DNA of 64,000 bases from Streptomyces formicae (GTDB lineage Bacteria; Actinomycetota; Actinomycetes; Streptomycetales; Streptomycetaceae): assembly GCF_022647665.1 (NCBI RefSeq), contig NZ_CP071872.1, positions 4,340,001-4,404,000 on the forward strand. The letters are read 5' to 3'. The stretch's first letter is position 1, and every line of letters begins with the position of its first letter. A model generated the notes under the pieces. That model was not told the DNA's origin. It ran no database searches and was given only the letters and a program-made list of their open reading frames with translations. Positions 1-64,000 of the stretch are shown in pieces. Made by a program: the position numbers and the translations under genes.

Positions 1-684
1 GGCAGGGCGGCGGCGGCGCTCGGCCATGAGTGGGCCGTGCTCACCGACCATTCGCCGCGGCTGCGGGTGGCACGCGGGCTGTCGGCCGAGCGGCTGCGGG
101 AGCAGCTCGACGTGGTGGCCGAACTCAACCGGAGTTGGGCGCCGTTCCGGCTGCTGACCGGGATCGAGTGCGACATCCTGCCGGACGGCTCGCTGGACCA
201 GGAGGACGAGCTGCTGGACCGGCTGGATCTCGTGGTCGCTTCGGCCCACTCCCAACTGCGCATGGCGCAACGGCCGATGACGCGACGGCTGATCGCCGCG
301 GTCACGAACCCGCTCGTCGATGTGCTGGGTCACTGCACCGGGCGGCTGCTGACGGGGCGTGACGGGGGCCGGGGCAGGCCGGAGTCGGAGTTCGACGCCG
401 AGAAGGTGTTCGCGGCGTGTGCGGAGCACGGGACGGCCGTGGAGATCAACAGCCGTCCTGACCGGCTGGATCCGCCCCGTCGGCTGCTGCGGCTGGCGGT
501 GCGGGTGGGGACGCTGTTCGCGGTCGACTCGGACGCGCACGCCCCCGGGCAGCTGGACTGGCAGCTCGCCGGCTGTGCGCGGGCCGAGGAGTGCGGGGTG
601 CCCGCGGCGCGGATCGTCAACACCTGGGGCGCGGAGGAGCTGCTGCGCTGGACGAGGACCCGGGCGCTGCCGGGGGCGCCCTGA
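1..684 (+). CDS. PHP-domain metal-dependent hydrolase, C-terminal part
   Basis: The frame is open from the first base, so the N-terminus lies outside the window; 227 residues are visible. PHP motifs can be read in order: TDHS near the left edge, GIECDI, VVASAHS, DVLGH, VEINSRPDRLD and FAVDSDAH, which supply the His/Asp metal ligands of the PHP phosphoesterase fold. The second half resembles the PHP domain of the PolX encoded at 49181-50902 (for example the ALEIN and FAVDSDSH segments), so the two are paralogous modules, but no polymerase part is visible here. The substrate cannot be read from the sequence; family members hydrolyse phosphate esters. Confident at family level only. Confidence 0.85.
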   Translation, partial: GRAAAALGHEWAVLTDHSPRLRVARGLSAERLREQLDVVAELNRSWAPFRLLTGIECDILPDGSLDQEDELLDRLDLVVASAHSQLRMAQRPMTRRLIAAVTNPLVDVLGHCTGRLLTGRDGGRGRPESEFDAEKVFAACAEHGTAVEINSRPDRLDPPRRLLRLAVRVGTLFAVDSDAHAPGQLDWQLAGCARAEECGVPAARIVNTWGAEELLRWTRTRALPGAP

Positions 685-811
685 CGTTGCCGTGTACGGG
701 GCCGCCCCGAAGGACGCGCTGTCCGTGCCGCACGGGCCGCGAGGTGGGACCGTGGAGAAGGAGGCATCGGTGAGGCCGGGGCGGCCTCGCGCACGAGAGG
801 CAGGGATCACC

Positions 812-1192
812 GTGACCGCGACGGACAAGCACGGCGAGGAAGTATCGGTGCAGCTCAGCGGCGCACCGCAGGACGCGGACGCCGTCTTCGGCGCGCTGCT
901 CGCGGCGTACCCCTGCGACCGGGACGCCGAGGAGCATCCGCACGAGGTGGATGCGGGCGGGCACCCGACGATCTGGATGGCCACCTACGACGTGTCGCCC
1001 AGCGACACGGCCGGCCCGGTGGCGCGCACGGCGCTCGACGCCCCTGTGGCGGCGGAGCTGTCCGGCTCGTACCCGGCGGTGGACCGGATGGCCAAGGCGC
1101 TCACCTCGGGCTTCTCGGTCGAGGTGGAGCACGAGGTGTCGGGCGACGGCGAGAAGCAGCTGCGGGTGCGGCTGGAGTCGCCGGCGGGCTAG
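812..1192 (+). CDS. Hypothetical protein, 126 aa
   Basis: I do not recognise a family. The GTG at 812 follows an AGAGG-type ribosome binding site (about 795-800) and gives a compact acidic protein; longer in-frame starts would add an arginine-rich stretch typical of non-coding frame. The protein is rich in Ala, Asp and Glu, without membrane segments or signal peptide. The middle contains a HPTIWMATYDVSP segment and the C-terminus is predicted beta-rich (SVEVEHEVSG, QLRVRLES). It stands alone between the PHP gene and the divergently unrelated ArsR unit. Codon use is normal for the region. Confidence 0.7.
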   Translation: MTATDKHGEEVSVQLSGAPQDADAVFGALLAAYPCDRDAEEHPHEVDAGGHPTIWMATYDVSPSDTAGPVARTALDAPVAAELSGSYPAVDRMAKALTSGFSVEVEHEVSGDGEKQLRVRLESPAG

Positions 1193-1255
1193 GGCCTGAA
1201 GGGGACGCGTCGGCGGTCGACGCACAGACCGCCCGCGCCGCCTCGGTGCTCTTAC

Positions 1256-1290
1256 ATGCCTTGACAGGCATATAACCATTGGCGCATATT
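1256..1290 (+). promoter_or_regulatory. Promoter and overlapping inverted repeat of the arsR gene
   Basis: A consensus -35 box TTGACA (1261-1266) is followed after 18 nt by CATATT (1285-1290). The start codon at 1298 sits 7 nt after this -10, so the transcript is probably leaderless. A perfect inverted repeat, ATGCCT (1256-1261) and AGGCAT (1266-1271) separated by 4 nt, covers the -35 box, the position expected for an autorepressing ArsR operator. The boxes and repeat are directly visible; the regulatory role is inferred. Confidence 0.65.
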
Positions 1291-1297
1291 CGCTTGC

Positions 1298-1705
1298 ATG
1301 ACAGACGCCATCTGGTCGGCCCTGGTGGACCCCCACCGGCGGGCGGTGCTCGATCTGCTGCGCGACCGCGACCGTGCGGTCAGCGAGCTGGTCGAGGTGC
1401 TCGGGCAGTCCCAGCCGAATGTCTCGAAGCATCTGCGGGTGCTGCGGGACGCCGGGCTCGTGCGGGTCACGAAACAGGCGCAGCAGCGCATCTACGCGAT
1501 CGAGCCCGGCCCGATCGCGGAGCTGGACGCCTGGCTGGCCCCGTACCGGCGTCTGTGGAACGAACGTCTCGACGTACTCGGCCGCTACCTCGACTCGGTC
1601 GGCGCCGACGACGCCGACCGCACGCCGAGCCGCACGCCGAGCCGTACGGCAGGCCGTACGAGCGAACACGCAGACCGCCCTGACCGCACAGAGGAGCCAT
1701 CATGA
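1298..1705 (+). CDS. ArsR-family winged-helix repressor
   Basis: A 135-residue protein of the ArsR/SmtB type. The HTH is clear at about residues 24-65 (VSELVEVLGQSQPNVSKHLR, then VLRDAGLV and a wing ending in IYAI). No Cys pair of the metal-sensing ArsR proteins is present, so it belongs to the subgroup that pairs with an SRPBCC/AHA1 protein rather than to arsenic sensors. The tail after residue 105 is low complexity (TPSRTPSRTAGRT). Its stop overlaps the next start (ATGA at 1702), so the two proteins are translationally coupled. It probably represses its own promoter through the inverted repeat over the -35 box. Confidence 0.9.
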   Translation: MTDAIWSALVDPHRRAVLDLLRDRDRAVSELVEVLGQSQPNVSKHLRVLRDAGLVRVTKQAQQRIYAIEPGPIAELDAWLAPYRRLWNERLDVLGRYLDSVGADDADRTPSRTPSRTAGRTSEHADRPDRTEEPS

Positions 1706-2229
1706 ACCGCGTGACCTTCATCACCTTCGATGGCCGGCCGGCCGTCCAGTTCCAGCGCACGTACCCGCATCCGGTCGAGCGGGTCTGGGCCGCCGTCTCC
1801 GAGCCGGAGGGCCTCGCCCACTGGTTCCCGTCGACGGTCCGGATGGAGCCGCGCGAGGGCGGGAAGATCGAGTTCTCCGACGACCCCCACATGTACAGCT
1901 CGACGGGAACGGTGCTCGCCTTCGAACCGCCGCACCGGTTCGCCTTCTCCTGGGAGGGCGACGAGATCCACCTGGAGCTGGCGACGGAGGGGGACTCGGG
2001 CTGCCGGCTGACGCTCACCAACGTCCTGGCGGCGGAGAACACCGCGGCCCGCAACGCCGCGGGCTGGAGCGTCTGCCTCGCCGAGCTGGACAAGCACCTC
2101 ACCGGCGCCTCGCCAGAGGGTCCGCACAGCGGGTCGGCCGAGCCGTGGCAGCCGTACTACGAGGCGTACGTCGCCGAGGGGATGCCCTCGGGGGCCGAGA
2201 TCCCGGGCGCGCCGCAGCAGGACGCCTGA
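1702..2229 (+). CDS. SRPBCC / AHA1-type START-like domain protein
   Basis: A 175-residue protein with the SRPBCC (AHSA1) fold signature: YPHPVERVWAAVSEPEGLAHWFPS near the N-terminus, then EPREGGKIEFSDDP, GTVLAFEPPHRFAFSW and a C-terminal helix (AARNAAGWSVCLAELDKHL). The family forms a deep hydrophobic ligand pocket; the ligand is unknown. The gene overlaps arsR by 4 nt, a very common pairing in actinobacteria, which suggests that the ArsR protein senses stress or a ligand and controls this protein as its sole target. Confidence 0.88.
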   Translation: MNRVTFITFDGRPAVQFQRTYPHPVERVWAAVSEPEGLAHWFPSTVRMEPREGGKIEFSDDPHMYSSTGTVLAFEPPHRFAFSWEGDEIHLELATEGDSGCRLTLTNVLAAENTAARNAAGWSVCLAELDKHLTGASPEGPHSGSAEPWQPYYEAYVAEGMPSGAEIPGAPQQDA

Positions 2230-2282
2230 GCGCGTCGCACCCGGCTGTGCGGCCTGGCGGCACGAACGCGTGCGGGGCGCCG

Positions 2283-3521
2283 CTACGGAACGGGCCGTAC
2301 GGGCAGCTCCCCCACACTGTTGCCCACGAAGCCCGCGTGACGCGGCAGTTCCGCCTCCGGCACGGCCAGGTCCAGCTCGGGGAAGCGGGTGAACAGCCGC
2401 TCCAGCGCGATCGTCGCCTCCAGCCGCGCCAGCGGGGCCCCCAGGCAGTAGTGGGGGCCGTGGCCGAGCGAGAGATGCTGGGCCGCGGACGCGCGGGTGA
2501 GGTCGAAGCGGTCGGCGTCCGGTCCGTGCGCGGCCCTGTCGCGCCCGGCGGCCGAGTAACCGGCGAGGACGGGGGTGCCCTTCGGGATGAGGGTGCCGTC
2601 GAGGGTGAGGTCCTTCGTCGGGTAGCGGAAGGGGAAGTAGCTGACGGGGCTGTCCCAGCGCAGGGTCTCCTCGACGACGTCCGCCCAGCTCGCCCTGGCC
2701 TCCCGCACCAGAGCGAGCTGGTCGCGGTGGGTGCACAGGGCGCGTACGGCGTTGGTGATGAGGTTCAGCGTGGTCTCGTGCCCGGCGATGACCATCAGCA
2801 GCAGCGTGCCGATCAGCTCGGGCCCGCTGAGCCGGTCGCCGTCCTCCTCACGCGCGGCGACGAGGGCGCTGGTGAGGTCGGGGCCGGGGTCGGCCGTCCG
2901 GGTGGCGACGACCACGGCGAGGACGTCGACGAGCTCCTTGTTGGCGGCCATCGCCTCCTCGGGGCCGATGTCGGTGGCGACGACCTGGTTCGACAGATGG
3001 TGCAGCCGGTCCTGGTAGCGGGGGTCCACGCCGAGGAGTTCGCAGATGACGCCCATCGGCAGCGGCATGGCGAAGTGCCGGCGCAGATCGGCGGTCCCGT
3101 CACCGGCGACGGCGGCCGCGCCGAGCCCGTCGAGCAGCTGCTCGGTCACCGTCTCGACCCGGGGGCGCAGTTCCGCCGCCCGGTGCGCCGTGAACGCCTT
3201 GCTCACCAGCGCCCGCAGCCGCCGATGGTCGGCGCCGTCGGCCGTCGTCATGCCCCGCACGGTCGCGAAGGTCTTCAGCGGCCAGCCGTCGGGTATCCGG
3301 CCCTCCCGGAGCGCGGTGAAGTGCTCGGCGTCCTTGGCGACGTCCGGGTGGGCGAGGAACTCCTTGAGGGCGTCGTGCCCGAGCACGGCCATCCCCGCCA
3401 CCTCGCCGGGGAGGACGACTTGGGCCACCGCGCCCCGCGCGAGCAGCCGGGCGTTGTCCGCGTGGGGGCAGCCGCCTGCCGGGTCCATCCGGTGCGGGGC
3501 GGCGGGCGAGTCGTCGTCCAA
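2283..3521 (-). CDS. Cytochrome P450
   Basis: A 412-residue bacterial class I P450. Visible landmarks are the I-helix AGHETT, the K-helix ExxR (EETLRW), the FRYP region and the heme loop SLGHGPHYCLGAPLARLE with the Cys ligand; the usual Phe at the loop start is Leu. I chose the TTG start at 3521 because AGGAG lies 6 nt before it on the minus strand; the next ATG (3488) has no comparable site. No ferredoxin or reductase gene is adjacent, so electrons must come from elsewhere. The gene lies 74 bp behind the ribosomal protection gene in the same direction and could share its transcript. The substrate is unknown. Confidence 0.92.
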   Translation of the reverse strand: MDDDSPAAPHRMDPAGGCPHADNARLLARGAVAQVVLPGEVAGMAVLGHDALKEFLAHPDVAKDAEHFTALREGRIPDGWPLKTFATVRGMTTADGADHRRLRALVSKAFTAHRAAELRPRVETVTEQLLDGLGAAAVAGDGTADLRRHFAMPLPMGVICELLGVDPRYQDRLHHLSNQVVATDIGPEEAMAANKELVDVLAVVVATRTADPGPDLTSALVAAREEDGDRLSGPELIGTLLLMVIAGHETTLNLITNAVRALCTHRDQLALVREARASWADVVEETLRWDSPVSYFPFRYPTKDLTLDGTLIPKGTPVLAGYSAAGRDRAAHGPDADRFDLTRASAAQHLSLGHGPHYCLGAPLARLEATIALERLFTRFPELDLAVPEAELPRHAGFVGNSVGELPVRPVP

Positions 3522-3595
3522 CGAAGGCTCCTGTCGGCGGGTCGGAAGCACAGATCCTACGGTCGACCGGCCCTGCCCGAAGGGGAGTTGACCCA

Positions 3596-5595
3596 CTACC
3601 CGTGGACCCGTCGTACGACGTGCAGCAGGTACTCCTTGCGGTCGAGCGGGTTGTGGTCGGTGCGCGGCCGGGACGGCACGGAGCCGTCGGCGACCGGCGC
3701 GTACCGCTCGAAGGCGCACTCCAGGACGCCCTCGCCGCGCGTCAGTCCCGGCAGTTGCTGTTCGAGCCCGTGGATCCGCACCGCCGGGATCTCGCCCTCC
3801 AGTGCGTAGGCCGTTCCGCGGGCCTCGGTGGTCAGCGGGACGGCGCGGTGGCGCGCCAGGGCGGAGAGCACCGCTCCGAGCGTGTCGGCCGGTGCCTCCA
3901 GCCGGAAGCGGTGCAGGGGCTCGTGCACGCGGGTGCCGGCCTCGCGCAGTGCGTCCGTCAGGACCAGCGGTGCGAGGCCGCGGAAGTCGCCGGCGGTGCT
4001 GGACATGCTCTTGTCGAAGACGGCGTGGGCGTGGCTCTGCCGGGGGTAGTACCCGGAGTGCGTCAGGGTAACGGTGCAGTCGGGGATCTGCCAGCCGTGG
4101 AGGCCCTGCTGGAGTGTCTCGCGCACCGATTCCTCGGTCGCCTTGAAGAAGGCGTACGGCATCGAGCCCAGCTCGACCCCGAGCCGGAACGCCACCCCGG
4201 CGCCGGGCGGTGCGGGGTCGACGCGCAGGCCGACCGTCGCGAGGAAGGGGTTGGTCGCCTTCTGTTCCTTGAACTCGACGGCCGCACCGCTGCCGACGGG
4301 ACGTTCGATGCAGACGGTGGTCGTCTCCCGGAAGGTGACGTCGACGGCGAAGTCGTTCGCGAGCGTCGCCTGGATGACTTCCTTCTGCACCTCGCCGTAG
4401 AGCGAGACGGACACTTCCCGGCGGATGTCGTCCTGGCGCAGGCCGATCAGCGGGTCCTGCTCGGCGAGCTGGGTGAGCGCGGTGTGCAGCGCCGCCCTGT
4501 CGCCGGGGCGGAGGGGCACGACGACCGTCTCCAGTGTGGGCAGGGCGAAGTGGTGCCGCTCCGGGTCCGTCTTGCGCTCCGCGCCGACCGGGTCGCCGAT
4601 GCGGATGTCGCCGAGGCCCCAGACCCTGGCGATCTGACCCGCGGCGACCGCGTCGTGCCGGGCGTCCGGTCCGCGGTCGAAGACGCTGATCGCGGTGACC
4701 TTGGCCTCGTCGTCGTCGCGGAGCCGCAGCCGGTCGCGGGTCCGTACGGTGCCCGAGTACATCCGCACGTACGCGATCTTCTCCCCCGCGGGGCCCCGCT
4801 CCACCTTGAACACGGTGCCGGAGACGGGTCCGCCGGCATCACCGCCGGCCGCGGGCAGCAGCTCCCTGATCCCGTCCGCCAGCGCGTCGACGCCCGCGCC
4901 GGTCATCGCGGAGCCGAAGAAGACGGGATGCACCAGCGCCTGCGCGGTCTGGGCCGCGAGTTCGCCGCGCAGTCCGCGGTACGAAAAGGCCGCCTCGTCG
5001 TCCAGGTACGCGGCGAGGAACGCGTCGTCGTGGGTGGAGAGCACATCGGCCAGCCGGGCGGTGAACGCGGTGTCGGCGGCGGTGAAGGGCGTGAACCGGG
5101 CCCGGGGGTGCCGAGTCCGCCTGCCGAGCCCATCGCGACGGCCGAGGAGGCCAGCCGCTCGGAGATGCCGCGCAGCACGTCCGCGTACCCGGCCCCGGCC
5201 CGGTCGATCTTGTTGACGAAGACCAGCGTCGGAATGCCCAGCCGCCGCAGGGTCCGCATCAGGACCCGGGTCTGCGCCTGCACCCCCTCGACGGCCGACA
5301 CCACCAGGACCGCGCCGTCGAGGACGCTCAGCGCCCGCTCCACCTCGGCGATGAAGTCCGGATGGCCGGGCGTGTCGATGAGATTGACCGTGAGGTCGCC
5401 GATGGCGAACGACACGACGGCGGACTTGATGGTGATGCCGCGCTGCCGCTCCAACGCCAGTGAATCGGTCTGCGTGTTCCCGTCGTCGACGCTGCCGATC
5501 TCGTCGATGACACCGGCGGCGTGCAACAGCCGCTCGGTCAGGCTCGTCTTACCGGCGTCGACATGCGCCAGGATTCCCAGGTTGAGTGTGCGCAC
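3596..5595 (-). pseudogene. Tet/OtrA-type ribosomal protection GTPase, split by a frameshift
   Basis: The N-terminal part (GTG start at 5595) has the translational GTPase motifs AHVDAGKTS, RGITI, DTPGHPDF and NKID. The reading frame then leaves homology after MGSAGGLG, and the remainder (EF-G-like domains II-V) continues in another frame down to 3596. Restoring one base in the G5 run at 5104-5108 fuses both into a protein of about 665 residues, the length of OtrA and Tet(M). Such proteins remove tetracycline-class drugs from the ribosome. Either the gene is truly broken or one G was lost in sequencing. The start codon is buried in a long hairpin, which suggests inducible control. It is followed by a P450 in the same direction. 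Confidence 0.85.
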
Positions 5596-5659
5596 TGCGT
5601 GTCATGTCCTTTGAACAGTCGGAGATTCCCTTCGCGTTGGACATGAACGCAGTGCGCAC
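5588..5659 (-). promoter_or_regulatory. Leader hairpin covering the start of the ribosomal protection gene
   Basis: Two arms, 5588-5609 and 5639-5659, are reverse complements over about 21 nt with one bulge, around a 29-nt loop. In the minus-strand RNA the downstream arm contains the GTG start (5593-5595), so folding would hide the start and part of the SD (AAAGGA in the loop edge). An ATG at 5644 opens a 31-codon reading frame (MSNAKGISDCSKDM...) that runs through the hairpin and overlaps the first codons of the main gene in another frame. Leader-peptide attenuation is known for tet(M)-type genes; its operation here is inferred. Confidence 0.65.
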
Positions 5660-5740
5660 TACCCGCTCCTCGTCTATCGGCCTATCGGCTGCTGACGGCA
5701 GTGCAACAGACGGCGGGCCGGAGCGGCAAACGGTTTTCCC

Positions 5741-6625
5741 TCACTCCGTCACCGGCTGGAGCTCGCGGGCGCTCCTTCCCCGCAGCAGGGCGATGAGTTC
5801 GGTGGCCGTCTCCGCCATCGCCCGCCTGCCGACCGAGAGGTACTTGCGGGAGTCGACCGCTTCGGCGTTGGCGGCCAGGAACTCCCTGATCGCGGCGGTC
5901 ATCGCGAGGTTCAAAGCGGTCCCGATGTTGATCTTGGCCATACCGCCGGCGACGGCGGCCGACAGCTCCTCGTCGGGGACGCCCGACGAGCCGTGGAGCA
6001 CCAGCGGTACGTCGAGGGTGTCCACCAGCCGTGCGAGCAGCTCGTGGTCGAGTGCGGCCGTGCGGGTGGTCATCGCGTGGCTGCTGCCGATCGCGACGGC
6101 GAGGGCGTCCACACCGGCCGCTTCGACGAAGGCCCGCGCCTCGTCGGGGTCGGTGCGGGCCCCCGGCGCGTGGGCGTCGAGCGGCGCGGCACCGTCCTTG
6201 CCGCCGACCTCGCCGAGTTCGGCCTCGATCCAGAGGCCGTTGGCGTGCGCCCAGTCCGCGGCGGCCCGGGTGGCGGCGAGGTTCTCCGCGTACGGCAGGT
6301 GCGAGGCGTCGTACATCACGGAGCTGAACCCCGCGTCGGCCGCCTGCCGCAGCAGGTCCCCGCTGGTGACGTGGTCGAGGTGGAGCGCGACGGGTACGGC
6401 GGCGGCGCGGGCCGCCTCGACCGCGGCGCGGGCGAGCGGGAGCACCCGCCCGTAGCGGTACTTCACCGCGTTCTCGCTGATCTGCAGGATGACCGGGGAG
6501 CCCGCGGTCTCCGCCCCGGCGACGACGGCCTCCGCGTGCTCCAGCGTGATGATGTTGAACGCTGCGACGGCGCGGCGCTCCGCGGCGGCCGCGGCGACCA
6601 GCGTTCCGGTCTCGGCGAGCGGCAT
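5741..6625 (-). CDS. Class II ketose-bisphosphate aldolase (GatY/KbaY/Fba type)
   Basis: A 294-residue zinc-dependent aldolase. AFNIITLEHAEAVV at the N-terminus, LHLDHV (first Zn His and catalytic Asp region), SVMYDASHLPYAEN, EAELGEVGG, LHGSSGV (Zn His) and KINIGTALN (phosphate binding) appear in order. It cleaves a ketose 1,6-bisphosphate to glyceraldehyde-3-P or DHAP. It starts 3 bp after the SIS isomerase gene and both stand divergent from a DeoR regulator, an aga/gat-like catabolic arrangement. The likely substrate is therefore tagatose-1,6-bisphosphate or a similar sugar rather than the glycolytic fructose bisphosphate; this is inference from context. Confidence 0.88.
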   Translation of the reverse strand: MPLAETGTLVAAAAAERRAVAAFNIITLEHAEAVVAGAETAGSPVILQISENAVKYRYGRVLPLARAAVEAARAAAVPVALHLDHVTSGDLLRQAADAGFSSVMYDASHLPYAENLAATRAAADWAHANGLWIEAELGEVGGKDGAAPLDAHAPGARTDPDEARAFVEAAGVDALAVAIGSSHAMTTRTAALDHELLARLVDTLDVPLVLHGSSGVPDEELSAAVAGGMAKINIGTALNLAMTAAIREFLAANAEAVDSRKYLSVGRRAMAETATELIALLRGRSARELQPVTE

Positions 6626-6628
6626 CGG

Positions 6629-7513
6629 TCAGGCTCCGGTGAGGATGACGGAACGGGTGAGGTGGCGCGGGCGGTCCGGGTCGAGGCCGCGCGCCTCGGC
6701 GACGGCGACCGCGAGGCGCTGGGCCCGTACCAGCTCGGCGAGCGGGTCGAGCCCGCCGGCCACCCACATCCCGCCGGTGGAGTGCACCTCGTCGGCGAGC
6801 CCGCCCGGGGCGTCGCCGATCATCCAGGTGGCGGTGCCGCGGGTGGTGACGCTGATGGGACCGTGCCGGTACTCCATCGCCGGGTACGACTCCGCCCAGG
6901 ACGACGACGTCTCCCGCACCTTGAGCGCGGCCTCGGAGGCGAGGCCGACGGTCCAGCCGCGGCCGAGGAAGGTGAACTGCTTGCAGTCGGTGAGCCATTC
7001 GGGCAGCGGCTCGGCCAGCGCGTCGCGCGCGTCGTCCACGACGGCGTCGCTGTGCAGGCCGGCGTGGGCGCGCAGCAGAGTGAAGGCCGAGGTGGCGAAC
7101 CGGGTCTGCACGACGGACCGCTCATCGGCGAAGTCGAGGACGAGGACGTCGTCGGCGGCGGTCATGACGGGGGTGGCAGGGTCGGCCGTGACGGCGGTGG
7201 TACGGGTCTTCCCGCGCAGCCGGCCGAGGAGTTCGAGCACCTCGGTGGTGGTGCCGGAGCGGGTGAGCGCGACGACCCGGTCGTAGGCGCGGCCGTCGGG
7301 GAACTCGGATGCGGCGAACGCGTCCGACTCGCCGTGGCCCGCGCCCTCGCGGAGCGCGGCCGCAGCCTGGCTCATGTAGAGGGAGGTCCCGCAGCCGACG
7401 AAGGCCACCCGCTCACCCTTGGCCGGGAGCAGCTCCGCCCGGCTCGCGGCCAGGTCCGCGGCCCGGTTCCAGCACTCCGGCTGGCTCGCCAGCTCCTCAG
7501 CGACATGGCTCAT
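6629..7513 (-). CDS. SIS-domain sugar isomerase/deaminase (AgaS-like)
   Basis: A 294-residue protein with two SIS domains. The first shows AFVGCGTSLYMSQAAAALRE and VALTRSGTTTEVLELL; the second has FLGRGWTVGLASEAALKVRE and SYPAMEYRHGPIS, the signature of GlmS-like isomerases and of AgaS. The glutaminase domain of GlmS is absent, so it acts on a phosphorylated amino sugar or keto sugar without glutamine. I chose ATG 7513 (MSHVAEEL); the longer frame to 7597 adds a tail without an SD. It is the promoter-proximal gene of the two-gene unit with the aldolase. No PTS or ABC transporter is adjacent. Confidence 0.85.
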   Translation of the reverse strand: MSHVAEELASQPECWNRAADLAASRAELLPAKGERVAFVGCGTSLYMSQAAAALREGAGHGESDAFAASEFPDGRAYDRVVALTRSGTTTEVLELLGRLRGKTRTTAVTADPATPVMTAADDVLVLDFADERSVVQTRFATSAFTLLRAHAGLHSDAVVDDARDALAEPLPEWLTDCKQFTFLGRGWTVGLASEAALKVRETSSSWAESYPAMEYRHGPISVTTRGTATWMIGDAPGGLADEVHSTGGMWVAGGLDPLAELVRAQRLAVAVAEARGLDPDRPRHLTRSVILTGA

Positions 7514-7670
7514 CTCCGTGGTCCACCCTTCGCGTGCGATGTCCGCCGCCCTGCGCGACGGCCATGCGTGTTTATGCAAAGTAGCGTGAGGTTTCAAACA
7601 TCTTCAAGCAAGCACATGGGAATGACGTGCGCTAGGGTCACGACGGAAAGTCCGAGGAAAGGAACCGTTG
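7514..7670. promoter_or_regulatory. Divergent promoter region with candidate DeoR operator
   Basis: This AT-richer gap separates the isomerase gene from the regulator. A 9-bp palindrome GTTTCAAAC (7591-7599) lies near its middle, and TAGGGT (7633-7638) can serve as the -10 of the rightward promoter. The position suits a DeoR-family repressor controlling both directions. The operator assignment is a guess from location and symmetry. Confidence 0.4.
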
Positions 7671-8450
7671 ATGTCCCGCGACGCCCGCTGGAAGGCACTG
7701 CTGGAGCTGCTGGTCGAGCAGGGCCGGCTGGACGTCGAGGAGGCGGCGACGGCGCTGGAGGTGTCGGCTGCGACGATCCGGCGCGACTTCGACCAACTCG
7801 CCGAGCAGCAGATGCTCGTGCGTACCCGCGGGGGCGCGGTGGTGCACGGAGTGTCGTACGAACTCCCGCTGCGCTACAAGACCTCGCGGCGCGCGGCGGA
7901 GAAGCAGCGCATCAGCGCGGCCGTCGCCGGGCTGATCTCACCGGGCGAGGCGGTCGGCTTCACCGGCGGCACCACGACGACGGAGGTGGCCAGGGCACTG
8001 GCGGCCCGCGCCGATCTGGCCACCGGCTCACCGGCGCTCACGATCGTCACCAACGCGCTCAACATCGCCAACGAGCTGGCGATCCGGCCCCAGTTCAAGA
8101 TCGTCGTGACGGGCGGGGTGGCACGCCCGCAGTCGTACGAGCTGATCGGCCCGCTCGCGGACGGTGTGCTCAGCCAGATCACGATGGACGTCGCGGTGCT
8201 CGGCGTGGACGCGTTCGACGTGGTCCACGGCGCCGCGGCGCACGACGAGGACGAGGCCGCGATCAACCGGCTGCTGTGCGAGCGGGCCCAGCGGGTCGTG
8301 GTGGCGGCGGACTCGACGAAGCTGGCGGCCCGTGCCTTCGCCCGTATCTGCGGCACGGAGCAGGTGGACACGCTGGTGACGGACGCCGCCGTGTCCGACG
8401 AGACGGCCGCCGGGTTCGAGGAGGCGGGAGTGGCGGTCATCCGCGCCTGA
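7671..8450 (+). CDS. DeoR-family transcriptional regulator
   Basis: A 259-residue DeoR/GlpR-type regulator. The N-terminal HTH is RLDVEEAATALEVSAATIRRDFDQL, followed by the family motif RTRGGAV. The C-terminal DeoRC sugar-phosphate sensor shows GFTGGTTTTEVARAL, VTNALNIANEL, VTGGVARP, LGVDAFD and VVAADSTKL. The ATG at 7671 has AAAGGA 7 nt upstream; a TTG just before it is less well spaced. The protein is divergent from the isomerase/aldolase unit and most likely represses it until a sugar phosphate is bound. Confidence 0.92.
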   Translation: MSRDARWKALLELLVEQGRLDVEEAATALEVSAATIRRDFDQLAEQQMLVRTRGGAVVHGVSYELPLRYKTSRRAAEKQRISAAVAGLISPGEAVGFTGGTTTTEVARALAARADLATGSPALTIVTNALNIANELAIRPQFKIVVTGGVARPQSYELIGPLADGVLSQITMDVAVLGVDAFDVVHGAAAHDEDEAAINRLLCERAQRVVVAADSTKLAARAFARICGTEQVDTLVTDAAVSDETAAGFEEAGVAVIRA

Positions 8451-8486
8451 GGGCCTTCGGCCACGGCGCGCACCGGGTTCAGGGGC

Positions 8487-8498
8487 TATAACTGGACG
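8487..8498 (+). promoter_or_regulatory. Candidate leaderless promoter of the DUF952 gene
   Basis: TATAAC (8487-8492) lies exactly 6 nt before the GTG start at 8499, and no SD sequence is present. The spacing puts transcription start at or next to the start codon. Confidence 0.5.
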
Positions 8499-8861
8499 GT
8501 GATCATCCATGTGGCGCCGCTCGACGACTGGCTCGCCGTCCCCGAACGCCCCTACGCCCCGCGTTCCTTGTCCGCCGAGGGGTTCGTCCACTGCTCCCCC
8601 GACGAGGAGACGACGCTCGCCGTCGTCAGCGCCTACTACCGTGACACGCCCGGCCCGTTGATGGCCCTGCTGATCGACGAGAGCAGGCTGCGGGCGACGG
8701 TCCGGTACGAGCCCGCGGAGTCCTCCCCGCCGCCGGGCGTCGCCCCGGGCACACTCTTCCCGCATGTGTACGGTCCGATCGACCGGGCAGCGGTCGCGGG
8801 ACTGCTGGAGATCCATCGCGACGCACAGGGGCGCGCCGTGGGCTTCACGCCCTGGGCTTGA
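8499..8861 (+). CDS. DUF952 domain protein
   Basis: A 120-residue protein matching the DUF952 pattern: an N-terminal IIHVAPLDDW, the diagnostic GFVHCS motif at about residues 30-35, DESRLRATVRYE and FPHVYGPI toward the end. The family resembles glutathione-S-transferase-like or ADP-ribosyl-like small proteins in some annotations, but no activity is established and I infer none. It is preceded by a TATAAC box six bases before the GTG start and probably uses a leaderless transcript. It is convergent with the MASE1 gene. Confidence 0.85.
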   Translation: MIIHVAPLDDWLAVPERPYAPRSLSAEGFVHCSPDEETTLAVVSAYYRDTPGPLMALLIDESRLRATVRYEPAESSPPPGVAPGTLFPHVYGPIDRAAVAGLLEIHRDAQGRAVGFTPWA

Positions 8862-8929
8862 AGCCCACGACTGCCAAGAGCACGGGCTCCAGACCACGGG
8901 CGCCAGGACCAACGGGCGCCAAGGCCCCG

Positions 8930-9922
8930 CTACCGCTCGCCTTCGCGCGGCGGCCACCGGGCTCCGGCGCCCGGGGAGAGCCGCTCGACCACGTCCGCCA
9001 GCTCGACGCATGCCTGTTCGAGCTTCCGGCGAATGGTGGTCTGCTCGGTCACGATCGCCGACAGCAGCAGGCCGGTCAGCGCCGCGGAGGCATTGAGCGC
9101 CTGGAGGGTGCCCATCACCGCGAGGAGGCTGTGCCCGGCGAACGGCCCCACCCCGTCGGTGGCGGCCCAGATCGCCATGACGGACTCGATCAGCACACAC
9201 GGCGCGGCGCCGGCCAGCTGGAAGCGCAGCGCCGCCCAGATCAGCAGGGGGAAGACGAGGAAGAACATCGGGACATTGGCCCTGGTGGTGAAGAGTGCGA
9301 CGACGAAGGTGCCCCCCAGGAGCAGCGCCGCCTCGATCCAGCGGCCGGGGCGGATCCTCGTGGGCAGGGGGGTGTTGCGGGCGACCAGCAGCAGGGGGGT
9401 GATGACGAGGACGCCCATGGCGTCACCCACCCACCATGCCGTCCAGACCGTCCAGAAATCGCCCCTGGAGATCTGCCCCGCGAGGGTCAGCACCCCGGTG
9501 CCGATGGTCGCGCTGACCATCATCCCGGCGATCGCCCCGAGGAAGACGAGCGCCAGCCCGTCCTTCAGCCGGTCGAGCTCGTTGCGGAACCCCACCCTGC
9601 GCAGCATCAGATACGCGCAGACCGGGGCGAGGCAGTTCCCGGCGAGGACGCCGAAGGCGGAGGGTCCGAGCGGGCCGACGGCCAGAATGGTGAGCACGAT
9701 GCCGAAGGCGATTCCCGGCCAGATCCGCAGGCCGAACCAGAGGAGTGCGGCCAGGGCGATCCCCGTGGGCGGCCACAGCGGTGTGACGACGACACCCTCG
9801 ACGGGCACTTGGAGCGTCAGCCCTGCGCGTCCCGCCACGAAGTAGAGGAGGGCGACGGCGACCATGAGGACGACAACTGCCCCGATGCGCCGGATCTCCC
9901 TGGTGCGGACCACAACACTCAT
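8930..9922 (-). CDS. MASE1-domain integral membrane protein
   Basis: A 330-residue protein of about eight membrane helices with the MASE1 sensory-domain pattern: LYFVAGRAGLTLQVP, VTPLWPPTGIALAALLWFGLRIWPGI, and WTVWTAWWVGDAMGVLVITPLLL. After the membrane part comes a short cytoplasmic coiled segment (TTIRRKLEQACVELADVVERL) but no kinase, GGDEF or phosphatase domain. MASE1 normally feeds such an output domain; the SpoIIE-type phosphatase encoded next (10001-10842) could be its partner, being upstream in the same orientation. ATG 9922 was chosen over GTG 9925; neither has a clear SD. Confidence 0.8.
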   Translation of the reverse strand: MSVVVRTREIRRIGAVVVLMVAVALLYFVAGRAGLTLQVPVEGVVVTPLWPPTGIALAALLWFGLRIWPGIAFGIVLTILAVGPLGPSAFGVLAGNCLAPVCAYLMLRRVGFRNELDRLKDGLALVFLGAIAGMMVSATIGTGVLTLAGQISRGDFWTVWTAWWVGDAMGVLVITPLLLVARNTPLPTRIRPGRWIEAALLLGGTFVVALFTTRANVPMFFLVFPLLIWAALRFQLAGAAPCVLIESVMAIWAATDGVGPFAGHSLLAVMGTLQALNASAALTGLLLSAIVTEQTTIRRKLEQACVELADVVERLSPGAGARWPPREGER

Positions 9923-10000
9923 CACACAACGCCGCCCGGCCCGGCGCCTCCCGGCACAAGCGCGGCGGCATGCCCGGCCACAGCGACCGGGGCGCCCGGT

Positions 10001-10842
10001 TCAGCCGCCCCCCTCCGGGGCGACCGCGTCATGGCAGAGCACGAGAACGGCGGCGTCGTCCGTGTGGTCCGTGAACTCGGCCGCCGTCATCACCTGGCCG
10101 GCCAGCTCATCGGCGCAGGCCCCGGGCCCGGCAGCGGACCCCACCAGCCGGGTCACCCGGTCGAGCCCCGCGTCGATCGGTACCGTGGGCCCTTCGACCA
10201 CCCCGTCGGTGACCATAACGAACGCCCCCGCCTGGGTCAGCCGGCGCCTGGTCACCGGGTATCCCTCGCCCGGCTGGATGCCCAGCGGCAGCCCCCGGGG
10301 TCCTGAGCGGCGCCGCAGCAGCCGTCGGCGGTCGCCCAGATGGCGGGTACGTGCCCGGCCCGTGCGCTCTCCAGCACCCACGTGGACGGGTCGAAGCGGA
10401 CGAAGGTGCAGGTGGCGAAGAGTTCCCGGCCGACGGAGACCAGTAGGTCGTTGGCCCTGCTGAGCACTTCGCCCGGATCGGTGGAGGCCGTGGCGACGGC
10501 GCGCAGCCCGATCCGGATCTGGCCCATGAAGGCGGCGGCCTCGACGTCGTGCCCCTGGACGTCACCGATGGAGAAGCCGAGCGAGCCGTCAGGCATCACG
10601 AAGCCGTCGTACCAGTCGCCGCCGATGTCGAGGCCGTTGCGGGCGGGTGCGTAGCGGGCGGCCGTGCGCAGTCCGGGAAGGGAAGGGAGGGCGGCGGGCA
10701 GCGTGTCCCGCTGGAGCGCCTCGGCCAGTTCCACCCGGGCCCGCTGCAGCTCGGCGCTCTCCCGCGCCTGCGCGGTGAGCCGCCCGAGCGTGGTCAGGAG
10801 GTCGTCGGCGGTCACCGACCTCGGGGGACGACGCCGCGCCAT
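10001..10842 (-). pseudogene. SpoIIE/PP2C-type Ser/Thr phosphatase, frameshifted
   Basis: The start ATG at 10842 has GGAG 6 nt upstream. The N-terminal part reads QRDTLPAALPSLPGL, GGDWYDGFVMPDG and IGDVQGHDVEAA, the metal-binding motifs of the SpoIIE phosphatase family. Homology leaves this frame after WATADG and resumes in another with GLPLGIQPGEGYPV, VTDGVVEGP and DDAAVLVLCH. One base missing in the C5G4 tract at 10292-10300 explains the split; the restored protein would have about 280 residues. It lacks membrane and HATPase domains and probably counteracts an anti-sigma kinase. True decay and a homopolymer sequencing error are both possible. Confidence 0.8.
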
Positions 10843-10977
10843 GGACCGCTCCGGTGAACCGTTCGATGTACGTCCGTTCGCGCGTCTGCGCACCCTACGG
10901 CACTCGTCGCTCATCCTACTTCCGGGCACTCGGGGCCGCCTGACGCAGCGGTGCACGCCCCTTCGCCTACGATCACC

Positions 10978-11003
10978 ACACCGTGATCCCACACCGTGAT
11001 CCC
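10978..11003 (+). repeat. Perfect 13-bp tandem duplication
   Basis: ACACCGTGATCCC occurs at 10978-10990 and again at 10991-11003, directly upstream of the SD of the dehydrogenase gene. Two abutting copies could be a double operator or a simple duplication. Confidence 0.8.
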
Positions 11004-11032
11004 GGGACAGCGGAAGCCAGGAGGCGGCTCAG

Positions 11033-11977
11033 GTGACCACGCCCACGGCCGGCAGCGCCGACAGTGACAGCACCGACGGCGACGGCACGGACAGCAGACG
11101 GAACCGCCCGACGGTGGCGCTGCTCGGCACCGGGATCATGGGCGCGGGAATGGCCCGCAGCATGCTCCGCGCGGGGCTGCCCGTCCGGGTCTGGAACCGG
11201 ACCCGCGCGAAGGCGGAGGACCTCGCCGCCGACGGGGCGTACGTGGCCGACACGCCGGCGGATGCGGTCACCGGCGCGGACGTCGTGGTGACCATGCTCA
11301 GCGACGGGCCGCGGGTGCTGGCGGCGATGCGGGACGCGGCCGGCGGCCTCGCCCCGGGCACGGTGTGGGCCCAGACCGCCACCGTGGGCGACGCCGCCAC
11401 GGCCGAACTGGCGGGTTTCGCCGGGGAACACGGCCTCGCCTTCGTCGACGCGCCGGTCCTCGGCTCCCGGCAGCCCGCCGGGGCCGGTGAACTGCTCGTG
11501 CTGGCCGCGGGCCCGGCCGCCGTCCGTGACGTCCTCGGCCCCGTATTCGACGCGATCGGCCGCCGTACCACATGGGTCGCCGAGGACGGTTCGACGGCGG
11601 CGGCCAGCCGGCTGAAGCTGGTCCTCAACAGCTGGGTCACCGCCCTGACCCATGCCACCGCCGAGTCGCTCGCCCTCGCCCGCGGCCTCGGCGTCGACCC
11701 ACGCGGCTTCCTGGACTCCATCGCGGGCGGCGCCCTGGACAACGGCTATCTGCGCGCCAAGGCCGCGCTCATCCTCGGCGAGGACTACTCCCCCGACTTC
11801 TCCGTCACCAACGCCCTCAAGGACTCGCGGCTCATCACCGACGCCGCCGAACGCGCCGGGGTCCGGCTGGACGTCGCGCGGGCCGGCGTCGCCCGCTTCG
11901 AGCGCGCGGAGCGGGCCGGGCACGGCGGCAAGGACATGGCCGCCACCTATCTGGCCTCGTTCGACGCGCCGTCCTGA
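11033..11977 (+). CDS. 3-hydroxyisobutyrate dehydrogenase-like NAD(P)-binding enzyme
   Basis: A 314-residue beta-hydroxyacid dehydrogenase. After a 25-residue Ser/Asp-rich tail comes the Rossmann motif VALLGTGIMGAGMARSML, then VWNRTRAKAEDL, VVTMLSDGP, FVDAPVLGSRQPAGAGEL (substrate loop) and KLVLNSWVTALTHATAESL with the catalytic Lys. The C-terminal all-helical domain ends with the KDSRLI and GGKDMAATYL segments. AGGAGG lies 8 nt before the GTG start. Substrate could be 3-hydroxyisobutyrate, a tartronate or a glyoxylate-type semialdehyde; the sequence does not decide. Confidence 0.88.
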   Translation: MTTPTAGSADSDSTDGDGTDSRRNRPTVALLGTGIMGAGMARSMLRAGLPVRVWNRTRAKAEDLAADGAYVADTPADAVTGADVVVTMLSDGPRVLAAMRDAAGGLAPGTVWAQTATVGDAATAELAGFAGEHGLAFVDAPVLGSRQPAGAGELLVLAAGPAAVRDVLGPVFDAIGRRTTWVAEDGSTAAASRLKLVLNSWVTALTHATAESLALARGLGVDPRGFLDSIAGGALDNGYLRAKAALILGEDYSPDFSVTNALKDSRLITDAAERAGVRLDVARAGVARFERAERAGHGGKDMAATYLASFDAPS

Positions 11978-11996
11978 CCGCACGGCGGCGGAACTC

Positions 11997-12010
11997 CGGC
12001 CCGTGGGCCG
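11997..12010. terminator. Short hairpin between convergent genes
   Basis: CGGCCC and GGGCCG flank a 2-nt loop between the dehydrogenase and the YihY gene, in the right place to end both transcripts. The stem is short, so this is a candidate only. Confidence 0.4.
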
Positions 12011-12027
12011 TCCGTTCGCTCAGCCGG

Positions 12028-12891
12028 TCAGCGCAGGAGGTCCTCTGCAATGAGCCGGCGCTGCACGCGCCGCTCGTGCAGCAGCCGTCCCACGAGCGCG
12101 CCCCCGTAGACGACGAAGCCCACCCCCACCAGCCAGGACTGGAGCACCAGCACCGTCCCGAAGGGGCCGTACGTCACCGCGTTCGCCGCGATCAGCGGCG
12201 AGAACACAAACTGGGAGAAGATCCGCAGCCCGAGCAGCCCCAGCGCGGTCGCCACCGCCCCCGGGGCCAGCGCCCGCCAGCGGATACGGCCGCAGAGCAG
12301 CAGCCACTGCGACCACCAGAAGAAGAGGAAGGCGCCGAGCAGGTCCCCGGCGGCGACGAGCACCGTGCCCAGGGCGGTTGCGTCCGCCTGGGTGGGCATG
12401 GTGACGAACGCCAGCAGCGCCGTGATCAGCACGGCCAGCCAGACGACGTGCCGCCACATGGTGTGCCAGCGGGCCGTGGGCAGGTCCCACGCCCGTTCGT
12501 AGCCGGTCTGCACGGCCGAGCCGAAGGTCACCCCGAACGCCGCCAGCGCGGCGAGACCGAACGCCGTGGTCTTCTGCAGCGCCTGCCCGGGCCGGCCGAA
12601 GAGCTCCTCGATCTCCTCCTGCGACACCTGGGACACGCCGAGTCCCTGGACGAGCCACTTGGCGAAGCCCTGGCCGCTCGGCAGGTCCGCCGCCGCGACG
12701 ACGACGAGGAGGGGCACCAGGGTGAGGAAGCCCAGCGCCGCGAAGCCCATGGCGCGGTGCATCAGCTCCATCTCGCGGCCGCGGTTCCAGGCCAGCCCGA
12801 GGACCGAGGTCACCACCAGCCGGTGGAGCCGTGTGAACCAGCGGCCGTGGTGCGCCGGGGCGTCGTCCGGCTCACCGAATCTGAAGGGCAT
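12028..12891 (-). CDS. YihY/BrkB-family inner membrane protein
   Basis: A 287-residue polytopic protein with six hydrophobic segments. Typical YihY features include RAMGFAALGFLTLVPLLVVV near residue 50, a loop with GLGVSQVSQEEIEELF, WRHVVWLAVLITALLAFVT, LLGAFLFFWWSQWLLL and LVLQSWLVGVGFVVYGGALVG. The C-terminus is basic and cytoplasmic. The family was once mis-called ribonuclease BN; its function is unknown. The gene is convergent with the dehydrogenase, and its start faces the SpoIIE gene at 13063. Confidence 0.88.
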   Translation of the reverse strand: MPFRFGEPDDAPAHHGRWFTRLHRLVVTSVLGLAWNRGREMELMHRAMGFAALGFLTLVPLLVVVAAADLPSGQGFAKWLVQGLGVSQVSQEEIEELFGRPGQALQKTTAFGLAALAAFGVTFGSAVQTGYERAWDLPTARWHTMWRHVVWLAVLITALLAFVTMPTQADATALGTVLVAAGDLLGAFLFFWWSQWLLLCGRIRWRALAPGAVATALGLLGLRIFSQFVFSPLIAANAVTYGPFGTVLVLQSWLVGVGFVVYGGALVGRLLHERRVQRRLIAEDLLR

Positions 12892-13050
12892 GTGCGGTGG
12901 CTACCCGTATGCGTCCCGGGAGCAGTCCGGAGTGCCGCCGAACGAGTGTCCGCCGCCGCCTCCGATGACGGCGGCCCGGGGCGCCCGGAAGCCGCCGGCG
13001 GCCCGCGTTCCGGGTGACGTGCGCGGTCGCCCGAGGGGGCGGCGCAGTGT

Positions 13051-13062
13051 TAGAACTGGGAC
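13051..13062 (+). promoter_or_regulatory. Candidate leaderless promoter shared in form with the 30954 paralogue
   Basis: TAGAAC (13051-13056) is 6 nt before the ATG at 13063 and there is no SD. The paralogous gene at 30954 has GTGCTAGAAA in the same place, so a GTG-N-TAGAA block is conserved before both starts. Confidence 0.5.
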
Positions 13063-15846
13063 ATGATCGGACGTTCCCGCCGGTCCCGGCTGACGGCGGT
13101 CAGACCGCCCGGCCCTCGGCGGTCAAGCGATCAGCGCGAGCGGCCGGCGAACCAGCGGCGGGGTCACCGTTCCTTCCTCGGGATGCACAGTCTCGCCACC
13201 CAGGTCTTCCTGCTGCAGGCGATCGTGGTGATCCTCCTGGTGATCGCCGCCTCCGTGGCCCTGGTCCTGCAGGCGCGCTCCGACAGCGTGGAGGACGCGG
13301 AGGGCCGTTCGCTCTCCACCGCGGAAACGTTCGCGCACGCCCCCGGCACCGCGGCCGCGCTCAAGGCCCCGGACCCGGCCGCGCTCCTCCAGCCGGCCAC
13401 GGACCAGGCGCAGCGGGGTGCGGGCGTCGACTTCATCGCCGTACTGGGCCTCGACGGGATCCGCTACACGGACACGGAGCGCCACCTCATCGGCAAGCGC
13501 GTCGACGGCGACATCTCGCGGGCGGTCGCGGGCGACGCGTACACGGAGATGTTCTCGGGCCGGCCTCGGGACGCGGTCCGCTCCATGGTGCCCGTCACCG
13601 ACGCCGAGGGGAAGGTGGTCGGGCTGGTCAGCGCCGGGATACAGGTCGCGAACGTCGGGGAGCTGCTGGACCAGCAGCTGCCGGTCCTGATGTGGTCCGC
13701 GGCCGGTGCGCTGGCGCTCGCCACCGGTGGCGCGGCGCTGATCAGCCGGCGGTTGCAGCGGCAGACGCACGGCCTGGCGCCGACGGAGATGACCCGGATG
13801 TACGAGCACCACGACGCGGTGCTGCACGCGGTCCGCGAGGGCGTGCTGATCGTCAGCGGTGACGGGCGGCTGGTGCTCGCCAACGACGAGGCGCGCCGCC
13901 TCCTCGACCTGCCGCCCGACGCGGACCGCAAGCCCGTGTCGCAGCTGAACCTCGGCCCGGGCATGACCCAGCTGCTGGTCTCCGGCGAGGAGGTCTCCGA
14001 CCGGGTGTTCCTCTCGGGCGACCGGCTGCTGGCGGTCAACACCCGCCCCACGGCGCCGTACGGAGGCGTGCCCGGCGTGGTCGCCAGCCTGCGTGACACC
14101 ACCGAGCTGCGGGCGCTGACCGGCCGTGCAGAGATCGCCGGGGAGCGCCTGACGCTGCTGTACGAGGCGGGGCTGCGGATCGGTACGACGCTGGACGTGC
14201 GGCGTACGGCGGAGGAGCTGGCGGAGGTGGCCGTCCCGCGGTTCGCCGAGTTCACGACGGTGGAGCTGCTCGACCATGTGCTGCACGGGGAGGAGCCGAC
14301 CAGCACGGCGACCGAGATGCGGCGCACGGCGCTGCGCGGCGTCCGCGCCGACCCGCCGCTCCAGCCGGTCGGCGACGTGATCCGGTTCGTCATCCCCACG
14401 ACGCCGATGGCCATGGCGCTCGACAGCGGCCAGGCCGTGCTCGCCCGGGACCTGACCGAGCTGGAGGGCTGGCGGAGCCAGGACCCGGAGGGGGCGCGCA
14501 ACGCGCTCGCGTACGGGATCCGCTCGCTGATCACGGTCCCGTTGCAGGCCCGGGGCGTCGTGCTCGGCATGGCCAACTTCTGGCGGACCTCGCACCAGCC
14601 GCTGTTCGACGAGGACGACGCGTCGGTCGCCGAGGAGCTGGCGGCCCGGTCGGCGGTGGCGATCGACAACGCCCGCCGGTTCACGCGGGAGCACGCGATG
14701 GCCGTGACCCTCCAGCGCAGTCTGCTCCCCCGCGATCTGCCCCAGCAGGACGCGCTGGACGTGGCCTGGCGCTATCTCCCGGCGCAGGCCGGGGTCGGCG
14801 GGGACTGGTTCGACGTCATTCCGCTGCCGGGCCTGCGGGTGGCGCTCGTGGTCGGCGACGTGGTCGGGCACGGCATGCACGCGGCGGCGACGATGGGCCG
14901 GCTGCGCACCGCCGTGCTCAACTTCTCGTCGCTCGACCTGCCGCCGGCCGATCTGCTGGCGCACCTCGACGACCTGGTGATCCGTATCGACGCGGACCAG
15001 AAGGCCGAGGACGTCGACCGCGCTCAGGTGACGGGTGCCACGTGTCTGTACGCGGTGTACGACTCGGTCAGCGGGCGCTGCACGTTCGCGCACGCCGGGC
15101 ACGTCCCGCCGGCCGTGGTCGATCCGGACGCCGGAGTGAGGTTTCCGGAGCTGCCGGTGTCGCCGCCGCTGGGCGTCGGCGGACATCCGTTCGAGGAGAC
15201 CGAGCTGACTCTCGCGGAGGGCAGCCGGCTGGTGCTCTTCACGGACGGGCTGGTGGAGGACCGGCGCCGGGACATCGACGAGGGCCTCGAACGGCTGCGC
15301 GCGGCGATCTCGCCGCCCGGGCTGACGCCCGAGGAGACCTGCGTGGCCGTGACGGACGCGATGCTGCCCGCCACGTCCACCGACGACATCGCACTGCTGG
15401 TGGCCCGTACCCGGCTGCTGCCGAAGGAGCAGGTGGCCGTCTGGGACGTGCCGCTCGATGCCGCGCAGGTCTCCCGGGTACGCGCCGACGCCGCGCGCAA
15501 GCTGTCCGACTGGGGCCTCGACGGCTGCTCGTTCACCACCGAGCTGGTGCTGAGCGAGCTGCTCACCAACGCGCTGCGGTACGGGACCGAGCCCGTCCAG
15601 GCCCGTCTGCTGTACGGGCGCACGCTCGTCTGCGAGGTGTCCGACGGCAGCAACACCTCACCGCATCTGCGCCGGGCGGCAACGACCGACGAGGGCGGCC
15701 GCGGGCTCTTCCTGGTCGCCCAGTTCGCGCAGCGCTGGGGGACGCGCTATGTCCGCGGCGGGAAGATCATCTGGGCGGAGCTGGCACCGGCCGGTGAACT
15801 CCCCGATGAGCCGGTGATGGCGTTCGACGACGAAGTGGCCTGGTGA
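13063..15846 (+). CDS. Membrane sensor SpoIIE phosphatase with PAS, GAF and HATPase domains
   Basis: A 927-residue multidomain regulator. A basic N-terminus precedes TM1 (about 45-70), an extracytoplasmic sensor of the single-cache type (GVDFIAVLGLDGIRYTDTERHLIGKR) and TM2 (about 207-227). Then come a PAS domain ([19 protein letters not shown]), a GAF domain ([19 protein letters not shown]), a PP2C/SpoIIE phosphatase with all metal Asp motifs ([37 protein letters not shown]) and a C-terminal HATPase of anti-sigma type ([25 protein letters not shown]). It probably senses an external ligand and both phosphorylates and dephosphorylates anti-sigma antagonists. It closely resembles the protein at 30954-33698. 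Confidence 0.93.
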   Translation: MIGRSRRSRLTAVRPPGPRRSSDQRERPANQRRGHRSFLGMHSLATQVFLLQAIVVILLVIAASVALVLQARSDSVEDAEGRSLSTAETFAHAPGTAAALKAPDPAALLQPATDQAQRGAGVDFIAVLGLDGIRYTDTERHLIGKRVDGDISRAVAGDAYTEMFSGRPRDAVRSMVPVTDAEGKVVGLVSAGIQVANVGELLDQQLPVLMWSAAGALALATGGAALISRRLQRQTHGLAPTEMTRMYEHHDAVLHAVREGVLIVSGDGRLVLANDEARRLLDLPPDADRKPVSQLNLGPGMTQLLVSGEEVSDRVFLSGDRLLAVNTRPTAPYGGVPGVVASLRDTTELRALTGRAEIAGERLTLLYEAGLRIGTTLDVRRTAEELAEVAVPRFAEFTTVELLDHVLHGEEPTSTATEMRRTALRGVRADPPLQPVGDVIRFVIPTTPMAMALDSGQAVLARDLTELEGWRSQDPEGARNALAYGIRSLITVPLQARGVVLGMANFWRTSHQPLFDEDDASVAEELAARSAVAIDNARRFTREHAMAVTLQRSLLPRDLPQQDALDVAWRYLPAQAGVGGDWFDVIPLPGLRVALVVGDVVGHGMHAAATMGRLRTAVLNFSSLDLPPADLLAHLDDLVIRIDADQKAEDVDRAQVTGATCLYAVYDSVSGRCTFAHAGHVPPAVVDPDAGVRFPELPVSPPLGVGGHPFEETELTLAEGSRLVLFTDGLVEDRRRDIDEGLERLRAAISPPGLTPEETCVAVTDAMLPATSTDDIALLVARTRLLPKEQVAVWDVPLDAAQVSRVRADAARKLSDWGLDGCSFTTELVLSELLTNALRYGTEPVQARLLYGRTLVCEVSDGSNTSPHLRRAATTDEGGRGLFLVAQFAQRWGTRYVRGGKIIWAELAPAGELPDEPVMAFDDEVAW

Positions 15847-15870
15847 GCCCGGAGCGGGCCAGGCCGGGGG

Positions 15871-16137
15871 TCACGCCACGGGCCGGGCCTCGACCCCGGC
15901 GGCGGGCTGCTGGTGGCCGCCGCTGGCGAGCATCCGCACCTCGCCGCGGTCGCTGATCTCCGCCTGCACGATGCCGGTGTCGTCGGCGTAGACCGGATGG
16001 CCGCCGGGGCCCTTCCGCTCGGTGCGCCGTACGACGACGACGTCCTCGCCCTCGCCCTCGTCCGCCGGCGCCGCACTCGCGTCGGCGGCGCGCCCGAAGA
16101 CCAGCTCGTATGCCGCGTCCGTGTCGTCCCGGTCCAT
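15871..16137 (-). CDS. Small conserved Streptomyces protein (possibly DUF6296)
   Basis: An 88-residue acidic protein with EDVVVVRRTERKGPGGHPVYADDTGIVQ and AEISDRGEVRMLASGGHQ blocks that I have seen as conserved in streptomycete proteins of unknown function, likely the DUF6296 family. ATG 16137 has AGGAGG 7 nt upstream; the GTG just before is too close to the SD. It ends 25 bp after the convergent SpoIIE gene. No signal peptide or membrane segment is visible and no function can be given. Confidence 0.75.
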   Translation of the reverse strand: MDRDDTDAAYELVFGRAADASAAPADEGEGEDVVVVRRTERKGPGGHPVYADDTGIVQAEISDRGEVRMLASGGHQQPAAGVEARPVA

Positions 16138-16155
16138 CACACGTCCTCCTCTGCC

Positions 16156-16186
16156 ACCGATGACCCAAATACCTATTATCGGTCAT
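16156..16186. promoter_or_regulatory. Inverted repeat in the divergent gap before 16137 and 16395
   Basis: ACCGAT (16156-16161) pairs with ATCGGT (16178-16183), and the overlapping ATGACC (16160-16165) pairs with GGTCAT (16181-16186). The spacer is AT-rich (CAAATACCTATT). This is the AT-richest stretch nearby and lies just upstream of the small protein gene, so it may be its promoter/operator. Further right (16187-16394) I see no convincing element for the YCII gene. Confidence 0.4.
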
Positions 16187-16394
16187 TTCGCTTCGAATGT
16201 GAACACGGTGTGACCACCGAGGGATCCAGAGTGACCGATGTGCCGTTCTGTACGCGCCCCGGAGCGGATCCCGGCTCGGTGCGAAAGTATTTTCCGGGAG
16301 ATGTCGATCCGGATGTCGATCCGGGGGGGACGTGCGGCGTCGTCATGGATGAGGCCGCGAAAGACGCGGCCGCCGCACACCAAGGAGCTGCGCC

Positions 16395-16730
16395 ATGTCC
16401 AAGTACGTTCTGCTGACCTATCTGCCCGTCGACGGCGCCCCCACCAAGGAGGAGGTCGGTGCCCGCTGGGGCGCCTACCACAAGGCCCTGCTGGACTCCG
16501 GTGTGCTCGTCGCCAACTCGGGCCTCGCCGGGACCGACACCGCGACGACCGTGCGGGTGCGCGACGGCGAGACGCAGATCACCGATGGGCCGTTCGCGGA
16601 GACCAAGGAGTACCTGGCCGGGTTCTTCGTGATCGACGTCGCCGATCTGGACGAGGCGCTGAAGTGGGCCGCCGACATGCCGAACAGCAGCTACGGGCCG
16701 GTCGAGGTGCGCCCGGTCTGGAACGCGTGA
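16395..16730 (+). CDS. YCII-related / DGPF-domain protein
   Basis: A 111-residue protein with the DGPF motif in ITDGPFAETKEYLAGFFVIDV at about residues 60-80 and the family ending YGPVEVRPVWNA. These dimeric alpha/beta-barrel proteins are the constant partner of ECF42 sigma factors. AAGGAG stands 7 nt before the ATG. Its stop overlaps the GTG of the sigma factor gene (GTGA at 16727), so the two are made together. The biochemical role of DGPF proteins is not settled; dependence of the gene on its sigma factor is known for other streptomycetes and is likely here. Confidence 0.92.
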   Translation: MSKYVLLTYLPVDGAPTKEEVGARWGAYHKALLDSGVLVANSGLAGTDTATTVRVRDGETQITDGPFAETKEYLAGFFVIDVADLDEALKWAADMPNSSYGPVEVRPVWNA

Positions 16731-18034
16731 GCACGCACGGCAGTGCGCGGCGGCCGGGCGGGGACCCGGCCGCCGCCGGGAACGCGGTCGGCCACGAGGT
16801 CCAGGCGGCCGTCGAGCGTGCGTTCCGCGAGGAGCGGGGCGCGGTCCTGGCCACGCTGATCCGTCAGGCCGGCGACTTCCAGCTCGCCGAGGACGCGCTC
16901 CAGGACGCGTTCGTCTCGGCGGTCGCGACCTGGCCGAGGGAAGGCGTTCCCGCCAGCCCCGGAGCGTGGATCACGGTGACGGCGCGCCGCAAGGCGATCG
17001 ACCGGCTGCGACGGGAGCGCGCCGTGGCCGACCGGGCGGCGCGGCTCGCTCAGCTGGCCCGGCTCGATGCCCAGGAGCACCCGGCGCAGGACGGGGGCGA
17101 CGATGTCACCGACGACCGGCTGCGGTTGATCTTCACCTGCTGCCATCCCGCGCTGGCGCTGCCCGCCCGCGTCGCGCTCACGCTCAGGACGCTCGGAGGG
17201 CTGAGCACGGAGGAGATCGCCCGCGCCTTCGTCGTCGCGGAGACCACGATGGCCCAGCGCCTCGTGCGCGCCAAGCGGAAGATCGCCGAGGCCGGGATCC
17301 CGTGCCGGGTGCCCGGCGCCGACGCGCTCCCGGAGCGACTCACGGGCGTCCTCTCGGTCGTGTACCTGATCTTCAACGAGGGGTACGGGGCGACGGGCGG
17401 CGACCGGCTGGTGCGGGGTGAGCTGTGCGGTGAGGCCATCCGGCTCGGCCGGCTGCTGTGCGCGCTGATGCCCGACGACGCCGAGGTACGAGGGCTGCTC
17501 GCGCTGATGCTGCTGCACGACGCCCGACGCGCCGCGCGGGTGGACGAGGACGGGCGCTACGTACCGCTCGACGAGCAGGACCGCACACGCTGGGACCTGG
17601 AAGGGGCCTTGGAGGGACTCGGATCTCTCGACGCGGCGCTCGCTCTCCGCCGCCCCGGGCCGTACCAGGTGCAGGCGGCCATTGCCGCGCTGCACGTGCG
17701 CGCACCGAGCGCGACGGAGACCGACTGGGCGCAGATCGCCGAGCTGTACGGAGTGCTCGCCATGCTGACGCCGTCGCCGGTCGTCGAGGTGAACCGCGCG
17801 GTGGCGGTGGGCCGGGCCGCGGGGCCGCGGGCCGGGCTCGGCCTGCTCGCGCCGCTGCTGGAGGACTGCCGGATGGCGCGCTATCAGCCGCTGTACGCCG
17901 CCCACGCGGACCTGCTGCGGCGAGCCGGCGACTGCGAGGCGGCGCGGGCGGCGTACGGGCGCGCGATCGAGCTGAGTGCGAACGACGTCGAGCGGGCCGA
18001 ACTGGAGCGGCGCCGGGCGGAGCTGGGGCCGTAG
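16727..18034 (+). CDS. ECF42-type RNA polymerase sigma factor
   Basis: A 435-residue sigma factor. Sigma-2 lies at about residues 30-100 (DFQLAEDALQDAFVSAVATWP, ARRKAIDRLRR) and sigma-4 at about 135-195 (LTLRTLGGLSTEEIARAFVVAETTMAQRLVRAKRKI). The long C-terminal extension (about residues 200-435) contains YLIFNEGYGA, LCGEAIRLGRLL and DARRAARVDEDGRYVPLDEQDR and forms the TPR-like domain characteristic of ECF42. No anti-sigma gene is present; control in this group is thought to work through the C-terminal domain. The start GTG overlaps the DGPF gene. Confidence 0.93.
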   Translation: MSTHGSARRPGGDPAAAGNAVGHEVQAAVERAFREERGAVLATLIRQAGDFQLAEDALQDAFVSAVATWPREGVPASPGAWITVTARRKAIDRLRRERAVADRAARLAQLARLDAQEHPAQDGGDDVTDDRLRLIFTCCHPALALPARVALTLRTLGGLSTEEIARAFVVAETTMAQRLVRAKRKIAEAGIPCRVPGADALPERLTGVLSVVYLIFNEGYGATGGDRLVRGELCGEAIRLGRLLCALMPDDAEVRGLLALMLLHDARRAARVDEDGRYVPLDEQDRTRWDLEGALEGLGSLDAALALRRPGPYQVQAAIAALHVRAPSATETDWAQIAELYGVLAMLTPSPVVEVNRAVAVGRAAGPRAGLGLLAPLLEDCRMARYQPLYAAHADLLRRAGDCEAARAAYGRAIELSANDVERAELERRRAELGP

Positions 18035-18055
18035 GCCCGGCCCGGGCACCGGGTG

Positions 18056-18919
18056 TCAGCAGATACGGGGCAGCTGCTCCCCCAGCGGCATGTCGACCAC
18101 GCGCATCCCCCCGAGCCCGGTGCGGGCCACCACCATGCCGGGGTGGGCGTCGACCGCCTCGCCGATCACCGCCGCCTCGCGACCGAGAGGGTGGGCGCGC
18201 ATGGCGGCGAGGACCGCGTCGGCGTGCTCGCGCGGGACGAAGGCGACCAGCTTGCCCTCGTTGGCCACGTACATGGGGTCGAGGCCCAGCACGGCGCAGG
18301 CGTTGGCGACGGCAGGGGGGACCGGGACGGCGCGCTCCTGGAGGACGACGCCCGTACCGGAGGCCGCCGCGATCTCGTTCAGGGCCGCGGCCAGCCCACC
18401 GCGGGTCGGATCGCGCAGGACGTGCAGCTCACCGGTGACGGCGAGCATCGCTTCCACGAGGCCGCCGAGGGCGGCGCAGTCGCTCTCGATCTCGACGCCG
18501 AACTCCTCCCGCAGGCCCTTGGCGCAGGCCGACGAGATCAGGGTGTTGGCGAACACGCCGCCGGTCAGGGCCACGGTGTCGAGGCCGTGCCGCTCGCGGG
18601 CCGTGCCGCAGACCGTGCGGACGAGCCGGGCGACGGCGCTGTGGAAGCGCGCCGCGATCAGCGCGGCCGGCGTGCCGGCGCGTACGTCGTCGGCGGCCGC
18701 GGCGAGGAGGGGTGCCGGATCGGCGGTCAGCGGTGCGGCGCCGCCCTGCCCGTGCGGGCGCAGTGCGAAGGCGTAGCGGCCGTCGTCGGCACCGGCGGCG
18801 TGGAGCGCGGCGGCTTCGAGTTCGATCGCGGCCTGGGCCTCGTATCCGGCGCGGTGGCAGACGCCCGCGAGGGAGGAGACCTGCGGCGCTCTGCCCCGCG
18901 CCGGGCGCTCCGCCGGTCC
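18056..18919 (-). pseudogene. Chimeric remnant of hydrogenase maturation genes hypF and hypE
   Basis: The minus-strand frame is open from the stop of the 18920 gene down to 18056. Its first part matches the C-terminus of HypF (VSSLAGVCHRAGYEAQAAIELEA, FHSAVARLVR, VALTGGVFANTLISSAC). After about codon GLRE (near 18505) it changes, in frame, to the C-terminal half of HypE (FGVEIESDCAALGGLVEAML, LRDPTRGGLAAALNEIA, YVANEGKLVAFVP) with the proper HypE ending EQLPRIC. The HypF N-terminal domains, the end of HypF and the HypE N-terminus are missing and no good start exists; GTG 18574 could only give a 172-residue fragment. This is a deletion relic of a hyp operon. Confidence 0.85.
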
Positions 18920-19210
18920 TCAGAAGGCGGTGTACCGCTCGGGCATGGGCTGTTCCACGCCGTCCAGCTCCAGCGTGCAGCCCGGTTTCATCCGCACCAG
19001 GTGGGGCTGGTGCACCCGGACCAGGAAGCTGCGCACGGGGTCGTCCGGCAGCTCACCGCTGAGCACGGTCGTGCCCTTGCCGTGCTCCCGCCGGTACGCG
19101 ACCACTTTGCCGTCGACCAGGAGCTCGATGCCGCCGGTCCTGCCGGGGCCGACGTTCACGGTGATCGAGTGCGGGCCGTGGTCGATGTGGAAGTGGTGGT
19201 TACGCGACAT
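18920..19210 (-). CDS. Hypothetical protein, 96 aa
   Basis: I do not recognise a family. The ATG at 19210 has GGAGG 9 nt upstream. The protein begins with a His-rich segment (MSRNHHFHIDHGPHSITV) and is predicted to be mostly beta-strand (GGIELLVDGKVVAYRRE, SFLVRVHQPHLV). No signal peptide or Cys is present. The His-rich start directly before a hyp remnant could recall nickel handling, but this is only suggestive. It lies 272 bp from the divergent kinase gene. Confidence 0.75.
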   Translation of the reverse strand: MSRNHHFHIDHGPHSITVNVGPGRTGGIELLVDGKVVAYRREHGKGTTVLSGELPDDPVRSFLVRVHQPHLVRMKPGCTLELDGVEQPMPERYTAF

Positions 19211-19482
19211 GGACACACACCTCCGCAGTGCAGCCGCTCCGCATGCAGCCGACGCTCCGGTCGGCACTTCAGACTATGTCCGCACCGCGCCGACGCGCAG
19301 GTCGCGGGGGCCGTACGGGGAGCGGCGCGGGGGCCCGTCCGGGGAGGGGCGCGAGGGCGTGCCCCTGCGGGGCCGGAGGCTGCCGGGCCGGGAACCGGAT
19401 GTGGCGGAGATGTGTCTGTCCTGGGGACAGCACGCGGGGCCTCGTGCCGGAGGGCCGGGCCCGGCTGCCGACGGGGGGCGGG

Positions 19483-21126
19483 ATGAACGCGTGGTCGGTT
19501 CCGGGATACACGGAGAGCAGGGAACTCGGTTCGGGCGGAAGCGGACGCGTCGTCCTCGCCGTCCATGACGCGACGGGCACTCCGGTGGCTGTCAAGTATC
19601 TGGGCGAGCGGCTGCGCCGGGACGCGGCCTTCGTGCGGGAGTTCAGGTTCGAGGCGCGGCTGCTCGGCGGGCTGGACACGCCGCATGTGGTGCAGCTGTA
19701 CGAGTACGTCGAGGCGCCGGAGGGCGCCGCGATCGTGATGGAGCTGGTCGACGGCGTCGCCCTGCGCGCGCTGCTCGCGAGGGAGGGGCGCACGGGGCCC
19801 GAGCCCGCGCTCGTGGTCCTGAAGGGCTCTCTGCTGGGGCTGGCGGCCGCGCACCGGGCCGGTGTGGTGCACCGGGACTACAAGCCGGAGAACGTGCTGG
19901 TGGCGGCGGACGGTTCGTCCAAGCTGGCCGACTTCGGCATCGCGGCGCGCCGCGGTACGACGCCCGGCGTCGCGGGCACACCCGCGTACATGGCGCCGGA
20001 GCAGTGGAGCGGGGAGCCGGCGTCTCCCGCGGCCGACGTGTACGCCGCGACGGCGACGTTCTTCGAATGCCTGACCGGGCGGAAGCCGTTCCCCGGGCAG
20101 AACATCGCCGAGCTCGCGTTCCAACACACCACCGCGCCCGTACCGGTGGAGGACGTTCCGGAAGAGATGCGTCCGCTGGTCCTGAGCGGCCTCGCCAAGT
20201 CTCCCGGGGAACGGCCCGCGAACGCCGAGGCGTTCGTGGCGGAGCTGGAGCAGGTCGCCCTGGCGGCGTACGGCCCCGGCTGGGAGGAGCGCGGGCAGCG
20301 CGGGCTCGCCGCGCTGGCGGCGCTGCTGCCACTGCTGTTCCCGTCGGCAGGTGGTGCGCCCCCGGCGGGGATCGCGGCACGGGCGGCCACCTCGCTCGGG
20401 CGCGGTCACCGGCTCGATGGTCACCGGCCGGGCGGGCAGGGGCTGTTGGCGGGGGCGCTCGCGCTCGTCCTGGGGCTCGTCCTGGTGCTGACGGCGCGCG
20501 CCGGCGACGAGGCTCCGGGCCGGGCGGCGGCCGAGGCGGTGGCGACGACCAGTGCCGTACCGGGTACGGGCACGACGGCAGCGCCGGGTGCGGCGAGCGC
20601 CTCTCCGGCGCCTCCGGCATCCTCCTCCCCCTCGGCGTCCACGAGCACGCCGGAGCCGACGCCCACACCCACACCCACGCCGACGCCCGAAGCCACCGGC
20701 CCCTCCACGCCGGGAGCGCCGTCGGCGCCGCCGTCCGTGACCCTCACCGCTCCCCCGCCGGTCACCTCCGAACCGCCCGTGACACCGGAGCCGCCCGCCC
20801 CGGTCTCCATCGTCTCCGTCTCCGTCGCCTCGCTGCGGCAGACGGGCACGTCGACCGCCGCCGCGACCGTCGACGTCGTCACCGACGGGACCGGTCCGGT
20901 GACGATCGTCCTGAACTGGGCCACGGGCGAGGCCAAGGGCGGCCCCGGGACGGCGGACGGGACCGACACTTCCGAGCGCCGTGGCGCCACGCGGTACAGG
21001 CTCGCGGTCGACCACACGTTCCAAGGCCGCGGCTGCTACTGGAGTCTGCGGGCCGACACGACACCGGCCGCCGCCAACGGCGGTTCCCGGCAGGAGATCC
21101 TCACCAGGCGGTGCACGGTCACATGA
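19483..21126 (+). CDS. Membrane-anchored serine/threonine protein kinase
   Basis: A 547-residue Hanks-type kinase. Visible motifs are the Gly loop ELGSGGSGRVVLAV, the VAIK-type Lys (PVAVKYLG), the HRD loop VVHRDYKPENV, ADFGIA and the APE region GTPAYMAPEQW. A single membrane segment (GLLAGALALVLGLVLVL) lies near residue 330, followed by a Pro/Thr/Ser-rich linker with a PTPTPTP stretch and an extracytoplasmic domain of about 110 residues ending in Cys-containing GRGCYWSLR and RRCTV. No PASTA repeats are present, so the sensor is of another type. The start ATG 19483 fits the first kinase residues; longer frames lack homology. The next gene overlaps by 4 nt and has a similar external domain. Confidence 0.92.
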   Translation: MNAWSVPGYTESRELGSGGSGRVVLAVHDATGTPVAVKYLGERLRRDAAFVREFRFEARLLGGLDTPHVVQLYEYVEAPEGAAIVMELVDGVALRALLAREGRTGPEPALVVLKGSLLGLAAAHRAGVVHRDYKPENVLVAADGSSKLADFGIAARRGTTPGVAGTPAYMAPEQWSGEPASPAADVYAATATFFECLTGRKPFPGQNIAELAFQHTTAPVPVEDVPEEMRPLVLSGLAKSPGERPANAEAFVAELEQVALAAYGPGWEERGQRGLAALAALLPLLFPSAGGAPPAGIAARAATSLGRGHRLDGHRPGGQGLLAGALALVLGLVLVLTARAGDEAPGRAAAEAVATTSAVPGTGTTAAPGAASASPAPPASSSPSASTSTPEPTPTPTPTPTPEATGPSTPGAPSAPPSVTLTAPPPVTSEPPVTPEPPAPVSIVSVSVASLRQTGTSTAAATVDVVTDGTGPVTIVLNWATGEAKGGPGTADGTDTSERRGATRYRLAVDHTFQGRGCYWSLRADTTPAAANGGSRQEILTRRCTVT

Positions 21127-21782
21127 GCGAACGGATCGAGGACGACGACGAGTACAGCGCGACCGCGCTGGCCGACCACTGGGGCGAACTGCCCGCCCCG
21201 CCCGAACACCACCGCGCCGTCCCCGACCGCGTGGAGGGCGCGGTCCTCCGCTTCGGCCCGGGCGTCACGGCCGCCGTCCGCACCCGCCAGGGGCACGAGA
21301 ACGGCACCACGGCCGCCGTCGCGCACGACGCCTTCCCCGGCCGTACTCCCCCGCCGCCCGGGCACCCGGCGCAGCGGCACGCCTCGCGGCTCGCGGGCCT
21401 GCGCCGCTACACCCTCGCCGCCGTCGTCCTGCTGGCCGTGCTCGGCACTCTCGCCTGGGACCGGTACGGGCCGGGCGTCGGCGTCCGGAGCGTGTCCGTA
21501 CGGACCGATCCCGCCGGGCCGGGCTGCGACGGCACCGCGGAGATCACCGCGCTCGTGGGGACGGACGGGCGGCCGGGCACGCTGACGTACCGCTGGGTGC
21601 GCAACGACGGCACCGCATCGGATGAGCTCACCGAGCGGCTGACGCGCGGGCAGCGGCAGGCGCGGCTGAGGCTGCTGTGGACGTTCCACGGCGAGGGCGC
21701 GTACGACGCGAGGGCCGAGCTCCGGATCACCACGCCGACCCGCCACCGCGCGGCGGCCGGATTCACGTACACCTGCGCCTGA
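21123..21782 (+). CDS. Membrane-anchored protein with external domain like the kinase sensor
   Basis: A 219-residue protein starting in an ATGA overlap with the kinase gene. The cytoplasmic N-terminus (about 95 residues) contains ADHWGELPAPPEHH and FGPGVTAAVRTRQG; one membrane helix follows (LRRYTLAAVVLLAVLGTLAWD). The external part (VSVRTDPAGPGCDGTAEITALVGTDGRPGTLTYRW to FTYTCA) resembles the kinase ectodomain in length, position of the two Cys and Ig-like strand pattern. It is probably a substrate or co-receptor of the kinase; this is inferred from overlap and shared ectodomain. Confidence 0.78.
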   Translation: MSERIEDDDEYSATALADHWGELPAPPEHHRAVPDRVEGAVLRFGPGVTAAVRTRQGHENGTTAAVAHDAFPGRTPPPPGHPAQRHASRLAGLRRYTLAAVVLLAVLGTLAWDRYGPGVGVRSVSVRTDPAGPGCDGTAEITALVGTDGRPGTLTYRWVRNDGTASDELTERLTRGQRQARLRLLWTFHGEGAYDARAELRITTPTRHRAAAGFTYTCA

Positions 21783-21961
21783 CCTGCCGTTCCTGACTTT
21801 GCTGCCCCTGACCTTGCTGTCCCTGACCTGCCGTCCATGGTCCGCTGCCACCTGTTTCGCAGTCCCTCGTGCACGCTCCCGCAGCTCCGTGGCCCGAACA
21901 CAGCGGATCGTGACCCTTCCGGGACTGGCCGCAGGATCGCGGCTCGCCGAAGTTGGCCGCC

Positions 21962-23450
21962 ATGAGCGAGAGCACAGCACGCATGCGCGACGCACTGCGG
22001 GGACCGGGACCGCTCGATGTGGGCACGGAGGAAGGCCCCCGGCTGCTCGCCGAGGCCGCCGGGCTCGTGGTGCGGCACGCCGAGGAGGTGTCCGGCGGAC
22101 CGGTCGCGCCCGACGAGCCGGGGACCGCGCGGATCCGCAAGTGGCTGGAGGGCTACGACTTCCACCGGCCGCGCCCGGCCGGCGAGGTGCTGCCCGATGT
22201 GGTGGCGGCGCTGCGCCGGTGGGGGGGTGCACACCACGCATCCGCGCTACATGGGGCTGTTCAATCCCACGCCCACCTGGTGGGGCGTGGCGGGCGAGTT
22301 GATCGCCGCAGGGGTCAACCCGCAGCTCGCCGCCCAGAGTCACGCTCCGGCGGCCGTGGAGATGGAGCGGCATGTCCTGCGCTACCTCGCGGCCCGACTG
22401 GGGCTTCCGGAGCAGGCGGAGGGGAGTTTCACGGTCGGTGGGGCGGAGGCCAATCTGACGGCCGTCGTCGTCGCCCTGACACGCCGTCACCCCGGGTACG
22501 CCGACGCGGGCCTCGCCGGGCTGCCGCGGCGGCCGCGGCGGCCGGTGCTGTACGCGTCGGCGGAGAGCCACCACGCCTGGCTGAAGATCGCCCACCTCAC
22601 CGGACTCGGGCGGGAAGCGGTGCGGCTCGTACCGGCCGATGCGGCGTACCGGTTCGACGTCGCCCGGCTGCGCGCGCTGCTCGACGCGGACATCGCCTCG
22701 GGCCACGAGCCGTTCCTGCTGATCGGTACGGCGGGCACGACGGGCGGCGGCGTGCTCGACCCGCTCCCGCAACTCGCCTACGTCGCGGGCGAGTTCGGGA
22801 TGCACTTCCATGTCGACGCGGCATGCGCGGGTGCCGTGGCCCTCTCCGACCGGCTGCGGCCGCTGCTCGCCGGGGTCGAACGGGCCGACAGCGTCACCGT
22901 GGACGCGCACAAGTGGCTCTCGGCACCGATGGGCGCCGGGATGTTCCTCACCGCGCATCCCGATGCCCTCGCGGAGAGCTTCCGGGTGAGCACCTCGTAC
23001 ATGCCGGCCGACAGCGAGACGACCGCCGACCCCTATCTCACGAGTGTGCAGTGGTCGCGCCGCTTCGCCGGTCTGAAGGTGTTCCTCGCGCTGGCCGCCG
23101 TCGGGCGTCAGGGCTACGCGGAGCAGGTGGAGCGGGACACCGCGCTCGGTGAACTGCTCGCCCGCCGGCTGACCGAAGAGGGCTGGCTCCGGATCAACGA
23201 CACCCCGCTGCCGGTGGTATGCGTGGTCGATCCGGACAGGGACGCCGCGGGGCCGGAGCGCAGTTGGGCGTGGCACGCGGCGGTCGCGGACCGCGTCGTA
23301 CGCGGCGGCGAGGCGTGGCTCAGCCCGGTACGCCTCGCCGGGCGCCCCGCCGTCCGGCTCTGTCTCACCAGCCACCGGACGCGCTCCGAGGACGTCGAGG
23401 CCGTGGTGTCGGCGCTCGGAGCGGCGCGTACGGCGCCCCGGGGCGCCTAG
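21962..23450 (+). pseudogene. PLP-dependent group II decarboxylase, frameshifted
   Basis: The N-terminal frame from ATG 21962 reads to LPDVVAALRRW, where it breaks; the rest continues one frame over with VHTTHPRYMGLFNPTPTWWG. One extra base in the G7 run at 22221-22227 explains the shift, and the corrected protein has about 495 residues. Family motifs are intact downstream: FTVGGAEANLTAV, SAESHHAW, GTAGTTGGGVLDP, HVDAACAGA and the PLP lysine in VDAHKWLSAPMGAGMF. It belongs with aromatic-amino-acid or glutamate/DABA-type decarboxylases. A sequencing error is at least as likely as inactivation because the remainder is well conserved. No clear SD precedes the start. Confidence 0.83.
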
Positions 23451-23473
23451 GGCCTGTCGTTCGGATCTTGAAG
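23450..23473 (+). repeat. Solo end of the MITE-like element family seen at 41579
   Basis: GGGCCTGTCGTTCGGATCTT begins with the G of a CTAG that also supplies the decarboxylase stop. It matches the terminal inverted repeats of the element at 41579-41776 almost base for base, but no second end is found nearby. Confidence 0.6.
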
Positions 23474-23533
23474 ACACGGCCCAGGGCCTGGAGGGGCCGC
23501 GACCCTGGGCGCGGGCGGTGTGTTCGCTGCTCG

Positions 23534-23545
23534 TAGGGTGGCGCC
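23534..23545 (+). promoter_or_regulatory. Candidate leaderless promoter of the aldo/keto reductase gene
   Basis: TAGGGT (23534-23539) lies 6 nt before the GTG at 23546 and no SD is visible. Confidence 0.45.
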
Positions 23546-24501
23546 GTGACGACGAACATGAATGCGAGCGGCGGGCACCTGATCTACGGGTGCATGGGAC
23601 TGGGCGGGTCCTGGGCACCCGAGCCCTACGGGGCGGCGGACATCGCCGCCGCCGAGGCGGCGGTCGTCGCGGCGCTGGAGATCGGTGTCACCACCTTCGA
23701 CCACGCCGACATCTACCGCCACGGCAAGGCCGAGGCGGTGTTCGGCGAGATCCTCGCCCGCACGCCGGGGCTCCGCGAGCGCGTCGTCCTGCAGACCAAG
23801 TGCGGCATCCGCCTCCCCGACGGCGACCGGCCCGGCATCTACGACCTGCGCGGAAGCAGCATCCTGCGCCGCGTGGAGGAGAGCCTGACCCGGCTGCGCA
23901 CCGATGCCGTCGACGTGCTCCTGCTGCACCGGCCGGATCCGCTGGCCGATCCCGACGACGTCGCGGAGGCGCTGACGTCCCTGCACCGGCAGGGCCTGGT
24001 CCGGCGGTTCGGCGTGTCGAACATGGCGGGCGAGCAGATCGCACCGCTGCTGGCCCGCCTCGACGTGCCGCTGGTGGCCAACCAGCTGGAGATGAGCCTC
24101 GACCGCCGCGACTGGCTCGAAGCGGGTGTCCTCGTGAACACGCCCGCCGCGGCGGGCGTCGGCCACCCGCTGGGCACCGTCGAGTACTGCCGCGCGAACG
24201 GCATCGAGCTCCAGGCGTGGGGCGCGCTGGCCCAGGGCCGCTTCACGGGCCGCCAGGAGACCCCGCAGGAGCGGGCCACCGCCGAACTGCTCGCCGCACT
24301 GGCCGAGAAGAAGGGCACCACCCCGGAATCGGTCCTGCTGTGGTGGCTGCGGCGCCACCCCGCCCGCATCGTCCCGGTCATCGGCAGCGCCAGTCCGGAG
24401 CGCATCCGCGCCTGCGGCGACGCGGCCCGGCGGGAGCCGGAGCTGAGCCACGAGGAGTGGTACGACCTCTGGCTGGCGGCGCGCGGAGCGCCGCTGCCGT
24501 A

Positions 24502-24502
<1 letters not shown>
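23546..24502 (+). CDS. Aldo/keto reductase
   Basis: A 318-residue NADPH-dependent oxidoreductase of the aldo/keto reductase superfamily. Motifs: YGCMGLGGSW, TTFDHADIYRHGKAEAVFG with the catalytic Asp and Tyr, VLQTKCGIRLPD with the Lys, LLLHRPDPL with the His, FGVSNMAG and the cofactor segment RIVPVIGSASPERI. It resembles the YdhF-type oxidoreductases. It is alone, with convergent modBC downstream separated by hexanucleotide repeats. The substrate is unknown. Confidence 0.9.
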
Positions 24503-24583
<81 letters not shown>

Positions 24584-24589
24584 TCGGTC

Positions 24590-26671
24590 TCAGACGGTCA
24601 CGAGGGTGGTCTCCGTCGCCTTGACGCTGGTCCACACGGGGGTGCCGTCCGCGAGGCCCAGTTCGGCGGCGGCCTGCGGGGTGATCTCGGCGACCAGGTC
24701 CGGGGCGTCGTCCGAGGTGATCAGGATCCGCAGTCTGCTGCCGCTCGCGGTGATCTCGCGCACCGTGCCGGGCCAGACGTTGCGCGGGCTGCCGCTCGGC
24801 CGGTCCCGGTGGACGGAGACCGCCTCGGGCGCGATGATCGCGAGCCCTTCGGTGCCGGCGGGGAGCGGATCCGCGACGACGAGCGTGCCGCCGCCGGGCA
24901 GCCGGAGGCCGTCGGCGGTGGCGGTGCCGGGCCAGGCGTTGCGGCCGAGCATGCGCGCGACCCACGGGGAGCGGGGGTGACGGGTGACCTCGGCGGGCGG
25001 CGCGTCCTGGAGGGCGCGGCCGTCGTCCAGTACGAGGACCCGGTCGGCGAGCGAAACGGCCTCCACCGGGTCGTGGGTGACGATCAGACAGACCCCGCCG
25101 AACCCCGCGAGATGGCTCCGCAGGGTGTGCCGGACATGGGCACGGGTGGTCTGGTCGAGGGCGGCGAGCGGTTCGTCGAGCAGCAGCAGCCGGGGGCGCA
25201 CGGCGAGCGCACGGGCGAGGGCGACCCGGCCCGCCTGCCCGCCCGACAGCTGCGCCGGCCTGCGGTGGGCGAGATGTCCGACGCCGAGCCGGTCCAGCCA
25301 CTCCTGGGCGGCGCGGCGCGCCTCTGCACGCGGGGTGCCGTGGGCCCGCAGCCCGTATGCGGTGTTGGCGAGGGCCGTGAGGTGCGGGAAGAGCGCGCCG
25401 TCCTGGGGGACCCACGCCACGCCCCTACGGTGCGGCGGGAGTCGGGTGACGTCCGCGTCTCCGAGGCTGAGGACGGCGTGGGAGCGCGGTGTGAGCCCGA
25501 GGAGGGCGCGCAGCAGGGTCGTCTTGCCCGCGCCGTTGGGGCCGACGACGGCGATGGTGGTGCCCGGGTCGGCGGCGAGGGTGAGCCGGTTGAAGCCGGT
25601 GACCTCGGCGTGCAGCGGCCAGTGTTCCCGGGGGCGTACGACCCCGGACGCGGACGGGGACAGGGGTACGGGGCCGGCGGCCGGTGCGGGCTCCTCCGCC
25701 ACCTGCGCGGGCGCTCGGGGCCGTTCGCCGGGTGCGCCGGTGAAGCGGCCGCGCAGGGCGATCAGCACGCCCATGGCGATCGCCAGCAGCAGGAGCGAGA
25801 CGGACGTCGCGGCCTCCGGCTGCTCCTGGAGCAGGAGATACACCTGGAGCGGCAGCGTCTGCGTCGTGCCGGGGAGGTTGCCCGCGAAGGTGATGGTGGC
25901 GCCGAACTCGCCGAGTGCGCGGGCCCAGGCGAGGGCTGCCCCGGCGATCAGGCCGGGCGCCACCATCGGCAGGGTGACGGTACGGAACACCCGCAGCGGC
26001 GAGGCGCCCAGGGACGCGGCGGTCTCCTCGTACCGCGGACGCAGCCCGGCCAGTGCGCCTTCGAGGCTGATGACCAGGAACGGCATCGCGACGAAGGTCG
26101 CCGCGACGACCGCGCCCGTGGTGTGGAACGGCAGGGTGAGCCCGAACCAGCTCTCCAGCCACGGCCCGAGCAGTCCCCGCCGGCCGAAGGCGAGCAGGAG
26201 GGCGACTCCCCCGACGGTGGGCGGCAGCACCATGGGCAGCAGCACGAGGGAGCGGACGAGCGCCTTGCCGGGGAAGTCCACCCGGGCGAGCAGCCAGGCC
26301 AGGGGGACGCCGAGGAGGAGGGACAGGCCGAGCGACCAGAAGGACACGAGGAGCGAGAGCCGGAGCGCCTCGACCGCGGCGGGGCTGGTGAGGTGCGCGC
26401 CGAGCTCGCCCCACTCGGTGCGGGCGACGATCCCGACGAGCGGCAGCAGCAGGAACGCGACGGCGAGCAGCGCGGGAACGGCCAGGGCCAGCGGGGTACG
26501 GGGGCCCGAGGAGCCGGAACCCGGGATCGTGCCGGGACCCGGCGTGGTGCCGGGATGCGGGGTCGTGCCGGGACCCGGCATGGTGCCGGGCCCCGGGGTG
26601 CGCGTGTCCGCCGCCTCGTGAGTGCGGTTGCCTGCTCGCTTCATCGGACGTCCCCGGGTCGGCCTCGTCAC
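24590..26671 (-). CDS. modBC: Fused molybdate ABC permease-ATPase (ModB-ModC)
   Basis: A 693-residue fusion. A linker of PGPGT repeats at the N-terminus precedes five or six membrane helices of ModB with the EAA loop ([23 protein letters not shown] and the [14 protein letters not shown] signature). From about residue 350 the ModC ATPase follows: [13 protein letters not shown], the Q-loop [36 protein letters not shown]. The C-terminus is a single Mop/TOBE domain ([23 protein letters not shown]) that binds molybdate. The GTG at 26671 overlaps the modA stop (GTGA); ATG 26644 is an alternative with a better SD. It imports molybdate with ModA. Confidence 0.93.
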
Positions 26672-27489
26672 GGCTTCTGGAAGCCCGCGTCCTGGAGGAT
26701 CTTCTGCGCCTCGGGACCGGCCAGCCAGGCCACGAACGCCGCGGCCGCCTCCGCGTTCCCGGACTGCTTCAGGGTGGCCGCCGGGTACTGGGCGACGGCG
26801 TTCTGCGCGTCGGGGATCTCGACCGCGTCGACCTTGTCCGCAGCGGCCGCGGCGTCCGTCCGGTAGACGAGGCCGGCATCGGCCTCGCCCAGCTCGACCT
26901 TGCTGAGCACGGCGCGGACGCTGGGCTCCTGGGAGACCGGCCGCACCACGATGTGCTGCGCGTCGAGGATCTGCTTGCTGTAGCGGCCGACGGGCACCTC
27001 GGGCGCCGCGAGCACGACCTTCAGGCCACTGTCCGCGAGGTCCTTCAACTCGTCGACGTTCTTCGGGTTTCCCTCGCCCGTGGCGATGACGAGCCGGTTC
27101 CTGGCGATGACCGCCGGGGTGCCCGTGTCGTCCTTCAGCCCGTCCATCGTCCTGGTGTCGGCGGTGACCAGCGCGTCGGCGGGGGCGCCCTGCCTCACCT
27201 GGGCGGCCAGTTCCTGCGACCCGGCGAAGGAGAAGGTGATCCTCGTGCCGGGGTGGGACTTCTCGTACGCCGTGCCCGCTGTCCTGAAGACGTCGGTCAG
27301 GGACGCGGCGGCGAGCACCGTGAGGCGGGCGGCAGGGGCGCCGGAGCCCTTCACCGCCTCGTCGCCGGTGGCGTCGTCGCTGCCGCAGGCGGCGAGCGGG
27401 ACGAGCAGTGCGGCCGTGAGGACGGCGGCGGCGTGGCGCCGGGTGATGCGGAGAGTTGTGACACGGAGAGTTGTGACGCTGCGGGACAT
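26668..27489 (-). CDS. modA: Molybdate-binding lipoprotein ModA
   Basis: A 273-residue periplasmic-type binding protein, here lipid anchored: basic start, hydrophobic [13 protein letters not shown] and lipobox LAAC. ModA features are [41 protein letters not shown], and [11 protein letters not shown] near the C-terminus. The N-terminus carries a duplicated VTTLR. It binds molybdate or tungstate outside the membrane and passes it to ModBC, whose gene overlaps by 4 nt. The HTH-TOBE regulator gene lies 91 bp upstream in the same direction. Confidence 0.95.
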
Positions 27490-27580
27490 CAGAGGTGAGC
27501 TCCTTGCGACTGCGGCCGGCGGATGCCGCCCGAGCGGGTGGTGAGAGCTGCGCCGGTGACGGACGACGCCGCGTGATCGG

Positions 27581-27976
27581 TCAGTTGCGGTCGATGTGCA
27601 CGTTGGTCGACTTCACGCGGGCGGTGGCCTGCATACCGACCTCCAGCCCGAGCTCCTCCACGGCCTCCCGGGTCAGCAGCGACACGAGCCGGTGCGGACC
27701 GGCCTGGATCTCGACCTGGGCGGCGACGTCGCCGAGCTTGACCGCCGTGACGATGCCGGGAAAGGCGTTGCGGGCCGACGTGTACGAGGTCTCCTCCTCG
27801 CCCGTGCCGGCCTGGGCGACTTCGACGGAGAAGGCGGCCAGGTCGCGGCCGTCGATGAGGCGGCGGCCGGTCTCGTCGCGATGGGTCGCGACCCGGCCGG
27901 CGTCCGCCCAGCGGCGGGCGGTGTCCGGGCTGACGCCCAGCAGGCGCGCCGCCTGTCCGATGGTGTAGGACTGCAT
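27581..27976 (-). CDS. Molybdate-responsive HTH-TOBE regulator (ModE-like)
   Basis: A 131-residue two-domain protein. An excisionase/MerR-like HTH occupies residues 1-55 ([25 protein letters not shown]) and a Mop/TOBE domain residues 65-131 ([35 protein letters not shown]). This is the actinobacterial replacement for ModE: oxyanion binding to the TOBE domain should control DNA binding. ATG 27976 has no SD and lies 7 nt after a TAGCGT box, so the transcript may be leaderless. It is the first gene of the leftward mod unit and divergent from the molbindin gene. Confidence 0.9.
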
Positions 27977-27983
27977 ACGCCAC

Positions 27984-28013
27984 ACGCTAGAGCGATATGG
28001 CTTGCATATACAA
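27984..28013 (-). promoter_or_regulatory. Promoter and operator of the molybdate regulator
   Basis: On the minus strand TTGTAT (28013-28008) and TAGCGT (27989-27984) are spaced by 18 nt, and the start codon follows after 7 nt. A perfect inverted repeat ATATG-N5-CATAT (27995-28009) sits in the spacer, where a repressor would block polymerase. It also faces the divergent molbindin gene. Confidence 0.6.
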
Positions 28014-28144
28014 CCCTCAGGGTGATCCTCCATGGCAAGTGCGAGGGAGCAGGAGGAAGGTACGAAGCGGGCGCCGCGCGTACGTGGTGCGTACCGGCGC
28101 GGATGCGGAGGGTGTGCTTACAGTGCTGGGGCAACCACCGGCGA

Positions 28145-28158
28145 GGAACCGAAGTTCC
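28145..28158 (+). promoter_or_regulatory. Small hairpin upstream of the molbindin gene
   Basis: GGAAC and GTTCC enclose a CGAA tetraloop 24 nt before the molbindin start. It could be an operator half or an RNA hairpin; nothing further supports a role. Confidence 0.3.
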
Positions 28159-28181
28159 GTTCGACGATCAAGGCGCATCCC

Positions 28182-28601
28182 ATGAGTCTCAGCATCCGCA
28201 ACCAGCTCCGCGGCACCGTCACCTCCGTCACCTCGGGCGAGGCCATGGCCACGGTGCGGGTCCATCTCGAGGGCGGCCAGGACATCACCGCGGCCGTCAC
28301 GGCGGATTCCGTCAAGGAGCTGGGCATCGCCGAGGGCTCCGCCGTCCGTGCCCTGGTCAAGTCGACCGAGGTGGCGCTGGCCACCGGGCCGGTCGAAGGC
28401 GTGAGCATCCGCAACCAGATCCCCGGCAAGATCATGACCATCGCCATGGGCGTGGCCATGGCGAGCCTCAAGCTCGAGGTGGAGGGCGGCGAGCTGACGG
28501 CCGCGATCACCAAGGAGGCCGTCGACGAGTTGGGGCTCTTCGTCGGCTCCTCCGTGATCGCCCTGATCAAGTCCACGGAAATCGCGCTCGCGACCGTCTG
28601 A
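28182..28601 (+). CDS. Di-Mop molbindin (molybdate-binding protein)
   Basis: A 139-residue protein made of two Mop/TOBE domains in tandem. Both begin with SIRNQ(L/I) and run through (R)GTVTSVTSGEAMATVRV / GKIMTIAMGVAMASLKLEV to LVKSTEVALAT / LIKSTEIALAT. Such molbindins assemble into cages that store molybdate or tungstate in the cytoplasm. ATG 28182 starts exactly at the first domain; the longer open frame upstream is non-coding in appearance. With ModABC and the HTH-TOBE regulator it completes uptake, sensing and storage in one locus. Confidence 0.92.
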   Translation: MSLSIRNQLRGTVTSVTSGEAMATVRVHLEGGQDITAAVTADSVKELGIAEGSAVRALVKSTEVALATGPVEGVSIRNQIPGKIMTIAMGVAMASLKLEVEGGELTAAITKEAVDELGLFVGSSVIALIKSTEIALATV

Positions 28602-28934
28602 TCGGCGGCCCTTCCCGAACCACGCAGCGTCCGTGCCGGGCCCGGGAAGCCGGGGCGGGGGCCCCGGCGCCGGTTACCCGAAGCGCGCGGCGAATCGGCG
28701 CTGCCACGGCGTCTCGACCGCCCGCGGCCCATGGTGCTCGCGGACGTAGGCGACCGCCTCAGCGCCCGGCACCCCGTCCAGCACCGCCAGACACGCCAGG
28801 GCCGTGCCGGTGCGCCCGTACCCCCCGCCGCACGCGATCTCGACGCGCTCCGTCGCGACCCTCTCCCACGCCTCGCGCAGCGCGGCGCCCGCGGCCGTGC
28901 GGTCGGACGGGAGCCGGAAGTCGGGCCGGCGCAG

Positions 28935-28973
28935 CATGGGGGTACCTTCCGTGCCGAAGGGCTACGGGGGAGG
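28935..28973. repeat. 39-bp short interspersed repeat
   Basis: GGGGGTACCTTCCGTG, then CCGAAGGGCTACGGGGGAG: the same unit occurs as GGGGGCACCTCCCGTGCCC with the same second half at 29124-29159, and as related palindromes at 29160-29193 and 41634-41671. Outer G-runs and inner C-runs make it weakly palindromic. Here it interrupts the phosphatase gene. Confidence 0.8.
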
Positions 28974-28998
28974 GACTCCCACGCGACGGCGGGCGGCC

Positions 28999-29236
28999 AG
29001 GCAGTGTCTGACGAATGGCGCCGTCCGCCCGCAGGGCGGGGCGCGCGGCGTCCGGTGCGTGCCCTCGCAAGGCGGAGGATCATCCGTGTACTGGACGTAC
29101 TCGGATGACGCCGACAACGCAGCGTGGGGGCACCTCCCGTGCCCGAAGGGCTACGGGGGTGGGGGCACCTCCCAGGCGCAAGCTCTGGGGGAGTGCCGGG
29201 CGTCGCGCGCCAGGCGGGATGTGTCAGACACCGCCT
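28999..29236. mobile_element. MITE-like element inside the tyrosine phosphatase gene
   Basis: The 238-bp element has 14-bp terminal inverted repeats with one mismatch (AGGCAGTGTCTGAC at 28999-29012; GTCAGACACCGCCT at 29223-29236). It holds no coding region and contains two copies of the short G/C repeat (29124-29193). It is flanked by CCAG (28997-29000) and CTAG (29235-29238), consistent with a 4-bp CTRG target duplication. The host gene is readable on both sides, which fixes the borders. Confidence 0.85.
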
Positions 29237-29433
29237 AGGGCCCCAGCAGGGACACGGCGAAGTCGGGCGCCGGGCCCGCCGGGAGCGGCCGCCGCAGGCC
29301 CCGGCCGCGCACCAGCCGCCCCGAGGGCAGCCGCATGACCCCGGGCGCCGGTTCCTGCCACGTGGCGTTCACGGCGCCGGCGTAGCCGTGGGCGCTCTTG
29401 TCCCCGCGACGGACAGCCCGGACAGTACCGTGC

Positions 29434-30705
29434 ATGGCGATCGTTGTGCTGCTGGGAACACTGGACACCAAGGGCGAGGAGTACGGCTGGCTGCGGGATC
29501 GGCTGCTGCGGCGCGGAGTCGACGTCCTCGTGGTCGACACCGGAGTGATCGGCGAGCCCCGGATATCCGCCGATGTCCCGCGCGCAGACGTGGCCCGCGC
29601 GGCGGGCGTCGAGCTGGCGCGGTTACGGGCCGAGGGAGACCGCGGCGCTGCCGTGACCGCGATGGCGCGCGGAGCCACGGAGACCCTGCTGCGGCTCCTC
29701 GGGGAGGGGCGGCTGCACGGGGTGCTGGCCATCGGCGGCAGCGGCGGGACGTCCATCGCCACCCGGGCGATGCGGGCGCTGCCGCTCGGCGTGCCCAAGC
29801 TGATGGTGTCGTCGATGGCTTCGGGCGATGTCGCGCCGTACGTCGGGTCCGCCGACATCACGATGATGTACAGCGTCGTCGACATCGCCGGGATCAACAC
29901 CGTCTCGGCTCCGATCCTGGCCAACGCCGCCGACGCCGCGGCCGGGATGGCGCAGGGCTACGCCGCCGCGGCCCGTGCGCTGCGCCCGGCCGACCTCGGG
30001 GCGGGCGGCAGGCCGCTGGTCGCGGCGAGCATGGCGGGCGTGACGACGCCGGGGGTCGACGCCGCCCGGGAGCGGCTGACCGAGCTGGGCTACGAGGTGC
30101 TGGTCTTCCACACCAGCGGCGCCGGCGGGCGCACGCTCGAATCGCTGGCCGGGCAGGGGCTCTTCGCGGGCGTGCTCGACCTGACTCTGAGCGAGCTCGC
30201 CGACGACCTGGTCGGCGGCATCCTCTCCGCGGGCCCGGACCGGCTCACGGCAGCCGCGCGCCACGGGGTGCCGCAGGTGGTGAGCCTGGGTGCGCTGGAC
30301 ATGGTGAAGTTCGGCCCCCTCGACACCCTGCCGCCGCAGCATCTGCGGGACCGCCATGTCCGCGTCCACAATCCGTCGATCACCGTCATCCGCACGACGG
30401 AGCCGGAGTGCGCCGAGCTCGGCCGGCGCGTGGCCGCCAAGCTCCGCGACGCCACCGGCCCGACGGCGGTGTGCATCCCGCTGCGGGGCCTGTCGACGCT
30501 GGGCGCCCCGGACGGCCCGTACCACGATCCGGCCGCCGACGAGGCGCTGTTCGCCGCGTTGCGGGACGGGCTGCGGGGCAGCGCAGTCGACGTGCGGGAG
30601 GTCGGGACGCACATCAACGACCCCTCGTTCGGCCGCGCGGCCGCGGATCTGCTCCACGGCCTGATCGGTGCGGCGGGGGGCGCACCGGCGGCCGCCTGCG
30701 CATGA
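29434..30705 (+). CDS. Tm-1-like ATP-binding protein (UPF0261)
   Basis: A 423-residue protein of the UPF0261/Tm-1 family: VVLLGTLDTKGEEYGWLRDRL at the N-terminus, VLAIGGSGGTSIATRAM, LMVSSMASGDVAPYVGSADI, AASMAGVTTPGVDAARERL, FHTSGAGGRTLE and THINDPSF at the end. The plant homologue Tm-1 blocks tobamovirus replication; the bacterial role is unknown. It is usually next to a phosphoenolpyruvate-hydrolase-like TIM-barrel gene, which is absent here. Codon 64 is TTA (29623-29625), the only in-frame TTA I found in the window, so translation may depend on the bldA tRNA. Start ATG 29434 begins at the conserved first strand. Confidence 0.9.
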   Translation: MAIVVLLGTLDTKGEEYGWLRDRLLRRGVDVLVVDTGVIGEPRISADVPRADVARAAGVELARLRAEGDRGAAVTAMARGATETLLRLLGEGRLHGVLAIGGSGGTSIATRAMRALPLGVPKLMVSSMASGDVAPYVGSADITMMYSVVDIAGINTVSAPILANAADAAAGMAQGYAAAARALRPADLGAGGRPLVAASMAGVTTPGVDAARERLTELGYEVLVFHTSGAGGRTLESLAGQGLFAGVLDLTLSELADDLVGGILSAGPDRLTAAARHGVPQVVSLGALDMVKFGPLDTLPPQHLRDRHVRVHNPSITVIRTTEPECAELGRRVAAKLRDATGPTAVCIPLRGLSTLGAPDGPYHDPAADEALFAALRDGLRGSAVDVREVGTHINDPSFGRAAADLLHGLIGAAGGAPAAACA

Positions 30706-30940
30706 GGCCGCGGCCCGGCGGCGACCAGGAACGGATCCCGGCGGCGACCAGGACGCGGGCCGTACCCCACCGCCGTCCTACGGCGTCCTACGGCGTCTTC
30801 CAGCGGCCCGCGCGGAGCGGCCGGGCGGGCCGGTGCCCCGCCCTGGCCCGGTGCCGTAAGACCCGCCCAGGTGCCCGTCCGTCCCGTACCTCCCCACCGG
30901 GGAGTTTCGTCCCGTATGGCCCCACCGGGCACTGCGGTGC

Positions 30941-30953
30941 TAGAAAGAACACC
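30941..30953 (+). promoter_or_regulatory. Candidate leaderless promoter of the second SpoIIE/HATPase gene
   Basis: TAGAAA (30941-30946) precedes the GTG at 30954 by 7 nt and no SD exists. The block GTGCTAGAA matches GTGTTAGAA in front of the paralogue at 13063. Confidence 0.5.
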
Positions 30954-33698
30954 GTGATCAGGCGCTTCGACCGATTGCGGGGCGTGTCCTTTCGGCGACT
31001 GATCGGCAAGCGCCCCAGGAGCGTCGCCGGGCAGGTTTTCGTCCTCCAGGCGGCGGTCGTGGTGCTGCTCGTGCTCGGGGCGATCCTCGCCCTGGTACTG
31101 CAGACCCGGCACGACACCGACCGTGCGGCCCGCAACCGCTCGGTCGCCGTCGCGGAAACGTTTGCGCACTCCCCGGGGCTCCTCGCCACGCTGCGCCTGC
31201 CCGATCCCAGCCGGGTGCTCCAGCCGATCACCGAGGAGACCCGCAAGAGCGCGGGCGTGGACTTCATCGTGGTGATGGACACCAAGGGGATCCGCTACAC
31301 GCATCCGCAGCCGGACCGGATCGGGAAACGCTTCGTCGGGACCATAGAGCCGTCCCTCGCGGGCAAGGTGCACGTGGAGAGCGTCCAGGGCCCGCTCGGC
31401 CACGAAGTCCAGGCGGTGGTCCCGGTGACCGCGCGGGACGGCAAGGTGGTCGCCCTGGTCTCCGCGGGCCTCACCGTGCAGCACGTGACGGGCACCGTGA
31501 ACCGGCAGTTGCCGGTGATCCTCGGCGCCGGCGCGGCGGGGCTGGCGCTCGCCACGGCCGGCACCGCGCTGGTCACCCGACGGCTGAGACGCCAGACGCA
31601 CGGTCTCGGCCCGGCCGAGATGACCCGCATGTACGAACACCACGACGCCGTTCTGCACGCCGTGCGGGAGGGAGTCGTCATCGTCAGCGGCGATGGCCGG
31701 CTGATGCTGGCGAACGACGAGGCCAGACGCCTGCTGATGCTGGGTCCCGACGGGGAGGGCCGGCCCGTGTCGGAGCTGCCGGGCCTGTCGCCCACCACCG
31801 CCGCGCTGCTGTCCTCGGGCCGCGAGGCGACCGACGAGATCCACATCGCAGGAGAACGGCTGCTGGTGGTGAACCAGCGGCCCACCGACGGCCCCGGCGG
31901 CACCATGGGCACGGTCGCGACCGTGCGCGACTCCACGGAGCTCCAGGCGCTGACCGGACGGGCGGAGGTGGCCCGCACCCGGCTCCAGCTGCTGTACGAC
32001 GCCGGGGTCGGCATCGGCACCACGCTCGACGTCGCCCGCACGGCCCAGGAGCTCGCCGACGTCGCCGTACCGCGCTTCGCGGACTTCGCGACGGTCGACC
32101 TCGCCGACCCGGTCCTGAACGGCGACGAGCCGAACGGCTCCGGCTCCGACATGCGCCGCACGGCCGTGAGCGGCATCCGTGACGACCACCCGCTCTACGA
32201 GCGCGGCAGGCTGATCGACTTCCTGCCGTCGACCCCGCAGGCCCGCGGACTGGGCACCGGGCGGGCGGAGCTGGTGAAGGACCTCTCCGCCGCGCCGGGC
32301 TGGCAGGCGCAGGACCCGAAGCGGACACGGGCGATCGTCGAGTACGGCATCCACTCGCTGATCACCGTCCCGTTGCAGGCCAGGGGTGTCGTCCTGGGCC
32401 TGGCGAACTTCTGGCGCTCGGAGAAGCCCGGGCCGTTCGAGGAGGAGGACGTCTCCCTCGCCGAGGAGCTGGTCGCGCGCGCCGCCGTCTCCGTCGACAA
32501 CGCCCGCCGCTACACCCGTGAGCACGCCCTGGCCGTGACGCTCCAGCGCAGCCTGCTGCCGCGCGCCCTGCCCGAGCAGAGCGCGGTCGAGGTGGCGCAC
32601 CGCTATCTACCCGCGCAGTCGGGGGTCGGCGGCGACTGGTTCGACGTGATCCCGCTGCCCGGCAGCCGGGTGGCGCTGGTGGTCGGCGACGTCGTCGGAC
32701 ACGGTCTGCACGCGGCCGCGACGATGGGCCGGCTGCGCACCGCGGTGCACAACTTCTCCACCCTCGACCTGCCGCCCGACGAGCTGCTCGGCCATCTCGA
32801 CGACCTGGTGGGGCGGATCGACCAGGACGAGCCGGGCGGCGACGGCGGTCCCGACGGCGGCCCCTCCATGACGGGTGCCACCTGTCTGTACGCGGTCTAC
32901 GACCCCGTCTCGCGCAGATGCGCGATGGCCAGGGCGGGGCATCCGCTGCCCGCGCTGGTCCATCCGGACGGCACGGTCGAGTTCCCGGAGCTGCCGGCCG
33001 GACCGCCGCTGGGTCTCGGCGGCATGCCGTTCGAGACGGCCGAGCTGGAGCTCGCCGAGGGCAGCCGGCTCGTCTTCTACACGGACGGCCTGATCGAGGA
33101 CCGCCACCGGGACATCGACGTGGGGATCGAGCTGCTGCGCGAGGCGCTCGCCCACGCCGACCGGACTCCGGAGGAGACCTGCGAGGACGTGATGAGCGCC
33201 CTCCTGCCCGCCCGTCCGAAGGACGACGTGGCCCTGCTCATCGCCCGCAGCCGGGTCCTCGGCGCCGACCGGGTGGCGGACTGGGAGGTGCCGCCCGATC
33301 CCAGCGCGGTCGCCGGCATGCGAGCGAAGGCGGTCGCGACACTGGAGGGCTGGGGCCTGTCCGAACTGTCCTTCGCCATCGAACTGATCCTCAGCGAACT
33401 CCTCACCAACGCCATCCGCTACGGATCGGCGCCGATCCGGGTGCGGCTGCTCCACGACCAGACGGTGACCTGCGAGGTGGCCGACGGCAGCAGCACCTCG
33501 CCGCATCTGCGGTACGCGGCGACGACGGACGAGGGCGGCCGCGGGCTGTTCCTGGTGGCCCAGATGGCCGAGCGCTGGGGCACGCGGTACACAGCGGAGG
33601 GGAAGATCATCTGGGCCGAACTGCCGCCGCAGGGCGCCGAGCCGCACCCGGAGGCCGCCGCGGCGATGTTCGGCTTCACGGACGAAGACCTGCTCTGA
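30954..33698 (+). CDS. Membrane sensor SpoIIE phosphatase with PAS, GAF and HATPase domains (paralogue)
   Basis: A 914-residue protein with the same architecture and strong similarity to that of 13063-15846: TM1 ([23 protein letters not shown]), external cache sensor ([26 protein letters not shown]), TM2, PAS ([19 protein letters not shown]), GAF ([19 protein letters not shown]), SpoIIE phosphatase with intact motifs ([35 protein letters not shown]) and HATPase ([18 protein letters not shown]). The sensor domains differ most, so the pair probably respond to different ligands but act on related anti-sigma/antagonist partners. The GTG start was chosen by alignment with the paralogue. Confidence 0.93.
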
Positions 33699-33718
33699 CA
33701 CGGCCCCCGCGCGGCAAG

Positions 33719-33750
33719 GGTGGACGGGTCCGGTGCCGGACCCGTCCACC
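33719..33750 (+). terminator. Strong 15-bp hairpin after the SpoIIE/HATPase gene
   Basis: GGTGGACGGGTCCGG (33719-33733) and its exact complement (33736-33750) flank a 2-nt loop 21 bp after the stop codon. There is no T-run, as usual for streptomycete terminators. The rest of the gap to 33942 holds only a repeated CCGAGGCCACCAC. Confidence 0.8.
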
Positions 33751-33942
33751 AGCGGTCACCGCTGCGGCTCGGGCGGTACGTGGAACGCCGTCGTCGCCTG
33801 CACGGCCGAGGCCACCACGTACTGCCGAGGCCACCACATCGTCCGCCGCACCCGAGGCGCGGAAGGGGGGCGAGGGCGGGCGACACACTCGTGCGGAGTA
33901 GGTTTCACGGCCGATCCCGGCTCCGCGCGGTCCACTGGAGAC

Positions 33943-34932
33943 ATGCCAGAGGTCGGGATCTCCGTCGTCGTACCGTGCTTCAACGAGAGCGAGGTGCTCG
34001 GCTCCTTCCACACCGCGCTGATGGCTGCGCTCGAGCCGACCGGCGAGCACTTCGAGATCTGCTACGTCGACGACGGCAGCGGCGACGGGACCGTCGAGCG
34101 GCTGCGTGAGCTGGCGGCGTGCGCTCCCGAGGTGCGCTACACCTCCTTCAGCCGGAACTTCGGCAAGGAGGCGGCCATGCTCGCCGGGATGCGGATGTCC
34201 CGGGGCGCCGCGGTCGTCCTCATGGACGCCGATCTCCAGCATCCGCCCGAACTGCTGCCCCGCATGCTGGAGCTGCACCGGCACGGCTACGACCAGGTCG
34301 TGGCCCGGCGCGACCGCACCGGCGAAGGCACCCTCCGTACCGCCGCCAGCAGGGCGTACTACCGCCTGGTGCGCCACTTCATGGACGTCGAGATCGCCGA
34401 CGGGGCAGGCGACTTCCGCCTGCTGTCGCGCCGGGCCGTGAACGCCGTGCTGTCCCTCCCGGAGAGCAACCGCTTCTCCAAGGGGCTGTTCTCCTGGGTC
34501 GGCTTCGACACGGTCGGCTTCACCTACCGCGGCGTCCCGCGCGCCGCCGGGCGCTCCAAATGGGGCGGCCGGCGGCTGATCGAGTACGGCATCGACGGGC
34601 TGCTCTCCTTCAACAGCCGTCCGCTGCGGCTCGCCGTCCACGCCGGGCTCTGGCTCTTCCTGTCCGCCCTGGGCTATGCGCTGTGGATCGTCGCCAACGT
34701 CGCGCTCAACGGCGTCGAGACACCCGGCTACGCAACCCTCATCACGGCCGTCGTCGCGCTCAGCGGAGTGCAGCTCGCCACGCTCGGCGTCATCGGGGAG
34801 TACGTGGGACGGATCTACCACGAGGCGAAGCGGCGGCCGCACTACGTGGTGCGCGAGACGGACGAGCGGGGCCCGCACCTCACCCCGGGACGGCCGCCGG
34901 CGGCCGCGGGCCGTGCCCGCCCCGAGCCATGA
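33943..34932 (+). CDS. Polyprenyl-phosphate glycosyltransferase, family GT2 (GtrB/DPM1-like)
   Basis: A 329-residue GT2 enzyme with C-terminal membrane helices. [14 protein letters not shown] and [10 protein letters not shown] bind the nucleotide sugar; [16 protein letters not shown] carries the [25 protein letters not shown] and [16 protein letters not shown] are typical of GtrB and of dolichol-P-mannose synthases. Two transmembrane segments follow (about 235-310). It should load a sugar on undecaprenyl phosphate at the inner membrane face. Its gene overlaps gtrA by 4 nt, and the convergent DUF6056 protein may complete the system. An SD (GGAG) is unusually close to the ATG. Confidence 0.9.
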
Positions 34933-35378
34933 GGCCGCCGCGAGCCGTCAGGCCGGGCCCGGCCGGGCCCGGCGCCTCGGGCCTGCGGCAGTTCGCCCTC
35001 TTCGCCGTGATCGGGGTCGTCAACACGGGCGTGTACTACGCCGTGTACGCCGTGCTGAACATCTGGCTGCCCTATCTCGCCGCCCACGCGGGCGGGTACG
35101 CGGTGGGCGTCACCGGCTCGTTCCTGCTCAACTCGGCCATCACGCTCCGGACGAGGCCGACCTGGCGCGGCTTCGTCCGCTATCCCCTGTCGGGAGTGGT
35201 CAGCCTCGTGTGCAGCGGGCTGCTCCTCCATCTCGCCGTCACCCGGCTGCGGATGGACGAGCACCTCGCCGCGATCGCGGCCGGTGCGCTCGTCACGCCG
35301 CTGTCGTTCCTGCTCGCCCGATGGGCCATCACCTCCGGGGCGCGGGACCCCGTCACGGAAGGCGCGTCGAGTAGGTGA
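34929..35378 (+). CDS. GtrA-family membrane protein (putative lipid-linked sugar flippase)
   Basis: A 149-residue protein with four membrane helices: [71 protein letters not shown] and [22 protein letters not shown], the GtrA signature. Members are thought to flip undecaprenyl-phosphate sugars made by the adjacent GT2. ATGA overlap with the GT2 gene indicates coupled synthesis. Its last 26 bp overlap the 3' end of the convergent DUF6056 gene. Confidence 0.9.
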
Positions 35379-36846
35379 CCCGCTCCAGCCGGTAGTAGGT
35401 GGCGACGCACTGGGCGGGCCAGGCGTCGCGGCCCTCGCGGCGGAAGGGCTCCAGCATGCCGCCCACCGACAGGGGCGTGTACGGCAGCACGCCGGCGCCC
35501 TCCGCCGCCCGGGCGCGCAGCCACGCGTCCTGCCGGTCCCACCGCTCGGCGCGTACGCGCATGTCCTGGCCCAACTGGTGGAGCGGGCCCGCGAGTCCGA
35601 CGACGGTGCCCGCGTACACCGCCACGGCGGCGGCCGTCGCCCATCCCGTCCACGGCCGGGGCGCACGGGTGCGCAGCGCCCGGCCCAGGAGGGCGCCGGC
35701 GGCCACCAGGACCAGGACGTACAGCAGGAGGTAGTCGTTCCACGTGCGGGCCGCGGTCACCACGCGCGGGCCGAAGACCGGGTAGGTGACGACGGTGCAG
35801 AGATAGCCGGAGACGAGGAAGGTGAGCGCGCCGAGCGAGGTGGCCAGCGCCGGGGCGCCGGGCCGCAGGACCGCGGGGGTCTCCGGCCTGCGGCGCACGA
35901 GCACCCCCAGCAGCACTCCGGCTGCGACGGCGCCCGCGTACTGCCAGGTCGTGAACACGGTCTCCAGGATCGTCAGATACCCGCGCGCCGCCGCGGTCAG
36001 CGTGTCCGGAGAGGTCATCGAGGCGGCCTCCGCCCCGAACCGCTCGCGGCGGCGCCGCGAGCCCGGGGACGTCACCAGGAGGACCGTACCGATGGCGACG
36101 CCGGCCATGGCGACCAGGGTCCAGAGGCAGACGTGGGCGCGCGCCCGCTCGGCGAACAGCCGGTGGCCGAGCAGGAGGAGGCCGGCGAGCACCACGAGGG
36201 CGACCACCGAGGTCTCCTCGGAGAGCGTGCCGAGGAACACCCCCGCGGCCAGGACCACGGCCAGGGCGGCGATGCGCCCGCGGCGGCCGCGGGCGCACAG
36301 GGCGGGGAGAACGGCCGCGCAGGCGAGCACGGGAGCGAGGGTGTGCGAGACGGAGGCGGCGGGCCAGTAGAAGGTCTTGTAGGTGTTGGGCGTGGCGAAG
36401 AAGAAGACCGCGGTCACCATGGCGGCCACGAGCAGCGGCACTCCGCGGGGCACGGCGCGACCCGACTCCCGCACGAGGAGCGCGACGAGCGCCCACAGCA
36501 CGCCGAGCGTGAGCACGCCGCTGACCAGGCCGAACCACTGGTGCCCGGCGACGGGGAACTGGGCGTAGAGCCCGACGAGCACGCCGTTTCCGATCCGGCC
36601 ATTGTCGGTGACGTAGAACTTCCCGACCAGCCCCGCGATGCCGTGGTCGCGCACGACGGGCAGGAAGCACCACTCGTCCGCACTGGGCCGCACGTGGCGG
36701 CCGAACCACGAGGCCGCCGCCAGCAGGCCGAGGGGCAGCAGTGACAGCAGGCACAGCGCCAGGGACCGGCTCCGCAGGCGCCTGCCCGGCCGGTCCGGAC
36801 CCGCCGGGTCTTGCTGGACGGTGACACCGGACGTGCGGACGGCCAT
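35353..36846 (-). CDS. DUF6056 / GT-C-like polytopic membrane protein
   Basis: A 497-residue protein with about 11 membrane helices. The first external loop has [17 protein letters not shown], an acidic motif in the place where GT-C glycosyltransferases bind the lipid-phosphate donor; next are [18 protein letters not shown] and [25 protein letters not shown]. The C-terminus ends in an external soluble segment. I read it as a DUF6056/GtrC-like transferase that takes the sugar from undecaprenyl phosphate after the GT2 and GtrA steps; this is inference from topology and neighbours. ATG 36846 is the likely start. Confidence 0.78.
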
Positions 36847-37013
36847 ATGCGCAACTGCCTTTCGTGGACTCCCGTGTCGCCGGCTGCCCGGCGGACTCTC
36901 CCCACTCGAAGACAGCCCCGCCGTGCCCGCAACCGGCGGCGATCGAATGGAGCAACGCGGGCGGGCCGTGCGGGACACGGTGCCTCTGGGGGCGTGAATC
37001 CGCAGGCGGGGGC

Positions 37014-39056
37014 TCAGGGCAGCGCCTGCTCCGTCCAGATCGTCTTGCCGGCCGGCGTGCGGCGGGTGCCCCAGTTGCGCGTGTAGTGGGCGACCAGGTC
37101 CAGTCCGCGGCCGCCCTCGTCGTCGAAGTCGGCGTGCCGCAGATGCGGGGCGGCGGCGCTGGTGTCGGAGACCTCGCAGGTGAGCACCGTGTCGCGGATC
37201 AGCCGCAGCCCGATCGGCCCGTCCGAGTAGCGCACGGCGTTGGTCACCAGCTCGCTGGCGATGAGCCGGGTGCTGAAACCGAGCTCGCCGAGGTCCCACT
37301 CCGCGAGCCTGCCGCCGACGAGACGGCGGGCGGCGGCGGCGCTCTCCGGCTCGTTCGGCAGGCTCCACGAGCCGAGTTGCGCGGGGCCGAGCGCGCGGGT
37401 GCGGGCGAGCAGGAGCAGCGCGTCGTCGGCGGGTTCCTCGGGCAGCAGCGCGGAGACGAGGGTGTCGCACTTGTCCTGCAGCTGCCCCGAAGGCTCGCCC
37501 AGCGCCTCCCGGTAGAGCGGGAGCCGGCTGTCCGCCGTGCCCCGGAGGAGTCCCGCGTTCTGGAGGGCGAGGATGCTGCCCTCCGGGAGGTCCAGCTCGC
37601 TCGCCGTGTACGCGGAGATGCCGCGGCCGAGGCTCGGGCCGTCCGGGCAGTCGACGGCCTCGACGCCGCCGTCGGGCAGGGCGAGGACGGGCGGCGGGTG
37701 GCCCGCCCGGGCGAGGACGCAGCGGCGGGTGGCGGGGTCGTAGACGACGTACAGGCAGGCCGCCGTCATGGGCGGCTCGTCGGGGTCCTCCCCCGGCGGG
37801 TACTCCTGGGCGAGCTGGCCGGTCACGTCGTGGAGGCGTTCGAGGAGTTCGTCGGGCTGGAGCTCCATGGCGGCGAAGGCGCTGACGGCCGTACGCAGCC
37901 GGGCCATCGTGGTCACCGCCTGCATGCCGCGCCCGGACACGTCGCCCGCCACGAGGGCGATCCGCGCGCCGGACAGCGGGAGGACGTCGTACCAGACGCC
38001 GCTGGAGGCCACCGGGAGATACGTGTACGCCGTCTCCACCGCGGTGTGCGCGGGCAGCCGGGCGGGTACGAGGGCGCGCTGGGTGAGCCGGGCCAGGGTG
38101 TGCTCGCGGGTGTAGCGGCGGGCGTTGTCGACGCAGACCGCGGCGCGGGCCGCCAGGTCGCGGGCGAGTTCGAGGTCCTCGTCCTCGAAGGGCCTGGAGC
38201 CCTTCGTACGGTAGAAGGCCGCCATGCCGAGCACCACGCCGCGGGCGGTGAGCGGAACGGCGATGAGCGAGTGTGCGCCGGCCTCCCGCAGCACCTCGGC
38301 CCAGGCCGGGTCCCGGGCTGTCCAGGCGCCCTCCTGGCCCAGGCTGCGCACGAGCCGGGGCCGCAGGTCGGCCACGGCCTGGGCGTAGGGGGTGCCGAAC
38401 CGCATGACGCGCACGTCCCCGCAGACGTACGCGTCGCGCACCGCGCACTCACCGGTCGCCCGGAAGCCCGCCCTGCGCACCGTGACCTGGTCGAGCAGCG
38501 GACCGGGGGCGGGCGCCTCGCCGTGCAGGACGGAGTCCAGGACGTCGACGGCCGCGACGTCGGCCGGCTCGGGCGTGGCCGCGTCGGCGAGCTCCTGCGC
38601 CGTGCGGAAGACGTCCAGGGTGGTGCCGATGGTCTCGCCTGCCCGGTAGAGGAGATCCAGGCGCCGCTCGGCGCGGTCCCGTTCGGTGATGTCGACCGCC
38701 GTGACGCCGAGGCCCAGGGGGCGGCCCTCGGCGCCCTGGATACGGAAGGCGGAGACCGACAGGACCCGCTCGTCGTCCCCCGTCTGCGGCAGCCGGCCGC
38801 GGTGGCGGTGGTCGACGACCGGCACCCCGGTCTCCAGTACGCCGCGGAGCATGCGCTCCGCCTCGTCGTCGAGGATGCCCAGCTCCCGCCCCGTCCGCCC
38901 CACCCTGTCGCTCGCCTCGTCCACGCCGATCCCGCGCACGCCCGGTCCCCCGGCGTTGAACTCCACGATCCGCAGATCGCGGTCGAGCACGTGCAGGCCG
39001 ATCGGCGGCTCGGTGAAGAGGGCTTCGAGCAGTGCCGCGGAGAAGTCGGGATCCAT
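37014..39056 (-). CDS. PAS-GAF-SpoIIE-HATPase protein with degenerate phosphatase site
   Basis: A 680-residue soluble relative of the two membrane SpoIIE proteins, lacking the sensor and membrane part. PAS is at about 15-130 (IGLHVLDRDLRIVEFN), GAF at 135-310 (IAVPLTARGVVLGMAAFYR), the SpoIIE domain at 330-545 and the HATPase at 560-675 (SELVTNAVRYS, CEVSDTS, EGGRGLDL), which looks functional. In the phosphatase domain the usual GGDW(F/Y)D reads SGVWYD (about residue 353), GHG reads GRG and TDGL reads NAGL (about residue 500), so two metal-binding Asp are lost. It is probably a pseudophosphatase acting as anti-sigma kinase and sensor. Confidence 0.88.
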   Translation of the reverse strand: MDPDFSAALLEALFTEPPIGLHVLDRDLRIVEFNAGGPGVRGIGVDEASDRVGRTGRELGILDDEAERMLRGVLETGVPVVDHRHRGRLPQTGDDERVLSVSAFRIQGAEGRPLGLGVTAVDITERDRAERRLDLLYRAGETIGTTLDVFRTAQELADAATPEPADVAAVDVLDSVLHGEAPAPGPLLDQVTVRRAGFRATGECAVRDAYVCGDVRVMRFGTPYAQAVADLRPRLVRSLGQEGAWTARDPAWAEVLREAGAHSLIAVPLTARGVVLGMAAFYRTKGSRPFEDEDLELARDLAARAAVCVDNARRYTREHTLARLTQRALVPARLPAHTAVETAYTYLPVASSGVWYDVLPLSGARIALVAGDVSGRGMQAVTTMARLRTAVSAFAAMELQPDELLERLHDVTGQLAQEYPPGEDPDEPPMTAACLYVVYDPATRRCVLARAGHPPPVLALPDGGVEAVDCPDGPSLGRGISAYTASELDLPEGSILALQNAGLLRGTADSRLPLYREALGEPSGQLQDKCDTLVSALLPEEPADDALLLLARTRALGPAQLGSWSLPNEPESAAAARRLVGGRLAEWDLGELGFSTRLIASELVTNAVRYSDGPIGLRLIRDTVLTCEVSDTSAAAPHLRHADFDDEGGRGLDLVAHYTRNWGTRRTPAGKTIWTEQALP

Positions 39057-39497
39057 GCCGTACGCGCCTCCTTAGTCGTACGGCGCCATGTGCTGCCCCT
39101 CGGCCTCCATTGACCCGCAGTCCGCGGGGCGCCGCATCCCGGCCGGGGCGTGTGCGGGGCGGGCGGTGGCGCCCGTGGCAGGCCCCGCAACCGGGGCCCC
39201 ACAGGCGGGGCCGGGTGCGCAGCCCTCACGCAGCGGCTCGGCCCGGCCCTGGCCCTGGCCCTGGCCGAAAACCACTCAGTGACGCGTAAGCGTTTACCCT
39301 CCGCGCCCGCTTGATCTCGCCCTGTAAGGGCGACCTTCACCCCACACCGGCACCTGCACTTTTCCGTCAAGTTTCACCACAGGCGCACAGAAACCACACG
39401 CAGCCTCCACCATGTGACACGTCAGGGCACCACGACCCCGCTTCCCGAACGCGCGGGCGCCGTCGTGCCGGGGGGACACGGGGAGGGACCTCACCGC
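39057..39497. other. Intergenic region upstream of the polysaccharide locus
   Basis: This 441-bp gap between divergent genes contains a run of GGCCCTG-type hexamers (GGCCCT repeated near 39244-39268), an AT-richer tract (CGTAAGCGTTTACC near 39284-39298, itself a short palindrome GTAAGCGTTTAC) that may hold the promoter of the rightward locus, and a stretch starting at GTG 39414 that could extend the next CDS but lacks signal-peptide character. I see no RNA gene. Confidence 0.5.
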
Positions 39498-41579
39498 ATG
39501 GAGCGGAGCCGCACGAAGCGGACGTCACGCATGGCCGCGCTCACCGCAGGAGCGCTCGTGCTCTCACTCGGCGTGCTGCCGGCGGCCCCGGTGGCTGCGG
39601 TGGCGGCGGTGGCGGCGGACGAGCTGCCGCCGCGGATCGATCTGCGGGTGCTCGTCGTGTCGGACGGAGGTCCGGCCACGGAGGCCGTCGCCGCCGAGCT
39701 CGCCGGCGCGGGCACGCCGTACACGATGGTCGAACTCGCCCGTACGGACCGTCCGTTGATCGACGCGGACTTCCTCGCCGGCACGGTCGACGGCCGGCCG
39801 CGGGCCAAGTTCCAGGCCGTGGTGCTGCCGAACGACGACCCGTTCCCGGCCGGCTCCGCGGAGATGGCCGCGCTCGTGTCGTACGAGCGGACGTACGCGA
39901 TCCCGCAGGTCGACGCGTACACCTACGCACGGCCCGAGACGGGGCTCGAATACCCCGTGAACGGCGGCTACGCGGGGCCGGTCGACGGCATGCACGCCGC
40001 GGTGACCGCCGCGGGCGCTGCGGGGCCGTTCGGCTATCTCGACGGCTCGTTCGCCTTCGACGACAACGACCCGTCCATCGCGGAGAGCTGGGGCTTCCTC
40101 TCCCGGCCGCGCGCCGGGGCCCCGTTCACGACCTATGTGGACGCGCCGATACCCGGCACGGCGGAGCGGGGCGCGCTCGTCGGCGAGTACCGGCACGACG
40201 GACGCAGGGAGCTCGTGGTCACCTTCGTGGCCAACCGGCACCAGCGGCAGTTCAGGGTGCTCGCCCGCGGCATCGTCGACTGGATGACCCAGGGCGTGCG
40301 GCTCGGCTCCGCGCGCAACTACTTCAGCGTGCACGTCGACGACGTCTTCGCCGCCGACGACCGCTGGGACACCGAGCTCAACTGCACGCCCGGCGACGTG
40401 GACTGCCGGCCGGGCCAGGGCACGCCGGACCCGATCCGGATGACGCCCGGCGACGTCGACCACGCCGTCCGGTGGTCACGCGCGCGCGGTTTCACCCTCG
40501 ACCTGGCGTTCAACGGCGGCGGCAGCGTCGAGTACCGCGAGGAGCACGGCGGCGCCGACCCGCTGGCGGACCGCCTGACCGCGGAGCGCACCGCGTTCCG
40601 CTGGATCAACCACACGTACGACCACCCGTATCTGGGCTGCGAGCAGGACGTCGCCACCGTTCCGTGGAAGTGCGCCACGAACCCGGACGGCAGTACGCGC
40701 TACGTGGGCCGGGCGGAGATCTCCCGGCAGATCGCGGACAACCGGGAGTGGGCGCGGCGCGCGGGGCTGCCGCTGGAGAGCGGTGAGCTGGTGACCGGGG
40801 AGCACTCCGGGCTCAAGCTGCTGCCGCAGCAGCCGGAGGACAACCCCGGGCTCGCGCCGGCGCTCGCGGACAACGGCATCGCGTGGCTGGGTTCCGACAA
40901 CTCCCGCGAGCCGGTGCAGCGGCAGGTCGGGCCCGCGCTCACCGTCTCCCGCCACCCGATGAACGTGTTCTACAACGCGGGCCGGGCGGCCGAGCAGGTC
41001 GACGAGTACAACTGGATCTACACCAGCAGGGCGCAGGGCGGCAGCGGCATCTGCGAGGGCTCGGCGACCACCACCTGCCTCGACGCTCCGCTCTCCACCG
41101 CGACGGGCTATGCGGACCACATCGTGCCGCTGGAGGCGCGGATCGCGCTGGGCCACGTCCTCGCGAACGACCCGCGTCCGCACTTCATCCACCAGTCGAA
41201 CCTGGCCGAGGACCGCATCGCCTATCCGGTCCTGGACCGGATCCTCGACGAGTACGGGGCGCTCTACGCCGACAACGCCCCGCTGGTGAACCTGCGGATG
41301 CGGGACATCGGCGCCGAACTGCGCGAACGCGCCGCCTGGGACGGCGCGGTCAAGGCCGGCCAGGTCACCGGGTACCGGATCGGGGACACGGTCACCGTCA
41401 CGGCCCCGGACGGGGTGGCGGTCAGCGCGACCATGCCGACGGGCACCGCACTGCGGCTGCCCGACGGGTCCACGGCCGCCTTCGGGCAGCCGTACGCGGG
41501 CACGGTCTCCGGCCGGGTGGCCCCGGCGGCGGGCCAGGACGGCGTGGTGCTCGCGCTGCCCCCGGCACCCGGCACCTAG
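39498..41579 (+). CDS. Secreted polysaccharide deacetylase resembling Agd3 (CE18)
   Basis: A 693-residue exported protein; signal peptide MAALTAGALVLSLGVLPAAPVAAVA. A first beta-rich region (about 40-260) is followed by a deacetylase domain. Its metal motifs are NYFSVHVDDVFAADDRWD (Asp pair), FRWINHTYDHPYLGCE (HxxxH) and TGEHSGLKLLP, with HFIHQSNLAEDRIAYPVL further on. This order and size recall Agd3, the fungal galactosaminogalactan deacetylase, rather than short CE4 enzymes. It should remove N-acetyl groups from a GalNAc-containing exopolysaccharide. The stop codon is part of a CTAG at the border of the MITE-like element. Start ATG 39498 has GGAGG upstream; GTG 39414 is a longer option. Confidence 0.72.
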   Translation: MERSRTKRTSRMAALTAGALVLSLGVLPAAPVAAVAAVAADELPPRIDLRVLVVSDGGPATEAVAAELAGAGTPYTMVELARTDRPLIDADFLAGTVDGRPRAKFQAVVLPNDDPFPAGSAEMAALVSYERTYAIPQVDAYTYARPETGLEYPVNGGYAGPVDGMHAAVTAAGAAGPFGYLDGSFAFDDNDPSIAESWGFLSRPRAGAPFTTYVDAPIPGTAERGALVGEYRHDGRRELVVTFVANRHQRQFRVLARGIVDWMTQGVRLGSARNYFSVHVDDVFAADDRWDTELNCTPGDVDCRPGQGTPDPIRMTPGDVDHAVRWSRARGFTLDLAFNGGGSVEYREEHGGADPLADRLTAERTAFRWINHTYDHPYLGCEQDVATVPWKCATNPDGSTRYVGRAEISRQIADNREWARRAGLPLESGELVTGEHSGLKLLPQQPEDNPGLAPALADNGIAWLGSDNSREPVQRQVGPALTVSRHPMNVFYNAGRAAEQVDEYNWIYTSRAQGGSGICEGSATTTCLDAPLSTATGYADHIVPLEARIALGHVLANDPRPHFIHQSNLAEDRIAYPVLDRILDEYGALYADNAPLVNLRMRDIGAELRERAAWDGAVKAGQVTGYRIGDTVTVTAPDGVAVSATMPTGTALRLPDGSTAAFGQPYAGTVSGRVAPAAGQDGVVLALPPAPGT

Positions 41580-41776
41580 GGCTTCTCGTTCGGATCTTGC
41601 CGGGCTCGCGTGCCCTGGCACGCACAACTGCCGCTCCCCCTGGGCCCTGCGGGCCCGGGAGGTGCCCCCACCTCAGTGGCTCCTTCCTCCGCCTTGCAGC
41701 CGCACGCACCAGACCCCGCTCGCCCCGCGGCGGTAGCCGCTGATGTCACCGTCGGCATGACCCGAACGACAGACCC
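41579..41776. mobile_element. MITE-like element between the deacetylase and glycosyltransferase genes
   Basis: A 198-bp non-coding block with 23-bp imperfect terminal inverted repeats (18 of 23 match): 41579-41601 starts GGGCTTCTCGTTCGGATC and 41754-41776 ends GACCCGAACGACAGACCC. Inside lie a CGTGCC/GGCACG hairpin and a copy of the short G/C-run repeat (41634-41671). A CTAG abuts the left end. A solo copy of the end occurs at 23450. It probably separates the two genes without breaking either. Confidence 0.7.
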
Positions 41777-41833
41777 TCGCGCCGGCCCGAGCACGCCCCC
41801 GCACCACTTCACCTCCTGCCGTGGAGCCCGTCC

Positions 41834-43447
41834 ATGCACGCGATGCACGCCATGCACGCCAGTCCACCTGCGCATCACGCGTCCCGCCGAGGCGCGGCGC
41901 GGGTCACCCTCCTCACCGAAGGCACCTATCCGCACAGTCACGGCGGCGTGAGCGTCTGGTGCGACCAGCTCGTCCGCGGCATGCCCGACGTCGACTTCGA
42001 CGTCATCGCCGTGACGGGCACCGGCCGCGAGCCCGTGGTCTGGGAGCTGCCGCCGCAGGTGACCGAGCCCGTCACGGTCCCCATGTGGGGCCCCGCTCCC
42101 GCCGGTTCGCGTCCGCGCGGCCGCCGGGAGCGGCAGCTGACGGCCGCGTACGAACGCTTCCTCACCGCCCTGCTCGACCCGTCCGCCGAAGACGGCTTCG
42201 GGCCGGCGCTGTACGAGCTGGCGCGCGCCGCCCGCGACGGGCTGCTCGGCCCCGCCCTGCGCGGCGACCGTGCGCTGCGGGTGCTGACGGGGGTGTGGAA
42301 CCGGCCGGGCCTGACCGTGCGGGAGGCCCGGCCGACGCTGCACGACGCCGTCACCGCCACCGGGCTGCTGGAGCACGCGCTGCGGCCGCTCGGCGCACGC
42401 CCGCCCGAGCAGGGGGTGGCGCACGCCGTCAGCGGGGGCGTCGCCGTGCTCCCCGGGCTCGCCGCGCTCGAACTCCACGGCGTGCCACTGCTGTTGACCG
42501 AGCACGGGGTCTATCTGCGCGAGCGCTATCTGGGGTACCGGACGGCGCCGTACCGCTGGCCGGTCAAGGCCGTGCTGCTCGGCTTCTTCCGGCTGCTCGC
42601 GCAGGAGTCCTACCGGCGGGCGGCGCTGATCACGCCCGGCAACCGCTACAACCGGCTGTGGGAGGAGCAGGGCGGCGCCGACCCCCGGCTGATACGCACC
42701 GTCTACAACGGCGTCGATCCGGCGGCCTTTCCACCCGCCGGCCCGGAACCGGAGGTCCCGACGCTCAGCTGGGCGGGACGGGTCGACCCGATCAAGGACC
42801 TGGAGACCCTGATCCGCGCCTTCGACCGGGTCCGGGGCGCGCTCCCGCAGGCGACGCTGCGGCTGTTCGGCGGTACGCCCCGCGGCGGGGAGGCGTACCG
42901 CGAGCGGTGCGAGGCGCTCGCCGCGTCGCTCGGGCACGGGGACGCGGTCACCTTCGAGGGCCGGGTCGAGGACATCAGGGACGCGTACGCGGCGGGCAGT
43001 GTGGTGATGCTGTCCAGCATCAGCGAGGGCTTCCCCTTCACGCTCATCGAGGCGATGTCGTGCGGCCGGGCGACGGTCTCCACCGATGTGGGCGGGGTTC
43101 GGGAGGCGGTCGGCGGGACCGGGCTGGTCGTGCCGCCGCGCGATCCGGCCGCGATGGCGGCGGCCGCGCTGGAGCTGCTCGCCGATCCGGGGCGCCGGGC
43201 GGCGATGGGCGAGGCGGCCCGGTTGCGGGTGATCGAGCAGTTCACGCTCCGGCAGACCGTGGACACCTTCCGGTCCATCTACCTCGAACTGTCCGTGCGG
43301 GGCACGTGCCGGCTCCCCGACCCCTGGAGCCCGTTCCCCGAGCCCGGCCCGTCCCCCGACGGCAGCCCGTTCCCCGACGGCAGCCCGTTCCCCGGGCCCG
43401 GGCCGTTCCCCGACGCCGATGCGGCGCTGAGGAGCGTGGCGGGATGA
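41834..43447 (+). CDS. PelF-like glycosyltransferase, family GT4
   Basis: A 537-residue cytoplasmic enzyme. The N-terminal VTLLTEGTYPHSHGGVSVWCDQLVRGMPDVDFDVIAV is the hallmark of PelF (DUF3492), followed by LLLTEHGVYLRERYL and, in the second Rossmann domain, VYNGVDPAAFPP, LSWAGRVDPIKDLETLIRAF, VTFEGRVEDIRDAYA and the nucleotide-sugar site ISEGFPFTLIEAMSCGR. PelF polymerises GalNAc-rich chains from UDP sugars. The C-terminus has a Pro-rich repeat (SPFPDGSPFPGPGPFPD). Three ATG codons occur in the first seven; the first is used here. The stop overlaps the next gene (ATGA). Confidence 0.85.
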   Translation: MHAMHAMHASPPAHHASRRGAARVTLLTEGTYPHSHGGVSVWCDQLVRGMPDVDFDVIAVTGTGREPVVWELPPQVTEPVTVPMWGPAPAGSRPRGRRERQLTAAYERFLTALLDPSAEDGFGPALYELARAARDGLLGPALRGDRALRVLTGVWNRPGLTVREARPTLHDAVTATGLLEHALRPLGARPPEQGVAHAVSGGVAVLPGLAALELHGVPLLLTEHGVYLRERYLGYRTAPYRWPVKAVLLGFFRLLAQESYRRAALITPGNRYNRLWEEQGGADPRLIRTVYNGVDPAAFPPAGPEPEVPTLSWAGRVDPIKDLETLIRAFDRVRGALPQATLRLFGGTPRGGEAYRERCEALAASLGHGDAVTFEGRVEDIRDAYAAGSVVMLSSISEGFPFTLIEAMSCGRATVSTDVGGVREAVGGTGLVVPPRDPAAMAAAALELLADPGRRAAMGEAARLRVIEQFTLRQTVDTFRSIYLELSVRGTCRLPDPWSPFPEPGPSPDGSPFPDGSPFPGPGPFPDADAALRSVAG

Positions 43448-44817
43448 GCGGCCCGATGGCGCTCGAACCCGACGGCGGCCGGGGCGACACGCTCTCGCTG
43501 CGGCTGGCCCGCGCCGACACCACGCCCGCCCTGCGGGTCCCGCGGGCCGGCGACGACCCGGTGGACCTGCTGGCGGCCGAACTGGCCGACCGGATAGGGC
43601 CCGCCGTCCATCCGTACGAAGTCGCCGCCCTGCTCGAGTCGGAGGGGCTGACCGGCGAGCGGATCACGGAGCGGTACGGCCACCCGGACCTCTTCGCGCT
43701 CGCCGCCGATCTCCACGGCCGGGTGCCCCGCAGCTTCCCGGAGCCCCCGCCCGCGGCCGACCCCTGGGCGCCCGACCATGTCCGCTGCGCGCTGCGCGGG
43801 GCGCTCTTCGCGCTGCCCGGTCTCGCGTATCTGCTGACCGGGCGGCTGTGGCACACCGAGCGCGGCGTGTACGCGCTGGTCGCGGCGGGGCTGCTGTCCT
43901 GGGCCTGGGGGCAGGCGCTCAGCCATCGCGCCGCGCTGCGGCTGACGGCGGGGCGCCGGGAGGCGGGCGGCACCCTGCTCGTGGGCGCCCCGGCGGGGGC
44001 GCTCGTCGCGTCCCTCGCGGGGTTCGCCGTCGCGGGACCGGGTCCTGCGGCGCTCTTCGCCGCCGGGCAGTCGCTGTATCTCGCGGCGGCCGGGGTGCTG
44101 CTGGTGTGCGGGAGGGAGCGCGTCCTGCTGGCGGCGCTCGCTCCGCTGACGGCGGGCGCGGCGGTGCTGCCGTGGTGGGATCCGGGTCCGCTGCCGCGCA
44201 TCACACTGCCCGCGCTGACGGTCGCGCTGTCCGTCGCCGCCGCGGCGCACGTGGTCCGGCGGCTGCTCGGTGCGGACGCGGCGTCCGGTGCCGGGCGCCC
44301 GGGGCTCGCCGCGTCGCTTCCGTACGGACTGTTCGGGCTCGCCGCCGGTGTGCTGGTGGCGCTCGTGGGGCAGCGGCAGCCGCTCGCCGTGGTCGCGCTG
44401 ACGCTGAGCATGGGTCCGGCGGAGTGGCTGCTCTACCGCTACCGGGGGCTGTCGGTGGCGGCGCTGCGGACGACCACGGACGAGACGGGCTTCCGGTTGC
44501 GGTCCGCGGCGGTGCTGGCGGTCTGTCTGGGCGGCTATCTCCTTCCGTTGGTCCCAGCGGCCCTGCTGACGGAAGCGGCCCCCGGTCCGCTGCTCGCCGT
44601 GGCGGCGCTGCTGTGGTGCGCGCTGCTGCTCCAGGCGTTCGGGATCGCCTGGCTGCCGGCCGCGGTCACGCTCGCGGCCGCGGCGGGCATGGCGACCGTC
44701 GCGCTCATCGGCGGCCCGCCGGGCGCCGCGTCGCTCCTGCTGTGCTGCGGCACCGCGGGCGGGGTGCTCGCGGCCGGCGTCCTGTGGCTGCTCGGCAGGC
44801 CGGCCGCGCACGCCTGA
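43444..44817 (+). CDS. Polytopic membrane protein of the polysaccharide locus
   Basis: A 457-residue protein. The first 115 residues are soluble (PVDLLAAELADRIGPAVHPYEVAALLESEGL, ERYGHPDLFALAADLHGRVP), then about ten hydrophobic helices follow. I do not recognise a named family. It starts inside the stop of the PelF-like gene, so it should work with the glycosyltransferase, most simply as the membrane component for chain export or synthase anchoring. Size is like PelG (about 456 residues) but the soluble N-terminus and helix pattern differ, so I do not call it PelG. Confidence 0.8.
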   Translation: MSGPMALEPDGGRGDTLSLRLARADTTPALRVPRAGDDPVDLLAAELADRIGPAVHPYEVAALLESEGLTGERITERYGHPDLFALAADLHGRVPRSFPEPPPAADPWAPDHVRCALRGALFALPGLAYLLTGRLWHTERGVYALVAAGLLSWAWGQALSHRAALRLTAGRREAGGTLLVGAPAGALVASLAGFAVAGPGPAALFAAGQSLYLAAAGVLLVCGRERVLLAALAPLTAGAAVLPWWDPGPLPRITLPALTVALSVAAAAHVVRRLLGADAASGAGRPGLAASLPYGLFGLAAGVLVALVGQRQPLAVVALTLSMGPAEWLLYRYRGLSVAALRTTTDETGFRLRSAAVLAVCLGGYLLPLVPAALLTEAAPGPLLAVAALLWCALLLQAFGIAWLPAAVTLAAAAGMATVALIGGPPGAASLLLCCGTAGGVLAAGVLWLLGRPAAHA

Positions 44818-44823
44818 CCTCGC

Positions 44824-44974
44824 GACTCCCCGCAGACCGACCCCTCGCAGACCGACCCCTCGTAGACCGACTCCCCCGCAGACCAACTCCTCGCAGACCG
44901 ACTCCCCGCAGACCAACTCCTCGCAGACCGACTCCTCGTAGACCCACTCCCCCGCAGACCAACTCCTCGCAGAC
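44824..44974 (+). repeat. 15-bp tandem repeat array upstream of the LegB-like gene
   Basis: About ten copies of a 15-16 bp unit with consensus GACTCCTCGCAGACC (variants with CCCC, TAG or a leading A) fill the gap right up to the SD GGAAGGA of the next gene. The units lack symmetry. Copy number variation could alter spacing or expression. Confidence 0.9.
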
Positions 44975-44988
44975 GGAAGGAACACGCG

Positions 44989-45990
44989 TTGACATCCGCA
45001 CCGCTCGCCGCCGTGACCGGAGCCGAGGGCTTCATCGGCTCGCATCTCACCGAGGCGCTGGTGGCCTCGGGCCACCGGGTCCGCGCCATGGTCCAGTACA
45101 ACTCCTTCTCCTCCTACGGCTGGCTGGAGACCCTGCCGGCCGAGGTGCTCGACCAGGTCGAGATCGTGCTGGGCGACGTCCGCGACCCGGGCTCGGTGCG
45201 CGCCCTGGCCGAGGGCGCCGACGCCGTCTACCACCTGGCCGCGCTGATCGCGATCCCGTACTCGTACCAGGCCCCGCACAGTTACGTGGACACGAACATC
45301 ACCGGCACCCTCAATGTGCTGGAGGCGGTCCGGGCCCTGGACGTCCCACGGCTCGTGCACACCTCCACCAGCGAGACGTACGGGACCGCGCGGACGGTGC
45401 CCATCACCGAGGACCACCCCATTCACACCCAGTCCCCCTACGCGGCCTCGAAGGCCGGCGCGGACCGGCTCGCCGACAGCTACCACGCGAGCTTCGACAC
45501 ACCGGTGGTGACGCTGCGTCCGTTCAACACCTACGGCCCCCGGCAGTCGATGCGGGCGGTGATCCCGACCGTCATCGGCCAGGTCGCCTCCGGCGCCCGC
45601 ACGATCACCCTCGGCGATCTGCGGCCCACCCGCGACTTCACCTTCGTCGAGGACACCGCGAGGGCCTTCCTGGCGGTCGGCACCGCTCCGGCCGAAGCCG
45701 TCGTGGGACGGACCTTCAACGCCGGTACGGGGGGCGAGATCTCGGTGGGCGAGCTGGTGCGGCTCATCGCCAAGGTGATGGACGCCGACCTCGATGTCCG
45801 GGAGGACGCGCAGCGCATCCGGCCGGCCGGCTCGGAGGTGATGCGGCTGGTCGCGGACGCGAGCCGGCTGCGTGCGGCGACCGGCTGGGCACCCGGGTAC
45901 GACCTGGAGCAGGGCCTCGCCAGGACCGCGGAGTTCTTCCGCGACCCCGCCCATCTCGCCCGCTACAAGACCGGCATCTACAACGTCTGA
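44989..45990 (+). CDS. SDR nucleotide-sugar 4,6-dehydratase/epimerase (LegB-like)
   Basis: A 333-residue extended SDR enzyme. VTGAEGFIGSHL binds NAD; MVQYNSFSSYGWLE is typical of the LegB/UDP-GlcNAc dehydratase branch; VYHLAALIAIPYSYQAP, HTSTSETYGTA and the YxxxK (PYAASKAGAD) give the active site; RPFNTYGPRQS and FNAGTGGEISVGEL bind the sugar. The TTG start has GGAAGGA 7 nt upstream. In this cluster it should prepare the UDP-amino sugar donor, either by 4-epimerisation or by 4,6-dehydration; the sequence leans to the latter. Confidence 0.88.
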   Translation: MTSAPLAAVTGAEGFIGSHLTEALVASGHRVRAMVQYNSFSSYGWLETLPAEVLDQVEIVLGDVRDPGSVRALAEGADAVYHLAALIAIPYSYQAPHSYVDTNITGTLNVLEAVRALDVPRLVHTSTSETYGTARTVPITEDHPIHTQSPYAASKAGADRLADSYHASFDTPVVTLRPFNTYGPRQSMRAVIPTVIGQVASGARTITLGDLRPTRDFTFVEDTARAFLAVGTAPAEAVVGRTFNAGTGGEISVGELVRLIAKVMDADLDVREDAQRIRPAGSEVMRLVADASRLRAATGWAPGYDLEQGLARTAEFFRDPAHLARYKTGIYNV

Positions 45991-46046
45991 CCGTCTCCGT
46001 CCGAACCGCCGCACCACCGACCGCCGCACCCACAGGGGGGATCCTC

Positions 46047-46760
46047 ATGCACGCAGTGATACTCGCCGGAGGCAAGGGCATCCGGCTGCGTCCGTACACC
46101 ACCGCGCTTCCGAAGCCGCTCGTCCCGATCGGCGACCGGCACGCCATCCTGGAGATCGTCCTGCGCCAGCTCGCCGCCTGCGGCTTCACCAGCTGCACGA
46201 TCGCCGTAGGCCATCTCGGCCAGATCATCCGCGCCTACGTCGGCAGCGGCTCGCGCTGGGGGCTGAGCATCGACTATGCGACCGAGGAGAGTCCGCTCGG
46301 CACCATGGGCCCGCTGCTGACCATGCGGGACCGGCTGCCCGAGACCTTCCTGGTGATGAACGGCGACGTCCTCACCGACCTCGACTACGCCGATGTGCTG
46401 CGACGCCACCGCACCACTGGCGCCGGGCTGACGATCGCCACGTACGCCCGCAAGGTGCGCATCGACTTCGGGGTGCTGACCACGGACGCCGGAAAGGTCG
46501 TGGACTTCGCGGAGAAGCCCAGCATGGACTACCGGGTGTCGATGGGCGTGTACGGGCTCTCCCGCGCCGCCCTCGACGGCTACACTCCCGGGCTGCCGCT
46601 CGGCTTCGACGAGCTCGTCCTCGATCTGCTGAAGACCGAGGACGCGCCGCACGCCTACGAGTTCGACGGCTACTGGCTGGACATCGGCCGTCCCGACGAC
46701 TACGACCGGGCCAACGCCGAATTCACGACGCAGAAGTCACTGCTGCTCAAGGGAGCCTGA
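46047..46760 (+). CDS. Sugar-1-phosphate nucleotidyltransferase
   Basis: A 237-residue nucleotidyltransferase of the RfbA/RmlA-like group. AVILAGGKGIRLRPYTTALPKPLVPIGDR is the nucleotide and Mg-binding start; LVMNGDVLTDLDYADVL carries the catalytic Asp, and VDFAEKPSMDYRVSMGVYGLSRAAL and FDGYWLDIGRPDDY complete the sugar site. No hexapeptide acyltransferase tail is present. AGGGGGG lies 6 nt before the ATG. It activates a sugar phosphate for the LegB-like enzyme or for the transferase. Confidence 0.9.
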   Translation: MHAVILAGGKGIRLRPYTTALPKPLVPIGDRHAILEIVLRQLAACGFTSCTIAVGHLGQIIRAYVGSGSRWGLSIDYATEESPLGTMGPLLTMRDRLPETFLVMNGDVLTDLDYADVLRRHRTTGAGLTIATYARKVRIDFGVLTTDAGKVVDFAEKPSMDYRVSMGVYGLSRAALDGYTPGLPLGFDELVLDLLKTEDAPHAYEFDGYWLDIGRPDDYDRANAEFTTQKSLLLKGA

Positions 46761-46767
46761 CCACGAC

Positions 46768-47691
46768 ATGCGCATCCTCGTCCTGGGCTTCACCGGTTAC
46801 CTGGGCGGCCACATCGCCGGACAGCTGCGCGCGCTCGGCGGCGTGCGGCTGTTCGGCGCGGGCCGCGCCCCGACCGCCGATCTGCCCATCGACCTCGCCA
46901 CGGCCACCACCGAGCACCTGGCCGACGCGCTCGCGGACTTTTCGCCCGACGCGGTCGTCAACTGCACGGGGGCGCTGGGCACCGATCCGGTGACCGATGC
47001 CGAGGTCAACGCGCGCGGGCCCGCCGTGCTGTGCGCGGCGCTGCGGCGGGCCGCGCCGGCCGCCCGGCTGGTGCACCTGGGTTCGGCCGCCGAGTACGGG
47101 GCGTCCGGCCACGGCGTACGGGTCACCGAGTCGTCCCCCACCCGGCCGGCCGGCACGTACGGCGCGACCAAGCTCGCGGGGACGGTTGCGGTCGCCTCGT
47201 CGGGGCTCGACGCGGTCGTGCTGCGGGTCGGCAATCCTGTCGGGCCCGGCGCGCCGCCGATGAGCCTGCCGGGCCGCACCGCGCTGCGGCTGCGCAGGGC
47301 GGGCACGGACCCGGACGCGGTCCTCCGCCTCGGCGAGCTGTCCGCGTACCGGGACTTCGTCGACGTACGGGACGTGGCCAGGGCGGCCGTGCTGGCCACG
47401 ACCGTGCCCGGGCCGCTGCCCCGCGTCCTCAACATCGGCGGCGGGCGTGCCGTCCCGATCAGGGATCTGGTGCGGACGCTGGCGGACGTGGCGGGGTTCC
47501 GGGGGCGGATCGACGAGACCGCCGACGCCGGTGCCGGATCGGTCCGCTCCGCCGGGGTCGGCTGGCAGTGCTCCGACATCGCGGCGGCCCGCGAGGCGCT
47601 CGGCTGGGAGCCCCGGTTCACCCTGGCGGACTCGCTCGCCGCGCTGTGGGCGTCGGAGTGTTCCCGGCCGCGCCTGGAAACGATGCCATGA
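46768..47691 (+). CDS. NAD-dependent epimerase/reductase (RmlD/GalE-like SDR)
   Basis: A 307-residue SDR protein: RILVLGFTGYLGGHIAGQL at the N-terminus, VNCTGALG, LVHLGSAAEYG, the YxxxK of GTYGATKLAG, VLRVGNPVGPGAP and VLNIGGGRAVPIRDLVRTL. It resembles dTDP-4-dehydrorhamnose reductases and UDP-sugar epimerases and probably finishes the keto sugar made by the LegB-like enzyme. It is 7 bp from the nucleotidyltransferase gene and overlaps the spherulin gene by 4 nt. Confidence 0.88.
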   Translation: MRILVLGFTGYLGGHIAGQLRALGGVRLFGAGRAPTADLPIDLATATTEHLADALADFSPDAVVNCTGALGTDPVTDAEVNARGPAVLCAALRRAAPAARLVHLGSAAEYGASGHGVRVTESSPTRPAGTYGATKLAGTVAVASSGLDAVVLRVGNPVGPGAPPMSLPGRTALRLRRAGTDPDAVLRLGELSAYRDFVDVRDVARAAVLATTVPGPLPRVLNIGGGRAVPIRDLVRTLADVAGFRGRIDETADAGAGSVRSAGVGWQCSDIAAAREALGWEPRFTLADSLAALWASECSRPRLETMP

Positions 47692-48356
47692 CGCTGCTGG
47701 TTCCGCTCTACGTCCATCCCGCCCAGGACCCGGGGGCCTGGCGGCTGCTCACGGAGGCCGCGGCCGCGCACCGGCTCTATGGCGTGGTGCTGAACGCGGC
47801 CGACGGCCCCGGCGCCGCGCCCGACCCGGCGTTCGCCGCCGCCGCCCGCGCCCTGCGGGCGGCGGGCACCCGCGTCCTCGGCTACATCGACCTGGACTAC
47901 GGCGTGCGCCCGGACTCCGCCGTCCTCGACGACGTCGACCGCCACCGCGACTGGTACGACGCGGACGGCTGCTTCTTCGACCAGGTGCCGGCCGACGCGT
48001 CGGCGCTGCCCGGCTGCCGCCGGCTGGTGCGTGCGGCGCGGCAGCGGGGCGCGGCGACGGTCGTCCTCAACCCGGGGGTCCATCCGGCGCCCGGATACGC
48101 CCGGATCGCGGATCTGCTCGTGACGTTCGAGGGCCCCTGGACGGCGTATCTGTCGTCCTTCACCCTCCCGCGCTGGACCGCCCGCCATCCACCGCAGCGG
48201 TTCTGCCATCTGGTGTACGGGGTGCCGGCCGCGCTGGCCCAGGTCGCCGAGCGGGCGGCCGAGGAGCGCGGGGCGGCGGTGTCGTGCGCGGTCGCGGACA
48301 CGCTGCCCAATCCCTGGGCGGCCCCGCCGCCCGCCCTGCTCGGGGAGGCGCCGTGA
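47688..48356 (+). CDS. Spherulin-4 / GH135 (Sph3-like) glycosidase-family protein
   Basis: A 222-residue TIM-barrel protein of the spherulation-specific family 4: LLVPLYVHPAQDPGAW, YGVVLNAADGPGAAPDPAF, VLGYIDLDYGVR, DVDRHRDWYDADGCFFDQVPAD and VVLNPGVHPAPGYARIADLLVTFEG. GH135 Sph3 cleaves the fungal polymer galactosaminogalactan and is needed for its synthesis. No signal peptide is present, so this protein would act in the cytoplasm or leave by another route, unlike Sph3. It overlaps both neighbours (ATGA and GTGA) in the middle of the sugar locus. Confidence 0.85.
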   Translation: MTLLVPLYVHPAQDPGAWRLLTEAAAAHRLYGVVLNAADGPGAAPDPAFAAAARALRAAGTRVLGYIDLDYGVRPDSAVLDDVDRHRDWYDADGCFFDQVPADASALPGCRRLVRAARQRGAATVVLNPGVHPAPGYARIADLLVTFEGPWTAYLSSFTLPRWTARHPPQRFCHLVYGVPAALAQVAERAAEERGAAVSCAVADTLPNPWAAPPPALLGEAP

Positions 48357-49171
48357 CCCACCGGATCCGGGGACCGCTGGCCGTTGTCCCTGTCCCTGTC
48401 CTCGTCCTGATCGTGCTGGTGCTGGTGCTGTCCGCGGGCTGTTCCTCCGGCGGCCCGGCCCCTGCGGAGGCGCGCTGGCAGCCCCGTCCCGGCACGCCCT
48501 GGCAGTGGCAGCTCGACGGCCGCGCCGACCCGGCCGCCGCCGACGTGCCCGTCTACGACATCGACGGCTTCGAGAACTCCGCGGCCGACGTCGCCCGGCT
48601 GCACCGGGACGGCCGCAGGGTCATCTGCTACGTCAACGCCGGTGCCTGGGAGGACTTCCGCCCCGACCGGGCACGCTTCCCGGCCTCCGTGCTCGGCAGG
48701 CAGAACGGCTGGGACGGGGAGCGCTGGCTGGACATCCGGCGGACGGACGTCCTGCGACCGCTGCTGGAGCGTCGTTTCGACATGTGCCGCGACAAAGGCT
48801 TCGACGCGGTCGAGCCGGACCTCATGGACGGCTACCTCCACGACACCGGCTTCCCGCTGACGGCCGCCCACCAGCTCGCGTACAACCGCATGATCGCCCG
48901 GATCGCCCATGAACGAGGGCTGTCCGTGGGCCTCAAGAACGATCTGCCGCAGATCCCGGAGCTCGTACGGGACTTCGACTTCGCGGTCAACGAGGAGTGC
49001 GCCCAGTACGGCGAGTGCGCCCGGCTCACGCCCTTCGTCGAGGCGGGGAAGGCCGTCTTCCATGTCGAGTACGCCCTGACCGTACGGGAGTTCTGCGCCG
49101 GGGCCCGCCGTCTCGGGCTGTCCTCGATGCGCAAGAAGCCGGCGCTGGACCGCTGGCGGCAGCCCTGCTGA
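48353..49171 (+). CDS. Endo-alpha-1,4-polygalactosaminidase lipoprotein (GH114, Ega3-like)
   Basis: A 272-residue lipoprotein: hydrophobic LVLIVLVLVLSAGC with the lipobox Cys at about residue 30. The GH114 barrel shows PVYDIDGFENS, VICYVNAGAWEDFRPD, ERWLDIR, FDAVEPDLMDGYLHDTGF with the catalytic acids, LSVGLKND and FAVNEECAQYGEC. GH114 enzymes cut galactosamine polymers; in fungi Ega3 is part of the galactosaminogalactan cluster. It starts in a GTGA overlap with the spherulin gene and is the last gene of the locus. A likely role is trimming or releasing the deacetylated polymer at the cell surface. Confidence 0.9.
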   Translation: MTHRIRGPLAVVPVPVLVLIVLVLVLSAGCSSGGPAPAEARWQPRPGTPWQWQLDGRADPAAADVPVYDIDGFENSAADVARLHRDGRRVICYVNAGAWEDFRPDRARFPASVLGRQNGWDGERWLDIRRTDVLRPLLERRFDMCRDKGFDAVEPDLMDGYLHDTGFPLTAAHQLAYNRMIARIAHERGLSVGLKNDLPQIPELVRDFDFAVNEECAQYGECARLTPFVEAGKAVFHVEYALTVREFCAGARRLGLSSMRKKPALDRWRQPC

Positions 49172-49184
49172 CCGGCGCGGTCAG
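49168..49184. terminator. Bidirectional hairpin between GH114 and polX genes
   Basis: CTGACCG and CGGTCAG enclose a GCG loop; the hairpin spans both stop codons of the two convergent genes. Confidence 0.7.
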
Positions 49185-50902
49185 GGCTTGGGGCGCAGGA
49201 AGGCACGCAGCTTCGTCAGCGTCCAGGTGTTGATGATGTCGTCCTTCGTCAGCCAGCCGCGCTGCGCCGTGGCCACCCCGTAGCGCATGTACGGCAGATG
49301 CGTGGTCGAGTGGGAGTCCGAGTCGACGGCGAACTTCACTCCGTACCGCTTCGCCCGCAGGATGTCCTCGTCGCCCAGGTCCAGCCGCTCGAGGTGGGCG
49401 TTGATCTCCAGGGCGGTGCCGGTGCGGGCGCAGGCTTCGAAGACGGCGTCGAAGTCGGCGTCGATGCCGGGGCGTTTGCCGATGCGGCGGGTGGTGGGGT
49501 GGCCGATGACCGCGACGTACGGGTTCTCGCAGGCGCGGATGAGGCGGCGGGTGAGCGCCCGGCGGCTCTGGTTGAAGTGGGAGTGGATGGAGGCGACGCA
49601 GATGTCGAACCCGGCGAGGAAGTCGGCGGGCCAGTCGACGTCGCCCTCCGGCCCGATGTTGAGCTCGGTGCCGTGCAGCAGCCGCATTCCGCGGTGCTTG
49701 CGGTCGAGTGCGCGGACCCGCTCGCGCTGGGCGAGCATCTTCTCCCTGGTCATGCGCTGCATGGCGAGGTCGGGGGCGTGGTCGGTGATCGCGTAGTAGG
49801 CGTATCCGCAGGCGGCGGCCGCGGCGATCATGTCCTCCAGCGGGGCCAGGCCGTCGGTGAGGTCGGTGTGGGTGTGCAGATCTCCGCGGATGTCCTTCTC
49901 GGTGACCAGGTCGGGGAGTTCGCCACGCAGCCCGGCCGCGATCTCGCCGCGGTCCTCGCGCAGGGTCGGCGGGATCCAGGGCAGTCCGAGCCTCTCGTAG
50001 ATCTCCTCCTCGGTCCCGGAGGTGATCTTCTTGCCGGTCTCGACGTCGAAGAGGCCGTACTCGGACAGCTTGAGCTTGTGGCGCACGGCGATCTCGCGGG
50101 TGCGGATGTTGTGCGCCTTGGAGCCGGTGAAGTACTGGAGCCCCGCGCCCCAGGAGTCGGGCGGCAGGACCCGCAGGTCGACCTGGAGGCCCCGGGTGGT
50201 GCGGATGGAGGTCTTCTTGTCGCCGTGCGCGATGGTCTCGGCGGTGTACGGGAGTCCAGCGAGCGCCTCCATGAAGGGCGCCGACTTCTCGGCGGCGACC
50301 AGGATGTCGACGTCCCCGATGGTCTCCCGCATCCGCCGCAGCGACCCGGCGTAGGTGCATCCCTCGCAGCCCTTGATCCGGGACAGTTCGGCGACGATCT
50401 GCTCGGCGGAGTCCATGGCGGCGTTGAGGAGGATGCGGTTGCCGGCCTTCTGCATGAGGGAGATGCCGTGGAGGAGGTTCTCCTCGGTCTTCTCGCCGAA
50501 GCCCTTGAGGTCGCGCAGCCGCTCGTGGTGGATGGCGTCGAGGAGCTGGTCGACGGAGGCGATGTCCAGCTCGTCGTAGAGCAGCATGGCCTTCTTCGGT
50601 CCGAGCATCGGGATCGTCATCAGCTCGCGGACACCGGCCGGGACGGAGCGTCTGCGCTCCTCGACGACGGAGATCTGCCCGGTCGTCAGATACTCGGTGA
50701 TCTTGTCGGCGATGGACTTGCCGACGTTGGGGATCTCCTGGAAGCCCTTGGCGTCGAGTTTCGTCACATCGGCGTGGTAGCCGCCGATGGCGCGGGCGGC
50801 CTTCTCGTAGGACCGGGCCCGGAAGGCGTCGCCGCCGGTGATCGCGATGAGGTCGGCGTACTCCTGGAGGAGTGCCTCGATCTCTTCGTTGGCCCTGGGC
50901 AT
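49181..50902 (-). CDS. polX: PolX-type DNA polymerase/3'-5' exonuclease with PHP domain
   Basis: A 573-residue bacterial PolX. The 8-kDa-like N-terminus (ITGGDAFRARSYEKAARAI), helix-hairpin-helix parts (IPNVGKSIADKI, LPMLGPKKA type and LKGFGEKTEENLL), the polymerase palm with GSLRRMRETIGDVDILV, and the C-terminal PHP domain (GDLHTHTDLTDGLAPLEDMI, ITDHAPD, ASIHSHF, GHPTTRRIGKRPG, FAVDSDSH) are all present and full length. It fills short gaps in DNA repair and has PHP-dependent exonuclease activity. It is convergent with the polysaccharide locus and divergent from the sortase gene. Confidence 0.95.
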   Translation of the reverse strand: MPRANEEIEALLQEYADLIAITGGDAFRARSYEKAARAIGGYHADVTKLDAKGFQEIPNVGKSIADKITEYLTTGQISVVEERRRSVPAGVRELMTIPMLGPKKAMLLYDELDIASVDQLLDAIHHERLRDLKGFGEKTEENLLHGISLMQKAGNRILLNAAMDSAEQIVAELSRIKGCEGCTYAGSLRRMRETIGDVDILVAAEKSAPFMEALAGLPYTAETIAHGDKKTSIRTTRGLQVDLRVLPPDSWGAGLQYFTGSKAHNIRTREIAVRHKLKLSEYGLFDVETGKKITSGTEEEIYERLGLPWIPPTLREDRGEIAAGLRGELPDLVTEKDIRGDLHTHTDLTDGLAPLEDMIAAAAACGYAYYAITDHAPDLAMQRMTREKMLAQRERVRALDRKHRGMRLLHGTELNIGPEGDVDWPADFLAGFDICVASIHSHFNQSRRALTRRLIRACENPYVAVIGHPTTRRIGKRPGIDADFDAVFEACARTGTALEINAHLERLDLGDEDILRAKRYGVKFAVDSDSHSTTHLPYMRYGVATAQRGWLTKDDIINTWTLTKLRAFLRPKP

Positions 50903-51022
50903 GTGTCCAGCGTCACATGGTGCCGGGCCGGACGCTCACCTGCCGTGGCATGCTGGTGGCCGGGGCGGCGGCCGCCGGTGTGCGGCGTCCGACATGCCCC
51001 GGCCCACCCCTCCCGGAGATCC

Positions 51023-51767
51023 ATGGCCCGTTCCCGAGCTGTTCCCGCTGCGCTGGCCTGCGCCGTCGTCCACGGTGCTCGTCGGCTGCTCGACGGCGGG
51101 CGGCCCCGGAACGCAGGACAAGCCTCCGGGCTCCCCGATCGCCGTGTCCGTCGCCACCTCCACCGCCACGTCCGTCGCCCCGGCCGCGCCGGGCCCGTCA
51201 CCGACGCCGACCCCCGCCCCGAGCGTGCCGGACGCGCGGACCGAGCCCGCCTCACTGTCCATCCCGGCCATCGGCCTCGACGGCCTGCGTGTCGTGCCGT
51301 ACGAGGGAACGACCGACGACTGGCCGGGCACCCGGATCCAGAACCGCGGCGACGGGGCCAGTCCGTACGGCGACCGGGGCGGTGTCAGCCCGGGCCGCAT
51401 AGGCAACTACCTGGTCACGGCACACCGGCTCTCCGCCGGCGGGCCACTGCGCGAGCTCCCGTCGCTCGACGCGGGCGACAAGGTACTCGTCGCGCTGGGC
51501 GGCACGGTGTACGAATACACGATCACCGAGAGCAGGAAGACCTCCTTCCGCTCCGAGCGCTCCCTCACCGAGCAGCGGGCGGCGGTCCCCGGCTTCCCCG
51601 GCAAGCGGCCCACGCAGGCGATGATCACGCTCTCCACCTGCGCGACGCCGGAGGACAACGCGGCGGGCAACTTCTGGCGCGACGACCGCCACAATCCGGA
51701 GCACCGCATCGACAAAGTCGGCGTCCTGACGGCGGTCCGTCCCGGCGGCCAGGGAGACACGAACTAG
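51023..51767 (+). pseudogene. Class F sortase, frameshifted in the signal peptide
   Basis: The catalytic part is intact: SIPAIGLDGLRVVPYEGT, NYLVTAHRLSAG with the His, MITLSTCATPEDN with the Cys, and HNPEHRIDKVGVL with the Arg, typical of class F (SrtF) sortases. The in-frame N-terminus, however, is not a signal peptide. A better start, ATG 51023 with GGAG 4 nt upstream, gives RSRAVPAALACAVV in another frame; removing one C near 51067-51074 joins it to TVLVGCSTAGG, a complete lipoprotein-type signal. The gene is probably split by a one-base insertion or a sequencing error. It would anchor proteins at the cell wall. Confidence 0.7.
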
Positions 51768-51775
51768 GCCGTGAC

Positions 51776-51787
51776 GGCCCCGGGGCC
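51776..51787. terminator. 12-bp palindrome between convergent sortase and FtsX genes
   Basis: GGCCCCGGGGCC is self-complementary and lies 8 bp after the sortase stop; a plausible shared terminator but short. Confidence 0.4.
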
Positions 51788-51815
51788 TCCCATGCGCCCG
51801 TCGGCGGAAGGCCGC

Positions 51816-54119
51816 TCAGGCCGCAGCGGCCAGCGTGTCGGCCAGGCGGCGGCGCGCCGCGCGGGCCGCGGGCAGGATCGACAGGGCCACCGCGCCGGCC
51901 ACCGCCGCGCCCGACAGGAGCGCCAGAAGCCCGGTGGGCGGGGCGGACGCGACGCCCGCGCCGATTCCGCTGGAGCGGCCCTCCGCATCGATCAGCCAGC
52001 GCGCGAGCGGCACGCCCAGCGCCGCGCCCACCACCGCAGCGGCCAGAGCCGTGCAGCCGACGGCCACCACCGTGACGGCCGTGATCTGGCGCGGGGAGAG
52101 CCCAATCGCCTTGAGCGCGAGCAGATCCCGCTCGCCCTCCCGCACGGTCCCGCCGATGACGGCCGACAGTTCGGTGAGGCCGATCAGGGCCAGGACGGCG
52201 ATGAGTCCGGCGACCACGCCGCGCAGCGCCGAGAGCCGGTCGGCGGGGCTGGTCACCTCGTGGATGTCGAGTCTCCCCTGCGACGCCTCGGAGAGCGCGG
52301 CGCGCACCTCGCCCGGGTCGGCGCCGGGGTGCAGCTGGAGCCGGTAGAGCGTGGCGCGCAGCGTCGGGTCGTTCTCGCGCAGGGTGTCGAGGGAGGTGGA
52401 GATGGTCCGGCCGCCGTTCTCGGGTTCGATGCTGCGGCCGACGATGTGCAGGATCTGCGGATGGCCGCCGACGGTCGTCCGTACCCAGTCGCCGACGCCC
52501 ACGCCCAGCAGGTCGAGCAGTCCCTGTCCCGCCACGGCCTCGTCGGGGCCGGTCGCCGCCCGGCCCTCGGCGACCGTGTACGGGTAGGGCCGGTCCCGGG
52601 TCCCGAGCCCGCGCAGCGCGATCGTGCCGGTCTGGCCGGGGACCAGCGCGGCGACCTCCACGCCCGGATGGGCCGCGGCGACCCGGTCGTCGGCTTCGAG
52701 GAGCGCCTGCGCCTCGCGGTCGCCGAGGCCCGCGTCCGCCCGTGCCGTGAGGGCGGCGGCGAGCCCGAGCTCCTGCGGTCTGCTGTCGAAGCGGCCGATG
52801 GTCGTCCAGGCGCCGAGCGCGACGGTGATCAGCATCAGGGGCAGCGCGAGCCGGGCGACGGCGGCCGGGGCCTGGGGCCCGCGGGCGATGGCCCGGTGCA
52901 GGCCGAGGACCAGCGCGGGCGGCAGCCGCAGTCCCAGGGCCCGGCGGGCGGGTCCGGTCAGCGGACCGCCGGCGCCGGGGGCGGCCGGCAGCACCGGCAC
53001 GGGCGGCACCCGTCCCGCCCGCCAGGCGGCGAGACAGGTCGTGGCGCCGATGAACAGCACCGCCGCCACCGGTACGGCGGCGAGCACGGCGGTGTGCCCG
53101 GGCAGTTCCTGCCAGACGCCGACGGCCTCGCCGAGCCTGCCGGGGATCCGGACGCCGAGCGTCTGCGTGAGCACGGTGGCGGCGAGCGCCCCGAGCACGG
53201 CGAAGGCGAGGTGCTGCATGAGGAAGACGCGGACGACCTGGCCGGGGGTGAAGCCGATCGCCTTCAGCACCGAGATGTCCCGGAGGTGGCCGCGGACCCG
53301 GGTGCTGATCGCCCCGTACACCGCCAGTGCGGCGGCGAGCAGTGCGCCGAGCCCGAAGAGGCCCAGGACCTGGCCGAGCAGCCGGGTGTCGCTCTGGGCC
53401 TCGGCGCGTGCCTCCTGCCAGTTCGAGACGTCGGTGACGGCCCCGGCACCGAGCCGGGTGACGGCGCGCTGCACGGCGTAGTCGGTGTCGTAGGGGTCGG
53501 TGAGGAGCAGGCCGACGAGCTGCCCGGGCCGCTCTCCCGCGTCCTGGGCGGTCCGCACGGCGGACGGCAGCGCCCAGACGGTGCCGGGTCGTTCGCCGGG
53601 GCGGTGGCGGGGTTCGGCGCTGTCGGCGATGCCGCGAACGGTGAAGGTGCGCCGGGTGCCGGGGAGGGTGAGGGTGTCGCCGGGCGCCGCCACGAGTGCG
53701 CGGGCAAGGCTGCTCTCCAGGACGACGCCGTCGGGACTGCCGGTGGCCAGCCACTGTCCTTCGGTGAGCAGGGGACGGCCGGTCGTGGGCGGTTCCTGCG
53801 TCGCTCCGCGCAGCTCGACGCCGGCCCGTGCGCCGCGTGATTCCACGGTGACGCCAGCGGTGCGGTAGGGGCCCGAGACCGAGGCGACGCCGTCGAGTGC
53901 GGCGAGCCCGGCCGCGTCGGCGTCCGGGCCGGTGCGGATCCAGACGTGCGCACCGTGGGACTGGGCGAAGACCCGCTGCCAGGGGTTGGTGGCGTAGCCG
54001 AAGAGGGCGGCGGCCAGCAGCAGCGCTGCGACGATTCCGGCGGTGGCGGAGACGAGGAAGAGCGCCTCGCCGCGGTGGGTGCGCAGATCGGCGTGCGCCC
54101 AGCGCAGGGTGGCCCGCAC
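51816..54119 (-). CDS. FtsX-like ABC transporter permease
   Basis: A 767-residue MacB/FtsX-family permease. One helix near the N-terminus (ALFLVSATAGIVAALLLAAAL), a large external domain, a first FtsX core (about 245-390, with HLRDISVLKAIGFTPGQVVRVFLMQ), a second external domain and a second core (about 620-767, with ERDLLALKAIGLSPRQITAVTVVAVGC). The gene is 2 bp after the ATPase gene. With that ATPase it forms a mechanotransmission-type exporter of unknown cargo, such as an antimicrobial peptide or lipoprotein, controlled by the adjacent PadR protein. Confidence 0.9.
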   Translation of the reverse strand: MRATLRWAHADLRTHRGEALFLVSATAGIVAALLLAAALFGYATNPWQRVFAQSHGAHVWIRTGPDADAAGLAALDGVASVSGPYRTAGVTVESRGARAGVELRGATQEPPTTGRPLLTEGQWLATGSPDGVVLESSLARALVAAPGDTLTLPGTRRTFTVRGIADSAEPRHRPGERPGTVWALPSAVRTAQDAGERPGQLVGLLLTDPYDTDYAVQRAVTRLGAGAVTDVSNWQEARAEAQSDTRLLGQVLGLFGLGALLAAALAVYGAISTRVRGHLRDISVLKAIGFTPGQVVRVFLMQHLAFAVLGALAATVLTQTLGVRIPGRLGEAVGVWQELPGHTAVLAAVPVAAVLFIGATTCLAAWRAGRVPPVPVLPAAPGAGGPLTGPARRALGLRLPPALVLGLHRAIARGPQAPAAVARLALPLMLITVALGAWTTIGRFDSRPQELGLAAALTARADAGLGDREAQALLEADDRVAAAHPGVEVAALVPGQTGTIALRGLGTRDRPYPYTVAEGRAATGPDEAVAGQGLLDLLGVGVGDWVRTTVGGHPQILHIVGRSIEPENGGRTISTSLDTLRENDPTLRATLYRLQLHPGADPGEVRAALSEASQGRLDIHEVTSPADRLSALRGVVAGLIAVLALIGLTELSAVIGGTVREGERDLLALKAIGLSPRQITAVTVVAVGCTALAAAVVGAALGVPLARWLIDAEGRSSGIGAGVASAPPTGLLALLSGAAVAGAVALSILPAARAARRRLADTLAAAA

Positions 54120-54121
54120 GG

Positions 54122-54922
54122 TCAGTCCTTCAGCTCGAGGACGCCGGTCAGCCCGGTACCGCGGGCCGGTGTGCCGCCGAGCTCGGCGTCGTCGGCTATG
54201 CGTCCGTCGAAGAAGCTGATGACGCGGTCGGCGGCGCTGGCGAGGCGGGCGTCATGGGTGACCAGGAGGATCGTCTGGCCGCGCTGGTGGAAGCGGGAGA
54301 GCAGCCGCATCACCTCGCGGGTGCCCTTGCTGTCGAGGCTGCCGGCGGGTTCGTCGGCGAGCAGCAGCCGGGGGTGGTTGACGAGCGCCCGGGCGAGGGC
54401 GACCCGCTGCTGCTCGCCGCCGGAGAGTTCGCCGGGCATGCTGCGCGCCTTGTTCTCCAGGCCCAGTTCGGCGAGGAGTTCCTCGCGTTCGGCGCGGGCC
54501 TGCCGGGGGCCGGTGCCCGCGAGCAGGGCGGGCAGCTCGACGTTGTCGGCGACGGTGAGGTTGGAGACGAGGTTGAAGAACTGGAAGACGATGCCGATCC
54601 GGCGCCGCCGTTCCATCGCCCAGCGGGCCTCGCTGTATCCGTCCGTGCACTCGCCGTCCAGCCAGATGCTGCCGCTGTCCGGCCGCTGGAGGCCGCCCAG
54701 CAGATGGAGCAGGGTGGACTTCCCGGCGCCGGAGGGTCCGCTGACGGCGACGAACTCGCCGTGGCGCACGGACAGGTCCACGCCGCGTACGGCACGGGCG
54801 GGCGAGCCTTCGCCGTGATGGGTCTTGACCAGACCCTCGGCGCGCAGCAGCGGGACCGGGGCAGAGCCGGCGGCGGACTCGGTGGGGTCGGCAGTGCGGG
54901 TCATTCCAGCCCCTCCGGTCAT
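54122..54922 (-). CDS. ABC transporter ATP-binding protein (LolD/MacB type)
   Basis: A 266-residue ATPase: Walker A GPSGAGKSTLL, Q-loop FQFFNLV, signature [15 protein letters not shown], Walker B LLLADEPAGSLD, switch VTHD. It is the partner of the FtsX-like permease. Two start codons, ATG 54922 and ATG 54904, are each preceded by the same GGAGGGGCTGGA because of an 18-bp tandem duplication; the first overlaps the padR stop. Both may be used, giving proteins that differ by six residues. Confidence 0.93.
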   Translation of the reverse strand: MTGGAGMTRTADPTESAAGSAPVPLLRAEGLVKTHHGEGSPARAVRGVDLSVRHGEFVAVSGPSGAGKSTLLHLLGGLQRPDSGSIWLDGECTDGYSEARWAMERRRRIGIVFQFFNLVSNLTVADNVELPALLAGTGPRQARAEREELLAELGLENKARSMPGELSGGEQQRVALARALVNHPRLLLADEPAGSLDSKGTREVMRLLSRFHQRGQTILLVTHDARLASAADRVISFFDGRIADDAELGGTPARGTGLTGVLELKD

Positions 54923-54934
54923 TCCAGCCCCTCC
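54901..54934 (-). repeat. 18-bp tandem duplication of SD and start codon
   Basis: TCATTCCAGCCCCTCC occurs at 54901-54916 and 54919-54934 (plus-strand reading). On the minus strand it doubles an SD-ATG unit and spans the padR stop. Confidence 0.85.
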
Positions 54935-55434
54935 AGCTCCTCCTGGCAGCGCTCCAGCCAGTCGAGGTCGGCCTGCAGGTGCAGCATGGCTCCCTCGATC
55001 AGCAGCTGGGCGATGCGGTGGTCCCGGTTCTCGGTCGCGGACAGCTTCGACAGACTGCGCATGGTGTTGAGGTACTCGCGGCGTTGTTTGTTGATGAGGG
55101 CGATCTGGTCGGCGAGTCCGGTGCGCGGCGCGAGCGCGAGCTTCATGAAGAACTCGTCCCGTACCCGCGGCTCGTCCGCCGTCTCCTCGAACCAGGCGCG
55201 CAGCGCCTCCGTCCCGGCGTCGGTGAGGCGGTAGATCTTCTTGTTGGGCCTGCTCGTCTGGGCGATCTCCTCGCCCTCGATCAGCCCGGACTTCTCCAGC
55301 CGGCCGAGCGTCACGTAGATCTGGCCGACGTTCGGCTGAGGGTACGCGGCGCCCAGCAGCTGCTCAAGGTCCTGCTTGAGCTCATAGCCGTGGGCCGGGC
55401 CGCGGGCGAGGAGCGCCAGGAGGGGCAGACGCAC
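54919..55434 (-). CDS. PadR-family transcriptional regulator
   Basis: A 171-residue PadR protein with the winged HTH at the N-terminus (LLALLARGPAHGYELKQDLEQLL, NVGQIYVTLGRLEKSGLIEGEE, IYRLTDAGTEAL) and a longer C-terminal helical dimerisation domain (Vir_act_alpha_C type: EFFMKLALAPRTGLADQIALINKQRREY). GTG 55434 has GGGGAG five bases upstream. It is first in a leftward unit with the ABC ATPase and FtsX permease genes and is probably a repressor relieved by the exported drug. The upstream gap has GTATAC and GATACT elements that could be its operator. Confidence 0.93.
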   Translation of the reverse strand: MRLPLLALLARGPAHGYELKQDLEQLLGAAYPQPNVGQIYVTLGRLEKSGLIEGEEIAQTSRPNKKIYRLTDAGTEALRAWFEETADEPRVRDEFFMKLALAPRTGLADQIALINKQRREYLNTMRSLSKLSATENRDHRIAQLLIEGAMLHLQADLDWLERCQEELEGLE

Positions 55435-55522
55435 GGGTGCTCCCCTCCCTCCTCCATGCCGGTGCCCGCGTGAGTTGCGATACGGGCCCTAGTATCGCCC
55501 ATGCCTAACGGGTATACATGCC

Positions 55523-55599
55523 CCTGACGCCTGACGCCTGACGCCTGACGCCTGACGCCTGACGCCTGACGCCTGACGCCTGACGCCTGACGCCTGACG
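55523..55599. repeat. Heptanucleotide microsatellite, 11 perfect CCTGACG copies
   Basis: Eleven uninterrupted copies of CCTGACG (77 bp) lie between padR and the divergent binding-protein gene, about 30 bp before the latter's start. Seven-base units change the spacing of any flanking promoter elements when copy number varies. Confidence 0.97.
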
Positions 55600-55631
55600 A
55601 CGACGCGGCGCCGATGTGCTGGGAGGAACCT

Positions 55632-56921
55632 ATGCGGTGGATACGTGCCGCGGGTAGGGGTCTCCTGGTCGCGGTGGTGGTCCTGGCCGGATACGTGTCG
55701 TCGGGGGTGGCGGGCCCCCAGCACGGCGGCGCCGCGCGCGACGGCGGCCGCGGCCCGATGACCCTGGCCACGGCGGGCGTTCTCACCGGCTATCTCGGCC
55801 CGTTGCTGGAGGGGTGGAACCGTGCGCACCCCGCCGAGCGCGTCACGCTTGTCGAGCTGCCGGACTCCGCCGACGAGACGCGGGCCCAGATGACCAGCGA
55901 ACTGCGCTCCGGCGGCGGCCGCTTCGACATCCTCAACATCGATGTCGCCTGGACCTCGGAGTTCGCCGCCGCGGGGTGGATATCCCCGCTGGATTCGGGC
56001 CGTTTCGCGCTGGACAGCTTCCTGCCGCCGGTCGTCGACACGGCGACGTACGAGAACAGGCTGTACGCCGTCCCGTATGTCACGGATGCCGGAATGCTCT
56101 ACTACCGCAAGGACATTCTCGACCGCGAGGGCGAACGGCCGCCGCGCAGTTGGGCGGAGCTGGAGCGGCAGGCCCGGACGATCGCTCCCGAGTACGGCAT
56201 CGACGGCTACGCGGGCCAGTTCCTCCCGTACGAGGGCCTCACGGTCAACGCCACCGAGGCGGTGTACTCGGCCGGCGGCACGGTGCTCGGCGACGACGGG
56301 CGGGTCACGGTCGACTCGGCGGCGGCCCGCACCGGCATCGGGTTCCTGGCGCGCGGGGTGCGCGACGGCTGGATCCCGCGGGAGGCGCTGACGTACAAGG
56401 AGGAGGAGTCCCGGCAGGCGTTCCAGGACGGCCGGCTGCTCTTCCTGCGCAACTGGCCGTACGCGTACGCCGGCGCGTCCGGCGCCTCGGGTGCGGACTC
56501 GAAGGTGGCGGGGAAGTTCGGTGTCGTGCCGCTGCCCGGCCCCCGGGGTGCGGGCAAGAGCGTACTGGGCGGATCGAACCTCGCGATCAGCGCGAACGCA
56601 CGCCATCCGCAGTCGGCGGCCGAACTGATCGCCTATCTCACGAGCGAGCCGGTGCAGCGCAGGGTGCTCACGGAGGGCGCGCTGCCGCCCGTGCGGGCCG
56701 GGCTGTACGACGATCCGGAGCTCGTGGCGGACCACCCGTACCTGCCGGCGCTGCGCACGAGCGTGCTGGCGGCCGAGCCGCGGCCCAAGAGCCCGCGATA
56801 CGACCAGATGAGCCTCGCGGTGCAGGCCGTCGTGCACGACGCGATGGCGCAGCACCAGGAGCCGGGCGCCGCGGTGCGCAGGCTCGCGGCCGAGCTTGCG
56901 GAGCTGGCCCGCCGCGGCTGA
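55632..56921 (+). CDS. Extracellular sugar-binding protein (family 1 solute-binding)
   Basis: A 429-residue SBP_bac_1 protein like maltose/trehalose-binding proteins: MTLATAGVLTGYLGPLLEGWNRAHP, DILNIDVAWTSEFAAAGWISPLD, YAVPYVTDAGMLYYRKDIL, LPYEGLTVNATEAVYSAGG, GGSNLAISANARHP. The N-terminus is an exported signal without a lipobox Cys (VVVLAGYVSSGVAG), so it may be secreted or held in the membrane by the uncleaved helix, unusual for a Gram-positive binding protein. ATG 55632 has GGAGGA upstream. No permease follows directly; the importer at 58887-62452 has its own binding protein. Confidence 0.88.
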   Translation: MRWIRAAGRGLLVAVVVLAGYVSSGVAGPQHGGAARDGGRGPMTLATAGVLTGYLGPLLEGWNRAHPAERVTLVELPDSADETRAQMTSELRSGGGRFDILNIDVAWTSEFAAAGWISPLDSGRFALDSFLPPVVDTATYENRLYAVPYVTDAGMLYYRKDILDREGERPPRSWAELERQARTIAPEYGIDGYAGQFLPYEGLTVNATEAVYSAGGTVLGDDGRVTVDSAAARTGIGFLARGVRDGWIPREALTYKEEESRQAFQDGRLLFLRNWPYAYAGASGASGADSKVAGKFGVVPLPGPRGAGKSVLGGSNLAISANARHPQSAAELIAYLTSEPVQRRVLTEGALPPVRAGLYDDPELVADHPYLPALRTSVLAAEPRPKSPRYDQMSLAVQAVVHDAMAQHQEPGAAVRRLAAELAELARRG

Positions 56922-57034
56922 GCCCGCCCTCTCTGGTTACACGTTAGCTACATCTGCAGGGACCTCACGCGCCTCATCGTCTGGATTATTGCGGACATCC
57001 CCTCTCAAGTCGCCGTCCACTTACACCGCGACCG

Positions 57035-57064
57035 TTGACATCTTCTCGTCATGCCTACTTAACA
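57035..57064 (+). promoter_or_regulatory. Candidate promoter of the alpha-glucosidase operon
   Basis: TTGACA (57035-57040) is followed after 17-18 nt by TTAACA-like bases (57058-57064), then an ATGCATGCAT palindrome (57064-57073). The 212-bp gap is markedly AT-richer than its surroundings. No LacI-type operator could be identified with confidence. Confidence 0.4.
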
Positions 57065-57133
57065 TGCATGCATAACCGCCGGCCCGCATCTCGTCGGCCG
57101 CGGACACCCCTCCGTGCAGAAACAGGTCAACGG

Positions 57134-58786
<1,653 letters not shown>

Positions 58787-58886
58787 CCGCCCTTTCCCTG
58801 ATCCCCCTTCCCTCCGATCCGCCATCCCTCTGATCCCCGTCCCCTGACCGGACCGTCAATTGCCCCCTCTGCGAAGGACCTCACCG

Positions 58887-60212
58887 ATGAAGCGACGACG
58901 CCTCCTCCTCGCGAGCTGCACCGCCCTGACCCTCGCGCTCGCCGCCACCGCCTGCGGCGGCGGGCCTGTCACCACCGCGAGCGGCGGCGACAAGTCCCTC
59001 GACGGGCAGACGATCACCGTCGCCGGCGTGTGGTCCGGCGCCGAGCAGAAGAACTTTCAGAAGGTGCTCGACGCCTTCTCGGCGAAGACCGGTGCCAAGA
59101 CCCAGTTCGTCTCCACTGGGGACAACGTCTCGACCGTCGTCGGCAGCAAGATCGAGGGCGGCAACGCCCCGGACGTGGTGATGGTCCCCCAGGTCGGCGT
59201 GCTCCAGCAGTTCGCGGAGAAGGACTGGCTCCAGCCGCTCTCCGGGACCGCCGAGAAGTCCGTCGACGCCAACTTCGCGGGCGTGTGGAAGGAGTACGGC
59301 AGCGTCGAGGGGAAGCTGTACGGCCTGTACTTCAAGGCCGCCCACAAGTCGACGGTCTGGTACAGCCCGGACGCCCTCGACCAGGCGGGGGTGAAGCCGC
59401 CGGCGACGTACGAGGAGATGCTGAAGGCCGGGCGTGCCGTGTCGGACTCGGGGCTGCCCGCCTTCGCCGTGGCCGGCGAGGACGGCTGGACGCTCACCGA
59501 CTGGTTCGAGAACATCTATCTCTCCCAGGCGGGCCCCGAGAAGTACGACCAGCTCGCCGCCCACACGATCCCGTGGACCGACCCGAGCGTGGTCACCGCA
59601 CTCACCACGCTCGGCAAGCTCTTCGCCGACAAGGATCTCGTCGCAGGCGGCCAGAAGGGCGCGCTGAGCACCGACTTTCCCGGCTCGGTGGAGAAGGTCT
59701 TCGGCCCCGAGCCCGAGGCCGGCCTGGTGTACGAGGGCGACTTCGTCGCCGGTGTCGCCAAGGACCAGTTCGGCAGGAAGATCGGCGAGGACGCCGCCTT
59801 CTTCCCGTTCCCCGCGGTCGACGGCGGCGAGGCGCCCGTCGTCTCCGGCGGTGACGCCGCCGTCGTCCTCAAGGACGGCAAGAGCCAGAAGGCCGCGATG
59901 GCGTTCCTGGAATACCTGGCCACCCCCGAGGCGGCCGCGGTCTGGGCCGAGGCGGGCGGCTTCCTCTCGCCCAACAAGCAGCTGGACCTCGCCGCGTACG
60001 GCGACGACACCACCCGCTCGACCGCCGAGTCCCTGATCGAGGCGGGCGACTCCGTCCGCTTCGACATGTCCGACCAGGCCCCGGCCGCCTTCGGCGGCAC
60101 CAAGGGCACCGGCGAGTGGAAGCTGCTCCAGGACTTCCTGCGCGACCCGTCGGACCCGAAGGCCACCGCGTCCCGGCTCGAGGCCGCCGCGGCCAAGGCG
60201 TACAAGGGCTGA
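58887..60212 (+). CDS. Sugar ABC transporter substrate-binding lipoprotein
   Basis: A 441-residue SBP_bac_1 lipoprotein with lipobox LAATAC. TITVAGVWSGAEQKNFQKVLDAFSAKTG, NAPDVVMVPQVGVLQQFAEKDWLQPL, GLYFKAAHKSTVWYSPDAL and VVSGGDAAVVLKDGKSQKAAMAFLEYLATPEAA are typical of alpha-glucoside binding proteins (AglE-like). AAGGAC precedes the ATG. It lies 100 bp after the alpha-glucosidase gene and 4 bp before the first permease gene, so the four genes probably form one operon for alpha-glucoside uptake and hydrolysis. Confidence 0.92.
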   Translation: MKRRRLLLASCTALTLALAATACGGGPVTTASGGDKSLDGQTITVAGVWSGAEQKNFQKVLDAFSAKTGAKTQFVSTGDNVSTVVGSKIEGGNAPDVVMVPQVGVLQQFAEKDWLQPLSGTAEKSVDANFAGVWKEYGSVEGKLYGLYFKAAHKSTVWYSPDALDQAGVKPPATYEEMLKAGRAVSDSGLPAFAVAGEDGWTLTDWFENIYLSQAGPEKYDQLAAHTIPWTDPSVVTALTTLGKLFADKDLVAGGQKGALSTDFPGSVEKVFGPEPEAGLVYEGDFVAGVAKDQFGRKIGEDAAFFPFPAVDGGEAPVVSGGDAAVVLKDGKSQKAAMAFLEYLATPEAAAVWAEAGGFLSPNKQLDLAAYGDDTTRSTAESLIEAGDSVRFDMSDQAPAAFGGTKGTGEWKLLQDFLRDPSDPKATASRLEAAAAKAYKG

Positions 60213-60216
60213 GGTC

Positions 60217-61617
60217 ATGAACGCTGTCACCACTCGCCTGAGGCGAGCACAGGGACACGGGGGCCATGAGACAGGCAGCCCTGCGCCCCCGCCCCCCGGG
60301 GCCACTGATTCCCGGCGCCGCGCGCAGCGACGCCGGCGGGCCGTCGCCGTGGCCTTCGTCCTGCCGGCGCTGCTGCTGCTCGGCGCGCTGGTCGTCTACC
60401 CGGTGCTGTTCTCCGTCGGCAGGAGCTTCTTCGACGCCGACGGCACCCGCTTCGTCGGCGGCGGGAACTACGCCGCGATGTTCGGGGACCCGGCCACGCT
60501 CAAGGCCGTCCGCAACAGCGCCATCTGGGTGGTCGTCGCTCCGGCGCTGCTCACGGGCCTGGGACTGATCCTCGCCGTTCTGGTCGAGAAGGTCCGCTGG
60601 GCGACGGCCTTCAAATTGCTGCTGTTCATGCCGATGGCGGTGTCGTTCCTCGCCGCCGGCATCATCTTCCGGCTCGCGTACGAGGAGGACCCCGACAAGG
60701 GCGTCCTGAACGCCGCCGTCGTCGGTGTGCACGACACCTTCGCGGGCACCCCCGCCTACCCGGGCGCCCGGGCCCGGGACGGGCAGGGCCTGGCGAAGGG
60801 CACGGACGGCTCGTACACGACGGCCGGCACGGTCTCCCCCGGCGGCCGCAGCGTCAGTCTCGGGCTCGTCGGCGTACCCCCCAAGGAGCTGCCCGCGACC
60901 GCGAAGCCCGCGTACGAGGCAGCGTCCCGGCAGGCCCAGGCGCGGGAGCTGCTCGGCGTCGCCTATCTCGACTTCACGCCGGGCGGCGGGGGCGAGCAGG
61001 GCAGGGTCGACCGGGCCGAGCACGGTCTGCCGGACGTGACGGTCGAGGCGGTTCGGGACGGGGCGGTGGTCGCCACCGCGACCACGGCGGCCGACGGCTC
61101 GTTCCGCTTCGCGGACCTCGACCCCGGCCCGTACATGGTGCGGCTGCCCGCGAAGAACTTCGCGCAGCCCTACGACGGCGTCTCCTGGCTGGGTCCCGCG
61201 CTCGTCACTCCGGCCATCATCGGCGCGTATCTGTGGATCTGGACGGGCTTCGCGATGGTGCTCATCGGCGCGGGTCTGTCCTCGCTGCCGCGTGACGCGC
61301 TGGAGGCGGCGCGGATGGACGGCGCCAACGAGTGGCAGGTGTTCCGCAGGATCACCGTGCCGCTGCTCGCGCCGATCCTCACCGTGGTCTTCGTGACCCT
61401 GGTGATCAATGTGATGAAGGTCTTCGACCTCGTCTACATCATCGCTCCGGGACCCGTGCAGGAGGACGCCACCGTACTGGCCACCCAGATGTGGCTGGTC
61501 TCCTTCGGCGGCGGCAACGACCAGGGCCTCGGCAGCGCGCTCGGCGTGCTGCTCCTGCTGCTGGTGGTCCCCGCCATGGTCTTCAACGTCCGCCGCTTCC
61601 GCAGGAGTCAGCCATGA
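60217..61617 (+). CDS. Sugar ABC transporter permease with inserted extracytoplasmic domain (AglF-like)
   Basis: A 466-residue MalF-type permease. After a basic cytoplasmic tail come VAVAFVLPALLLLGALVVYPVLFSVGRSFF and further helices, up to FKLLLFMPMAVSFLAAGIIFRLAYEED at about residue 150. About 170 residues are then inserted, including a carboxypeptidase-regulatory-like/SdrD-type beta-sandwich (GVAYLDFTPGGGGEQG, PDVTVEAVRDGAVVATATTAADGSFRFADLDPGPYMVRL). The helices resume with GPALVTPAIIGAYLWIWTGFAMVL and the EAA motif (EAARMDGANEWQVFRRITVPLL). Ordinary permeases have about 300 residues. The insert faces outside and may contact the binding protein or cell wall. Confidence 0.9.
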   Translation: MNAVTTRLRRAQGHGGHETGSPAPPPPGATDSRRRAQRRRRAVAVAFVLPALLLLGALVVYPVLFSVGRSFFDADGTRFVGGGNYAAMFGDPATLKAVRNSAIWVVVAPALLTGLGLILAVLVEKVRWATAFKLLLFMPMAVSFLAAGIIFRLAYEEDPDKGVLNAAVVGVHDTFAGTPAYPGARARDGQGLAKGTDGSYTTAGTVSPGGRSVSLGLVGVPPKELPATAKPAYEAASRQAQARELLGVAYLDFTPGGGGEQGRVDRAEHGLPDVTVEAVRDGAVVATATTAADGSFRFADLDPGPYMVRLPAKNFAQPYDGVSWLGPALVTPAIIGAYLWIWTGFAMVLIGAGLSSLPRDALEAARMDGANEWQVFRRITVPLLAPILTVVFVTLVINVMKVFDLVYIIAPGPVQEDATVLATQMWLVSFGGGNDQGLGSALGVLLLLLVVPAMVFNVRRFRRSQP

Positions 61618-62452
61618 ACCGGATCGGAAAGTGGCTGGGCAACGGTCTGGTCCAGGCGTTCCTCGTCGCCGTCGGCTTCGTCTGGGTCACCCCGCTCGCG
61701 GGTCTGCTGCTCTCGTCGCTGCGCTCGGCGCAGGACAACGCGGGCAGCGGCTGGTGGACGACGCTCACCTCGCCGGGGCAGCTGTCCTTCGACAACTACG
61801 CGGCACTGCTGGGAAATGCGGGCATCACCCAGGCGTTCTGGAACACCGTGCTGATCTCGGTCCCGTCGACGGTGCTGATCATCGTCGTCGCCGCGCTCGC
61901 CGGATACGCCTTCGCCTGGCTGGAGTTCCCCGGCCGGGACTGGCTCTTCCTGCTGGTGGTGGCGCTGCTGGTGGTGCCGGTGCAGATCGGCCTGCTGCCG
62001 GTGGCGAAGCTCTTCGGGGCGCTGGGGCTGTTCGGCACGATCCCGGGCGTGGTGCTCTTCCACGTCGCGTACGGGCTGCCGTTCGCCGTATTCCTGCTGC
62101 GCAACTACTTCGCCGACATCCCGCGCGAGATGCTGGAGGCGGCGCGGATGGACGGGGCGGTGAGTGGCGGATATTCACCCGGCTGGTGCTGCCGGTGGGG
62201 CGTCCGGCGATCGCGAGCCTGGCGATCTTCCAGTTCCTGTGGGTGTGGAACGACATGCTGGTGGCGCTGCTGTTCGCGGACAGCTCGGCGCAGCCGCTCA
62301 CCGTGGAACTCCAGTCGCAGGTGCGGCAGTTCGGCAGCAACATCGAGGTGCTCGCGCCCGGTGCGTTCCTGTCCCTGATCGTGCCGGTGGTGGTCTTCTT
62401 CGCCTTCCAGCGGCACTTCGTGCAGGGGGTGATGGCGGGCTCGGTGAAGTAG
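61614..62452 (+). pseudogene. Sugar ABC transporter permease (AglG-like), frameshifted
   Basis: A MalG-type permease starting in an ATGA overlap with the preceding permease gene. The helices and REMLEAARMDGA of the EAA loop read well, but the frame then shifts; EWRIFTRLVLPVGRPAIASLAIFQFLWVWNDMLVALLF continues one frame over. One G missing near 62156-62162 (GGGGCGGTGAG for an expected extra G) explains it. The corrected protein would have about 279 residues and end VQGVMAGSVK. Since all other genes of the operon are intact, a sequencing error is quite possible; otherwise the importer is dead. Confidence 0.82.
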
Positions 62453-62460
62453 CCGGGCGA

Positions 62461-62504
62461 CGGCAGGACCGGCCCTCTCCCGCGGGAGAGGGCCGGTCCT
62501 GCCG
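62461..62504 (+). terminator. 44-bp perfect palindrome after the sugar operon
   Basis: Positions 62461-62482 and 62483-62504 are exact reverse complements with no unpaired centre, 8 bp after the operon end. It is by far the strongest hairpin in the window. No T-run follows. Confidence 0.85.
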
Positions 62505-62721
62505 TGTCCTGCCGTGTTCTTGCCCGCTGACCTTGAGGTACGACGCCGGTCGTCCACCTGAACGTCCAGATCCGGCCACGTCACGGGCAGCTCCTTGCAG
62601 GCAACTGATCACCCCGAATGGCGTAGCCGTCGATCCCGGGTGACGCTGGGAGCAGAGTCGTCCACCTCGCGGAAGACGTATCCCGGAGATTGCCCCCAAA
62701 GCAGCTTCCCTGGAGGAGACC

Positions 62722-63285
62722 GTGCTCGTACCGATACGGCGCCTCGCCTTGGTATTCGCCCTCTGCTGCGTCCTCGTCGTCGCCACGACGGCCTACGCCG
62801 ACAGCCGCAGCGCCCCCCGAGACACCCGTACCGCCTTCCAGCCGAGCCCCAGTCCCAGCCCCACCGAAGAGGAACGGCGGCTGGCCAAGACCCGCTTCGC
62901 GGTGGACGCGGGGCTTGCCGCGGGTGCCACCTATGAGTGGATCGTGAAGCCCTTCAAGGCGGGCAAGTTCACGAAAGGCCATCACGGCCGCACGATGGCC
63001 CTCGTGAAGGCCAGCCTCGCGGGCGCGTTCGCATACAACAGGCTCAAGGCGGCGGTCGCCGACGCCGAAGCCGATCCCGCCCTCTCCAAGGCACTTGCAC
63101 CGCTCACCGCGGGCATCGAGGGCCTGAAGGACCTGCCCCACGAATTCCACAAGAGCGACTCCCCCGACGCGACCGTGAAGAGCTACCAGGACGTCATCGA
63201 CAAGGTGAAGGACGCGGGAGCGAGCGCGGGTGCCCAGGTGCAGAACCAGGTGCCGTCGCCGCAGCAGCTGATGAGCTCCTCGTAG
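62722..63285 (+). CDS. Small secreted protein of unknown function
   Basis: A 187-residue protein with a signal peptide (RRLALVFALCCVLVVATTAYA). After a Pro/Ser linker (FQPSPSPSPTEEE) come mostly helical segments: AVDAGLAAGATYEWIVKPFKAGKF, RTMALVKASLAGAFAYNRLKAAV and DVIDKVKDAGASAGAQVQNQVPSP. I do not recognise a family. GGAGGAGA lies directly before the GTG start. The 217-bp upstream gap, beyond the palindrome, shows no clear element. Confidence 0.8.
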   Translation: MLVPIRRLALVFALCCVLVVATTAYADSRSAPRDTRTAFQPSPSPSPTEEERRLAKTRFAVDAGLAAGATYEWIVKPFKAGKFTKGHHGRTMALVKASLAGAFAYNRLKAAVADAEADPALSKALAPLTAGIEGLKDLPHEFHKSDSPDATVKSYQDVIDKVKDAGASAGAQVQNQVPSPQQLMSSS

Positions 63286-63312
63286 GTCCTGCGTGCCTCG
63301 GTCTGACATGGG

Positions 63313-64000
63313 TCAGACCGAGGCCCGGAAACCGCGCAGCCGCAGGCTGTTGGCGACGACGAAGACGGAGCTGAAGGCCATCGCCGCGCCCGCGATCATG
63401 GGGTTGAGCAGACCGGCGGCGGCCAGCGGCAGCGCGGCGACGTTGTAGGCGAAGGCCCAGAACAGATTGGACCTGATCGTGCCGAGGGTCCTGCGGGAGA
63501 GCCGGATCGCGTCGGCCGCGACCCGCAGGTCGCCGCGGACCAGGGTCACGTCGCCCGCCTCGATCGCCGCGTCGGTGCCGGTGCCCATGGCCAGTCCCAG
63601 GTCGGCCTGGGCGAGCGCCGCGGCGTCGTTCACGCCGTCCCCGACCATCGCGACCCGGCGGCCCTGGGCCTGAAGCCGCTTGATGACGGCGACCTTGTCC
63701 TCGGGCATGACCTCGGCGATCACCTCGTCGATGCCGGCCTCCGCGGCGACCGCCCGGGCGACCGTCTCGTTGTCCCCCGTCAGCAGGATCGGGGAGAGTC
63801 CGAGGGCACGCAGCCCCCGGATCGCCTCGGGGCTGGTCTCCTTGACCGCGTCGGCGACGACGAGGACCGCCCGCGCCTCTCCGTCCCAGGCGACGGTGAC
63901 CGCGGTCCGCCCGGCCGCCTCGGCCGCGGCCCTGGCCCGCTCCAGCTCCTTCGGCAGCGCCGCCCCCGACTCGTTCAGCAGCCTCACGCGGCCGACGAGG
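63313..64000 (-). CDS. Heavy-metal P-type ATPase (copper type), C-terminal part
   Basis: The frame is open through the right edge, so the N-terminal metal-binding and transport domains and the DKTG phosphorylation site lie outside. Visible are LLNESG in the nucleotide domain, LLTGDNETVARAVAAEAGI, VMPEDKV, VAMVGDGVNDAAALAQADLGLAMGTGTDAAIEAGDVTLV and the last two helices (NLFWAFAYNVAALPLAAAGLLNPMIAGAAMAFSSVFVVANSLRLR). The NxxxALP..AG and MxxSS patterns are those of the Cu(I) P1B-1 exporters such as CopA. Confidence 0.92.
   Translation of the reverse strand, partial: LVGRVRLLNESGAALPKELERARAAAEAAGRTAVTVAWDGEARAVLVVADAVKETSPEAIRGLRALGLSPILLTGDNETVARAVAAEAGIDEVIAEVMPEDKVAVIKRLQAQGRRVAMVGDGVNDAAALAQADLGLAMGTGTDAAIEAGDVTLVRGDLRVAADAIRLSRRTLGTIRSNLFWAFAYNVAALPLAAAGLLNPMIAGAAMAFSSVFVVANSLRLRGFRASV

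Follow-up and report, generated by a model that had tools for sequence, protein, structure and literature searches.

A CCAG/CTAG-flanked hairpin MITE of the IS5 kind in a broken phosphatase gene of Streptomyces formicae and the relatives of its core across the genus

Introduction

ERIC and Correia-type elements are long imperfect palindromes with a conserved fold, located mostly outside genes. Both are named in a review of bacterial MITEs (PMC10969869), and the word Streptomyces does not occur in its text or in that of a paper on REP elements (PMC3733652). Actinobacterial insertion sequences of the IS5 family with CTAG direct repeats are described in another source (PMC9241763). MITEs, CTAG-flanked IS5-family elements, and palindromic repeats are known, and the element considered here matches no title or abstract found in the literature searched, the scope of which left out most subscription journals.

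Here we describe a tyrosine-phosphatase-like gene of Streptomyces formicae (minus strand, 28674–29372 of the window, i.e., the whole analyzed stretch of 64,000 nucleotides) that is interrupted by a MITE and by a short G/C hairpin repeat, and we compare the MITE with its relatives in the same genome and across the genus.

Results

The interrupted phosphatase gene

Intact relatives of the broken gene are phosphatases of about 140 residues that contain a WPD motif as well as the loop CGGGxGRTG (CX5R). Three pieces of the gene are recognizable on the minus strand of the window: an N-terminal piece (VNATWQEP...PDFAVSLLG, 29239–29372), assigned by reading frame and homologue match and closed by the TAG of the flanking CTAG; a middle piece, WPPAVAWES (28973–28999), with the same spacing as in homologues; and a C-terminal piece with the CX5R phosphatase loop (28674–28937), assigned by a match to PF22784. 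The last is an 87-residue ORF whose ATG lies at the junction of repeat and flank, in agreement with the initial annotation of this locus. Against Pfam, the 86-residue C-terminal piece scores 29.1 bits for PF22784 (cut-off 27), and one intact homologue exceeds the cut-offs of both PF22784 and PF00102; for the polymorphic toxin phosphatase family Tc-R-P (PF22785, cut-off 27), the C-terminal piece and the intact homologue remain below the cut-off, at 20.3 and 20.7 bits, respectively. The broken gene is a stand-alone phosphatase of the DSP/PTP type, ordinary in itself. By reading alone, its neighbors at 24378–28601 resemble a molybdate-type ABC transporter with small Mop-like proteins.

Homologues of the C-terminal piece were found in 127 of the 199 genomes of the genus (S. 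formicae counted), and the named actinobacterial genomes yielded 461 relatives, for which 80 loci were kept. Orthology of the phosphatase loci is by similarity, and the 109 homologous loci include some genomes twice. Both gene pieces are 76–88% identical to their eight closest relatives, with pN of 0.06–0.13 for the broken pieces versus 0–0.13 among the eight closest of 67 intact relatives. All 16 near-invariant columns of the N-terminal piece are intact, and in the broken gene as a whole 2 of 61 near-invariant residues are altered, one of them being the Trp of the WPD motif, replaced by Arg in the C-terminal piece. Because the divergence of both pieces resembles that between intact relatives, the gene break looks recent on these sequence comparisons.

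Removal of the MITE with one tetramer gives LLG-PWPPAVA-WES, a spacing found in all 108 readable homologous loci (98 parsed by pattern and 10 by eye; one further locus, L180, lies at a contig edge and was unread), so that the rejoining of the gene proposed initially holds for the MITE. In four of the 98 pattern-parsed loci the pattern started at an earlier motif, with the identical spacing still visible. The 108 loci have seven residues at the MITE site and two ahead of the LRWPDF motif; therefore, both disruption sites are empty there. For the MITE, we observed neither insertions in all orthologues nor a lack of copies with matching ends.

The second disruption is not clean. Between WES and LRRPDF there are 38 nt in the window versus 6 nt (two codons, usually Arg-Trp) in homologues. 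By this comparison, the short G/C hairpin repeat at 28935–28972 replaces six bases, and the result is a net gain of 32 nt, a frameshift, and the loss of two codons. The short repeat as a clean second insertion was rejected, since frame and codon count fail and there is no duplication. The 39-bp excision suggested initially (28935–28973) also removes the final base of the Ser codon, and the C-terminal piece is then not in frame. Of the claim that both repeats are mobile, the part on the MITE is supported by empty sites, copies, and IS5 ends, whereas the part on the short repeat fails on the missing duplication, the six replaced bases, and the broken frame.

The short repeat is dispersed in the S. 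formicae genome, with 69 copies at three or fewer mismatches and none for the reversed pattern; the diverged copy at 28935–28972 is not among these 69. Thirty-one of them lie within or next to long MITE matches, and 33 are separated from every listed match by over 300 bases. Some MITE copies carry the repeat and others do not. In the window MITE, nested short G/C hairpin repeats occupy 61 bp (29132–29192), as delimited by an alignment of copies, and are absent from 173-bp copies such as L006; an exact 34-bp unit is found at 29126–29159.

The MITE and its copies

The MITE copy in the window is 234 bp long (29001–29234; 238 bp counting one tetramer), has its structured strand on the plus strand and the ends GCAGTGTCTGAC...GTCAGACACCGC, and was delimited by the copies in the same genome and by the core model described below. 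Its flanking tetramers, CCAG on the left (28997–29000) and CTAG on the right (29235–29238), differ by one transition and were assigned as the two copies of the target duplication by comparison with 29 complete copies. The initial annotation had placed the element precisely at 28999–29236; the copies confirm the repeat, and the borders of the element proper are corrected as above. Its inverted ends are as claimed, GGCAGTGTCTGAC and GGCGGTGTCTGAC pairing with one mismatch.

The search for other copies suggested earlier was productive. The S. formicae genome contains at least 57 blastn matches to 28999–29236 at E ≤ 1e-3 (40 of 212 candidates scored), including two copies 95–96% alike over near-full length and a third at 86%. 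The lengths in the family vary between 167 and 267 bp, and the copies of 172–173 bp lack the nested short repeats. Within this genome, related interiors are combined with different ends, namely A (GTGTCTGACA), B (GTGTCTTCAAAG), and C (GTGTTGCGAAAG). The 29 complete copies (24 from S. formicae and 5 from three other genomes, with 6 of 30 S. formicae loci and L119 omitted as incomplete) have CTAG on both sides in 14 cases, CTAG and a one-transition variant in 9 cases, and other flanks in 6, which supports the proposed 4-bp target duplication as one of CTAG type. The CTAG flanks are not due to chance, because CTAG is approximately 17-fold rarer in the window than expected from base composition (9 observed versus 153 expected). 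With terminal inverted repeats, a target duplication, multiple copies, and a length too short for a transposase, the element is a MITE of the IS5 kind.

By blastn, 56 plasmid records, all from Streptomyces, contain the MITE, and in 11 of them a single place covers 80% or more of the query. A phage origin was rejected at the blastn level, as no phage record matched. A known Rfam family as the identity of the hairpin was likewise rejected: in seven loci searched at E up to 5, the single match was to a human lncRNA family (E 4.7), far below the gathering score and outside the element. Very short relatives of the MITE, 53–67 bp including the flanking tetramers, were observed at L065 (887–953), L068 (749–801), and L284 (1501–1564), and bare end palindromes at L066 and L067. 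Six copies of the end CTGGGCCGTGTCTCAGT in S. formicae (G000:C1 623310, 1957572, 5104030, 5626585, 7233918, and 7877359) possibly belong to another CTRG-flanked element; the end pattern showed no partner end in the four stretches examined.

IS5-type elements as presumed movers

Autonomous elements with MITE ends of three types were found in other genomes, two of them matching over an exact 20-mer at one end. A-type ends occur on elements of about 930 bp with CTAG or TTAG flanks (L126, L127, and L152), and the identical 20-mer CTAGGCCGTGTCTGACAAAT is present in genome G076 at a sequence related to A-end transposase genes. The B type is represented by an element of about 0.91 kb (L267, genome G012), with the 12 nt GTGTCTTCAAAG in common with the MITE end, and the exact 20-mer CTAGGGCGTGTTTCGAAAGT by an element of about 0.94 kb (L361, genome G234). 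The exact 17-mer of the A end was found in 9 of 121 genomes, some matches being MITEs and others lying beside transposase-like sequence, and relatives of one transposase-linked A end, which led to the elements of about 930 bp, occur in 60 of 295 genomes, S. formicae not among them. The proteins of L146 (A-like ends), L267, and L361 exceed the cut-offs for PF13340 and PF01609 (DUF4096 and DDE_Tnp_1) and for the NCBI IS5 model NF033580.

A transposase with the same ends, for which a search was suggested initially, is represented by IS5-family elements of other genomes; in S. formicae, searches by end pattern, end sequence, and two transposase families found no intact insertion sequence with the MITE ends. 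The three intact IS5 copies of this genome (L098–L100) have other ends, GTGTTTTAGAA. An exact match of insertion sequence and MITE ends within a genome was rejected in six other genomes, where one MITE end was compared in each and recognizable insertion sequence ends were present in only some of the 30 loci. Because this exact comparison failed, it is the three end types found across genomes that connect the ends with their movers. In genome G064, the MITE copies ending in TGTCTTCAAAGT have TGTCTTCAAA in common with the insertion sequences of that genome.

A transposase would not fit into the MITE, which was most likely moved in trans by an IS5-family transposase of the NF033580 kind (DUF4096 + DDE). 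Such a mover would recognize ends like GGCCGTGTCTGACA. From the sequences we infer movement in trans and a partner available to S. formicae now or formerly. A cluster of DDE_Tnp_4 transposase genes was observed in S. formicae at G000:C1 4.12–4.16 Mb (10 of 17 matches). In L419 (NZ_CP109471.1; 320–1134 and 1801–1885), about 0.7 kb separates a core fragment from a gene annotated as an IS5 family transposase.

A conserved folded core

The consensus hairpin, derived from seven copies without nested repeats, contains 71 pairs, 18 of them with two-sided changes. A covariance model of the 141-nt core, constructed from these seven copies, matches 162 of the 199 genomes of the genus at E ≤ 1e-3 (S. formicae counted), with up to 16 candidates scored per genome under strict filters, and matches the window at 29017–29150 with 85.1 bits (E 4e-12). 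In the two alignments fitted to the model (A3 and A4; 35 and 81 copies), 97.9 and 97.0% of cells are paired, and two-sided changes are found in 165 and 376 cells, whereas shuffles give 44 and 103 such cells and slid structures no more than 17 and 47. A model-free alignment of 20 full elements with diverse ends gave a similar picture: for a structure taken from the seven copies, three of which are among the 20 rows, 98.6% of cells are paired, and 37 pairs and 172 cells show two-sided changes, the corresponding values being 19.5 and 46.5 after shuffling and no more than 14 and 25 in slid controls. Kinship of the sequences inflates these counts, and the slid control retains kinship.

Two G-U pairs are present in all 20 copies and two more in 19 and 18 of them; in the 78 distinct cores the same four pairs are found in 77, 68, 74, and 53 cases. 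Most internal-loop positions of the core are also conserved. Owing to several nearly invariant G-U pairs, folding is much more favorable for one strand than for its complement, with RNA folding energies of −87.7 versus −63.2, −108.5 versus −85.2, −108.9 versus −82.1, and −108.8 versus −82.4 kcal/mol. In the two cores tried as DNA, the same strand is again the better one (−44.2 versus −33.7 and −59.9 versus −49.4 kcal/mol). Selection for a folded single strand may underlie this conservation, and any function of the hairpin is putative.

Uncoupled ends and core

The arms show two or fewer mismatches in 17 nt in 52 of the 81 core matches (69 distinct flank pairs). These 52 copies have 39 distinct left arms and are flanked by CTAG on both sides (21 copies), one side (23), or neither (8). 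Several end types are found on related cores in single genomes, e.g., three each in G050 and G064, and L297 is a hybrid copy with two different ends. After 12 of the 81 core matches, the hybrid included, had been dropped for unlike arms, the tree of the remaining 69 rows requires 30 changes for 22 end types, with a minimum of 21 and a shuffle mean of 42.9; these 22 types on 69 rows are approximate, as some rows represent one place fetched twice (e.g., L301/L395). Single-linkage grouping of the end types merged GTTGCGAAAG with GTTTCGAAAG. Starred branches force at least two origins of the A end type in this tree, in which 42 of 62 inner branches are without strong support. The ends are uncoupled from the core, putatively by end exchange or by repeated adaptation to the same transposase.

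Landing on stop codons

For 53 flanked elements (24 from S. formicae; omitted were L293 at a contig edge, L296 and L303 as the places of L121 and L123, and L112), CTAG is found on 68 of 106 sides. By a rule on frame length and GC at codon positions, which defines "coding-like" here in place of annotation, frames 0, +1, and +2 are coding-like on 29, 1, and 0 of the 68 CTAG sides, frame 0 being the one with TAG as a stop, and on 3, 0, and 1 of the 38 sides without CTAG. A TAG stop of a coding-like frame is found at 27 of 44 CTAG-flanked elements. Without the window copy, whose frame is that of the broken gene, the count is 26 of 43 versus 17 of 82 background CTAG sites (Fisher p 2e-5); this background comprises 419 kb from the window, the homologue loci, and S. 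formicae stretches. Background CTAG sides are themselves biased to in-frame TAG (19 of 164 versus 3 and 1 in the other frames).

Twelve plasmid copies were inspected, 11 of them annotated. In three copies (H4, H7, and H9) the end of a gene extends over the edge of the element, the nearest gene ends towards the element on at least one side in seven of the 11 (H1, H2, H8, H10, H15, H19, and H21), and H26 is located between gene starts. An orientation bias of the core relative to upstream genes was rejected, as genes read into the two core strands about equally (12 versus 16); a simple 3' UTR RNA role of the folded strand is disfavored for the same reason.

Insertion at a C-TAG target with duplication of the target would leave the stop codon in place, and the copy would become the 3' flank of the gene. 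Because the stop codon would be preserved in this way, the usual landing would be harmless, and the window copy, located inside a gene, is most likely a damaging exception.

Discussion

The locus is very probably explained by the combination of a recent gene break, a MITE of the IS5 kind moved in trans, a short repeat, and a family whose landings on stop codons are tolerated. In this reading, the gene was interrupted by the 234-bp MITE at a tetramer of CTAG type, and the short repeat replaced two codons and shifted the frame. The family would owe its conservation to selection favoring tolerated landings and a folded single strand.

The order of events in the gene depends on the target of the window copy. 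It cannot simply have been CTAG in a gene still intact, as this tetramer would bring a TAG stop into the frame; hence, the copy either entered a CTGG/CCAG site or found the gene broken beforehand. CTGG or CCAG as the usual target was rejected, as none of the 29 complete copies has the same one of them on both sides, with CTAG on both sides in almost half of the copies, and these counts favor a gene that died first, by a nonsense change or by the short repeat, and received the MITE as a pseudogene. However, the left flank CCAG reads as Trp in the phosphatase frame and both gene pieces still look conserved, and we regard such an order as somewhat doubtful. The excess of stop-codon landings, in turn, need not reflect target preference, because the background is biased and harmful insertions are presumably lost. 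A reading in which CTAG survives at such sites in GC-rich genomes and harmful insertions disappear, with no preference of the mover, has about even chances: the bias of background CTAG to in-frame TAG speaks for it, whereas the MITE sites are approximately threefold above that background, although purging within genes could cause this excess too.

For the fold, a by-product of palindrome correction by template switching, with no selection on a single strand, appears unlikely. The terminal arms are indeed near-perfect and co-varying (helix 1), being identical over 17 nt in 26 of 69 distinct flank pairs, but palindrome correction would yield Watson–Crick pairs, and the four G-U pairs are retained in one strand in 18–20 of 20 copies, as are most internal-loop positions of the core. 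Action of the fold as single-stranded DNA rather than RNA, at the replication fork or in recognition by the transposase, has a slightly better standing and is still rather improbable. It agrees with the unbiased orientation of the core to upstream genes and with the better folding of the same strand as DNA in the two cores tried; on the other hand, IS5-family transposases cut double-stranded DNA, and the identity of the partner seems to be set by the terminal repeats alone.

We tentatively consider the family as a selfish structured module found across the genus, which would swap its ends to follow different IS5-type transposases and survive on C-TAG stops that its target duplication preserves, thereby becoming the 3' ends of genes; the hairpin would then be under selection as a single-stranded (RNA) structure. 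This view is plausible, if somewhat less probable than its opposite. One folded core is present in about four-fifths of the sampled genomes of the genus, with exchangeable ends and often at amber stops. The family offers a natural experiment on the persistence of non-autonomous elements beyond that of their transposases. Landing on stop codons offers a reason why GC-rich genomes can tolerate CTAG-targeting elements, and a mobile hairpin may lie at many gene ends in Streptomyces.

Comparison with known systems

By their general description, ERIC and Correia-type elements have in common with the present family a long imperfect palindrome with a conserved fold, mostly outside genes, and the present family differs in its CTAG flanks, IS5-type partners, and side hairpin. 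The short repeat resembles REP elements (PMC3733652) and Rickettsia palindromic elements (PMC10969869) in being a short G/C-rich palindrome with many copies, sometimes within genes; in contrast to GTAG-tagged REP, its GTAG lies inside the stem and not as a tag at the end of the palindrome. The IS5-family elements of PMC9241763 share 4-bp CTAG repeats, membership in the IS5 family, and two-frame IS427-like relatives; they are autonomous, and elements of this sort presumably move the present family. In the review PMC10969869, bacterial MITEs that descend from insertion sequences are likewise short, non-coding, and multicopy, with inverted repeats, a target duplication, and an insertion sequence partner with the same ends. 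The present family is distinguished from them by one structured core across the genus, many different ends, and landing on stop codons.
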